39,239 bases of DNA from the NCBI GenBank assembly GCA_947303895.1, contig CAMYZQ010000003.1, positions 1-39,239 on the forward strand, in the 5' to 3' direction. A model generated the notes under the pieces. That model saw only the letters and a program-made list of their open reading frames with translations. It did not search any database and was not told where the DNA came from. How positions within the stretch are numbered: the first letter of the stretch is position 1; each line of letters opens with the position of its first letter. Of the stretch, positions 1-39,239 are shown piece by piece. The position numbers and the translations under genes were made by a program. The DNA comes from an uncultured Bacillota bacterium (GTDB lineage Bacteria; Bacillota_I; Bacilli_A; RF39; UBA660).

Positions 1-201
1 ACTAAAGATGAATTAGTTGATGCCTTAAACGAAGGTATAAGAACTAAAAATGTTGATAAACTTCAAATGCTTTTAGATCAAGAAAATCTAAATCGTAAGA
101 AAAAAAGAATGAAAAGAAAAGCAGAAGATTCAGAATCTATGGATTATGAACCTGAACATAGTAATAATTCAGATGATTATGATGATTATGACGAAGAATA
201 G
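1..201 (+). CDS. C-terminal fragment of an unidentified acidic-tailed protein
   Basis: The first 66 codons of the window are open and end in TAG at 199-201; the 5' end lies outside the window. The visible part has a short helical segment, then a basic stretch (RKKKRMKRK), then a very acidic Asp/Tyr/Glu tail. Low-complexity acidic tails recur in other proteins of this window. No family is recognisable from this piece. The next gene has its own promoter, so this gene probably ends its transcription unit here, although no clear hairpin-plus-T-run terminator is seen. Confidence 0.7.
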   Translation, partial: TKDELVDALNEGIRTKNVDKLQMLLDQENLNRKKKRMKRKAEDSESMDYEPEHSNNSDDYDDYDEE

Positions 202-230
202 TTGATATTCTTAAGAATTATTGATATAAT
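202..230 (+). promoter_or_regulatory. Promoter, TTGATA-N17-TATAAT with extended -10
   Basis: TTGATA at 202-207 is followed by 17 nt and TATAAT at 225-230. The upstream TG makes the motif TGATATAAT. It drives the small exported protein starting at 251. Confidence 0.7.
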
Positions 231-250
231 TTAGTTAATAGGAGGCTAAT

Positions 251-664
251 ATGAGTAAGAAGAAATTAGTAATAATTATTGGGGCTGCAGTAGTTGTTCT
301 AGCTGGTATTGCAGTAGCATTAGTTCTAATCTTTGGTGGAAATAACGAAAAGAAATTAACAAGTAATTTAACTACACTTGGAAAACAATTCTATGAAGAA
401 TTCTATTATCCAAGTCAAGAAAAATCACAAGAAGATGTTAAAACTTTCGTTAAGAAATTTGAAAAGACTGGTATTAAAGTTAATTTAGAAAACATTGCTA
501 AGATTAGTAAAGTTGATAAAGAACTAGTTGATTCAATGGTTAATAAGAAAACTAAAGAAAAATGTGATGCTAAAAACTCTTATGTAATTATTCGTCCAGA
601 AAAACCATATGGTAAGACTAATTACACAATTGAAGTAAATCTTGATTGCGGATTTAATAAATAA
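251..664 (+). CDS. Small membrane-anchored exported protein, function unknown
   Basis: A 137-residue protein with a good ribosome binding site (AGGAGG at 240-245). Residues 1-30 are MSKKK followed by a long Ala/Val/Ile/Leu membrane segment ending in FGG, an uncleaved anchor or signal. The rest is a lysine-rich soluble domain. Two cysteines near the C-terminus (KEKCDAK and NLDCGFN) could form an extracytoplasmic disulfide. That would fit the neighbouring thiol-redox genes at 738-2187, although this is inference from proximity only. It has its own promoter and terminator. No family recognised. Confidence 0.75.
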   Translation: MSKKKLVIIIGAAVVVLAGIAVALVLIFGGNNEKKLTSNLTTLGKQFYEEFYYPSQEKSQEDVKTFVKKFEKTGIKVNLENIAKISKVDKELVDSMVNKKTKEKCDAKNSYVIIRPEKPYGKTNYTIEVNLDCGFNK

Positions 665-677
665 TTAATAAAAAAAT

Positions 678-704
678 GATAGGTAAATACCTATCGTTTT
701 TTTT
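678..704 (+). terminator. Intrinsic terminator
   Basis: Perfect 8-bp stem GATAGGTA/TACCTATC with an AA loop at 678-695, followed by an eight-T run at 697-704. The next promoter's TGATATAAT begins only 8 nt later. Confidence 0.9.
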
Positions 705-711
705 GTTTAGA

Positions 712-720
712 TGATATAAT
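712..720 (+). promoter_or_regulatory. Extended -10 promoter (TGATATAAT)
   Basis: TGATATAAT at 712-720 directly after the terminator T-tract; no convincing -35. Drives the thiol-redox pair. Confidence 0.65.
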
Positions 721-737
721 TTAAGAAGGTGATATAT

Positions 738-998
738 ATGAAATACGTAATGATTAGTGCTATATGGTGTCCTGCTTGTATTATTACTAATACTGCTATG
801 GATAAAGTAGTAGAAGAAAAACATATTACTGTGAAAAAACTAGATTATGATTTTGATGATATATCTAAATATAATGTAGGTAAGATATTACCTGAAATAA
901 TTGTATATAAAAATGATGAAGAAATAGGTAGAATAATAGGAGAAAAGAACTATAAAGACCTATGTATGGAGATAGATAAATATGAAAAAGATAATTAG
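738..998 (+). CDS. Small thioredoxin-like protein with CPAC active site
   Basis: An 86-residue cytosolic protein with a thioredoxin-like beta-alpha-beta start and a redox motif W-C-P-A-C at residues 9-13, then the ILPEIIVYKND segment that resembles the cis-Pro strand of the fold. The ATG at 738 is chosen because AAGGTGAT lies 7 nt upstream; a GTG at 729 would sit inside the ribosome binding site. The 3' end overlaps the next gene by 17 nt, so the two are surely co-expressed. Likely role: cytosolic electron donor to the membrane conduit encoded next (inference from the pairing). It lacks a signal peptide, consistent with that role. Confidence 0.85.
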   Translation: MKYVMISAIWCPACIITNTAMDKVVEEKHITVKKLDYDFDDISKYNVGKILPEIIVYKNDEEIGRIIGEKNYKDLCMEIDKYEKDN

Positions 999-2187
999 AT
1001 TATTAATTATAACTTTATTATTATTTATTCCTGCTTTTAAAGGTGTAAATGCCCTTGATATTTATTTGTTTTATGGTGATGGTTGTCCACACTGTGCTGA
1101 TGAAGAAAAACTCTTAGATTCATACTTAAAATCAAGTGATGATGTAGTAGTTCATAAGTATGAAGTATGGAATAATAAAGATAATGCTAAATTAGTTAAA
1201 GAAGTAGCAGATATAATGGAAGTTAAGTTTGTTGGAGTTCCTTATACTGTTATAGGAGATAAAGTAATATCTGGTTATATGGATGATTCTACTACTGGAG
1301 AACAAATTAAATCATATATAAATATATATAGAAATGAAGAATTTACTGATAGAGTAGGAGAATATATTAAAACTGGTAAAGTTATTAAAAAAGATGAACC
1401 TGATGAACCAAAAAAGAAAGATGAAAAAGTATCTTTTAAAGTATTTGGTAAGAAGTATACTGTTAATCCAAGAACAGTATCATTACCACTTATATCAGTA
1501 GTATTAGGTCTAGTAGATGGTTTTAATCCATGTGCTATGTGGGTATTACTATTCTTAATAACAATGTTATTTAATATGAAAGATAAAAAGAAGATGTGGA
1601 TCTTAGGATTAACATTTATTCTTACTTCTGGACTAGTTTATTTGGCATTTATGCTATCTTGGTTTAACTTAGCATCACTTGTACCTAAACTATCATTATT
1701 AAGGTTTATAGTGGCTCTAGTTGCCTTAGGAGCAGGTATATTTAATATTAATAATTATATTAAGTCTTTATCTAAAGATGATGGTTGTGAAGTAGTAGAT
1801 GATAAGAAAAGAAAAAGAATTATTAATAGAATTATTAAAATAACTTCTAATAAGAAATTTATATTTGCATTCTTTGGTATTATTTTATTGGCTGCTACAG
1901 TTAATTTAATAGAATTAATGTGTTCTATAGGTATACCTTTAATATATACTCAAATATTATCTATGAATAATTTAAGTACATTTAGGTATATGATCTATAT
2001 GCTTATATATATTGTATTCTTCTTATTAGATGATATATTAATATTTATTATATCTATGAAAACATTTAAAGTAACAGGTATATCTACTAAGTATACTAAA
2101 TACTCTCATTTAGTAGGTGGAATTATAATGCTTATTATAGGTATTTTAATGCTTTTAAAACCTGAATTATTAATGTTTAATTTTTAA
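982..2187 (+). CDS. Thioredoxin-fold/CcdA-like transmembrane thiol-redox fusion protein
   Basis: A 401-residue membrane protein. Residues 1-24 are a signal or anchor. Residues 25-130 form a thioredoxin/glutaredoxin-like domain with C35-P-H-C38. A lysine/acid-rich linker follows, then about six membrane helices of the CcdA/DsbD beta type. Conserved membrane cysteines are C184 in FNPC and C314 in ELMCSIG, the pair that shuttles electrons across the membrane in CcdA/DsbD. The layout is an extracytoplasmic CPHC domain fused to a membrane relay, with a cytosolic CPAC protein encoded just upstream. Known for the family: transfer of reducing power from cytosolic thioredoxin to outside partners. The actual outside substrate is unknown. 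Confidence 0.85.
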   Translation: MKKIIRLLIITLLLFIPAFKGVNALDIYLFYGDGCPHCADEEKLLDSYLKSSDDVVVHKYEVWNNKDNAKLVKEVADIMEVKFVGVPYTVIGDKVISGYMDDSTTGEQIKSYINIYRNEEFTDRVGEYIKTGKVIKKDEPDEPKKKDEKVSFKVFGKKYTVNPRTVSLPLISVVLGLVDGFNPCAMWVLLFLITMLFNMKDKKKMWILGLTFILTSGLVYLAFMLSWFNLASLVPKLSLLRFIVALVALGAGIFNINNYIKSLSKDDGCEVVDDKKRKRIINRIIKITSNKKFIFAFFGIILLAATVNLIELMCSIGIPLIYTQILSMNNLSTFRYMIYMLIYIVFFLLDDILIFIISMKTFKVTGISTKYTKYSHLVGGIIMLIIGILMLLKPELLMFNF

Positions 2188-2208
2188 TTAAAAAAATCAC
2201 TAAAATAC

Positions 2209-2238
2209 TTTACAAAATAAGGGAAAATTGTATATAAT
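2209..2238 (+). promoter_or_regulatory. Promoter TTTACA-N18-TATAAT
   Basis: TTTACA at 2209-2214, 18-nt spacer, TATAAT at 2233-2238. Drives the tail-anchored protein gene at 2266. No T-run terminator is evident between 2187 and this promoter. Confidence 0.7.
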
Positions 2239-2265
2239 GTAGTTATAAGATAGGAGACGAAAGTT

Positions 2266-2919
2266 ATGGGTAACAGATTTGATTATAATGAAGAAGAAGT
2301 ATTAAAGATTTTAAGTGACGCAACTAAAACTGATGAAGAGAAAAAATCAGCTTTTGACTCTTATAAAGCTAACTTATTATCAGAAAGAAAAAATGAAATT
2401 TTAAATAGATTAAATGAATGCGCTAAAGAGAATCCAATGATTACTCAAGAAAAATATGTTGCTATGTTAAAGAAATATAGTAATGATAATCTTGAAATCC
2501 CATTTGATTCTATAGTAGCTGACATTGAAGCTTTTGATAAAGAAATGAAAGCTGAATATGATAAGTATTTAGAAGCAGAAAAAGCTAAAGAAGTAGCTGC
2601 TCCAGTTGAACCTGTTGTAGAACCTACTCCAGTAGCAGAAGTAACTCCAGTTTCTGAACCAGTATCTACACCAAATGTTGATGAAAAGCCAATTAATATA
2701 GAAATCAACCCTAACAATTTTGATGAAGATATTGTTCCAGATGTTACTCCATTCTCAAATACTGTTGAAGCTAACCCAATCTTTAGTGATAACCAAAAAG
2801 AAGTTGCTCCTAATGATTCTAACGATGGACAAAAAGGAAATGCAAATGCAATTATTATCAGTATTATTACTATAATAATTGGTATTGTAATTATGTATTC
2901 TATTATTAGATTAAAATAA
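2266..2919 (+). CDS. Tail-anchored acidic protein with P/V/E/T-rich linker, unknown function
   Basis: 217 residues. Residues 1-108 are charged and helical, likely coiled coil. Residues 109-145 are a Pro/Val/Glu/Thr linker containing PVAEVTPVSEPV. The C-terminus is a single membrane segment rich in Ile (about residues 193-214) ending RLK, so the protein should be anchored with its bulk in the cytosol. A closely similar linker (PVAEVTPLATPEV) occurs in the protein at 26005-27159, and comparable tail-anchored architectures are encoded at 18756 and 20809, so this looks like a lineage-specific family. RBS AGGAGACGAAAG. No known domain recognised. Confidence 0.75.
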   Translation: MGNRFDYNEEEVLKILSDATKTDEEKKSAFDSYKANLLSERKNEILNRLNECAKENPMITQEKYVAMLKKYSNDNLEIPFDSIVADIEAFDKEMKAEYDKYLEAEKAKEVAAPVEPVVEPTPVAEVTPVSEPVSTPNVDEKPINIEINPNNFDEDIVPDVTPFSNTVEANPIFSDNQKEVAPNDSNDGQKGNANAIIISIITIIIGIVIMYSIIRLK

Positions 2920-2944
2920 AAAACATCTTAACGATGTTTTTTTA
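2920..2944. terminator. Bidirectional terminator between convergent genes
   Basis: AAAACATC/GATGTTTT stem (2920-2927 and 2933-2940), loop TTAAC, with T residues on the plus side and an A run giving T residues on the minus side. It separates the plus gene ending at 2919 from the minus gene ending at 2942. Confidence 0.85.
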
Positions 2945-3502
2945 TTTGAATTTATCAATATTAATAATTGGTATTCTACGAGGTATATTAGGGTAGTATG
3001 TTGAAAATACCCAATCAACTGTAAATACTGTTATAAGTATTATTATTATAGTTAATAATACTTTTTTATTACATTTATCTATAATCTTTTTTACTGCAGG
3101 AACTAACATATAAATAACAATTAATCCTGATAAACCAAATGCTATAGAATATGGTAAACATATTTTACCATTAATATTAAATGGTTTATCTGTATAATTC
3201 CACCAAGACATACCATAAGTATATTCCATGTATGTACTTGTTAAATATTCAGATATAGTACATATAACAAAAGACCCCATAAATATAAACCACTTTTTAT
3301 CCCTATATTCATATAAAAGAATATATATTAAAAATGCTCCTGATCCATATATAGGAAGCCAAGGACCATGTAGTTGACCACAGTTCATGAAATTACCATT
3401 TTTCATAAACTCCCATAATATTTCCCAAAACCATCCTATAAAACAGCTAATTAGAAAAAGTAGGTTATATTCCATGAATTTATTTATTCCATTTTTTTTC
3501 AT
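2942..3502 (-). CDS. CmpB-family membrane protein (putative ABC-transporter type IV, PF06541-like)
   Basis: 186 residues, about five membrane helices. The motifs CFIGWFWEILWE, GPWLPIYGSGA and the SWWNYTDKPFNINGKICLPYS segment match the CmpB-like putative ABC-transporter permease family; a paralogue lies at 6843-7523. The start at 3502 is chosen because AGGTGATTAC precedes the ATG and a minus-strand TGATATAAT lies at 3519-3527. The longer open frame to 3658 runs through tRNA-His and is not coding. It is monocistronic and divergent from the tRNA. No ATPase partner is nearby, so a transport role is uncertain. Confidence 0.8.
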   Translation of the reverse strand: MKKNGINKFMEYNLLFLISCFIGWFWEILWEFMKNGNFMNCGQLHGPWLPIYGSGAFLIYILLYEYRDKKWFIFMGSFVICTISEYLTSTYMEYTYGMSWWNYTDKPFNINGKICLPYSIAFGLSGLIVIYMLVPAVKKIIDKCNKKVLLTIIIILITVFTVDWVFSTYYPNIPRRIPIINIDKFK

Positions 3503-3518
3503 GTAATCACCTATAAAA

Positions 3519-3527
3519 ATTATATCA
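3519..3527 (-). promoter_or_regulatory. Extended -10 promoter for the CmpB-like gene
   Basis: Reading the minus strand, TGATATAAT at 3527-3519 lies about 17 nt before the ATG. It is back to back with the tRNA-His gene. Confidence 0.65.
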
Positions 3528-3580
3528 TAAATTACTTGTATATTTAAAAAATATGTGTTATATTTAATAAGTAATTTCAT

Positions 3581-3657
3581 GGCGGAATTGGTGAAGTGGT
3601 TAACACGGCAGATTGTGGCTCTGTTATGCAAGGGTTCGACTCCCTTATTTCGCCCCA
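3581..3657 (+). tRNA. tRNA-His (anticodon GTG)
   Basis: A 77-nt cloverleaf with a genome-encoded G-1 that faces C73 and an encoded CCA. Acceptor GCGGAAT pairs with ATTTCGC (one G-U). D stem GTG/CAC. Anticodon stem GCAGA/TCTGT with loop TTGTGGC, so the anticodon is GTG. T stem AAGGG/CCCTT with a TTCGACT loop. The extra G at -1 is the known identity element for HisRS. A strong terminator follows. Confidence 0.97.
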
Positions 3658-3670
3658 TTTGGAAAATAAA

Positions 3671-3698
3671 AAACGAACTATATTTAGTTCGTTTTTTT
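3671..3698. terminator. Bidirectional terminator after tRNA-His
   Basis: AAACGAACTA/TAGTTCGTTT, a 10-bp stem with loop TATT, A run upstream and T run downstream. It serves tRNA-His (plus) and the convergent gene ending at 3697 (minus). Confidence 0.9.
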
Positions 3699-4476
3699 AT
3701 CTTAAATCTTTTATTGCTTTAGTTACTTCGTTAGTAGCTTTGTTTTTTAATCTTTTTTGTTTTGCTTTTTGTTCCTTTGTATAAGGAATAAATCCTTGAA
3801 TGTATTCTCCATATCTTTCACTATATTCATCTGATGCTTGTAATATAGATTCTGGAGCAATTTTTCCAACCTTTATATGATCAGATCTATCCCATGAGTA
3901 ATATGATTCTAAGTCATTAGCTTCTTCTGTCATTTGCATTAAATCTTTGTATAAAAATATAAATGGTTTTACTAATCTTAGAACATCGCTTCCAAGAATT
4001 CTACCAGCAAGATAATCTTCTTTACCTTTTTTCTTTAATTCTTTATTTCTTTTACTTAGTTTAATATCTAATTCCTTTAGATATTCTTCTATACCTTCAT
4101 GATTTCTATCAGTTATTCCTTTGATGATTTCAAGCATTGTTATAAGTTTTTTTCTTAAAACTGATAAATAATCATTATAGTAATTTGTTTGAGCTGGATC
4201 ATACGTATATTGCTCTGAATCCATTCTGTCGAAATATAATTCTTTTGCTTCACTTTCATTGTTAAGAATTTTCCAAAATAGTTCTTCGTCATTTTCTATG
4301 AACAATTGATTTAAATAAGCTTTGATTCTATCCTCACTTACATAAATATGTGCATTTCTGATATCATCTTCTATTTCCTCGATAGGTTTTCCTATTTTAC
4401 CTTCAATATATAATTGTAGATAACTAGTATCGTAATACTTATATGGTGTAAAAGATGAATAATAATTTTTTCCCAT
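3697..4476 (-). CDS. Unidentified 259-residue helical protein
   Basis: A soluble, highly charged, mostly helical protein beginning MGKNYYSSFTPYKYYD. It has no signal peptide or membrane segment, and the C-terminus is lysine-rich (KQKRLKNKA). The minus-strand RBS AGGAGGG lies 6 nt before the ATG, and an extended -10 TGCTATAAT sits at 4507-4499. It is transcribed alone and ends in the bidirectional terminator shared with tRNA-His. I do not recognise a family. Confidence 0.8.
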   Translation of the reverse strand: MGKNYYSSFTPYKYYDTSYLQLYIEGKIGKPIEEIEDDIRNAHIYVSEDRIKAYLNQLFIENDEELFWKILNNESEAKELYFDRMDSEQYTYDPAQTNYYNDYLSVLRKKLITMLEIIKGITDRNHEGIEEYLKELDIKLSKRNKELKKKGKEDYLAGRILGSDVLRLVKPFIFLYKDLMQMTEEANDLESYYSWDRSDHIKVGKIAPESILQASDEYSERYGEYIQGFIPYTKEQKAKQKRLKNKATNEVTKAIKDLR

Positions 4477-4498
4477 AAAACCCTCCTGATTTACTTTT

Positions 4499-4507
4499 AT
4501 TATAGCA
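4499..4507 (-). promoter_or_regulatory. Extended -10 promoter (TGCTATAAT, minus strand)
   Basis: Minus-strand TGCTATAAT 15-25 nt upstream of the AGGAGGG ribosome binding site of the gene starting at 4476; -35 weak. Confidence 0.65.
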
Positions 4508-4563
4508 TATTTTTATAATATAAGTGATAATTAATGATATAAAAAATATAATAGGTGATAAGC

Positions 4564-4614
4564 ATGAAAGACAAGAAACGAGTAGATAGATTATATCTAT
4601 TCTTTTTATTGTAA
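4564..4614 (+). CDS. Candidate 16-residue mini-gene with its own promoter and terminator
   Basis: ATG at 4564, stop TAA at 4612-4614. The peptide starts MKDKKRVD and ends LYLFFLL. AGGTG lies 6 nt upstream, and -10-like elements TGATATAAA (4533-4541) and TATAAT (4547-4552) precede it. A 9-bp hairpin with TTTTT covers the 3' half of the ORF. It could be a real peptide gene, a short noncoding transcript, or a decayed remnant. It lies between divergent transcription units and ends 42 nt before the next -35. Confidence 0.35.
   Translation: MKDKKRVDRLYLFFLL
4580..4607 (+). terminator. Intrinsic terminator inside the mini-ORF
   Basis: Stem GAGTAGATA/TATCTATTC (one G-U pair), loop GATTA, followed by TTTTT at 4603-4607. 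There is no upstream plus-strand gene for it to serve other than the mini-ORF transcript. Confidence 0.65.
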
Positions 4615-4621
4615 AAAACAA

Positions 4622-4649
4622 TGTAGTAAAATTGTAGTATTTTTGTAGT
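4622..4649 (+). promoter_or_regulatory. Three TGTAGT direct repeats at 11-bp spacing (candidate operator)
   Basis: TGTAGT occurs at 4622-4627, 4633-4638 and 4644-4649, each start exactly 11 bp after the last, ending 7 bp before the -35 of the following promoter. Helically phased short direct repeats are typical targets of cooperative ribbon-helix-helix dimers; the first gene downstream encodes such a domain. Role as an autoregulatory operator is inferred. Confidence 0.5.
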
Positions 4650-4655
4650 TTTCTA

Positions 4656-4684
4656 TTGACAAGTATTTTTTGTGGTGTTATTAT
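4656..4684 (+). promoter_or_regulatory. Promoter TTGACA-N17-TATTAT of the nucleotide-pool operon
   Basis: A perfect TTGACA at 4656-4661, a 17-nt spacer and TATTAT at 4679-4684. One of the few strong -35 elements in this window. Transcription should start near 4691, just ahead of the RBS, which rules out the upstream in-frame start at 4672. Confidence 0.85.
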
Positions 4685-4704
4685 CTATTCAAGAGGTGAG
4701 GAAA

Positions 4705-5289
4705 ATGGCTAATAAAACTAGTGCTATTAATATTCAAGTAGATAGCGATGTTAAGCAAGATGCAACATTAGTGTTAACAGAATTAGGTTTATCAATGAGT
4801 TCTGCAATTAATTTGTTCTTAAAACAAGTAGTTAAGAAGAATGGACTTCCATTTGCAGTTACTAACGTAGTTGATACTAAAAAAATATTAGATGTAGTAT
4901 GTGCATTAATCATGAAAGATGGTAAATGTTTAATTGCTAAAAGAAACAAAGATGATCATCTAAAGGGTAGATGGGAATTTCCTGGCGGAAGAAGACAAGG
5001 TCTTGAAGATGAAAAGAAAACTCTAGAAAGAGCATTTAATGAGGTCCTTGGAATTAAAGCTAATATTAATGATTATTTAACTCATAGTATATGTGAATAT
5101 CCAGGTCATATAGTAGATCTTAAAATTTATGAATGTGATTATGTAAGTGGAGAATTTACATCTCCAATACACTCAGAATATAAATGGGTTAACATTGAAG
5201 AATTATTAGATTATGATTTAGCTGATGCTGACGTAATACTATCTAAATTTCTTATTAGAAAATATATTGAAGAAAGTAGGAATAAATAA
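4705..5289 (+). CDS. RelB/DinJ ribbon-helix-helix domain fused to a degenerate Nudix domain
   Basis: 194 residues. Residues 1-52 match RelB/DinJ antitoxin DNA-binding domains (INIQVDSDVKQDA, LGLSMSSAINLFLKQVV, then the hallmark GLPF). Residues 60-190 are MutT-like Nudix with WEFPGG. The Nudix box is G95-x5-E101-x7-R109-A110-F-N-E113-V114-L-G116: two metal-binding glutamates (equivalent to E53 and E57 of E. coli MutT) are replaced by Ala110 and Val114, so hydrolase activity is doubtful. The next gene encodes an intact Nudix enzyme of the same type. By analogy with NrtR (Nudix plus winged helix), I infer a ligand-sensing repressor of this operon. RBS GAGGTGAG. No toxin gene is adjacent. Confidence 0.85.
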   Translation: MANKTSAINIQVDSDVKQDATLVLTELGLSMSSAINLFLKQVVKKNGLPFAVTNVVDTKKILDVVCALIMKDGKCLIAKRNKDDHLKGRWEFPGGRRQGLEDEKKTLERAFNEVLGIKANINDYLTHSICEYPGHIVDLKIYECDYVSGEFTSPIHSEYKWVNIEELLDYDLADADVILSKFLIRKYIEESRNK

Positions 5290-5702
5290 TGAAAGTAGTA
5301 GAAGTAGTAGCAGCAGTTATAAAAAAAGATAATAAGATACTTGGAACTGCTAGAGGTTATGGATATTTTAAAGGTATGTGGGAGTTTCCAGGTGGAAAAC
5401 CAGAAGTTGGTGAAACAAAAGAAGAAGCTTTAGTCCGTGAAATTAAAGAAGAATTAAATGCTGATATTAAAGTAGAAGATTATATATGCACAGTAGAATA
5501 TGATTATACTAATCCTGATTTTCATTTAATAATGCATACTTATTTTTGTGAATTATTAAATGATCATATAGAGATGGTTTATCATGATGAAGAAAAGTTA
5601 GAACATGAATCAATGAAATGGCTTTCTAAAGAAGAATTAGACTCTGTTGAATGGCTTGGAGCAGATATAGAAATAGTTAATAAGTTAAAAGAATTATTGT
5701 AG
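5289..5702 (+). CDS. mutT: MutT-like Nudix hydrolase (probable 8-oxo-dGTP/NTP diphosphatase)
   Basis: 137 residues. The Nudix box has all catalytic residues: G36-x5-E42-x7-R50-E51-I-K-E54-E55. The usual Gly at the end of the box is Asn57, a tolerated variation. The WEFPGGK sequence before the box and the SMKWLSKEEL segment resemble 8-oxo-(d)GTP-type MutT enzymes, which cleave oxidised NTPs to NMP and pyrophosphate. The ATG overlaps the stop of the regulator gene (TAATG), so translation is coupled. It shares WEFPGG and overall length with the Nudix half of the preceding protein, suggesting tandem duplication and divergence into sensor and enzyme. Confidence 0.9.
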   Translation: MKVVEVVAAVIKKDNKILGTARGYGYFKGMWEFPGGKPEVGETKEEALVREIKEELNADIKVEDYICTVEYDYTNPDFHLIMHTYFCELLNDHIEMVYHDEEKLEHESMKWLSKEELDSVEWLGADIEIVNKLKELL

Positions 5703-5711
5703 GAGGGTTAT

Positions 5712-6032
5712 ATGGTTAACATAAAAGAATTACAAGATAAAGTATATCAAAACAAAGTAAATCATGGGTTTAATACAACAAATATAGAAATGGAATTTTG
5801 TTTAGCTTATGGAGAACTTGGTGAAGCATATATTGCATATTTAAAGAAGAAAGAAGACCTAGGAGAAGAATTAGCAGACGTTATTATATATCTTCTTGGA
5901 ATATCTAAAATGCTTAATATTGATTTAGAAAAAGAAGTAGTAAATAAAATAGAAAAGAATAGTAAGAGGGTTTATAAAGAAAATTCAAAAGGGGTTCTTG
6001 TAAAAGAAGAAGAACTAAACAGCGAGGTATAA
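5712..6032 (+). CDS. MazG-like nucleotide pyrophosphohydrolase
   Basis: 106 residues, single all-alpha MazG-type domain. The metal-binding signature is present: ELGEAYIAY gives ExxE and EELADVIIY gives ExxD. Such enzymes hydrolyse non-canonical or surplus (d)NTPs to NMP and pyrophosphate. The short length fits the single-domain dimeric or tetrameric forms rather than full-length MazG. RBS AGGAGGGT, 9 nt after MutT. Together with MutT it makes a nucleotide house-cleaning cassette. Confidence 0.85.
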   Translation: MVNIKELQDKVYQNKVNHGFNTTNIEMEFCLAYGELGEAYIAYLKKKEDLGEELADVIIYLLGISKMLNIDLEKEVVNKIEKNSKRVYKENSKGVLVKEEELNSEV

Positions 6033-6033
6033 A

Positions 6034-6774
6034 ATGAAAAACACAAAAAAATTTTTAGAATTAAAAACATTATTTGAAAATTTATCTTATGATGATTTAG
6101 AGTCACTTTATACATTACTTTCATTAACTGGTAAAATTGATGATGAATTTAGTGAAGCAATTGATTCAACATATTTTCCTATGTATAATAAACTTGCAGA
6201 ATCAGGAGAATTTGAAGGAAGAAATGAATATGATAATTTAACAAGATATCATAATTTTAGTCTTTCAAAAATAATGGATTTATTTAATCGAATGACAGAT
6301 ACACAATTAAATGAAATATGCAAACTTGTTGGTAAAGCATATGGTAAAATCCTTGAAGAATTAAAAACGAATGAGTGCTCAGGTAAAATTGAAATGCTTC
6401 CTAAATTAGATGAATTCATAAAGAGATTTAATAAAAGAAAAGAAGCTAAAGAAATACTTAAAAAGCTAAGTAGGAGTGATCAAGTGTTATTTGGGTCAGC
6501 ATTAGATTTATCAGTTGGATTTGATGTGGGTGATGAAAAAGAAGTATTAAGAAGAATTATTAGTGAATCTAAGTCTAACAAGACGGGAAAACTAAACAAT
6601 AAACAGCTATATCATATTCATAATATAACAAGTAGCGCTTTAGGGGTTTTAAATTTAGAGGTGTTTGAAGATTTAACATATCAAAGAAGTTTAATAGAAG
6701 AATTTAATGGAAGAGTAAGTAAAGAAATAGAAAATAGAAAAGCGGGTAAAGGTGCTAAAACTTTAACTCCATAA
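6034..6774 (+). CDS. Unidentified helical protein, last gene of the nucleotide-pool operon
   Basis: 246 residues, starts one base after the MazG stop with GAGGTATAAA as RBS. Predicted soluble, almost wholly helical and charged; no membrane segment, no cysteine motif apart from isolated residues, no catalytic signature that I can name. Position as fourth gene behind a sensor-like protein, MutT and MazG suggests it acts on the same process, but that is context only. A strong terminator follows. Confidence 0.75.
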   Translation: MKNTKKFLELKTLFENLSYDDLESLYTLLSLTGKIDDEFSEAIDSTYFPMYNKLAESGEFEGRNEYDNLTRYHNFSLSKIMDLFNRMTDTQLNEICKLVGKAYGKILEELKTNECSGKIEMLPKLDEFIKRFNKRKEAKEILKKLSRSDQVLFGSALDLSVGFDVGDEKEVLRRIISESKSNKTGKLNNKQLYHIHNITSSALGVLNLEVFEDLTYQRSLIEEFNGRVSKEIENRKAGKGAKTLTP

Positions 6775-6784
6775 ATGTAAAAAA

Positions 6785-6816
6785 GGTGTAATCATATAAC
6801 TGATTACATCTTTTTT
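6785..6816 (+). terminator. Intrinsic terminator of the nucleotide-pool operon
   Basis: 10-bp stem GGTGTAATCA/TGATTACATC (one G-U), loop TATAAC, then TTTTTT. Confidence 0.9.
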
Positions 6817-6842
6817 ATATTATAATAATATTGGTGAATTAT

Positions 6843-7523
6843 ATGAGTATATTTTTAACTGGTGTTTTTATTTTTATCCTTGGTAGTATAGTAGGATGGT
6901 TATTAGAAATAGTTTATAGAAGATTTATGTTTGGTAAACTAGTTAATCCTGGTTTTTTAGTAGGACCTTATTTACCTATATATGGATTTGGTTTATTATC
7001 TATAACTATATTACATAATATACTTATGAGATTCGATTTAAGTCCTATTGTTGCTATTCTTTTAATGGGAGTAGTAATGACATTAATAGAACTTTTAGGT
7101 GGTTTATTTTGTTTATCACAAAAAGTTAAGTTATGGGATTATAGTGATAACTGGTTAAATTATAAAGGTATTATATGTCCTTTATATTCATCTATGTGGA
7201 TATTAGCAGGAGCTATTTATTATTTCTTCTTATATGATCCACTTATGTATGCTGTTAACTGGTTTAATGATAATATATCTTTTTCATATGTAATAGGAGT
7301 ATTATCAGGATTCTTAATAATAGATTTCTTTTATTCATCTAAGTTATATATTAAGATTAGAAAATATGCTAAGAAGAATAATATTGTTGTTAGATATGAA
7401 AAACTTAAAGATCATATTAAAGATGAAACTAAAAAAGCAGAAGAAAAATACTTTTTCTTGTTTCCATTTAGACAAAGTAGAAAGTTAATAGAATATCTGG
7501 ATAGTTATAGGGATAAGAAATAA
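6843..7523 (+). CDS. CmpB-family membrane protein (putative ABC-transporter type IV)
   Basis: 226 residues with about six membrane helices. GSIVGWLLEIVYR, GPYLPIYGFG and LWDYSDNWLNYKG match the same PF06541-like family as the gene at 2942-3502. The ATG at 6843 is preferred over TTG 6831 because GGTGA lies 5 nt upstream. A basic, lysine-rich cytosolic tail follows the last helix. It is coupled (TAATG, one-base overlap) to a lipase-like DUF2974 gene. Confidence 0.8.
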   Translation: MSIFLTGVFIFILGSIVGWLLEIVYRRFMFGKLVNPGFLVGPYLPIYGFGLLSITILHNILMRFDLSPIVAILLMGVVMTLIELLGGLFCLSQKVKLWDYSDNWLNYKGIICPLYSSMWILAGAIYYFFLYDPLMYAVNWFNDNISFSYVIGVLSGFLIIDFFYSSKLYIKIRKYAKKNNIVVRYEKLKDHIKDETKKAEEKYFFLFPFRQSRKLIEYLDSYRDKK

Positions 7524-8596
7524 TGAATGTAATAGATTATATTAAAAAATATGGAGATTATTCTTTTAAAGAGAAATCATTTAATGAAGTAGATAATGTA
7601 ATATTATCTCTTTTGTCGTATATAAATTTTTCTAATATAGTATCTAATAATAATAGAAATAAAATAAGATTAGAGGATGTTGCATTAGATTTTTTAACTA
7701 TTAATAGTAATACTGTAATAGAGGATGTGCCTGCTGTTAAAGATGCTATTAAAGTATTAAAAGAAGTTAAAAGTACAAAAAGATATAGAGATATTCTTTT
7801 ATATAATTATAAGTATGTTTCGTCAGATGAAAGTCAATTTTCATGTGTTACTTTTGAGTTAAATAAAAAGGTTGTATATGTTGGCTTTGGTGGAACTGAT
7901 AAGTTAATTAGTGGCTGGATAGAAGATGCTAAAATGAGTTATGAGTATCCAGTAACGGCTCATATTAATGCAATTAAGTATTTAAATAGATATTTTATGT
8001 TTAATAGAAAGAGAATAATACTTGGTGGACATTCTAAAGGAGGTAATATTGCATTAGTAGCAGCTCTAGAATGTAGAAAGAATATTTATAAAAGAATTCT
8101 AAATGTATATAGTAATGATGGACAAGGTTTAAGAAAAGAAGATATGTTAAGTCCTAGATATCAAGATCTAGATAGTAAATATGTTCATATATGTCCTTAT
8201 AATTCTATTATAGGTATGCTTTTATATCATGATATGTATTATATAAGTGTTGATTCTGATAAACCAGTTGGTTTTTCACATAATGTTACTAGTTGGCAAA
8301 TAGATGATGATAAATTTCAAACAAGAGAAGTAAGTAAATTTAGTAGAATTCTAGATGAAGGATTTACTAAGTGGTTAGATAAATATAGTTATGAAGATAA
8401 GAAAGAGTTTGTAGAAAGTGTTGATAAACTTTTAAAAGATAACGGAATAGTTACAATAGTAGACTTTAAAAAGAATTTAAAACTAGTATTTGAAGTAGCT
8501 AAGAGTGCTAAAACTATGAATCCTAAAGTAAAAGAAATGACTATAGAACTTCTTAAAATAATAGTATCTCTTAACATTGAAAACAAATTTATGTAA
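7523..8596 (+). CDS. DUF2974 (Mbeg1-like) alpha/beta-hydrolase fold protein
   Basis: 357 residues. The nucleophile elbow G-G-H-S171-K-G-G-N and the preceding VYVGFGGTDKLISGW segment match class-3-lipase-like DUF2974 proteins, common in Firmicutes. Ser171 is the likely nucleophile; Asp and His partners cannot be assigned with certainty (Asn-Asp-Gly near residue 198 and HNVT near 253 are candidates). No signal peptide, so cytosolic. Translationally coupled to the CmpB-like membrane protein upstream. Substrate unknown. No terminator is visible before the CIRCE element four bases downstream. Confidence 0.8.
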   Translation: MNVIDYIKKYGDYSFKEKSFNEVDNVILSLLSYINFSNIVSNNNRNKIRLEDVALDFLTINSNTVIEDVPAVKDAIKVLKEVKSTKRYRDILLYNYKYVSSDESQFSCVTFELNKKVVYVGFGGTDKLISGWIEDAKMSYEYPVTAHINAIKYLNRYFMFNRKRIILGGHSKGGNIALVAALECRKNIYKRILNVYSNDGQGLRKEDMLSPRYQDLDSKYVHICPYNSIIGMLLYHDMYYISVDSDKPVGFSHNVTSWQIDDDKFQTREVSKFSRILDEGFTKWLDKYSYEDKKEFVESVDKLLKDNGIVTIVDFKKNLKLVFEVAKSAKTMNPKVKEMTIELLKIIVSLNIENKFM

Positions 8597-8599
8597 TAA

Positions 8600-8626
8600 T
8601 TAGCACTCTCTATTGACAAGTGCTAA
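8600..8626 (+). promoter_or_regulatory. CIRCE operator (HrcA binding site)
   Basis: TTAGCACTC-N9-AAGTGCTAA, differing from the consensus TTAGCACTC-N9-GAGTGCTAA at one base. The -35 TTGACA (8613-8618) lies inside it, so HrcA binding would block RNA polymerase. hrcA itself is not in the window. Confidence 0.95.
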
Positions 8627-8641
8627 TGATAGTGCTATACT
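8613..8641 (+). promoter_or_regulatory. Heat-shock promoter TTGACA-N17-TATACT
   Basis: TTGACA 8613-8618, 17-nt spacer, TATACT 8636-8641 preceded by TGC (extended -10). Transcription start near 8648 leaves a 54-nt leader that includes a small AATCC/GGATT hairpin (8659-8671). Confidence 0.9.
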
Positions 8642-8701
8642 TTAATTATGGAGGTAATAATCCACAGGATTTTATCTTAGTAACGAAGGGAGAGATGTTT
8701 T

Positions 8702-9088
8702 ATGATGTTACCAGATAGATTTTTTGATGATATGTTTTTAGACGCTCCAAGAGCTCCAAAGGAAAGAATGGATTGTGATATCTACGAAGAAGATGGTAAA
8801 TACGTTGTAGAAGCTTCAGTATATGGATTTGATAAAAATGATATCAAGATAGAAACTGAAGATGGATCTATTATTATTACTGCTGAAAAACATGAAGATG
8901 AAGTAGATAATAGTAATAAAAAATATCTAAGAAGAGAAAGACATTCTTCTTCAAGTATTCAAAGAGCATTCTACCTAGGTGATATTGATGAGAGTTCTAT
9001 TAAAGCTTCATTTAATAATGGAGTATTAAAAATAGAAACTGCTAAAAAAGAATCAGAATCAAATAGAAAACAAATAGATATTGATTAA
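8702..9088 (+). CDS. Hsp20/alpha-crystallin small heat-shock protein
   Basis: 128 residues. Short N-terminal arm (LPDRFFDDMF), alpha-crystallin domain of about 85 residues (YVVEASVYGFDKNDIKIE through the family signature GVLKI), and a short tail ending IDID, resembling the I-x-I docking motif. These ATP-independent holdases bind unfolding proteins under heat. Control by HrcA is seen directly in the CIRCE element overlapping the promoter. ATG at 8702 or 8705 both possible; GAAGGGAGAG is the RBS. Confidence 0.95.
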   Translation: MMLPDRFFDDMFLDAPRAPKERMDCDIYEEDGKYVVEASVYGFDKNDIKIETEDGSIIITAEKHEDEVDNSNKKYLRRERHSSSSIQRAFYLGDIDESSIKASFNNGVLKIETAKKESESNRKQIDID

Positions 9089-9090
9089 TA

Positions 9091-9117
9091 AAAAACTGGT
9101 TAAATACCAGTTTTTTT
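9091..9117 (+). terminator. Intrinsic terminator of hsp20
   Basis: AAAAACTGGT/ACCAGTTTTT 10-bp stem, loop TAAAT, T run. The last T of the tract is the T of the next extended -10 (TGTTATAAT at 9117-9125). Confidence 0.9.
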
Positions 9118-9125
9118 GTTATAAT
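9117..9125 (+). promoter_or_regulatory. Extended -10 promoter fused to the terminator T-tract
   Basis: TGTTATAAT overlapping the end of the hsp20 terminator; drives the VTT-rmuC pair. Confidence 0.65.
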
Positions 9126-9151
9126 TATTTATAGGAATAGAGGGTGATATA

Positions 9152-9730
9152 ATGCTAAACTGGATTCAAAATACAGTTGATGTAGTAACAAAATATTTTA
9201 TTTCATTTGGTCCTTTAGGAGGCATGTTAGTTATTATATTAAGCTCTATTTATCCACTGGTTTTTCCTCTTGGAGTACATATAGCTTTTAATGTATCTGC
9301 TTTTGGTATTTTTATTGGAATTGTAATATCTTATATAGGTACTTTAATAGGTTGTAGTATATCATTTCTTTTATTTAAAAAAGTAGATACTAAGTTATTT
9401 AAAAGATTTAATGAGAAAGAAAAAGTTAAGAAGTTAAAAGCTAAAATGAAGAAAATATCTATTCCTTCATTAGCAGTTTTAACAGCTTTACCATTTACTC
9501 CTGCTTTTTTAGTTAATATATCTGCAGGATTATCTGGTATGGATACTAAAAAATTTATTATAGGTATTACTATTGGTAAATTACCTATGGTTATATTTTG
9601 GGCTTTTGTAGGTAAAAGTCTTATGGAAAGTATAACTGATTGGAAGACTATTTTAGTAATTGTAGTTATGTTAGTTATAACATATGTTATAAGTAAAGTA
9701 TTAAGTAAGATATTTAAATGGGAGGTTTAG
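9152..9730 (+). CDS. TVP38/TMEM64 (VTT, DedA-superfamily) membrane protein
   Basis: 192 residues, about five membrane segments. SSIYPLVFPLGVHIAFNVSAFG and the LTALPFTPAFLVNISAGLSGM segment, followed by FIIGITIGKLP, fit the VTT domain with its re-entrant glycine/proline loops. Members are linked to lipid movement across the membrane (DedA superfamily); the precise substrate here is unknown. RBS AGGGTGATATA. One base separates it from rmuC. Confidence 0.85.
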   Translation: MLNWIQNTVDVVTKYFISFGPLGGMLVIILSSIYPLVFPLGVHIAFNVSAFGIFIGIVISYIGTLIGCSISFLLFKKVDTKLFKRFNEKEKVKKLKAKMKKISIPSLAVLTALPFTPAFLVNISAGLSGMDTKKFIIGITIGKLPMVIFWAFVGKSLMESITDWKTILVIVVMLVITYVISKVLSKIFKWEV

Positions 9731-9731
9731 T

Positions 9732-10793
9732 ATGGAATATATAATTATTGGATTATTAGTTGTCTTAATTATATTAACTGTTATTTCTTTATTTAAGAAT
9801 ATAAATGAAGGTAAAATAACTGATAAAGTTAATGATATGCATGTTAATTTAACTAAGGAACTAGGAGATTTTAAAACTGATATTAATAGAAACTTCAATG
9901 AAGATTTTATTAAGATGAATGAAAGAATAGAGAATAGACTTAATCAAATAGATAATAAAGTTAATGAAAGATTAGATGTTAATTTTGAAAAGACTAATAA
10001 GACTTTTGGGGATGTACTTGAAAGACTTAGTAAGATTGATGAAGCTCAAAAGAAAATAGATAGTTTATCATCTGATATTGTATCTCTTCAAGGAATACTT
10101 ACTGATAAAAAGAGTAGAGGTATCTTTGGAGAAGTTAACTTAAATCATATTCTTGCATCTGTATTTGGAGAAAAGAATGATAAAGTATATAGAACTCAAT
10201 TTTCATTTGATAATAATACTATCGCTGATGCAGTAGTATTTGCTCCAGAGCCATTAGGTTTGGTAGCAATAGACTCTAAGTTCCCTTTAGAGAACTATAG
10301 AATTATGGTAGATAAGAAATTTGATAAAGCATCTAGAGATACTGCTGAGAAATTATTTAAGCAAGACGTTAAAAAGCATATAGATGCTATTGCAGATAAA
10401 TATATAATTCCAGGTGTTACATCTGATCAAGCAATTATGTTTTTACCTGCTGAAGCTATATTTGCAGAACTAAACGCATATCATAATGATATTATTGAAT
10501 ATGCTTATAAAAAGAGGGTATGGATTACATCTCCAACTACATTAATGAGTACTTTAACTACGATAGAAGTAATTATTAAGAATAGTGAAAGAGATAAATA
10601 TGCCAAAGTTATTCAATCAGAACTTAGTAAGTTATCAGTAGAATTTGGTAGATATAAAGAAAGATGGGATAAATTATCTAGAAGTATTGAAACTGTTTCT
10701 AAGGATGTTGAAGATATCCACATAACAACTGATAAAATCACTAAGAGATTTGATAGTATAAATGGCGTTGAAATAGAAAAAATAGAGGATTAA
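9732..10793 (+). CDS. rmuC: DNA recombination protein RmuC
   Basis: 353 residues. N-terminal membrane helix (residues 3-21), coiled coil (about 25-120), then the nuclease-like RmuC core with SRGIFGEVNLNHIL, VVFAPEPLGLVAIDSKFPLENY and MFLPAEAIFAELNAY. RmuC proteins limit rearrangement at short inverted repeats. RBS GGGAGG overlaps the VTT gene's 3' end. The shorter length than E. coli RmuC (475 aa) is normal for Firmicutes. Confidence 0.95.
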   Translation: MEYIIIGLLVVLIILTVISLFKNINEGKITDKVNDMHVNLTKELGDFKTDINRNFNEDFIKMNERIENRLNQIDNKVNERLDVNFEKTNKTFGDVLERLSKIDEAQKKIDSLSSDIVSLQGILTDKKSRGIFGEVNLNHILASVFGEKNDKVYRTQFSFDNNTIADAVVFAPEPLGLVAIDSKFPLENYRIMVDKKFDKASRDTAEKLFKQDVKKHIDAIADKYIIPGVTSDQAIMFLPAEAIFAELNAYHNDIIEYAYKKRVWITSPTTLMSTLTTIEVIIKNSERDKYAKVIQSELSKLSVEFGRYKERWDKLSRSIETVSKDVEDIHITTDKITKRFDSINGVEIEKIED

Positions 10794-10804
10794 TTTTAAA
10801 TAAT

Positions 10805-10833
10805 AAAAAAGAGAAATTGTTTTCTCTTTTTTT
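10805..10833 (+). terminator. Intrinsic terminator of rmuC
   Basis: AAAAGAGAAA/TTTCTCTTTT stem with TTGT loop and T run. Confidence 0.9.
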
Positions 10834-10840
10834 CATTATA

Positions 10841-10849
10841 TGGTATAAT
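10841..10849 (+). promoter_or_regulatory. Extended -10 promoter (TGGTATAAT) of the surface-protein operon
   Basis: TGGTATAAT at 10841-10849, 36 nt before the ATG; no clear -35. Confidence 0.65.
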
Positions 10850-10884
10850 AACTATATATATAATAGTATAGGGAGTGTGTATAC

Positions 10885-13800
10885 ATGGAAAAGATTAAAA
10901 AAGGTTTTTGGAAAACCATTGATTTTATTTATAAACACAAAGTAATAGCATTCATTATAGCTTTTACTATAGCAACTTCATTTATTCTATATGGCGTATT
11001 TGCTACAGATGATGAATATGAAAATAAATTAAAGATCAAAGAAAATAGTGCTGTAATTAAAACTATTACAGATGCTCATGCAGAACTTGATGCTGATACT
11101 GATACTCATGGTAAAGATGCATCTGCTTCTAATGGAGTACTTAGAAACTTTGATAGTATTACATATAATGTAGAATATGTTTTAGACCATAAGACTGAAA
11201 CATTAACTACTCCAATAGAAGGTAGAAATGTTGTTGTAGACGTTATTGTTCCAAAGAATATTAATGCTACATTAACATCTACTGGTGGTGATGGTAGTAT
11301 TACTACTAAGACTTTGGGAGACAATTATAACTATTTCCATTTTGAAATGCATAATATTCCTACATCTAGTACATTAAGTCCATCATCATTTAGTTTTACT
11401 TTAGAAAATGTTAATACTCAAACTGTTGGTGCTAGCTTTACTCCAATAATTCTTATGAAGGAAGCTACAGATTCAGATAGTAAATCAATTGATGAATTAA
11501 CTCCAGATGAAAAAGAAGCATTTGCTGCTAATCCTGCAGGAAATGTTACTTGCCCTAATACTGTTACTAACTGTTTAACTACAATGACAGGTACATATAA
11601 TTATGATGTTGAGGTATATCAAGGAGCTCCTTTAACTGATAGTGTTGGACAAAAAACTTATCCAATAGGTGTTGGTGTTAAAGTTGAAAAGACTGTTGGT
11701 ATTTATGTTCCATCTAGTGTTTCATTCAACGTTAACTGGGCTTCAGAAGATGCTAGTGTATTAAATCTTCAATATGTTGAAGATTCTATGGCAGCATATA
11801 AAGACCCTTCAAAACAATATGCAATTTTCTATGATGGTATTAATGAATTACCAACATTAGGTAATACACTTACATTTGAAAATAATTTATTAACTATTAG
11901 TAGTTTAAAATATGATGGTAATACTTCGTTTGTAGGTTCTGCTTCATTTGAATTAAAGGCAGGAAGATCTGCAACTGATAGAAATGATAGAACATTTAAT
12001 GTGGCTGCAACTAACCTTGTTGTTCCTGGAACAGATTATTCTAAATTACAAGGTGGAGCTGTTACAGTTACAGATTATTATGAAAAATTTGTTGGAAGCT
12101 TTGCTTCACAAGTTGATATATATGCTGGTGAAGTATCTAAAGATCCTGGAGATGCAACTCCATTAGTTCCTGGTAATGCATACTTAAACTATAATCAAAG
12201 ATTTAGAGTAGTAGAAACTATTGCTTATGCTACTGATGGTAAAGGTGATGACTTATCAGAATTAGATAACTATATTAAAATTGATCCTACTGCATTCTTA
12301 ATTACTAAAGAAGATAGTGGTATAGTTGGTGCTCCAATGGCTAGTTTAAAATATGGTCAAGGTGAGTGGACGTCTGAATACTTTGATTTAACTGGTGTTG
12401 CTGGTTGCCCTACATCATTTAATGGATTAACTACAGAAAATATTATGAATCTATATGGTGGACCATGTATAGTTGAAAAGACCGGAGAAAATAGTCCATT
12501 TGTATGGAGTTTACAAGATGAAGATACATCTGATCTTCCAATAATAATTGTTAAAGCTATATTTGGTGATCAAACTTCTGATGAGATGAATGCTAATGCT
12601 TCATTAACAGCTAAAGTATCTTTAGCAGGCAAAATTAGAAAGAACCAAATTGGTTTAATTGATCATTCATATCAAATATCTACTTTATCAACAGGATACT
12701 TTAAGAATCCTCAAACTAATAATTTAGATTTATATTATTTATCAAAGAATATTAATACTAGTGATGTTACTAATGCTAAGAATGCTAATAACTATGTAAA
12801 GAGTAATTATAGTTTTGAAAATAGATTCTTAATTGCTAATAATAGTAATCCATGTAATGGTGAAGCATTATGTAATATCTCAGGTGATACAGTTCATATT
12901 ATGGGATTTAGAGTTAATAATCCTTCAGTAGTATCATACTTTAATAATTATCCTAAAACTTCATTCTATGATTATCCAATTGAATGGAGAATTCAAGTAA
13001 GTGCATCTTCTGATATAGATACTATTGAGTATGATCATGCAGCAATTGCTGTTACTATTCCTAAAACATTAAATTATTTATATGCAGAAATCTTAGTAAC
13101 TAATGGTGATAGTTCTAAGAGAATGGAAAAAACACCATCTAGAGTTATAGATGATGATCCTGGATATACAATTTATGTATATGATTTTGCTAAAGATGAA
13201 ATAACTAATGGAACTGTTAATACATTATCTATATTCACAGATATATTCATGAATACTAAGTCAGGAACACAAGTTCAAGTTAGTGCATCTGCTGATATGG
13301 AAGGATATATAGTTGATAATAGTGATATTCATAGAATATTAGATAATAGAACAACTAATCCATATAAGACTACAACTTCTGATACTATTACACTATATAA
13401 CAGTGCTTATATTAGTACATTTGGTAATGCTGCTCCAAGATATATTGAAAAAGCAGAACCATATACTTATACTATGAAAGCTTATAATAATTCAAGTGAT
13501 ACAAGTAATGCAGGCTATGCTTATGAAAATGCAACATTATATTATATGCTTCCATATATTGAAGATTATAACTATAAGTCATATAACAAGAAGTTTACTA
13601 ATGCTACTTATAAAGTTAAGATTAATGATAATTTAACTGGTTATACAGCATACTATACAACTGATACTGCTACTAACGTAATTAGTGATATTAATAATTT
13701 AACTAATTCTGATAATGCTACTAACTGGACTAAATGGACTAATCCAACTACTGAAGTAGAAGCTACAGCTGTTAAGATTGTTAAAGATGAAAACTGGGAT

Positions 13801-15012
13801 ATTGATACATACTTTGTTTCTGAAAACGGAGTTAATGTTATTGTTACACCAGTTAAGAATGCTCAAGCTGATGCATATTATAATGGATTTACTTTAGCAG
13901 TTGATAGACCTGCTGGATTTGCTCCTGAATGTGATGGAAGATATGATGAAGATCCAGAAAGACCATGTGATCCAAATGCATTAAGTAGAAGAATATTCTT
14001 CTATTCATCAGAATCACTTGTAGAAGTTTATAGTAGACAAATATCTGGATTTGTATTTGAAGATTATAACTATAGTGATATCTATGAAGTTGGTGAAGAC
14101 CAAATGAAGGATATAGTAGTAGAGTTATATAAATTAAATAATAATGAATATAATCCTGATGATGCAGCAAATCCAAATGCATATATTAATTCTGAAAATG
14201 ATGAATTAATAGCTACTACATCAACAGATGCTAATGGTTCATATATATTTACTGGATTAAATACAGGTAACTATTATGTATTATTTAGATATGATGGTAA
14301 TAAATATACACCAAGTAATAAATATGCTGGTGGAGAAAGTAATAGACAAGTTAATTCTAAGTCTATAGCTAAGAATCAAGCTGATAATGAAGCTGTTTCT
14401 GATATTCTTACATTAACTAGTCAAAATGGTTCTGAAAATAAGAATTATATAAACTTAGGATTAAGAATTAGAAAAGACTTTGCTGTAGAAATTAACAAGT
14501 ATATAACTAATATTGTTCAAACATCTAGTCAAGGTGTTAAGACATATGAATATGAAAAGGCTACTAAAGTTAATATAGATATTAGAAATATAAGAAATAC
14601 TAAATTTAGAGTAACTTATAGTTTTGATATAGTTAATACTAAATACTTCCCAGGTTATATTGGAATAATTGCTGACTTAGTTCCAGCAGGTATGACATTT
14701 GATGGAAGTTTAGAAGAAAATAAAGACTGGACAATTTATGATGGAGTTTTATATTATACAGGACTTCAAGATAAATTATTATTACCAGGAGATAGACAAT
14801 ACTTTAAATTAGTACTTGATTTAGATACTAATACAGGTGGAACATATACTAATATAGTAGCTGCTCAACAACCTATATTAATGGGTGAAAAAACATCTGG
14901 TGTTGATTTTAATTCAATTACATTTGAAGATGCTAATCCAGTAGAAACAACTGATCCTAATACTGGTACTGATACAGGTAATACTGGATCACAAGGAAAT
15001 AACGGAGAGTAG
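10885..15012 (+). CDS. Large secreted surface protein with SdrD-B-like and DUF11-like domains
   Basis: 1375 residues. A basic N-terminus plus one hydrophobic segment (about 15-39, ending YGVFA-TDD) forms a signal peptide or anchor. Most of the protein is Thr/Asn/Ser-rich beta-type sequence. Residues about 1052-1150 are a prealbumin-like SdrD-B domain (SGFVFEDYNYSDIYEVGED, then TSTDANGSYIFTGLNTGNYYV). Residues about 1198-1345 resemble DUF11 (DIVNTKYFPGYIGIIADLVPAGM). The C-terminus is a Thr/Gly/Asn-rich tail with no LPxTG motif or membrane helix, so it is secreted, N-terminally anchored, or held by its partner. It is followed at once by the thioester/CnaB gene, probably co-transcribed. Likely adhesin or fibre component. 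Confidence 0.85.
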   Translation: MEKIKKGFWKTIDFIYKHKVIAFIIAFTIATSFILYGVFATDDEYENKLKIKENSAVIKTITDAHAELDADTDTHGKDASASNGVLRNFDSITYNVEYVLDHKTETLTTPIEGRNVVVDVIVPKNINATLTSTGGDGSITTKTLGDNYNYFHFEMHNIPTSSTLSPSSFSFTLENVNTQTVGASFTPIILMKEATDSDSKSIDELTPDEKEAFAANPAGNVTCPNTVTNCLTTMTGTYNYDVEVYQGAPLTDSVGQKTYPIGVGVKVEKTVGIYVPSSVSFNVNWASEDASVLNLQYVEDSMAAYKDPSKQYAIFYDGINELPTLGNTLTFENNLLTISSLKYDGNTSFVGSASFELKAGRSATDRNDRTFNVAATNLVVPGTDYSKLQGGAVTVTDYYEKFVGSFASQVDIYAGEVSKDPGDATPLVPGNAYLNYNQRFRVVETIAYATDGKGDDLSELDNYIKIDPTAFLITKEDSGIVGAPMASLKYGQGEWTSEYFDLTGVAGCPTSFNGLTTENIMNLYGGPCIVEKTGENSPFVWSLQDEDTSDLPIIIVKAIFGDQTSDEMNANASLTAKVSLAGKIRKNQIGLIDHSYQISTLSTGYFKNPQTNNLDLYYLSKNINTSDVTNAKNANNYVKSNYSFENRFLIANNSNPCNGEALCNISGDTVHIMGFRVNNPSVVSYFNNYPKTSFYDYPIEWRIQVSASSDIDTIEYDHAAIAVTIPKTLNYLYAEILVTNGDSSKRMEKTPSRVIDDDPGYTIYVYDFAKDEITNGTVNTLSIFTDIFMNTKSGTQVQVSASADMEGYIVDNSDIHRILDNRTTNPYKTTTSDTITLYNSAYISTFGNAAPRYIEKAEPYTYTMKAYNNSSDTSNAGYAYENATLYYMLPYIEDYNYKSYNKKFTNATYKVKINDNLTGYTAYYTTDTATNVISDINNLTNSDNATNWTKWTNPTTEVEATAVKIVKDENWDIDTYFVSENGVNVIVTPVKNAQADAYYNGFTLAVDRPAGFAPECDGRYDEDPERPCDPNALSRRIFFYSSESLVEVYSRQISGFVFEDYNYSDIYEVGEDQMKDIVVELYKLNNNEYNPDDAANPNAYINSENDELIATTSTDANGSYIFTGLNTGNYYVLFRYDGNKYTPSNKYAGGESNRQVNSKSIAKNQADNEAVSDILTLTSQNGSENKNYINLGLRIRKDFAVEINKYITNIVQTSSQGVKTYEYEKATKVNIDIRNIRNTKFRVTYSFDIVNTKYFPGYIGIIADLVPAGMTFDGSLEENKDWTIYDGVLYYTGLQDKLLLPGDRQYFKLVLDLDTNTGGTYTNIVAAQQPILMGEKTSGVDFNSITFEDANPVETTDPNTGTDTGNTGSQGNNGE

Positions 15013-15021
15013 GTGATTAGT

Positions 15022-17673
15022 ATGAAGAAGAAAAAATTACTATATGCCTTAGTCTTATTATTAGTGATTGCTATACCATTTACTGTTGTATTTGGTAAGA
15101 AAGCAGGATTAAACTTTAATTTCTTATCGAAATTAATGGGTAGTCCTGCTCAGGTAGTCTCTAATACATATAGATATAATAATGTATCATTTTCTATGAA
15201 AGATATATGGGATTCTGAGTCTACTCCTACATTCTATATAGGACCAAATGAACATACAGGTATATTAAGATTACAATATATACACGAGGCTCAATCATCT
15301 GATGGAAAATATTATCATGCTTATTGTATAGATAGAGGTATTTCTATAGATGATGAAGGTCATCCTTATATGGATGCATATGTTTATGATGATAATTTTG
15401 AAGGTTTAACTTCTAAAAATATTGATGGAGAAGTTACTGCTACACTTACTGCAGAACAAATTGAAACTCTTCAAGATATCTTAGCTTCAGGATATCATTA
15501 TTCTGAAGACCATACAAAATCAATTGATAGGATTAGTACTAGAGCAGAAAAAGAAAAAATATTTGTTAAACAAATACTTGTTTGGGAAGTAATGGGTGGA
15601 GGAAGAACTGGATTACAAGATGTTCCTGAAGCTTGTTCTATGGCTTCCAACTGTTCATATAATGTTATTATTTCTCCAAAGAGTAATTTACTTAGAGAAT
15701 ATAAAGCTGCTCTTCAAGCTGCTAGAGAGTATAGAAGTAAAAGAAAAGCTGAAGATACTTATGCTCCAGCACTATTCAAAAACTATACTATGAGATGGGA
15801 TTCAAAACAACAAAAGTATACAACAGGTGTTATTAGTAATGCACTTGGTGGATTTACTTCTAACTGCCATCCTGTAGATAATGATAATGTACAAGTATCT
15901 GTATCTAATGACCATGCTACAGTTACTTCAACTGTACCTGTTAATAATGTAACTATTAATTGTAGTTATGTTGTTGGTAGTGGTACAAGTAAATGGTGGT
16001 ATTATGATTTCCCTGAACATAAATGGTGGCAAAGAATTGTTAATGGTGAAGGTGGTTCAACACATACTGCATCGTTTACTGTAGGAACTGAAGAAGCACA
16101 ATTATATATTGTTAAATATAATCAAGAAGGATCTAGAATTAATGGTTCTAAATTTACTTTAACGTTAAAGAATGATCCGTCTGTTAAGATTAATATTAAT
16201 GGAGATACTAGTAAAGTATCATTAGAAAGAAGTGGTGTATATATTCTTACTGAAACTGATACACCATTTGGATATGATACAATCCATCAAACAGAGTTAA
16301 ATATTAATCTAAATACTAGATCTATTAGTTCATCTAATACAGGTGAAGTACAAGCAACATTTAATGATAATGAACATGCTTTTGAAGTTAAAGTAGTTGA
16401 TAATTATAAAGCATTTAATATTAGTAAGGTTAATGAAAGTAATCAACCATTAAAAGGCGTTACATTCAAGATTTATAAAGGATCTAACTTTAATACTGAA
16501 GTTAAGTTTAATAAGAGTAACAATGTGTATAGTTATTCTACTAATGGAAGTGTTTCAAGTATTGTAGACAATAATTATTCTACATATACAATTAGATTCC
16601 TAGAACAAGGTATTTATAAAGTAGTTGAAACTGATACTCCTAGTCCATATGTACTAGCTTCTAAAGAAGAAGATAGATCACATTATATTAAAGTAGGAGA
16701 TAAATACGATATATTTGATTGTAAGAATGATTCTACATGTAAGAATGCATCTTTAACTGTTAATAATACATTAACATTTAAGAACTATATAACTAAAGTT
16801 AATATTATTAAAACTGGTAATGGAGGTCTTCCTTTAGCAGGTGTTAAATTTGTATTATTAAATGAAGGAAAAGATAAGTATTATAAAGCAAGTAGTAATA
16901 ATGGAGTATATCAATATTCTGGAACTGCTAATGAAATAAGTGGTGCTACAGTATTTATTACTGATTCTAATGGTAATATTAGAATTAATAGTCTTCCTGT
17001 TGGAACATACTATATAAAAGAAATAGAAACTATTGATCCATATGTATTACCTGAAGGTGATGCGGCTTATACTAAGTTAGTAGTAGATATGAAATCTAAC
17101 GGACCTACTGTTAATAACAAAACATCATGTTCAGAAGGTATTTCTAATGCTACTAAAGAGTTTAACTTCTATAAAGTAGATGAAAATGGTAATTACTTAT
17201 CTGGTGGAAAATTCAAGATTCAAAGATTTAATGATGATACTAATAAATATGAAGATATTAAACTAGTATCTGTAGAAAATGAAGGTCAATATCAAGAAAA
17301 AGCAAATGTATTTAAAGAAGATGAAGATGGTAAAGTTCAATTTACTTTATCTCATGGTATTGCTACATTTGTAGATATGACTCCAGGAACTACATATAGA
17401 ATACTTGAAATTGAAGCTCCTAAAGGATATGAACTTGCTAATGTAGATAATAGTGCAGTTATTAAACTAGATAGAAAAGGTTATGCTAAAGGATCTGCTA
17501 CTATTATTAACCAAACTAAGAAATTAGAGGGCTCTACTGCACAAGCTGAATTAATAATAGAAATTCAAACTGGTAGAAAACTAATTAGATATGGTTTAAT
17601 TATTGCAGGTACATTAATTCTTATTGCAGGATTAATGATTGCATTAATATATATATCAAAAAAGAGAAAATAA
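15022..17673 (+). CDS. Wall- or membrane-anchored adhesin with thioester (TQXA-like) domain and four CnaB/SpaA domains
   Basis: 883 residues. Signal peptide (residues 1-25). An N-terminal thioester domain has Cys102 in YHAYCIDRG and Gln184 in FVKQILVWEV, matching the Cys and TQxA-type Gln that form the reactive internal bond. Four prealbumin-like domains start near 360, 463, 592 and 713, each with a first-strand Lys (IVKYN, ISKVN, IIKTG, FYKVD) and a late Glu (TETDTPFGY, VETDTPSPY, EIETIDPYV, EIEAPKGYE), the pattern of isopeptide-stabilised pilins. The C-terminus is EIQTG (847-851), a membrane helix (about 858-879) and KKRK, laid out like a sortase signal but without LPxTG. The ATG at 15022 follows AGGTGATT. 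Confidence 0.88.
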   Translation: MKKKKLLYALVLLLVIAIPFTVVFGKKAGLNFNFLSKLMGSPAQVVSNTYRYNNVSFSMKDIWDSESTPTFYIGPNEHTGILRLQYIHEAQSSDGKYYHAYCIDRGISIDDEGHPYMDAYVYDDNFEGLTSKNIDGEVTATLTAEQIETLQDILASGYHYSEDHTKSIDRISTRAEKEKIFVKQILVWEVMGGGRTGLQDVPEACSMASNCSYNVIISPKSNLLREYKAALQAAREYRSKRKAEDTYAPALFKNYTMRWDSKQQKYTTGVISNALGGFTSNCHPVDNDNVQVSVSNDHATVTSTVPVNNVTINCSYVVGSGTSKWWYYDFPEHKWWQRIVNGEGGSTHTASFTVGTEEAQLYIVKYNQEGSRINGSKFTLTLKNDPSVKININGDTSKVSLERSGVYILTETDTPFGYDTIHQTELNINLNTRSISSSNTGEVQATFNDNEHAFEVKVVDNYKAFNISKVNESNQPLKGVTFKIYKGSNFNTEVKFNKSNNVYSYSTNGSVSSIVDNNYSTYTIRFLEQGIYKVVETDTPSPYVLASKEEDRSHYIKVGDKYDIFDCKNDSTCKNASLTVNNTLTFKNYITKVNIIKTGNGGLPLAGVKFVLLNEGKDKYYKASSNNGVYQYSGTANEISGATVFITDSNGNIRINSLPVGTYYIKEIETIDPYVLPEGDAAYTKLVVDMKSNGPTVNNKTSCSEGISNATKEFNFYKVDENGNYLSGGKFKIQRFNDDTNKYEDIKLVSVENEGQYQEKANVFKEDEDGKVQFTLSHGIATFVDMTPGTTYRILEIEAPKGYELANVDNSAVIKLDRKGYAKGSATIINQTKKLEGSTAQAELIIEIQTGRKLIRYGLIIAGTLILIAGLMIALIYISKKRK

Positions 17674-17687
17674 TTTCTCTTTTTTTT
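17658..17687 (+). terminator. Terminator overlapping the stop codon of the adhesin gene
   Basis: About 12-bp A/G-rich stem AAGAGAAA/TTTCTCTT with loop ATAA that contains the stop codon TAA (17671-17673), then a T run. Confidence 0.9.
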
Positions 17688-17694
17688 ATTTATA

Positions 17695-17703
17695 TGTTAT
17701 AAT
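17695..17703 (+). promoter_or_regulatory. Extended -10 promoter (TGTTATAAT) of rluB
   Basis: TGTTATAAT at 17695-17703; RBS AAAGGGGA and ATG at 17728 follow. Confidence 0.65.
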
Positions 17704-17727
17704 CTTTATCGCAAAGGGGAATATTCT

Positions 17728-18453
17728 ATGGAAAGATTACAAAAAGTTATTGCTGCTTCTGGATATGCTTCTAGAAGAAAAGCAGAAGAATTAATTATAA
17801 ACGGTAAAGTAATAGTTAATGGAGATGTAGTAACAGAACTTGGAACTAAAGTAGATCCTAAAGATATTATTATAGTAGAAGGTCATTCTATTTCTTATGA
17901 AGAAAAAGAATATTATATGCTTAATAAGCCAAGAGAAGTTATATCATCTGCATCTGATGATAAAGGAAGAAAGACCGTTGTAGATTATATAGAAACTGAT
18001 AAGAGAATTTATCCTATTGGTAGATTAGACTATGATACAACTGGTTTAATATTACTTACTAATGATGGGGATTTTGCTAATAAAATGATGAAACCAAGTA
18101 ATAATATTACTAAGACTTATTTAGCTAAATTAGATTCTATTTTAACTAAAGAAGATAGTGAAAGATTACTTAAAGGTTTAGTTATTGATGGAGTTAAATG
18201 CATACCAGATAGAGTTAAATTAAAAGATATAGATAAGAAAACTAATAGATGTTTAGTAGAAATATCTATTCATGAAGGTAGAAATCATGAGGTTAGAAAA
18301 CTATTTGAAAAACTAGGTTATGATACATTAAAATTAACTAGAATAGCTTATGGAACACTTAGACTAGGTAATCTTAGATCTGGAGAATATAGACCTTTAT
18401 CTAAAGGGGAAATAAACGAATTATTACAGTTAATAAAAAAAGAAGATAATTAA
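17728..18453 (+). CDS. rluB: 23S rRNA pseudouridine synthase, RluB/RsuA family
   Basis: 241 residues. S4 RNA-binding domain at residues 1-60 (RLQKVIAASGYASRRKAEELI), then the catalytic domain with GRLDYDTTGLILLTNDGDF, where the Asp of RLDYDT is the catalytic residue, and RNHEVRKLFEKLG near the C-terminus. RluB modifies U2605 of 23S rRNA; RsuA would act on 16S. RluB is favoured for Firmicutes of this length. Its stop codon overlaps that of the convergent ferredoxin gene. Confidence 0.92.
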   Translation: MERLQKVIAASGYASRRKAEELIINGKVIVNGDVVTELGTKVDPKDIIIVEGHSISYEEKEYYMLNKPREVISSASDDKGRKTVVDYIETDKRIYPIGRLDYDTTGLILLTNDGDFANKMMKPSNNITKTYLAKLDSILTKEDSERLLKGLVIDGVKCIPDRVKLKDIDKKTNRCLVEISIHEGRNHEVRKLFEKLGYDTLKLTRIAYGTLRLGNLRSGEYRPLSKGEINELLQLIKKEDN

Positions 18454-18466
18454 TCTTCTTTTTTTT
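18435..18466. terminator. Bidirectional terminator formed by two overlapping gene ends
   Basis: GAAGAT/ATCTTC stem with loop AATTA, flanked by an A run and a T run. The TAA of rluB (18451-18453) and that of ferredoxin (18450-18452 on minus) both lie in the hairpin, so one element serves both genes. Confidence 0.85.
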
Positions 18467-18659
18467 CTTCCTTTACTTCTTCAATAGCAACTCCAGGACA
18501 TACGTTCTTGAATTCTTCTATTTCTTCTTTGTTTTCTTCAGTTATATTTTCGTTTTTAACTTCGATATCTCCTTCATCGTTAAATTCAAATACATCTGGG
18601 AAATTAGCATGACACATTCCACATTTTAAACATTTATTATTATCTACTTTTAATTTCAT
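18450..18659 (-). CDS. Ferredoxin, single [4Fe-4S] type
   Basis: 69 residues. The cluster ligands are C-L-K-C-G-M-C (CxxCxxC) and C-P further on, with the ANFPDVFEFNDEGD segment typical of Bacillus-type Fer. It carries low-potential electrons. The C-terminal third is Glu/Lys-rich. Start at 18659 is set by AAAGGAGATAA; the ATT-starting extension lies upstream of the RBS. Promoter TTTACA-N17-TATAAT reads on the minus strand at 18709-18681. Confidence 0.92.
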   Translation of the reverse strand: MKLKVDNNKCLKCGMCHANFPDVFEFNDEGDIEVKNENITEENKEEIEEFKNVCPGVAIEEVKEEKKED

Positions 18660-18680
18660 TTTTTTATCTCCTTTAATCAA

Positions 18681-18709
18681 ATTATAATCAATTAAAACCC
18701 ATTTGTAAA
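18681..18709 (-). promoter_or_regulatory. Promoter TTTACA-N17-TATAAT of ferredoxin (minus strand)
   Basis: On minus: TTTACA 18709-18704, 17-nt spacer, TATAAT 18686-18681. Back to back with the plus-strand promoter near 18722-18731 (TGTTATTAT). Confidence 0.8.
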
Positions 18710-18755
18710 TAATTAAAAAATATGTTATTATTTATATAGTAAAGTAGGTGATTAT

Positions 18756-19499
18756 ATGAGTTCTAGAGTTGAGAAATATTCAAGTAATGCTACTACTAGT
18801 AGTAGACAATCAAGAAATAAACAATTATATGAGGATTTATATAGTGATACTAGTTATTCTAATTCTGTTGTTTTAGATGATTCTAAAACTATAGATATAG
18901 ATAAGATTAGAGAAATTTTAGAAAATGAAAAGAAATATCAAGATAAGAAGAAATATAATCCTACAAGTGATTTATATGCCGATTTAGAGAACATTTCTAC
19001 ATCAGCTGATATAGATAGGGTATATGATATAAACGAGGTTTTAAAGAGTGCTAAAAGCAGTCGTGATATATTTGAAGATGCAAATGAAAGAAGAAAGATT
19101 CAAAGTAAGTTTTATAGTCATATAGATATAGAAAAAGAATTAGAAAAAACAAAAGATGCTTATGATAAACTTCTTCATGAAGAAACAGAACTTCTTGAAC
19201 TTATGAATACCTTAACTAATGCTACTAAAGAAGATTTAGCTATGTCTATGTTTAGTGATCTAACTGATGATGCAGTTAAAGGTAATACAGTAGAAGTTAA
19301 ACAAATAGATGATAAATCAGGAACATATAATTCAAGTACATTTATGTTTGATACTAAAGACTTTGATGATGAAATGATTCAAGATGAAGCAGAAGAAATG
19401 AAGAAATCAAATACTTTAACTAAAGTATTAATAATAGTATTTGTATTATTATTTATAGCTGCTGCAGCATTCTTTATTTGGAAATATATTTTAAAATAG
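18756..19499 (+). CDS. Tail-anchored, coiled-coil acidic protein, unknown function
   Basis: 247 residues. Ser/Asn-rich start, long charged helical region with a likely coiled coil (about 120-150: IEKELEKTKDAYDKLLHEE), acidic stretch, and one C-terminal membrane helix (about 222-243) ending WKYILK. No signal peptide, so the bulk is cytosolic. Architecture as in the proteins at 2266 and 20809. RBS AGGTGATTAT. It sits divergently from ferredoxin. Confidence 0.75.
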   Translation: MSSRVEKYSSNATTSSRQSRNKQLYEDLYSDTSYSNSVVLDDSKTIDIDKIREILENEKKYQDKKKYNPTSDLYADLENISTSADIDRVYDINEVLKSAKSSRDIFEDANERRKIQSKFYSHIDIEKELEKTKDAYDKLLHEETELLELMNTLTNATKEDLAMSMFSDLTDDAVKGNTVEVKQIDDKSGTYNSSTFMFDTKDFDDEMIQDEAEEMKKSNTLTKVLIIVFVLLFIAAAAFFIWKYILK

Positions 19500-19517
19500 T
19501 CATTTGACTATTTTTTT
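19493..19517 (+). terminator. Terminator overlapping the stop codon at 19499
   Basis: AATAGTC/GACTATT stem with loop ATTT; stop TAG (19497-19499) lies in the 5' arm. Its T run merges into the next promoter TGTTATAAT (19517-19525). Confidence 0.85.
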
Positions 19518-19541
19518 GTTATAATTAAATTGGTGATATAA

Positions 19542-19814
19542 ATGACAGTAAAAACAGAAAAATATGAATATAAAATAATTAAAGATTATAGAGATGCCTT
19601 TGATAAAGAAGAGTTCTTAAATAGATATACTGACTTTTTTGAAATATATGATTATATAGTAGGGGATTATGCTTACGGTAAACTTAGATTAAAAGGTTTT
19701 TATGATGATAAAAATAATAAAGCATCTAACATAAATAAGTTTAGTAAAGTCGATAAATATATCGAAGAGAACTGCGCTTATGGATGCAAATATTTTATTG
19801 CTAAAAAAATGTAA
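19542..19814 (+). CDS. yutD: YutD-family protein
   Basis: 90 residues. Matches B. subtilis YutD along its length: YEYKIIKDYRDAFDKEEF, RYTDFFEIYDYIVGDYAYG, LRLKGFYDDKN, and ENCAYGCKYFIAKK. It is conserved in Bacilli and its function is not established. Promoter TGTTATAAT at 19517; RBS GGTGATATAA. Confidence 0.9.
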   Translation: MTVKTEKYEYKIIKDYRDAFDKEEFLNRYTDFFEIYDYIVGDYAYGKLRLKGFYDDKNNKASNINKFSKVDKYIEENCAYGCKYFIAKKM

Positions 19815-19817
19815 ACA

Positions 19818-19826
19818 TGTTATAAT
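19818..19826 (+). promoter_or_regulatory. Extended -10 promoter (TGTTATAAT)
   Basis: Just after the yutD stop codon; drives the gene at 19852. Confidence 0.6.
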
Positions 19827-19851
19827 TTATATAGTAGGTAGGTGTTAATAA

Positions 19852-20721
19852 ATGAATGAAAATTTATTTTATGTAATAAATGAAGATGGTACTCCAGTTA
19901 ATGCTAGAGCACTTATAAAATTTAAATTAAACGATAATGACTATTTAGTATATACATATAATGAAATCAATGAAAATGAAATGATTAAAATATATGTTAC
20001 TGGAATAGCATTAGATTCATATAAAGAAATCTCAAGTGATGATGAATGGAATAATGTTAAAGATGCCTTAAAGGTATTTGCTAAAGATCCAAGTCCTCTT
20101 GGAGATAACTTTGTATCTAATATTAAAGTTCTAGGAGAAGAAATCTCTATTAGAAAACCAAAGAAACTATTAGTTTCTCAAAAGTTTGCTAATACACTTG
20201 CTTCTAAGTATGGTGATGAACCTGCAGGTGAACCAAAAACTATGGAACCTGTAAAAGAAGAAGCTCCAGTAGTAGAACAAAAAACAACTGAACCAGTTGT
20301 TAATAATTTATCTGAGAATGAATTAAAACTTGAAAAAACAATCAAGATACCTACATTTGAAGAATTACAAGCTAGATCAAAAACTATTCAAGATGCTATG
20401 AATTCTGTTACTAAAGAAGAAATCAAAAAACCAGTAATGGAAGAAAAAACTGTAGTTTATGATCAAAAAGTAAATAATAAAGATTATGAAGAACAATTTA
20501 AAAAGGATGTTGAACCAGTTTTATTAGATGTTTATGCTAAACAACAAAAAAGAATCGAAGAACTTGAGGAAGAATTATCTAAAACTAAGTTTGATTTATT
20601 TGAAAAACAAAAAGAAGCTTTATCTTTAAATAATGAAAAAGCTGCTCTTCAAGAAGAAATCGATAACGTTAATAAAAAGATGGATGGAATCCTAAATGTA
20701 ATTCAAGGAAATAAAGAATAA
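19852..20721 (+). CDS. DUF1292-like domain plus coiled-coil protein
   Basis: 289 residues. Residues 1-85 resemble DUF1292 (FYVINEDGTPVNARALIKF, DNDYLVYTYNE), like the small protein at 25687. A Pro/Glu/Val linker follows, then IPTFEELQARSKTIQ, a motif also seen as MPTFEELMEKAKEAE in the protein at 26005. The C-terminus (about 215-285) is a strong heptad-type coiled coil. No membrane segment. RBS GTAGGTAGGTG. Probably part of a lineage-specific scaffold-like family (inference). Confidence 0.7.
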   Translation: MNENLFYVINEDGTPVNARALIKFKLNDNDYLVYTYNEINENEMIKIYVTGIALDSYKEISSDDEWNNVKDALKVFAKDPSPLGDNFVSNIKVLGEEISIRKPKKLLVSQKFANTLASKYGDEPAGEPKTMEPVKEEAPVVEQKTTEPVVNNLSENELKLEKTIKIPTFEELQARSKTIQDAMNSVTKEEIKKPVMEEKTVVYDQKVNNKDYEEQFKKDVEPVLLDVYAKQQKRIEELEEELSKTKFDLFEKQKEALSLNNEKAALQEEIDNVNKKMDGILNVIQGNKE

Positions 20722-20746
20722 CTAGTGTAAAAGCTAGTTATTTTTT
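20719..20746 (+). terminator. Terminator overlapping the stop codon at 20721
   Basis: TAACTAG/CTAGTTA stem, loop TGTAAAAG, T run; the stem's first three bases are the stop codon. Confidence 0.85.
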
Positions 20747-20768
20747 GTTGATATATAAAGAAATAATA

Positions 20769-20777
20769 TGATATAAT
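20769..20777 (+). promoter_or_regulatory. Extended -10 promoter (TGATATAAT)
   Basis: Drives the gene at 20809; no clear -35. Confidence 0.6.
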
Positions 20778-20808
20778 ATTATTAGAATAGAGAAGTAGGT
20801 GTTTAGAT

Positions 20809-21408
20809 ATGGGAGATAAAATAACTTTCGCTGAAAATAGTAAGGCCAAAGCTTTAGCTAAAAGAATCGATGAAGAACTAGAAAAAGGAACTATTAGTGA
20901 AGATTTAGTAATGTATTGGATAAAATATAAAATCCATAATCAAGATGATAAATTTGTATATACAGAGTATCCAGATTATGAGGTAGAATTTGATGATTTA
21001 GTTCAAATTAAAGATGAAATATCTTATGCTGCTGTAATTAAGAAAGTTTTAGAGAAACAAAAAACACCACTTAAAAAAATGGCAGATAGTATGAGTAATC
21101 CTGCTTCAGAAGAATTAACACCAACTCGTGATATGCTTGCTCCTACAGTGATTATGGATCCTGTAGATCCAAATGCAACTGCTCAAACTAAAGAAGAAAC
21201 TACTGATACTGTAGAAGCACCAAGTGCACCTAGTACAGTTACTCCTGAAGTACAAACTATGGCAAATAAGCAAGTTAAAAAACCATTAACGCTTGCTAAT
21301 AAATCTAAGGCTAATAGTCAGGCTGGATTTGCAGAAGTAATAGCTCTTGCAGTAGTAGTCCTAGTATACGTTGTTATTATTGTAAATTTAATAATAAGAC
21401 TAAAATAA
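20809..21408 (+). CDS. Tail-anchored acidic protein, unknown function
   Basis: 199 residues. A soluble helical head (residues 1-95), a Thr/Pro/Glu linker (SAPSTVTPEVQ) and one C-terminal membrane helix (about 175-196) ending NLIIRLK, almost the same tail end (IIRLK) as the protein at 2266. Cytosolic bulk, membrane tail. RBS AGTAGGTG. No known domain recognised. Confidence 0.72.
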   Translation: MGDKITFAENSKAKALAKRIDEELEKGTISEDLVMYWIKYKIHNQDDKFVYTEYPDYEVEFDDLVQIKDEISYAAVIKKVLEKQKTPLKKMADSMSNPASEELTPTRDMLAPTVIMDPVDPNATAQTKEETTDTVEAPSAPSTVTPEVQTMANKQVKKPLTLANKSKANSQAGFAEVIALAVVVLVYVVIIVNLIIRLK

Positions 21409-21432
21409 ACATATTTTAAATATGTTTTTTTT
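21407..21432 (+). terminator. Intrinsic terminator
   Basis: AAACATAT/ATATGTTT stem with loop TTTAA and a T run, beginning within the stop codon. Confidence 0.85.
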
Positions 21433-21461
21433 ATTGTATAATTTAGTTAGGAGGTATGCTT

Positions 21462-22649
21462 ATGAAAGTTTTATCAGTTAATGCAGGATCATCATCTTTA
21501 AAATTTAAATGTTATGAAATGCCAGAGGAAAAAGTACTTGCTTCTGGAGTGTTTGAAAGAATTGGTATTAAAGATGGTTTTTATACAATTAAAGTAAATG
21601 GAGAAAAAAGAGAAAAGAAATGTGATTTACCAGATCATAGAGATGCTTTCTCTAAATTAATGAATGAATTAATTAGATTAAATGTTATTTCATCATTTGA
21701 TGAAATAGAAACTGTAGGACATAGAATAGTTCAAGGAGCAGACCATTATAAATCATCTGTTATAGCTACAGATGAAGTAGTTAAAGATGTGTTAGATTTA
21801 GCTAGTTTAGCTCCACTTCATAATAAAGCTGCTGCTACAGGTATTAAGGCTGCTAAAGAAGTTATTAAAGGTGCAGTACATGTATGTGTATTTGATACAG
21901 CGTTCCATCAAACTATTTCTAAAGAAAGATATTTATATGCTTTACCACTAGATTGGTATACTGAATATCATGTTAGAAAATATGGTGCTCATGGAACATC
22001 ACATAAATATATTACAGAACATATGAAAGAAAAATTAGGCTCTAATAAGAAACTAATTATATGTCATATTGGATCAGGTGGATCTATATCTGCTGTTAAA
22101 GATGGTAAGTGTATTGATACTTCTATGGGATTTACTCCAAATGCAGGATTAATTATGGGTTCTAGATGTGGTGATATAGATGTATCTATAATTCCATATA
22201 TTATGAGTAAAAAGAAATATACTAAAGATGATATAGCTATGGTTATTAATAAAGAAAGTGGTTTACTAGGTTTAACTGGAGAATCAGACATGAGAGATGT
22301 TAGAAAACTAGCTGATGAAGGTTCAGAACTTGCTAGAACAGCATTAAATATGTATGTAGATAGAATAGTAGATTACATAGCTAAATATTATTTTGAATTA
22401 AAGGGAGTAGATGCAATTGTTTTAACCGCAGGTGTAGGAGAAAATAATGCTGCTACTAGAAAAGAAATACTAGAAAGACTTGACTTTTTAGGAGTAAAAA
22501 TAGATAATAGTGCAAACGAAGAAATTCTAGGATATAAAGATGTTCATGAAGGAGTAATAACTACTGAAGATTCATCTATTCCAGTATACGTAGTTCCTAC
22601 AGATGAAGAAGTAATGATTGGAAGAGATGCCTATGAATTTGCTAAATAG
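21462..22649 (+). CDS. ackA: Acetate kinase
   Basis: 395 residues, full length for AckA. Motifs NAGSSSLKF (phosphate/Mg site), GHRIVQGAD, FDTAFHQT, AHGTSHKY, HIGSGGSISAV (adenosine phosphate loop) and TAGVGENNA. It makes ATP and acetate from acetyl phosphate in fermentation. The ATG at 21462 lies 7 nt after AGGAGG; an ATG at 21456 would be only 1 nt from it. No pta is adjacent. Confidence 0.97.
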   Translation: MKVLSVNAGSSSLKFKCYEMPEEKVLASGVFERIGIKDGFYTIKVNGEKREKKCDLPDHRDAFSKLMNELIRLNVISSFDEIETVGHRIVQGADHYKSSVIATDEVVKDVLDLASLAPLHNKAAATGIKAAKEVIKGAVHVCVFDTAFHQTISKERYLYALPLDWYTEYHVRKYGAHGTSHKYITEHMKEKLGSNKKLIICHIGSGGSISAVKDGKCIDTSMGFTPNAGLIMGSRCGDIDVSIIPYIMSKKKYTKDDIAMVINKESGLLGLTGESDMRDVRKLADEGSELARTALNMYVDRIVDYIAKYYFELKGVDAIVLTAGVGENNAATRKEILERLDFLGVKIDNSANEEILGYKDVHEGVITTEDSSIPVYVVPTDEEVMIGRDAYEFAK

Positions 22650-22662
22650 AAAAGAGAATAAA

Positions 22663-23619
22663 ATGAAAAAAGAAATATTAAAAAAGATAGAGGAGTTTGA
22701 TACTATTGTTATAGCAAGACATATAGGAGCTGATCCTGATGCTCTTGGTAGTTCGTTAGGTCTAAAAGATCTAATACTAGATAATTATCCTAAAAAGAAA
22801 GTATATACTATTGGAGTATATGCTTCTAAATTTAAATTTATGGGTAAACTAGATAACATAGATAATCTAGATGTATCAAATGCATTATTATTTGTGCTTG
22901 ATACTCCAAATCTAATAAGAATAGATGGTATTACTAACATAAATGAATTTAAATATGTTATTAAAATAGACCATCACCCAACAATAGATAAGTTTGGAGA
23001 TATATCTTGGGTAGAACCAGAGGAGTCATCAGTATGCCAAATGATATTAGATTTTGCATACTCAAATAACTTAAAGGTTAAAAAAGATGCAGCAGAAAAG
23101 TTCTTCACAGGAATAGTTTCTGATACTGGAAGATTCTTATATGATTATACAACTCCAAAAACATATGAATTAATTGCTAGATTATTAACTGAAAACAAGA
23201 TTAATACATCTGATATATATTCTAAAATATATTCTAGAGACTTAGATGAAGTTAGACTTCAAGGATATATTGAAGAAAATATGACTGTTACTAAGAATGG
23301 ATTTGGTTATATCATCTTAACAGATGAAATGATTAAGAAATATGGTGATGATACATCATATCCAGGTGATATAGTTAATAATTTAAATAATATTAATGAA
23401 GTATATGCTTGGGCTATATTTACTTATGACGTTAAAAACAACCTAGTTAAAGTTAATGTTAGAAGTAGAGGACCTGTTATTAGTAAAGTTCTAGAAAACT
23501 ATGGTGGAGGCGGACATGCCTTAGCATCAGGTGCTAGATTAAAAGATGATTCTAATGTTAAAAATATAATAAATGATTTAGATAAAGTATGTGAAAAATA
23601 TAGTAAAGCAAATGAGTAA
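22663..23619 (+). CDS. nrnA: DHH-family phosphoesterase, NrnA-like (nanoRNase / pAp phosphatase)
   Basis: 318 residues. DHH domain: ARHIGADPDALGSSLGL, VLDTP, IKIDHHP, VSDTGRF; DHHA1 domain with NYGGGGHALASGARL. This pattern and length fit NrnA, which degrades 2-5 nt RNAs and pAp. The first motif is HIGADPDALG rather than the more usual HxxPDGDALG. Start at 22663 is preferred; the longer frame would run 31 nt into ackA. RBS weak (AAAAGAG), 13 nt after ackA, so probably an operon. Confidence 0.88.
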   Translation: MKKEILKKIEEFDTIVIARHIGADPDALGSSLGLKDLILDNYPKKKVYTIGVYASKFKFMGKLDNIDNLDVSNALLFVLDTPNLIRIDGITNINEFKYVIKIDHHPTIDKFGDISWVEPEESSVCQMILDFAYSNNLKVKKDAAEKFFTGIVSDTGRFLYDYTTPKTYELIARLLTENKINTSDIYSKIYSRDLDEVRLQGYIEENMTVTKNGFGYIILTDEMIKKYGDDTSYPGDIVNNLNNINEVYAWAIFTYDVKNNLVKVNVRSRGPVISKVLENYGGGGHALASGARLKDDSNVKNIINDLDKVCEKYSKANE

Positions 23620-23633
23620 TTTGCTTTATTTTT
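23605..23633 (+). terminator. Terminator containing the nrnA stop codon
   Basis: AAAGCAAAT/ATTTGCTTT 9-bp stem; the stop TAA spans loop and 3' arm. T-rich tail interrupted by one A. Confidence 0.8.
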
Positions 23634-23640
23634 CATTATA

Positions 23641-23649
23641 TGATATAAT
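23641..23649 (+). promoter_or_regulatory. Extended -10 promoter (TGATATAAT) of ysxC
   Basis: TGATATAAT 22 nt before the ATG of the GTPase gene. Confidence 0.6.
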
Positions 23650-23670
23650 TTTTGCACGCAGGAGATTAGT

Positions 23671-24264
23671 ATGAAAATTATTAGTGTATCTGAGCCGATA
23701 GTGGCTGTTAGACAAAGTCAATATCCAGAAGATAAGAAACCTGAGTTTTTATTGGTTGGTAGAAGTAATGTAGGGAAAAGCAGTTTTATCAACGCAATAG
23801 TGGAAAGGAAAGATATTGCAAGAGTATCTTCTAATCCAGGTAAAACTCAAACATTAAACTTTTATAATGTTAATAATGATTTCTATATTGTTGATGTTCC
23901 TGGTTATGGATATGCAAATGTATCTAAGGAAATGCAACAAAAATTTGGATTAATGATTGAAGAATATTTAGCAAATAGGGATAATTTAGAAAGAGTATAT
24001 ATGCTTGTAGATTTTAGAATTAAACCAACTAATGATGATATGCTTATGTACAATTTCTTAAAGTATCATAATTTACCTGTTACTATAGTTATGACTAAAG
24101 TAGATAAGGTATCAAGAAATGATAGAGATAAAAATCTAAATCTTATTAAAAATACATTAAATGTATTTGAAGAAGATAATATGGTATTATTCTCTGCTAA
24201 GACTAAACTTGGTAAGAGTGAAATACATAATGAACTAGAGAAAATAGTTTATAATAAAGAATAG
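23671..24264 (+). CDS. ysxC: Ribosome biogenesis GTPase YsxC/EngB
   Basis: 197 residues. G1 GRSNVGKSSF, G2 region SSNPGKTQTLNFY, G3 DVPGYGYA, G4 TKVDK, G5 SAKTK. EngB acts in late assembly of the 50S subunit. RBS AGGAGATTAG. It is followed by Der, another 50S-assembly GTPase; the terminator between them may be partly read through, since no promoter is obvious before der. Confidence 0.96.
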   Translation: MKIISVSEPIVAVRQSQYPEDKKPEFLLVGRSNVGKSSFINAIVERKDIARVSSNPGKTQTLNFYNVNNDFYIVDVPGYGYANVSKEMQQKFGLMIEEYLANRDNLERVYMLVDFRIKPTNDDMLMYNFLKYHNLPVTIVMTKVDKVSRNDRDKNLNLIKNTLNVFEEDNMVLFSAKTKLGKSEIHNELEKIVYNKE

Positions 24265-24280
24265 TTTCTATTCTTTTTTT
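24256..24280 (+). terminator. Terminator overlapping the ysxC stop codon
   Basis: AAAGAATAG/CTATTCTTT 9-bp stem, TTT loop, T run; the stop TAG is in the 5' arm. Confidence 0.85.
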
Positions 24281-24302
24281 GAGTATTAAGGAGGTGAGTG
24301 TA

Positions 24303-25613
24303 ATGAAGTTACCAACTGTTGCGTTAGTAGGTAGACCTAATGTAGGTAAATCAACTATATTTAATAGATTAATGGGAAGAAAAATATCTATAATTGAAGA
24401 TACTCCAGGTGTTACTAGAGATAGAATTTATGGAGTAGGTAAATATGGTGACTATAAGTTTAATGTTATTGATACTGGTGGTATAGATTTATCTAATGAA
24501 AAGTTCAATGAACAAATTAAAATGCAAGCAGAACTAGCTATAGATGAAGCTGATGTAGTTGTATTTGTTGTTGATGGAATAGAAGGTTTAAATCAAAATG
24601 ACTTAGAAGTTAGAAATATATTATATAGATCTAATAAGAAAGTTATTGTAGCTGTTAATAAGATGGATGCTAAAGCATCTAAAGATAATTTATATGACTT
24701 CTATGAACTTGGATTTGAAAAAGTAATTGGTATAAGTGCTGAACATGGTACTGGTTTTGATAATCTATTTAAAGAAGTAGTATCTGATTTTAAAGAACAA
24801 GATAATTTTGAATGGGATGAAGACAAGATTAAGTTCTGCGTAATAGGTAGACCTAATGTTGGTAAAAGTTCACTTGTTAATGCTATACTTCATGAAGAAA
24901 GAGTAATAGTATCTGATGTAGCTGGTACAACAAGAGACTCAATAGACACTCCATTTAATTATGATAAGAAAGAATATATTATAATTGATACTGCTGGTAT
25001 GAGAAAAAAGGGTAAAATATATGAAGATGTAGAAAAATATAGTTTACTTAGAGCAATGAAATCAATTGTAAGATCTGATGTATGTGCATTAGTTATTAAT
25101 GCAGAAGAAGGAATAATAGAACATGATAAACATATCGCTTCTTATGCTATAGATGAAGGTAAACCTCTAGTTATAGTAGTTAATAAAATAGACGCAGTAC
25201 CTGATTTTGATAAAAAAGAGTTTGAAAAGAAAATAAGAGCAGAATTCCAATTCTTATCTTATATTCCAATAGTATACTTAAGTGCATTAAAGGGAACTAA
25301 AGTTCATACATTAATGCCTGAAATTATTAGAGTATATGAAAACTCTAGAAAAGAACTTAAAACAAGTTTATTAAATAATGTTATTAGAGATGCATATGAT
25401 AGTAATATTCCTCCTTCATTTAAAGGAAGAAGATTAAAGATTTATTATTGTACTCAAACAGGAGTAGCTCCTATTAGAATTGATTGTTTCGTTAATGATA
25501 AGAGATTAATTCATTTCTCATATTTAAGATATTTAGAGAATCAATTAAGAGCTAATTTTGATCTAGAGGGAACACCAATAGAATTTAACTTTAAAAATAG
25601 ATCTGATGAGTAA
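24303..25613 (+). CDS. der: GTPase Der (EngA), tandem G domains
   Basis: 436 residues, the standard length. First G domain GRPNVGKSTIFNRL, DTGGID, NKMD; second GRPNVGKSSLVNA, DTAGMRKKG, NKID; C-terminal KH-like domain. Essential for 50S assembly. The ATG at 24303 is placed 6 nt after a perfect AAGGAGGTGA. The next upstream promoter is that of ysxC. Confidence 0.97.
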   Translation: MKLPTVALVGRPNVGKSTIFNRLMGRKISIIEDTPGVTRDRIYGVGKYGDYKFNVIDTGGIDLSNEKFNEQIKMQAELAIDEADVVVFVVDGIEGLNQNDLEVRNILYRSNKKVIVAVNKMDAKASKDNLYDFYELGFEKVIGISAEHGTGFDNLFKEVVSDFKEQDNFEWDEDKIKFCVIGRPNVGKSSLVNAILHEERVIVSDVAGTTRDSIDTPFNYDKKEYIIIDTAGMRKKGKIYEDVEKYSLLRAMKSIVRSDVCALVINAEEGIIEHDKHIASYAIDEGKPLVIVVNKIDAVPDFDKKEFEKKIRAEFQFLSYIPIVYLSALKGTKVHTLMPEIIRVYENSRKELKTSLLNNVIRDAYDSNIPPSFKGRRLKIYYCTQTGVAPIRIDCFVNDKRLIHFSYLRYLENQLRANFDLEGTPIEFNFKNRSDE

Positions 25614-25614
25614 T

Positions 25615-25642
25615 AAAAACAACCAAAAATGGTTGTTTTTTA
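25615..25642 (+). terminator. Intrinsic terminator of der
   Basis: AACAACCA/TGGTTGTT stem with AAAA loop, extended by A/T pairs, T run. Confidence 0.9.
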
Positions 25643-25652
25643 ATTGTAAAAA

Positions 25653-25661
25653 TGATATAAT
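25653..25661 (+). promoter_or_regulatory. Extended -10 promoter (TGATATAAT)
   Basis: Drives the DUF1292 gene and the gene after it. Confidence 0.6.
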
Positions 25662-25686
25662 GTATTCATAATAAGGGAGAATAAAA

Positions 25687-25995
25687 ATGGATAGAGAGTT
25701 AGAAACTTTTAAAGTTATTGATGAAAAAGGAAACGAACTTGTAGCTACAGTTGTAACTAGACTTGAAATTAAAGGGACTGATAAGAAATATCTTATTTAT
25801 TCTATTGATGATGTAGAAGATACTAGAGATGTTCCTGATGAAGAAAAGAAAGTTTTTATCATGGCTGCAAGAATAGACGTTGATGAAAATGGTAATGAAA
25901 AACTATTCAATTTAACTGATGATGCAGAAAAGAAAACTGTCTATAATGCATTTGCTGAAAGTTATAAGGAATTGGTTAGTGCTAGTAGAGAATAG
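25687..25995 (+). CDS. DUF1292-like small protein
   Basis: 102 residues. TFKVIDEKGNELVATVV, DKKYLIYSIDD and DENGNEKLFNLTDDAE fit the DUF1292 (YrzB-like) beta fold: two strands around an acidic-glycine turn, then a DYLVY-type strand. Function of the family is unknown. RBS AAGGGAGA. It is followed after 9 nt by the coiled-coil acidic protein, with which it shares a transcript. A related domain is the N-terminus of the protein at 19852. Confidence 0.8.
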   Translation: MDRELETFKVIDEKGNELVATVVTRLEIKGTDKKYLIYSIDDVEDTRDVPDEEKKVFIMAARIDVDENGNEKLFNLTDDAEKKTVYNAFAESYKELVSASRE

Positions 25996-26004
25996 GAGGA
26001 CAAT

Positions 26005-27159
26005 ATGGAAGTATTAGATGAAAAACTAGAGTATGAATATAATAATGATCTTGATACTGATTTAGAAATTATTGAAGAAAAATCTCCTGTATATATTAGA
26101 AAAGATTCTATCCCTGATGTTCTTGCTGTAAGAAATCTAGATGATGCTATTGTAGCTAAAGAAACTGAAAAAACTGCTAAAGAAAACGAAGTATCTGAAG
26201 TTCAAGCAAAAAGAAAAGAACTTAGTGATAAGATTGGTATTATAAATAATGGTCAACATATTAATCAAGTTGCTGCAAAACTTGCTAATTTAAGAAAATT
26301 AGATGAGGAAATAGTTGTAAAAGAAAGTGAACTTGAAGAAATATATGCAGATTTAAGAAAACTTCAAGAAGATAGAGATGCTTTAGATGAAACCGCTAGA
26401 AATATGGTTGACAAGATGACTGATGAATATAATGAGATAGTTGAAAAGCAAATAAGATTAGTAGAAAAGTATAGATCTACAGCAGATTATACAGTATATA
26501 AAGATGCATTAGATCTAACTGATGATGCAAATGAATTCGCTGCATATTATAATTATAAAGCTATACTTGATGGAAATGAGATTAAACCTGAAGAAGAAAA
26601 AGTAGAGGAAACTAAAGAAGAAGTTGCTGAACAAAAGGTTGAAGAAACTGAAGAAAAAGAAGTTGAAGCTCCAGAAGCTGAAAAAGCTGTAGTAACTGAA
26701 TTGTCTGAAGTTAAAGTTGATTCTCTTCCTGAAGCTGAAGTAGCTGAGAATAAAGAAGAAAAGGATGAAGAAGTTGCTCCTAGTGAACCAGTTAAAGCTG
26801 AAGTAACTCCAATAGTTGAAGAAAAAGTAGCAATGCCTACATTTGAAGAATTAATGGAAAAAGCAAAAGAAGCTGAAGCGCAAAGTGTTGAAAAAGCTGA
26901 AGTAACTTCAATTGCTGAACAAAAGGTTGAAGAAACTAAACCTGAAGTAACTGCTGAAGTTCCTGAAACTCCAGTAGCAGAAGTAACTCCATTAGCTACA
27001 CCAGAAGTTAAACAAGAACAAGAATTAAAAATAGCTATATTAACTAGCAAGAATGATAAGATTGCAGAAACTGATGGTGCTAAGGTAACAGGTATTAAAG
27101 AGGTATTTGCAAACAGTAAAACTGTAGAAGAAGCAAAAACTTTAGAATTAAGTGCATAA
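26005..27159 (+). CDS. Long coiled-coil protein with Glu/Val/Pro repeats, unknown function
   Basis: 384 residues. Residues about 45-140 are a strong coiled coil; residues about 190-335 are low-complexity acidic repeats built from EEKVEE, AEVTP and PVAEVTPLATPEV-type units, containing MPTFEELMEKAKEAE. No membrane segment or signal peptide. Its linker matches the tail-anchored protein at 2266 and its PTFEEL motif matches the protein at 19852, so these genes share ancestry or a common short interaction motif. RBS AGGAGGACAAT. Confidence 0.72.
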   Translation: MEVLDEKLEYEYNNDLDTDLEIIEEKSPVYIRKDSIPDVLAVRNLDDAIVAKETEKTAKENEVSEVQAKRKELSDKIGIINNGQHINQVAAKLANLRKLDEEIVVKESELEEIYADLRKLQEDRDALDETARNMVDKMTDEYNEIVEKQIRLVEKYRSTADYTVYKDALDLTDDANEFAAYYNYKAILDGNEIKPEEEKVEETKEEVAEQKVEETEEKEVEAPEAEKAVVTELSEVKVDSLPEAEVAENKEEKDEEVAPSEPVKAEVTPIVEEKVAMPTFEELMEKAKEAEAQSVEKAEVTSIAEQKVEETKPEVTAEVPETPVAEVTPLATPEVKQEQELKIAILTSKNDKIAETDGAKVTGIKEVFANSKTVEEAKTLELSA

Positions 27160-27184
27160 AAATGTGTTAAAAACACATTTTTTT
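27158..27184 (+). terminator. Intrinsic terminator
   Basis: AAATGTGTT/AACACATTT stem with AAA loop and T run, one base after the stop codon. Confidence 0.9.
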
Positions 27185-27195
27185 CTTTAAAAACG

Positions 27196-27224
27196 TTGAT
27201 TTTATAACAAAAAAATGGTATATT
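27196..27224 (+). promoter_or_regulatory. HU promoter TTGATT-N17-TATATT, extended
   Basis: TTGATT 27196-27201, 17-nt spacer, TATATT 27219-27224 preceded by TGG. The start site would fall about 27231, at the foot of a hairpin. Confidence 0.75.
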
Positions 27225-27231
27225 TAACTTG

Positions 27232-27249
27232 TAAGCATAGATGTGCTTA
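27232..27249 (+). other. 5'-terminal stem-loop in the HU mRNA leader
   Basis: TAAGCA/TGCTTA with loop TAGATG, lying right at the predicted transcription start; possible mRNA-stabilising structure. Confidence 0.5.
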
Positions 27250-27276
27250 TGATTTCAAAATAGGAGGAATTTGAAT

Positions 27277-27552
27277 ATGAACAAATCAGAAATCGTAGAA
27301 GCAATTGCTAAGGAAGCTGGAATTACTAAAGCTGATGCTGAAAGAGCATTAAACGCATTCCAAACAGTTGTTGCAAAAGCATTAAAAGGTGGTAAAAAAA
27401 TTACTTTAACAGGTTTTGGTACTTATGCAGTATCAACTAGAAAAGCTAGAAATGGTAGAAATCCAAGAACTGGTGCTACAGTTAAGATTCCTGCAAGAAA
27501 AGCTGTTACATTCAAAGTTGGTTCTAAATTAAAAGACGCTGTTAATAAATAA
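27277..27552 (+). CDS. hup: DNA-binding protein HU
   Basis: 91 residues, standard HU/IHF fold. MNKSEIVEAIAKEAGITKADAERAL, GFGTYAVSTRKARNGRNP (the beta-arm with the Arg-Asn-Pro tip), KIPARKAVTFKVGSKLK. Nucleoid-associated dimer. ATG at 27277 chosen (9 nt from AGGAGG); the TTG at 27271 is too close to the RBS. Own promoter and leader hairpin. Confidence 0.97.
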   Translation: MNKSEIVEAIAKEAGITKADAERALNAFQTVVAKALKGGKKITLTGFGTYAVSTRKARNGRNPRTGATVKIPARKAVTFKVGSKLKDAVNK

Positions 27553-27561
27553 TAATAAAAG

Positions 27562-27588
27562 AAAAGGCATTTTATAAATGTCTTTTTT
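27562..27588 (+). terminator. Intrinsic terminator of hup
   Basis: AAAAGGCATT/AATGTCTTTT stem with one G-U, loop TTATA, T run; followed 3 nt later by TGCTATAAT. Confidence 0.85.
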
Positions 27589-27590
27589 AG

Positions 27591-27599
27591 TGCTATAAT
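27591..27599 (+). promoter_or_regulatory. Extended -10 promoter (TGCTATAAT) of cca
   Basis: TGCTATAAT 18 nt before the ATG; RBS GGTGATAC. Confidence 0.65.
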
Positions 27600-27616
27600 A
27601 TTTATATGGTGATACT

Positions 27617-28405
27617 ATGTATGAATTAGGATTAGAAATATTAAGTATATTGTTTCAACATAAGTTTGAGGCTTATATAGTTGGTGGTTTTCCTAGAGAT
27701 ATGTATTTAGGAATAGAGAGTAATGATATAGATATTACAACTAATGCTGATTTAAATGATTTACAAAATATATTTGATAACGTTAAAGAAAATGGATTTA
27801 TGTCATATATTCTTGAATATAAAGATCATGTATTTCAAATAACTACATTTAGAAAAGATAATTCTTATGTGGATAATAGAAAACCTGATATTCAAGAAAG
27901 AGTAGATACTTTAGACGAAGATCTTCAAAGAAGAGATTTTATTATTAATACACTATGTATTAATAGAAATGGTAAATATATTGATTTATTAGGTGCTAAA
28001 GAAGATATAGATAATAAGATAATTAGAACCGTTAAAGAACCTAATATATCTTTTAGAGAAGATGCTCTTAGAATGCTTAGATGTATTAGATTTTCATCAT
28101 TACTAGGTTTTACTATAGATGAAAATACTAAGAATGCTATTATAGCTAATAAAGAATTAATTAGAAATCTATCTTTCTTTAGAAAGAAACAAGAGTTAGA
28201 TAAGATATTCTCTGATATTAATTATCAAAGAGGATTAAACTTAATTAAAGAATTAGGTTTAGAAGAGGTATTATCTATAAAAATAGTTAATAATATATAT
28301 GCAGATGATTATTTACATGTATGGGCTTCATTAGAATATAGTGATGAATATCCATTTACTAGAAAAGAGAAAGCTGTAATAGAGTTATATAGACAATCTA
28401 ACTAA
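27617..28405 (+). CDS. cca: Short class II CCA-adding/poly(A) polymerase-type nucleotidyltransferase
   Basis: 262 residues. Nucleotidyltransferase head with GGFPRD and the metal-binding DIDITT; LQRRDFIINTLC (RRD nucleotide-recognition motif); neck motif REDALRMLRCIRFS. These identify a class II CCA enzyme, which repairs or builds tRNA 3' ends. Typical Bacillus CCA is about 400 residues; here the C-terminal body and tail are mostly missing, although the ORF ends cleanly and dnaD follows. It may be a naturally minimal form rather than a pseudogene. The one tRNA in the window has CCA encoded. Confidence 0.88.
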   Translation: MYELGLEILSILFQHKFEAYIVGGFPRDMYLGIESNDIDITTNADLNDLQNIFDNVKENGFMSYILEYKDHVFQITTFRKDNSYVDNRKPDIQERVDTLDEDLQRRDFIINTLCINRNGKYIDLLGAKEDIDNKIIRTVKEPNISFREDALRMLRCIRFSSLLGFTIDENTKNAIIANKELIRNLSFFRKKQELDKIFSDINYQRGLNLIKELGLEEVLSIKIVNNIYADDYLHVWASLEYSDEYPFTRKEKAVIELYRQSN

Positions 28406-28413
28406 TAATAGTA

Positions 28414-28419
28414 TATAAT
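28414..28419 (+). promoter_or_regulatory. -10 element (TATAAT) before dnaD
   Basis: TATAAT at 28414-28419 (context AGTATATAAT), 20 nt before the AAAGGAGGG RBS and ATG; no TGN and no clear -35. Read-through from cca is also possible. Confidence 0.45.
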
Positions 28420-28439
28420 GTAGAAAAGGAGGGTTTATT

Positions 28440-29069
28440 ATGAATAAGTTACTAAAAGATGCTTTAAAAGTTAATGGTAATATTATTATTCCTGAATATT
28501 TATTAAAATATGGAAGTGAACTTAATCTTGAAATGGATGAGTTTATTTTACTTGTTTATTTGATTAATCAAAAAGACTTAGTAGCATTTGATGTTAATGA
28601 TTTATCCTCTAAGTTATATATAGAAAGTAATAGAGTTCTAGAATTAATTAGTTCTCTTAATGAAAAAAATTATATATCTATTGAAATGAAGAAAACTAGT
28701 GGAGTTATCGAAGAATTCATTTCAACAGATTTATTCTTTAATAAAATAGAAAGTATGATTATATCTACTAAAGATGAAGTAAGTAATAATGATATATATT
28801 CTATATTTGAATCAGAATTTGGTAGAACACTTAGTCCTACTGAAACTGAAATTATTAGTAATTGGATTGAAAGTGATATTCCAGAAGAATTAATTAAAGA
28901 AGCTTTAAAAGAAGCTATACTATCTGGAGTTCATAATATGAGATATATAGATAAGATTCTATTTGAATGGACTAAAAAAGGATATAAAGAAGCTAGTGAT
29001 ATAAAAAGAAAGCCAGAAAAAGAAGAAAAAATAGAAGAAATCTATGATTATGATTGGTTAAATGAATAG
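28440..29069 (+). CDS. dnaD: Primosomal protein DnaD
   Basis: 209 residues. N-terminal winged-helix-like region (residues 1-85), then the DnaD/DnaB2 domain: IFESEFGRTLSPTETEII, ELIKEALKEAILSGVHN, MRYIDKILFEWTKKG. The acidic/aromatic C-terminus (YDYDWLNE) is typical of DnaD. It acts with DnaB/DnaI in loading the replicative helicase. RBS AAAGGAGGG. Confidence 0.92.
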   Translation: MNKLLKDALKVNGNIIIPEYLLKYGSELNLEMDEFILLVYLINQKDLVAFDVNDLSSKLYIESNRVLELISSLNEKNYISIEMKKTSGVIEEFISTDLFFNKIESMIISTKDEVSNNDIYSIFESEFGRTLSPTETEIISNWIESDIPEELIKEALKEAILSGVHNMRYIDKILFEWTKKGYKEASDIKRKPEKEEKIEEIYDYDWLNE

Positions 29070-29090
29070 AGGATATCCTCTATTTTTTTA
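29065..29090 (+). terminator. Terminator containing the dnaD stop codon
   Basis: AATAGAGG/CCTCTATT stem, ATAT loop, T run; stop TAG in the 5' arm. Confidence 0.9.
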
Positions 29091-29147
29091 ATTGAAATAA
29101 AAATAATTTTATTTTATAATATAGTTATATAGTAGGTGGTGATAAAT

Positions 29148-30116
29148 GTGGATTATTTTAAGAATATAGGTTTATCTTATACTGGTGATTATATAGTACA
29201 AGGATCTAATATAGATAAATGTGAAAAATCAGAAAAATTATCTGCTAAATACACCGAACTATTTGTTAGAAAAGATGGAAAAGAATCTAACATAGAGGAT
29301 TTAAAAAAGGTATATCATGGAAAAGTTTATTTTCATTTACCTACATTAAGACATGATTTATCTAATTTAAAAGCTCTTACTAATACTGTTATAGATCTAG
29401 TTAGAGCAGGTTTTCATGATGCTATTATAGATGCATCTACACTACCACTTGATTTATATGATTGGTCTACATCAGAAGAACAAGAAGATTATATTAGAAC
29501 ATTATCAAATGGATATGCACAATTAATATCTAATGGTATTAATTTATATATAGAGAATACTAGTAATGATAAAGGGACTTCTTATTATGGAAGTAAAGTA
29601 GAACATTTATCAGATTTAGTTTTATATACTAGGAATACTTTATTTAAAAATTATGATTTTCCAAAAGATAAAGTAGAGACATCTATTGGAGTTTCATTTA
29701 ATATTACTAAGTTATATGAAAATGTTGGTGAATATTCTAAATGGTTTAATATACTTGGTAATAATATTAAATTAATAAAAGTAGCAGATGTAGATAATGC
29801 TATATCTATATTTGATGGTATATTAAATTCTGTTAAAGATAATAATTTAGTTTCTATAATATTTCTTCAAACTAATAATGAAATAGAAGAAGTTAAAAAG
29901 AAATATAGAAAGTTTGAATACTTAATTAATATTAAAAATAGTGGACAAACTTTATCTTTAGATAATTATTCTGATATTAATATTAAAGATGATAATGAAG
30001 AATATGATTTTAGTGCTAATAACCAAAGTGGTTATTCGTCTATAGTTATTATTTCTATGATTATTATAACTATTTTAGTAGCAGGAGTAATGCTTTATAT
30101 TAAGTTTAAAAACTAA
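29148..30116 (+). CDS. Tail-anchored TIM-barrel-like (sugar phosphate isomerase/AP endonuclease-like) protein
   Basis: 322 residues. Segments KVYFHLPTLRHDLSN, TVIDLVRAGFHDAIIDAST, EEQEDYIRTLSNGYAQLISNGINLYIENTSND and IGVSFNITKL follow the strand-helix order of xylose-isomerase-like TIM barrels (IEN at the strand where the metal-binding Glu sits). Several expected metal His residues are not obvious, so activity is doubtful. A single membrane helix at about 299-318 ends YIKFKN, an unusual tail anchor for this fold. GTG at 29148 fits the RBS AGGTGGTG; an ATG two bases earlier is out of frame. Function unknown. Confidence 0.65.
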   Translation: MDYFKNIGLSYTGDYIVQGSNIDKCEKSEKLSAKYTELFVRKDGKESNIEDLKKVYHGKVYFHLPTLRHDLSNLKALTNTVIDLVRAGFHDAIIDASTLPLDLYDWSTSEEQEDYIRTLSNGYAQLISNGINLYIENTSNDKGTSYYGSKVEHLSDLVLYTRNTLFKNYDFPKDKVETSIGVSFNITKLYENVGEYSKWFNILGNNIKLIKVADVDNAISIFDGILNSVKDNNLVSIIFLQTNNEIEEVKKKYRKFEYLINIKNSGQTLSLDNYSDINIKDDNEEYDFSANNQSGYSSIVIISMIIITILVAGVMLYIKFKN

Positions 30117-30137
30117 CTTTTTGGTTAGTTTTTTTTA
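30107..30137 (+). terminator. Terminator overlapping the stop codon at 30116
   Basis: AAACTAAC/GTTAGTTT stem with loop TTTTTG, then a T run; stop TAA lies in the 5' arm. Confidence 0.88.
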
Positions 30138-30147
30138 TGTTCATTTT

Positions 30148-30176
30148 TTGACATAAACACTAAAATATGGTATTAT
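30148..30176 (+). promoter_or_regulatory. Strong promoter TTGACA-N17-TATTAT
   Basis: TTGACA 30148-30153, spacer 17, TATTAT 30171-30176 preceded by TGG. A GCTTT/AAAGC hairpin (30183-30196) lies at the predicted 5' end of the transcript. Confidence 0.85.
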
Positions 30177-30217
30177 ATAATAGCTTTAAAAAAAGCGAGA
30201 AGTAGGTGAAAAAATCT

Positions 30218-30835
30218 ATGAAATTAGTAAAAAAATTCGATAAAAAAATTATTGTAGTTTTTACTATTTGCATGGTTTTCTTAATATCTCTTGCAGTTGT
30301 TTTAGGTAACATCGATACAAGAGAGTTAGCTTTATTAAAAGCTGATTTATCAAGCTCTGAAAAATTAGTATTAGATAATAATACTAAGATGAGTAAAGAC
30401 TCTAACTTAGAAGTTAGACAAATCGTATATGATGGTATGACTTTAAAAGAGTTAGGAGAAAAATTAGAAAGATCAATGCCTGATACTATAGATGGTTATG
30501 GTGAATTCTTAGCTAATCTATGTATAGAAAAAGGTGTAGACCCATATGTTGCTTTAGGTATTATGTTACTTGAAACAGGATGTAAATGGGGATGTAGTTC
30601 TTTAACTAGAAACTGTAATAACGTTGGTGGTATAAAAGGATCACCTAGTTGTGGTGGAGGTTCATATAGAAGATGGGATACTATGGAAGATGGTATGACA
30701 AGCTTCGTAAGTAACCTAGCTGGATATTATGCACAAGGTTTAGATACACCTGAGAAAATGAATCCTAAATATGCTGAGTCTAATACTTGGGCTATGAAAG
30801 TAAGAAATTACATGTCACAAATAAGAGCAAAGTAA
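30218..30835 (+). CDS. Membrane-anchored glucosaminidase-type cell-wall hydrolase
   Basis: 205 residues. N-terminal membrane anchor (residues 10-31), a short stalk, then a lysozyme-like PF01832-type domain: VALGIMLLETGCKWG with Glu119 as candidate acid, NCNNVGGIKG, YRRWDTMEDGMTSFVSNLAGYY, and TWAMKVRNYM. This family cuts the glycan chain of peptidoglycan after GlcNAc. Three or four cysteines near the active site may form disulfides. ATG at 30218 fits the RBS AGTAGGTG. It implies peptidoglycan in this organism. Confidence 0.85.
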   Translation: MKLVKKFDKKIIVVFTICMVFLISLAVVLGNIDTRELALLKADLSSSEKLVLDNNTKMSKDSNLEVRQIVYDGMTLKELGEKLERSMPDTIDGYGEFLANLCIEKGVDPYVALGIMLLETGCKWGCSSLTRNCNNVGGIKGSPSCGGGSYRRWDTMEDGMTSFVSNLAGYYAQGLDTPEKMNPKYAESNTWAMKVRNYMSQIRAK

Positions 30836-30851
30836 TTGCTCTTATTTTTTT
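30821..30851 (+). terminator. Terminator with stop codon in its loop
   Basis: ATAAGAGCAA/TTGCTCTTAT perfect 10-bp stem, loop AGTAA holding the TAA stop, T run. Confidence 0.9.
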
Positions 30852-30858
30852 GTTTTTA

Positions 30859-30867
30859 TGATATAAT
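30859..30867 (+). promoter_or_regulatory. Extended -10 promoter (TGATATAAT)
   Basis: 17 nt before the ATG at 30884. Confidence 0.6.
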
Positions 30868-30883
30868 TTTATTAGGTGATAAC

Positions 30884-31867
30884 ATGAATCAAGATAATAA
30901 AAGTAGAAATATTTTTACTATAATAATAGTAGTTCTATTCTTAGTATTTTCATATTATATTATAAAGAGTTATTTTAAAGATGAGAATAAAGCTAATACT
31001 TATGTCTCTGGTTCTTTTTCATTTGTTTATGATAATAAAAAAATAAATGATAAATTAATGTATGATGAAAAGAGAACTGTAAAAGTAGTTAAAGATAAGA
31101 ATTATACTGAAACTACTAATGATATAAAAAGTGATTTATTTTTAAAATTATCTAAAGTAGATTATTATTATGATGACATTATGTTATCTATAGGAGATAG
31201 TTTTTTAGATGTATATGAAATTAATAATAAGGGTATTAAATTAGTGGTTCTAGGAAATGATTTAAAATACTATAGTATTAATATATCTATATTACCTAAT
31301 AGTGAAGGTATAGATATTAATGATAAGACATGGAAGAAAGTAGATGGAAAATATTTAAGTATATATCCAACACAGTATTATAGAGTTATTAATGATAAAT
31401 ATAGTTTATATGTTGAATATCCATTCTTATTAAATAAAGAAAAATATTCAGAAAAAGAATATAATAAATTAATTAGTAGAGTTGAAGAATCTATCAAAAC
31501 TGAAGAAGTAGATAATATTAATTATTATTTTGCTTATAGTAATGATATTAAATTAGATGACAAGATTACTTTAAAACTAAAATTTTTAAGATTAGATACT
31601 TATGCACAGGAAAAGAATGATAATTATTTGTTAACAAAGATAGTTTATTATAATCCAAATAATGAATTAGTTACTTTTAGTGAAATAGATAATGTAGATA
31701 AGTATTTAGAAACTGTTAATGTAATTGGAGAACATAATTACAAAGATTATAGTGTAAAAGTAATAGATAGTAATACACTTATTATTAGTAATTATTTAAT
31801 TAATTATAGTAATAATACATCAAATATAGATTCATTTATAGAAGGTATCTTAGAAATAAAAGAGTAA
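30884..31867 (+). CDS. Single-pass membrane protein, extracytoplasmic domain of unknown function
   Basis: 327 residues. Membrane helix at about residues 10-29 (IFTIIIVVLFLVFSYYIIKSYF), then a large Asn/Lys/Tyr/Ile-rich outside region with beta-type alternation. No cysteine pairs, no catalytic motif, no known family recognised. ATG at 30884 fits AGGTGATAAC; the upstream in-frame extension to 30836 runs through the preceding terminator. Transcribed alone, after the wall hydrolase. Confidence 0.75.
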   Translation: MNQDNKSRNIFTIIIVVLFLVFSYYIIKSYFKDENKANTYVSGSFSFVYDNKKINDKLMYDEKRTVKVVKDKNYTETTNDIKSDLFLKLSKVDYYYDDIMLSIGDSFLDVYEINNKGIKLVVLGNDLKYYSINISILPNSEGIDINDKTWKKVDGKYLSIYPTQYYRVINDKYSLYVEYPFLLNKEKYSEKEYNKLISRVEESIKTEEVDNINYYFAYSNDIKLDDKITLKLKFLRLDTYAQEKNDNYLLTKIVYYNPNNELVTFSEIDNVDKYLETVNVIGEHNYKDYSVKVIDSNTLIISNYLINYSNNTSNIDSFIEGILEIKE

Positions 31868-31884
31868 TAAAATTACTCTTTTTA
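31858..31884 (+). terminator. Terminator containing the stop codon at 31867
   Basis: AAAAGAGTAAT/ATTACTCTTTT 11-bp stem with AAA loop and T run. Confidence 0.88.
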
Positions 31885-31892
31885 TTATGTTA

Positions 31893-31901
31893 TGTTATAA
31901 T
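31893..31901 (+). promoter_or_regulatory. Extended -10 promoter (TGTTATAAT)
   Basis: Drives the pseudokinase-truB operon; RBS AAAGGAGGG follows. Confidence 0.65.
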
Positions 31902-31920
31902 ATTTGCAAAGGAGGGTTCT

Positions 31921-32739
31921 ATGGAAAAAATTAAATCATGTGATTTGAATTTAAATATTCAAGTAAAACCAATAGTATCTAAAAATGGGAGTCTTATATA
32001 TGAGACAAACAATCATCAAATAGTTAAAGTTTTTTCAGAAGGTACTTTAAAAGATAATAAGGAATTATTGGAGGAAAAACTATCTAATCTATTAGGTATT
32101 AATGGAGTAGTAGATCCAAGAGGATTAGTATATGTTCATGATAATCTAGTAGGTTATACTATGGATAAAATTGATGGTAAAACAAACGGTGAATATGAAA
32201 GAGGTATTTCACCAGATTATAGAAAAAATTTGTATAGATTAGCATATAAATACCTAAAACTAGAAGAAATAGTTAAAAGAGCAGGACAAGATGTAGTATT
32301 CCCTGAACTTCTAGATAAAGTATTTGTGGATAAACAAGATAATATCAAAATAATAGGCTTTGATAGTATTCAAATGGGAGAAAGTAAACCAATAAGAGAA
32401 TCTTTAGTACCAGCATCTTTAGAAAAGTATAGAAGTAATGGAATGTATACTAAAGAATTAGATATTAAATCATTAATAAGTTTTTATCTTATTGATACAA
32501 TTGGTTTAAATTTAGGATCTTTAGAAAAAAACGTGGATGATATACCACATCATGTTTCTAGAGTGTTAGATACAATAGAGGTTCCATCACCATTAAAAGA
32601 AAAAATATTATTATTATATACAGAGAATGCTCAAAATGAATATTTAGGTAATGATGTTATAAAAATAGCTGAAAAATGTAAAATTGTACAAGATGATTAT
32701 TGGATATATCCTTGTAACAAAAGATTAGTGATGAAATGA
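31921..32739 (+). CDS. Protein-kinase-like fold protein, probably catalytically inactive
   Basis: 272 residues. An N-lobe-like region (IVKVFSEG, then ELLEEKLSNLLGI), hinge-like LVGYTMDKIDG, and a catalytic-loop-like stretch FPELLDKVFVDKQDNIKIIGFDS. Compared with the usual HxDLxPENxLxD...LIDFGS, the HRD Asp is missing and DFG is changed to GFD, so it looks like a pseudokinase. It overlaps truB by 4 nt (ATGA) and ends in TGA, so the two are coupled. Function unknown; the kinase assignment rests on the motif order only. Confidence 0.6.
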   Translation: MEKIKSCDLNLNIQVKPIVSKNGSLIYETNNHQIVKVFSEGTLKDNKELLEEKLSNLLGINGVVDPRGLVYVHDNLVGYTMDKIDGKTNGEYERGISPDYRKNLYRLAYKYLKLEEIVKRAGQDVVFPELLDKVFVDKQDNIKIIGFDSIQMGESKPIRESLVPASLEKYRSNGMYTKELDIKSLISFYLIDTIGLNLGSLEKNVDDIPHHVSRVLDTIEVPSPLKEKILLLYTENAQNEYLGNDVIKIAEKCKIVQDDYWIYPCNKRLVMK

Positions 32740-33614
32740 TGAATGGAATAATAGTTGTTAATAAAGAAAAAGATTTAACAAGTAGAGATGTAGTTAACAA
32801 GATATGTCATATTTTTAATACTAAAAAAGTGGGACATACAGGAACTTTAGATCCAATGGCTACAGGTGTTTTAGTAGTGGCCCTAGGTACATCATTAAAA
32901 ATAGTAGATTATATTACTTCTTTAGATAAAGAATATATTGCTAAAGTTAAACTAGGTATTAATACAGATACTCTAGATGTAACAGGTACTACTTTAGAAA
33001 CTAGGGAAGTAAATGTTACTAATGAAGATATAGATAAAGTATTAAAAGAATTTCCACAGGATTATGATATGGAAGTTCCTATATATTCTGCAGTTAAAGT
33101 AAATGGTAAGAAATTATATGAATATGCTAGAAATAATATTCCTGTAGAACTTCCGCATCATATGGTAAAAGTATATTCGTTAGAAAGAATAAGTGATATA
33201 AAAGACAATAGTTTTTATATTAAATGTCATGTTAGTAAAGGTACTTATATAAGAAGTTTAATTAGAGATATATGTAAAAACTTAAATACTATAGGTGTAA
33301 TGGAAGAACTAGAAAGAACTAAACAAGGTAAGTTTACCATAGAGGAATCATATACTCTTAATGATATAGAAAAAGGTAATTATAAATTACTTAGTATGAT
33401 AGATGTATTAGATCTACCTAAAGTAGAAATAGATAATAATGAGTTATTAAAGAAAGTAACTAATGGTAATAAACTTGAAGATATTTATAACTATCCAGAG
33501 TTTATATTTACATATAACAATAACGTAATAGCTATATATAAACAAGATAATAATACGGTAAAACCTGTAAAGGTATTTAACAGTAGTATTGAAAACATAT
33601 TAGAAACTAAATAA
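32736..33614 (+). CDS. truB: tRNA pseudouridine-55 synthase TruB
   Basis: 292 residues. GIIVVNKEKDLTSRDVV, then the catalytic signature KKVGHTGTLDPMATGVLV with the nucleophilic Asp, YSAVKVNGKKLYEYAR, and GTYIRSLIRDI. It makes psi55 in the T loop of tRNAs. Two adjacent ATGs (32736, 32739); the first gives the 4-base overlap with the upstream gene. RbfA, NusA or RibF, often nearby in other Firmicutes, are not here. Confidence 0.96.
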   Translation: MMNGIIVVNKEKDLTSRDVVNKICHIFNTKKVGHTGTLDPMATGVLVVALGTSLKIVDYITSLDKEYIAKVKLGINTDTLDVTGTTLETREVNVTNEDIDKVLKEFPQDYDMEVPIYSAVKVNGKKLYEYARNNIPVELPHHMVKVYSLERISDIKDNSFYIKCHVSKGTYIRSLIRDICKNLNTIGVMEELERTKQGKFTIEESYTLNDIEKGNYKLLSMIDVLDLPKVEIDNNELLKKVTNGNKLEDIYNYPEFIFTYNNNVIAIYKQDNNTVKPVKVFNSSIENILETK

Positions 33615-33636
33615 AATAATATTAGAGGTAATGTGT

Positions 33637-33951
33637 ATGTATATAGATTTAATTGTAATTGTATTAATAATAATTGCAGTTGTATTCTTTTTTAGAAGAT
33701 TTTCATTTTTTGTATATGCAGTTTGTGGATTAGATATTTTATTTAGATTATTTCATTTTATTGCAGATAATCTACATTTAAAAGATGTTAGTAATATTAT
33801 TTATAAGTATATACCAGCATCTGTAGTATCTATGGTAGGAAGATATACGGGTACTCATGGAATAATATATTTAATTATTAATTGGGCAATGTTTATATTA
33901 TATGCAATATTATTATTCTATATTATTAGAATATTAGTTAAGAGAAAATAG
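33637..33951 (+). CDS. Small integral membrane protein, unknown function
   Basis: 104 residues with three hydrophobic segments (about 2-20, 24-42 and 80-102) ending VKRK. Start at 33637 is preferred over 33631 since AGAGG lies 8 nt upstream. No promoter between truB and this gene, so it likely shares the truB transcript. No family recognised. Confidence 0.7.
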   Translation: MYIDLIVIVLIIIAVVFFFRRFSFFVYAVCGLDILFRLFHFIADNLHLKDVSNIIYKYIPASVVSMVGRYTGTHGIIYLIINWAMFILYAILLFYIIRILVKRK

Positions 33952-33974
33952 AGTGTATTAACACTCTTTTTTTG
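33950..33974 (+). terminator. Terminator overlapping the stop codon at 33951
   Basis: AGAGTGT/ACACTCT stem with loop ATTA and T run; merges into the next extended -10 (TGTTATAAT 33973-33981). Confidence 0.88.
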
Positions 33975-33981
33975 TTATAAT
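33973..33981 (+). promoter_or_regulatory. Extended -10 promoter fused to a T-tract
   Basis: TGTTATAAT at 33973-33981 for the zinc-ribbon gene. Confidence 0.6.
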
Positions 33982-34001
33982 TATTTATAGAGGTGATAAA
34001 T

Positions 34002-34376
34002 ATGTTTTGCACAAATTGTGGAAATAAAATGAAGAAAGATGATAGCTTTTGTACAGAATGTGGTACTAAAGTAAATCAAAATACTGAAGTTAAAAACGTT
34101 AAAATAAGAGTAATTAGAGAAAAGAAGGCAATGGGTTTTGCTATACCATTTCCTGTATATATAGATGGTGAAAAAGTAGGTACATTATCTAATGGTGCTA
34201 TGGTAGAAGTAGATACTACTTTAGGCCATCACCTTGTTGAGTTTGTATGTGCTGATGGTAATATTAAACAAGATGTTGATATTAATAAGAATCATGAATG
34301 CGTTGAAATTAAATTTAGAGCATGCATGGGCTTAGTAGCAGCTTCAGTAAAGATTACAAGTGTAGAATATAAATAA
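34002..34376 (+). CDS. Zinc-ribbon protein with PEGA-like beta domain
   Basis: 124 residues. N-terminal zinc ribbon MFCTNCGNKMKKDDSFCTECGTK (two CxxC pairs; residues 3-20). Residues about 45-120 form a beta-rich domain, PFPVYIDGEKVGTLSNGAMVEV and GHHLVEFVCADG, resembling PEGA-type domains. No membrane segment, so cytosolic. ATG at 34002 follows GAGGTGATAAA. Function unknown. Confidence 0.8.
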   Translation: MFCTNCGNKMKKDDSFCTECGTKVNQNTEVKNVKIRVIREKKAMGFAIPFPVYIDGEKVGTLSNGAMVEVDTTLGHHLVEFVCADGNIKQDVDINKNHECVEIKFRACMGLVAASVKITSVEYK

Positions 34377-34405
34377 TTGACTATATAGTATTATAATGTT
34401 AGTAT

Positions 34406-34432
34406 AATCACCTATAAAAAGGGTGATTTTTT
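34406..34432 (+). other. Hairpin holding the ribosome binding site of the CFI-box gene
   Basis: AATCACC (34406-34412) pairs with GGTGATT (34422-34428), 9-nt loop; GGGTGAT is the only SD for the ATG at 34433, and six T/U-rich bases follow. It looks like both a terminator for the upstream gene and an SD-blocking structure. -10-like TATAAT at 34392-34397 and 34403-34408 lie just before it. Confidence 0.55.
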
Positions 34433-35068
34433 ATGTCTTGGTGTGAACATTGCAAAGATAGTGGTCGTATATTTAGTACTTGTTATTACTGTGATTTAAC
34501 TGATGGAAGTAATTATGTTCCGGAAGACTATTATAATAATCTTTGTTATGACGATCGTTATCAATCAAAATGTCCTGTATATAAAGAACATGAAAATACG
34601 GGATCAGTTGTAAAAAAATTCCCAGAATTACCTCCAGATTTATTCAAGGTATGTTTTATAACAACGGTGACTTGTGAAATTTTAGGAAAGCCCGATGATG
34701 ATCCCGTAATGAATGGTCTTAGAGGATTTAGAGATAACATACTTCAAAAAGATGAAAAGTATCATGATATATTAAAAATGTATGATACTATTGGACCAAT
34801 TATTAAAGAAAAAATAAAAAATGATGAAGATGGGGATAATAAAGCAAAATCTATTTTTTCAAAATTAGAAAGAATAGTAGATATAGTTAATAACGGTGAA
34901 TATGATAGAGCAATTAAAAGATATCTTATGATGACTTTAAGACTAGTGTGTGAATATGGAATACAAAAAACATATAGAACTAAAAGAGATAATGATTTTG
35001 ATTATAAAGAAGGAGAGTTTATTCCTTCTAAAGCAGGTCATGGTAAAAAAGTATACAAAAACTCTTGA
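34433..35068 (+). CDS. CFI-box domain protein with Cys-rich N-terminus
   Basis: 211 residues. Residues 1-50 have many cysteines (WCEHC, CYYC, LCYDD, SKCPVY), a likely metal-binding segment. Residues 74-125 are the CFI box: CFITTVTCEILGKPDDDP, LRGFRDNIL, then a YDTIGPII-type helix, matching the CFIATA...LRxFRD...Y motif usually found at protein C-termini. Here it is central, followed by a further helical 80 residues. It uses some CGT codons (rare nearby) and ends in TGA, mild signs of different origin. Function of the CFI box is not established. Confidence 0.75.
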   Translation: MSWCEHCKDSGRIFSTCYYCDLTDGSNYVPEDYYNNLCYDDRYQSKCPVYKEHENTGSVVKKFPELPPDLFKVCFITTVTCEILGKPDDDPVMNGLRGFRDNILQKDEKYHDILKMYDTIGPIIKEKIKNDEDGDNKAKSIFSKLERIVDIVNNGEYDRAIKRYLMMTLRLVCEYGIQKTYRTKRDNDFDYKEGEFIPSKAGHGKKVYKNS

Positions 35069-35083
35069 TTTATAAGAGTTTTA
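35059..35083 (+). terminator. Probable weak terminator
   Basis: AAACTCTT/AAGAGTTT stem with a 7-nt loop containing the stop's end; only four T residues follow. Confidence 0.6.
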
Positions 35084-35092
35084 TGATATAAT
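35084..35092 (+). promoter_or_regulatory. Extended -10 promoter (TGATATAAT) of rpsO
   Basis: TGATATAAT at 35084-35092, giving a leader of about 75 nt. Confidence 0.7.
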
Positions 35093-35109
35093 TACTTACG
35101 TACCTTGTG

Positions 35110-35142
35110 CTTGGTGTATGGAAACTCCAACCTACAACTAAG
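35110..35142 (+). promoter_or_regulatory. Structured rpsO leader, candidate S15 autoregulatory element
   Basis: Stem CTTGGT/ACTAAG, then GTA/TAC past a bulged A, then TGG/CCA capped by AAACT. The outer stem holds a G-U pair followed by a G-C pair (35113-35139, 35114-35138), the GU/GC feature that S15 recognises in 16S rRNA and several rpsO leaders. Regulation by S15 is inferred. Confidence 0.6.
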
Positions 35143-35176
35143 TATATGGCGAATTATAAGAAAGGAGAAATTTATT

Positions 35177-35446
35177 ATGGCATTAAAAGCTGAAAAGAAA
35201 CAAGAAATCATTAAAAAGTATGGATTAAATGATAAAGATACTGGTTCTGCTGAAGTACAAATTGCTTTATTAACTGAAGAAATTAATACTTTAACTGAAC
35301 ATTTAAAAGTTAATATTCATGATTTCCATTCTAAAAGAGGTTTACTTAAGAAAGTTGGAAGACGTAGAAGACTTCTAGAATATCTTAAGAGAACTGATGT
35401 AAACAGATATAGAGAAATAATTAAGAAATTAGGTTTAAGAAAATAA
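35177..35446 (+). CDS. rpsO: Ribosomal protein S15 (uS15)
   Basis: 89 residues, normal length. [43 protein letters not shown]-like segment ([19 protein letters not shown]) and [20 protein letters not shown] are diagnostic. Binds the central domain of 16S rRNA. ATG at 35177 follows AAAGGAG. It has an arginine CGT codon cluster (GRRRR region) typical of highly expressed genes. pnp follows, the common rpsO-pnp order. Confidence 0.98.
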
Positions 35447-35467
35447 AACACTTTTATAGTGTTTTTT
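35445..35467 (+). terminator. Terminator between rpsO and pnp
   Basis: AAAACACT/AGTGTTTT stem, loop TTTAT, T run, starting inside the stop codon. Confidence 0.88.
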
Positions 35468-35478
35468 CTTTTGTTTTG

Positions 35479-35487
35479 TGATAGAAT
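35479..35487 (+). promoter_or_regulatory. Extended -10 promoter of pnp (TGATAGAAT)
   Basis: TGA followed by TAGAAT at 35482-35487. Confidence 0.55.
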
Positions 35488-35496
35488 AGTCTTTGT

Positions 35497-35539
35497 AAGA
35501 GGAAAAAAGAAAGAGGATTTTAAGAAAGAGGAAAAAAGA
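35497..35539 (+). repeat. Purine-rich leader repeat with three SD-like AAGAGG units before pnp
   Basis: A 14-nt unit AAGAGGAAAAAAGA occurs at 35497-35510 and again at 35526-35539, 29 nt apart, with a third AAGAGG at 35511. Only the last is placed to serve the ATG at 35539. Confidence 0.7.
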
Positions 35540-37704
35540 TGAGTAAGAAAACATTTGAAATGGATTTTCGTGGAAGAAAATTAATAGTTGAAAATGGAGA
35601 GTATGCTAAACAAGCACATGGTAGTGTTTTAGTTAGATATGGTGATACTGTAATACTATCTACAGTAGTAGTTTCACCAAACGCTAATATACTTAGTGAT
35701 TTCTTTCCATTAATGGTTTTATACCAAGAAAAGTTATATTCAGTAGGTAAAATACCTGGTGGATTTATTAAAAGAGAAGGTAGACCAACAGATGCTGCTA
35801 CATTAGCTGCACGTATGATTGATAGACCTATGAGACCTATGTTCCCAGAAGACTTTAGAAATGAAGTACAAGTTGTTAATACTGTATTATCAGTTGATCC
35901 TGATTATTCACCAGAACTAACTGCAATGTTTGGATCATCACTTTGTACATCAATTTCTAAGATTCCATTTGATGGGCCAATAGCTGGTGTTAAAGTAGGT
36001 AGAGTTGATGGAGAATTTGTTATTAACCCAACTCCTGCACAACTTGAAGTATCAGATATTGATTTAACTGTAGCTGGTACTAAAGAAGCTATCAACATGG
36101 TTGAAGCTGGATCTAAAGAAGTATCTGAAGAAGATATGTTAGATGCATTAATGTTTGGTCATGAAGCTGTTAAAGAATTATGTGAGTTCCAAGAAAAGAT
36201 TATTAATGAAATTGGACAAGAAAAGATGGAATATGAACATCTAGAAATTTCTGATGAACTAAGAAATGAAGTTAAAGAACTTGCTGCTGATAAATTAGAT
36301 GCTGCATTAAGAATTAAAGAAAAATTAGCTAAATATGAAGCTATTGATAATGTAAAAGCTGAAGTAGTAGCTAAATATGAAGAAGAAAATGCTGATTTAG
36401 ATAAAGAAGAATTAGTTACTTTAATTACTAAAGTTAAATTAGTACTTGAATCAATTGAATATGATTTATTTAGATCTATTACAGTTAATGAAAAGAGTAG
36501 ATCAGATGGTAGAAAGATGGATGAAATTAGACCTCTATCTACTGAAATAGATGTACTACCTAGAACTCATGGATCTGCTGTATTTACAAGAGGAGAAACT
36601 CAAGCTCTTGCTGTTACTACTCTTGGTGCATTAAATGAATATCAAGCATTGGATGGATTAAGCCTAGAAGCTGAAAAACATTTTATGCTTCATTATAACT
36701 TCCCACAATTCTCAGTTGGAGAAACAGGAAGATATGGTAGTCCAGGAAGAAGAGAAATTGGACATGGTGCTCTTGGTGAAAGATGTTTAAAACAAGTTAT
36801 GCCATCTGAAGAAGAGTTCCCATATACAGTTAGAGTAGTTTCTGAAATATTAGAATCTAATGGTTCTAGTTCACAAGCTACTATCTGTGCTGGTTGTATG
36901 TCATTAATGGCTGCTGGTGTTCCAATTAAAGCTCCAGTTGCTGGTATTGCTATGGGACTTATTACATCAGCTGATGGAAAAGACTATACAATTTTAACAG
37001 ATATCCAAGGTATGGAAGATCACCTTGGTGATATGGACTTCAAAGTAGGTGGAACAAGAGAAGGTATTTGTTCACTACAAATGGATATCAAGATTAAAGG
37101 TATTACAAAACAAATATTAAAAGAAGCTTTAGCACAAGCTAAGAAAGCTAGATTTGAAATCTTAGATGTTATGGAAAAACAAATTCCAGCACCTAGAGAA
37201 GATGTTTCTAAGTATGCTCCTAAGACTGATACATTTATGATTAATCCATCAAGAATTAAAGATGTTATTGGTAAAGGCGGAGAAATGATTACTAAGATTA
37301 TATTAGAAGCTTCTAATGTAAATTCTGTTAGTGATATAAATGCTGTTAAAGTAGATATAGATGATGATGGAAGAGTAATTATTTATCATACTGATAGAGA
37401 TGTAATTAATAGAACTAAAGAAATGATTCTTAACTGTGTTAAAGAAGTTGAAATAGGTAAGATTTATGAAGGTAAAGTAGTAAAAGTTGAAGACTATGGA
37501 TGCTTTGTTAACTTATGGGATGGATTAGATGGATTTGTACATGTATCTCAACTTGCTAATGAAAGAGTTGAAAAACCATCTGATGTAGTTTCAGTAGGAG
37601 ATGAAATCTTAGTTAAAGCTACTGGATTTGATAAGAGAGGTAAATTAAATCTTTCTAGAAAAGAAGCTTTAAATCCAGAACCTAAAAAAGAAGATAAGGA
37701 ATAA
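35539..37704 (+). CDS. pnp: Polynucleotide phosphorylase (PNPase)
   Basis: 721 residues. Two RNase PH domains ([15 protein letters not shown] onward; second with [13 protein letters not shown] and [29 protein letters not shown]), an alpha linker between them, KH domain with [10 protein letters not shown], and S1 domain ([33 protein letters not shown]). 3'-5' phosphorolytic mRNA decay; expected partner of the RNase J encoded at the window's end. Ends in a Lys/Glu tail. Confidence 0.98.
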
Positions 37705-37716
37705 TAGGAGATAATT

Positions 37717-37896
37717 ATGCTTAGAAAGAATTTAACATTCAGAAGAAATTTAAAGCAAGTAGGATTATTATATCAACTAGGCGTTGTAACTCTATATGTT
37801 CCTACATATAAACCAAAATATAGTGATTATCCTGGATTTAGACCTAAACGTAAAGTATTACATGATAAACCATCTAGATTCGGAAGATTATCATAA
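37717..37896 (+). CDS. Small basic 59-residue protein downstream of pnp
   Basis: ATG at 37717 after AGGAGATAATT, stop TAA at 37894-37896. Strongly basic, starting MLRKNLTFRR and ending KPSRFGRLS, with a Pro/Tyr-rich middle (YVPTYKPKYSDYPGF). No membrane segment. 12 nt after the pnp stop, so co-transcribed, and followed by a good hairpin. Codon use and the RBS argue for a real gene. Basicity suggests RNA or ribosome association (inference). No family recognised. Confidence 0.7.
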   Translation: MLRKNLTFRRNLKQVGLLYQLGVVTLYVPTYKPKYSDYPGFRPKRKVLHDKPSRFGRLS

Positions 37897-37911
37897 TTAG
37901 TTAATAATAAT

Positions 37912-37935
37912 AAAACTTGCCATTGGGCAAGTTTT
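37912..37935 (+). terminator. Terminator of the pnp operon
   Basis: AAAACTTGCC/GGCAAGTTTT perfect 10-bp stem with ATTG loop; only four T residues, then GTGTTATATT. Confidence 0.8.
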
Positions 37936-37936
37936 G

Positions 37937-37945
37937 TGTTATATT
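37937..37945 (+). promoter_or_regulatory. Extended -10 promoter (TGTTATATT) for a plus-strand RNA
   Basis: TGTTATATT at 37937-37945. No ORF with an RBS follows; start expected about 37952. Confidence 0.55.
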
Positions 37946-37968
37946 GTAGGTAGTGAAGGAAACTTCAT

Positions 37969-38011
37969 AAAAAAAGGAACATTTGCTTTTGCATGTGAAT
38001 GTCAACCTTTT
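37969..38011 (-). terminator. Probable terminator of the toxin mRNA (minus strand)
   Basis: Read on minus: AAAAGG at 38011-38006 pairs with CCTTTT at 37977-37972, inner stem ACATT/AATGT, then seven T residues (37975-37969). Confidence 0.6.
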
Positions 38012-38022
38012 ATATTTTGGGT

Positions 38023-38056
38023 GACACTCAATCAATGCTGATTTGAGTGTCTTTTA
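38023..38056 (+). terminator. Terminator of the plus-strand RNA
   Basis: GACACTCAA/TTGAGTGTC 9-bp stem extended by TCA/TGA, with an ATGC loop, then TTTTATT. Confidence 0.8.
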
Positions 38057-38068
38057 TTATTCTTATAA

Positions 38069-38143
38069 TCATCTATATAAATGAATAAGAAGTAGTAAGA
38101 TGATTATGATTAGAGAAAGAATTAATAAATCTTTCTTTGTCAT
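38069..38143 (-). CDS. Candidate type I toxin: 24-residue hydrophobic membrane peptide
   Basis: ATG at 38143-38141, TGA at 38071-38069 (minus). The peptide starts MTKKDLL, has an uninterrupted run of about 14 Leu/Ile/Ser residues and ends IHLYR, the charge layout of small membrane-acting toxins of TxpA/BsrG/Hol-Tox kind (similar layout, not a sequence match I can prove). SD GGAAGGAGGTGATGAT is exceptionally strong but sits in a perfect ACCTCC-GGAA-GGAGGT hairpin. Own promoter TTGTTT-N17-TATAAT. Antisense RNA runs opposite downstream. It is too short for routine gene callers. Confidence 0.6.
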   Translation of the reverse strand: MTKKDLLILSLIIIILLLLIHLYR

Positions 38144-38144
38144 A

Positions 38145-38162
38145 TCATCACCTCCTTCCGGA
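38145..38162 (-). promoter_or_regulatory. SD-sequestering hairpin of the toxin mRNA
   Basis: On minus, ACCTCC-GGAA-GGAGGT: the whole Shine-Dalgarno (GGAGGT) is paired with ACCTCC through a GGAA tetraloop. The next AUG downstream is the toxin start. Confidence 0.75.
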
Positions 38163-38193
38163 GGTTGGCACTCACAACAAATGTTCCAAATTC

Positions 38194-38222
38194 ATTATAG
38201 CAAACATAGGTATGTAAAACAA
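38194..38222 (-). promoter_or_regulatory. Promoter of the toxin mRNA (minus strand)
   Basis: On minus: TTGTTT, 17-nt spacer, TATAAT (38199-38194), with TGC making an extended -10. Start expected near 38187, giving a leader of about 44 nt. Confidence 0.75.
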
Positions 38223-38243
38223 CCAATTTTTTTAAAATATCAA

Positions 38244-38277
38244 CAAAAAAAGTAGTGATTATTTATCACTACTTTTT
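38244..38277 (-). terminator. Terminator of the RNase J gene
   Basis: On minus: AGTAGTGAT/ATCACTACT stem with the stop codon TAA in the loop, then seven T residues. Confidence 0.9.
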
Positions 38278-39239
38278 ATATCCATAATAACAGGCATAAT
38301 AATAGGTTTTCTGCCTGTTTTTTCTATTATGAAATCATTAACATCAGTTATAATTTTACTCTTTAAATCAGCTATATTAAATCTTTTGTTGTTTAATTCT
38401 TTTTTAACAACTTCTTCAGCTTTATTTTCTATTTGTGTTAATAATTCTTCGTTTTCATTTACTAAAACGAATCCTCTAGTTGCTTGATTAACTTTACCAA
38501 GAAGTTTTCTCTTTTTAATATCTATATTGCATACTAAAACTAGTATTCCATCATTAGACATTATTTTTCTATCTTTTATAACAGCTCCGCCAACATCACC
38601 AATTCTATTACCATCAACATATATATCATAGCAAGGAAATGATCCTGCTTTTTTACATACACCGTTTTTAATAGATAATATTTCACCATTCATCATTGGG
38701 AATATATTTTCTTTTGGCATTTTGCATGCTATAGCTAATTCTTCATGTTTTCTTAAGTATCTGTAATCACCATGGATAGGCATTAAGTATTTTGGTTTTA
38801 TTAATCTTAGCATTAACTTTATTTCTTCTTGATTACCGTGTCCAGATGAATGAACATCACTTAATATAGTATTTGTATATGTTTTAATACCATTTAAAGC
38901 TAGTTTATTAAGAGTAATAGCTACAGCTTCAGCATTACCTTGAATAGGTGATGATGAAAATATAACTATATCACTTGGAACTAGTTTAATTTGTCTATGA
39001 GTACCATTAGCCATTCTTGATAATGCTGCTAAAGGTTCTCCTTGAGTACCAGTACAAAGTAAACATACTTCTTCAGGTCTTAAATTATTAGATTCTTCAG
39101 GAGAAATAATTATACCATTATTCTCTATATATCCTAGCTTAATTGCTATTTCAACCTGAGTTTGCATACTTCTTCCAAATAAAGCAACTTTTCTATTATT
39201 TCTTTTTGCAGTCTCTATAATATGTTTTAATCTATAAAC
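38259..39239 (-). CDS. rnj: Ribonuclease J, C-terminal part (gene continues past the window)
   Basis: The minus frame is open from the window edge (39239) through to TAA at 38259; 326 residues are visible and the N-terminal metallo-beta-lactamase half is outside. Seen: ALFGRSMQTQVEIA, CTGTQGEPLAALSRMANG and SSPIQGNAEAV (beta-CASP), SDVHSSGHGNQEEI, KYLMPIHGDYRYLRKHEEL, then the C-terminal domain. This is an endo- and 5'-3' exoribonuclease of mRNA decay and rRNA maturation in Firmicutes. J1 versus J2 cannot be settled from this half. Confidence 0.95.
   Translation of the reverse strand, partial: VYRLKHIIETAKRNNRKVALFGRSMQTQVEIAIKLGYIENNGIIISPEESNNLRPEEVCLLCTGTQGEPLAALSRMANGTHRQIKLVPSDIVIFSSSPIQGNAEAVAITLNKLALNGIKTYTNTILSDVHSSGHGNQEEIKLMLRLIKPKYLMPIHGDYRYLRKHEELAIACKMPKENIFPMMNGEILSIKNGVCKKAGSFPCYDIYVDGNRIGDVGGAVIKDRKIMSNDGILVLVCNIDIKKRKLLGKVNQATRGFVLVNENEELLTQIENKAEEVVKKELNNKRFNIADLKSKIITDVNDFIIEKTGRKPIIMPVIMDIKSSDK

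Follow-up and report, generated by a model that had tools for sequence, protein, structure and literature searches.

A RelB/DinJ-Nudix fusion at the head of an apparent operon

The window, a 39,239-nucleotide stretch of DNA from an uncultured Bacillota bacterium (contig CAMYZQ010000003.1), carries a set of closely spaced forward-strand genes, the first of which encodes an antitoxin-type ribbon-helix-helix (RHH) domain joined to a Nudix domain. The features are as follows.

4622..4648, + strand: putative operator made of three 11-bp-period direct repeats (TGTAG cores at 4622, 4633 and 4644); identified by conservation.
4656..4684, + strand: promoter TTGACA-17-TATTAT, 11/12 consensus, with TG before the -10 box; from a scan and from TTGAC conserved in 18 loci.
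4705..5289, + strand: RelB/DinJ-Nudix fusion protein, 194 aa; domain searches and orthologue alignment.
4705..4875, + strand: RelB/DinJ ribbon-helix-helix domain, residues 1-57; TIGR02384 above cutoff, PF04221, DinJ 9lew.
4984..5055, + strand: degenerate Nudix box, residues 94-117, with A110 and V114 replacing Glu; alignment of copies.
5289..5702, + strand: NudG/MutT-like Nudix enzyme, intact, 137 aa; domain searches and motif.
5712..6032, + strand: MazG-like NTP pyrophosphatase, 106 aa, conserved acidic motif ELGE/EELAD; Pfam, alignment and fold comparison.
6034..6774, + strand: protein X, two copies of a helical domain of about 130 residues, fast evolving, no known family; sequence and fold searches.
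6776..6820, + strand: intrinsic terminator-like hairpin ending in a T run; fold -20.3 kcal/mol, z -9.2.

The fusion reading frame runs from the ATG at 4705, the same start Met that its orthologues use, to the stop at 5289, with GAGGTGAGG as its ribosome-binding site. The start of the second gene overlaps the fusion stop by one base, gaps of 9 bases and 1 base precede the MazG-like and X genes, and the terminator-like hairpin follows X. The fusion, Nudix, MazG-like and X genes appear to form one operon. Genes for CmpB-like (PF06541) membrane proteins, at 2942-3658 (-) and 6831-7523 (+), flank this region, as in some relatives. Farther along the window, at 10885-17673, lie the genes of two large proteins of surface type, which carry SdrD_B/CarboxypepD_reg and SpaA domains.

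The N-terminal half of the fusion scores 63.4 bits with the NCBIfam RelB_DinJ model TIGR02384, above its cutoff of 45.65, and matches Pfam RelB (PF04221) over residues 6-59 (1.7e-11). Residues 59-183 form a NudG/MutT-type Nudix domain that matches PF14815 (NUDIX_4, 1.6e-14, residues 65-176) and PF00293; the order is RHH, then Nudix, and nothing lies C-terminal of the latter. NudG and MutT are the best curated relatives of this domain. With 89.5 bits against the curated NudG model PRK10546, whose cutoff is 156, the Nudix half is by sequence a clear homologue of NudG and no equivalog. A 17-orthologue profile gave the same division, with DinJ (9lew, 2.4e-7) for the first half and Escherichia coli NudG (2rrk, 1.5e-18) for the second. 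The AlphaFold model of the fusion is reasonable for the Nudix half only, the RHH half being of low confidence, and a Foldseek search with it again placed NudG on top. A PADLOC match to PDC-S07 covers the Nudix domain alone and was regarded as generic.

Full-length fusions were found in one family only

Searches for RelB-Nudix fusions returned 18 distinct full-length copies, about 80-100% identical, all in one family of uncultured Bacilli; this conservation rules out chance or an annotation artefact. Ten of 291 sampled genomes, spread over eight genera and including rumen and gut records, carry the fusion. Across family, order, class and phylum samples, full-length copies are confined to the window's own family, and the class and phylum samples yielded no full-length relatives in other families. 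None was found in IMG/VR, INPHARED or PLSDB, and a phage or plasmid origin was rejected for this reason. One phage-collection match, H23, is to an unannotated record and covers fusion residues 2-116. The open-access literature searched held no RelB-Nudix fusion. Fusion identity is only loosely coupled to PNPase identity (89% versus 98% for genome G007; 86% versus 80% for genome G036), which makes some horizontal transfer of the fusion possible.

The Nudix half has lost catalytic glutamates and is maintained

In the fusion pseudo-box, GGRRQGLEDEKKTLERAFNEVLGI, A110 and V114 occupy the first and last Glu positions of REXXEE, and E113 is retained. The original prediction had singled out these two substitutions, and they hold across the family: the equivalent of MutT Glu53 (position 110) is Ala or Ser in all 18 distinct fused copies, and the equivalent of Glu57 (position 114) is not Glu in 17 of them. 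The exception, L094 (the same as L045), has Glu at 114 but Asp at the Glu56 position. Every fused copy thus has RAxxEV or similar in place of the REXXEE of NudG/MutT hydrolases. In contrast, REXXEE is intact in 69/69 unfused Nudix relatives from the same searches, a 70th row with a lost motif being a fragment of a fusion copy and left out of the 69. Intact boxes were looked for among close homologues and belong only to unfused enzymes; no fused homologue retains Glu at position 110. Two motif residues, E113 and E101, persist in nearly all fused copies. MutT E53A loses function in E. coli (PMC11460165), and MsNrtR, with the box RQUXEKXDU, shows no detectable hydrolysis (PMC6800001). The Nudix half is predicted from its box to be catalytically dead.

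The domain is nonetheless under purifying selection: among the closest pairs its dN/dS is mostly 0.01-0.2, which indicates that it is maintained, and we rejected a decaying enzyme on these values. In a tree built from few alignment columns, in which deeper forks are unreliable, the fused copies form a single clade (support 100/99) within a group (94/100) that includes intact-box NudG-like enzymes of the same family, mostly 40-49% identical. Four NudG residues, Glu33, Asp118, Arg72 and Arg77, we take to be important pocket positions. The first two correspond to E91 and D176, invariant across fused copies and common to most unfused relatives too; the two Arg positions are invariant Cys130 and His135 in the fused copies. 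Most of the remaining substrate-side Nudix sequence is likewise invariant among them.

Conserved repeats precede the promoter

An upstream alignment of the 18 loci shows a single conserved block in surrounding DNA that is not conserved. Its order is always three TGTAG cores at an exact 11-bp period, TTGAC 12-13 bases past the start of the last core, and the -10 box; L046 is the sole locus with TATAG in the first repeat. Exact TGTAGTANNNTTGTAG is confined to the fusion promoter in eight related fusion genomes, with two overlapping matches each, and gave zero matches in five genomes of the same genus that lack the fusion. The window's genome has one extra exact match, within a RuvX-like coding gene. 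A wider regulon was rejected, since outside the fusion promoter exact tandem sites either do not occur or, in that one case, lie inside coding sequence.

Repeats in front of a gene's own promoter are a feature of antitoxin-type autoregulation, and those at 4622-4648 form a putative operator on grounds of conservation. Antitoxin genes of the same bacterial family have similar sites: in L077 and L114 the same core recurs every 11 bp and TTGAC is about as far from the start codon as in the fusion loci, and in the DinJ-type antitoxin gene L012 the core recurs at 22 bp. We infer that the fusion retained an antitoxin-type operator and, with it, autoregulation. Descent from an antitoxin operator, together with the near-consensus promoter, favors repression; activation is also possible because activators, too, bind at positions upstream of -35 such as this one. 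L077 (G036 contig 19) belongs to a conventional DinJ-YafQ pair; its genome carries the fusion as well, and since both promoters are preceded by similar repeats, cross-talk between them is a possibility. At locus L135, a separate RelB-like protein of about 62 aa without a long tail has an upstream inverted repeat, TGTAGTAGATTACTACA, whose half-site is that of the fusion operator.

Operon partners

The partner genes are as originally predicted: an intact Nudix enzyme (box GGKPEVGETKEEALVREIKEELNA), then a MazG-like protein (Pfam MazG-like, 27.5 bits against a cutoff of 27), then a helical protein, in the order proposed behind the fusion. As retrieved, 9 of the 18 neighborhoods lack the intact Nudix gene, and the constant core is the fusion, the MazG-like protein and X. 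The MazG-like gene is found in all 18 loci, where it comes straight after the fusion or behind a Nudix or X gene, and its acidic residues are invariant; its weak structural relatives include dCTP pyrophosphatase, and relatives of it also occur in four fusion-free genomes. In L047 the fusion operon contains a dCMP-deaminase-like gene (6736-7248; ComEB 1.5e-21, below its cutoff), which supports a cytosine-nucleotide theme. A short Nudix-like ORF follows that gene.

Protein X is encoded in 17 operons and, in the 18th, begins before the contig end. Within the family sample it occurs in 9/9 fusion genomes versus 1/28 others (p about 8e-8), a comparison in which relatives elsewhere may have been missed because fusion operons supplied the definition of X, a fast-diverging protein. 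X proteins are 16-54% identical to that of the window, whereas the fusions are 80-98% identical to the window's. Each X protein contains between one and three helical domains, each about 130 residues long. A single-domain homologue is all-helical in its AlphaFold model (pLDDT 85.7). Searches of Pfam, PADLOC and PHROGs returned nothing for X, PDB sequence searches gave nothing convincing, and no fold matched at E <= 0.001. It is a new helical domain family, present in tandem copies and hypervariable beside a nearly invariant regulator (L031-L047 and the window).

DISCUSSION

Known regulators of the NrtR/AraR type likewise combine an impaired-box Nudix domain, used as a sensor, with a DNA-binding domain, and control genes of related metabolism (PMC4666351, PMC6800001). 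This argues for a sensor role for the fusion, with its impaired signature in 18/18 copies. However, NrtR has an N-terminal Nudix domain and a C-terminal winged helix (PMC4666351), whereas the fusion has an N-terminal RHH domain and a C-terminal Nudix domain of the NudG type. The differences in domain order, DNA-binding fold and Nudix subfamily place the fusion outside the NrtR/AraR family and lead us to infer an independent origin, in agreement with the original prediction. Its RHH domain and TGTAG repeats resemble those of DinJ-YafQ, but the fusion has a Nudix domain where RelB/DinJ antitoxins have a toxin-binding tail, and none of the 18 loci has a RelE/YafQ-family toxin gene beside it. The gene context thus argues against an ordinary antitoxin. 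E. coli NudG (Orf135, CTP pyrophosphohydrolase) is the closest Nudix relative in sequence and fold, but the fusion lacks the catalytic Glu, has two pocket Arg replaced and is joined to an RHH domain; its motif argues against a NudG enzyme.

We consider it probable that the fusion is a ligand-responsive autoregulator built from the DNA-binding half of a DinJ-type antitoxin and a dead NudG-type sensor. This reading draws on the uniform loss of Glu in a single clade set against intact unfused relatives, the low dN/dS, the essentially unique conserved repeats, the MazG-like gene in every operon, and the cores shared with antitoxin genes L077, L114 and L012. After the two halves were joined, the Nudix half would have lost catalysis and been retained to bind a nucleotide. 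RHH-domain dimers would occupy the three 11-bp repeats that adjoin the -35 box on its upstream side, and would govern the operon's single promoter. A nucleotide in the Nudix pocket would alter DNA affinity; the likeliest outcome is release of repression, with NTP pyrophosphatases being made as their substrate accumulates. NrtR/AraR proteins bind DNA less tightly once an effector, such as ADP-ribose or arabinose, is present. The original prediction had the protein control its own sanitation enzymes through the DNA at 4620-4690. The conserved repeats, which that prediction did not mention, do lie within that stretch and are probably autoregulatory; the intact Nudix gene is missing from the retrieved neighborhood in half of the loci.

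An autoregulator without a small-molecule ligand, in which the Nudix half just dimerises or docks the intact Nudix, the MazG-like protein or X, seems unlikely. Non-enzymatic Nudix domains are known in protein-interaction roles (PMC5389931), and Cys130 and His135 have replaced the NudG pocket Arg residues, but the invariance of E91, D176 and most of the substrate-side sequence fits a retained ligand site. Still less likely is an unusual toxin-antitoxin module whose toxin, either X or the MazG-like protein, is neutralised by a Nudix half that stands in for the toxin-binding tail. The DinJ ancestry of the RHH half, the position of the fusion as first gene and the association of fast-evolving X with it would all suit such a module. 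However, the antitoxin tail is lost, a RelE/YafQ-type toxin adjoins 0/18 copies, the MazG-like protein retains an enzyme active site, and nothing toxin-like matches X, whose domain number ranges from one to three beside a near-constant fusion, unlike in a tightly matched pair. An altered hydrolase, still active and also DNA-binding, is very improbable despite the retained E113 and E101, since all copies have Ala or Ser in place of Glu53, MutT E53A is inactive and MsNrtR shows no detectable hydrolysis.

For the autoregulator that we favor, the ligand had been proposed as a nucleotide, perhaps oxidised. An oxidised nucleotide is now one of several options, as the likeness to NudG points no less to cytosine nucleotides or (p)ppGpp than to 8-oxo-dGTP. 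E91 and D176 are common to most unfused relatives and do not single out one ligand. A cytosine nucleotide (dCTP or CTP, possibly 5-hydroxylated) is our leading candidate, at somewhat under even chances. Mycobacterial MazG prefers 5-OH-dCTP as substrate (PMC3855555), and this preference, with the dCTP pyrophosphatase likeness of the MazG-like protein, points to such a ligand without proving it. (p)ppGpp, which NudG and MutT bind and hydrolyse (PMC7593582), is a minor candidate, on a par with some other ligand or none, and 8-oxo-dGTP ranks slightly lower. More speculatively, an antitoxin DNA-binding domain and a NudG that later died may have made a sensor of either a cytosine nucleotide or (p)ppGpp that serves a single operon and controls NTP pyrophosphatases and the hypervariable X, possibly in a stress or anti-phage nucleotide-pool response.

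The fusion is probably a nucleotide sensor that regulates the operon it belongs to, a wiring otherwise known just from unrelated Nudix regulators. If so, it would be a second, independent conversion of a Nudix enzyme into a transcriptional sensor, here one that contacts DNA through an antitoxin domain, and would show that antitoxin domains can exit toxin-antitoxin systems and become metabolic regulators. The steps of this conversion are testable because intact unfused enzymes, DinJ-type antitoxins and related operators persist in the same family. Should the ligand be a damaged or excess nucleotide, the fusion would let these bacteria sense their nucleotide pool directly.
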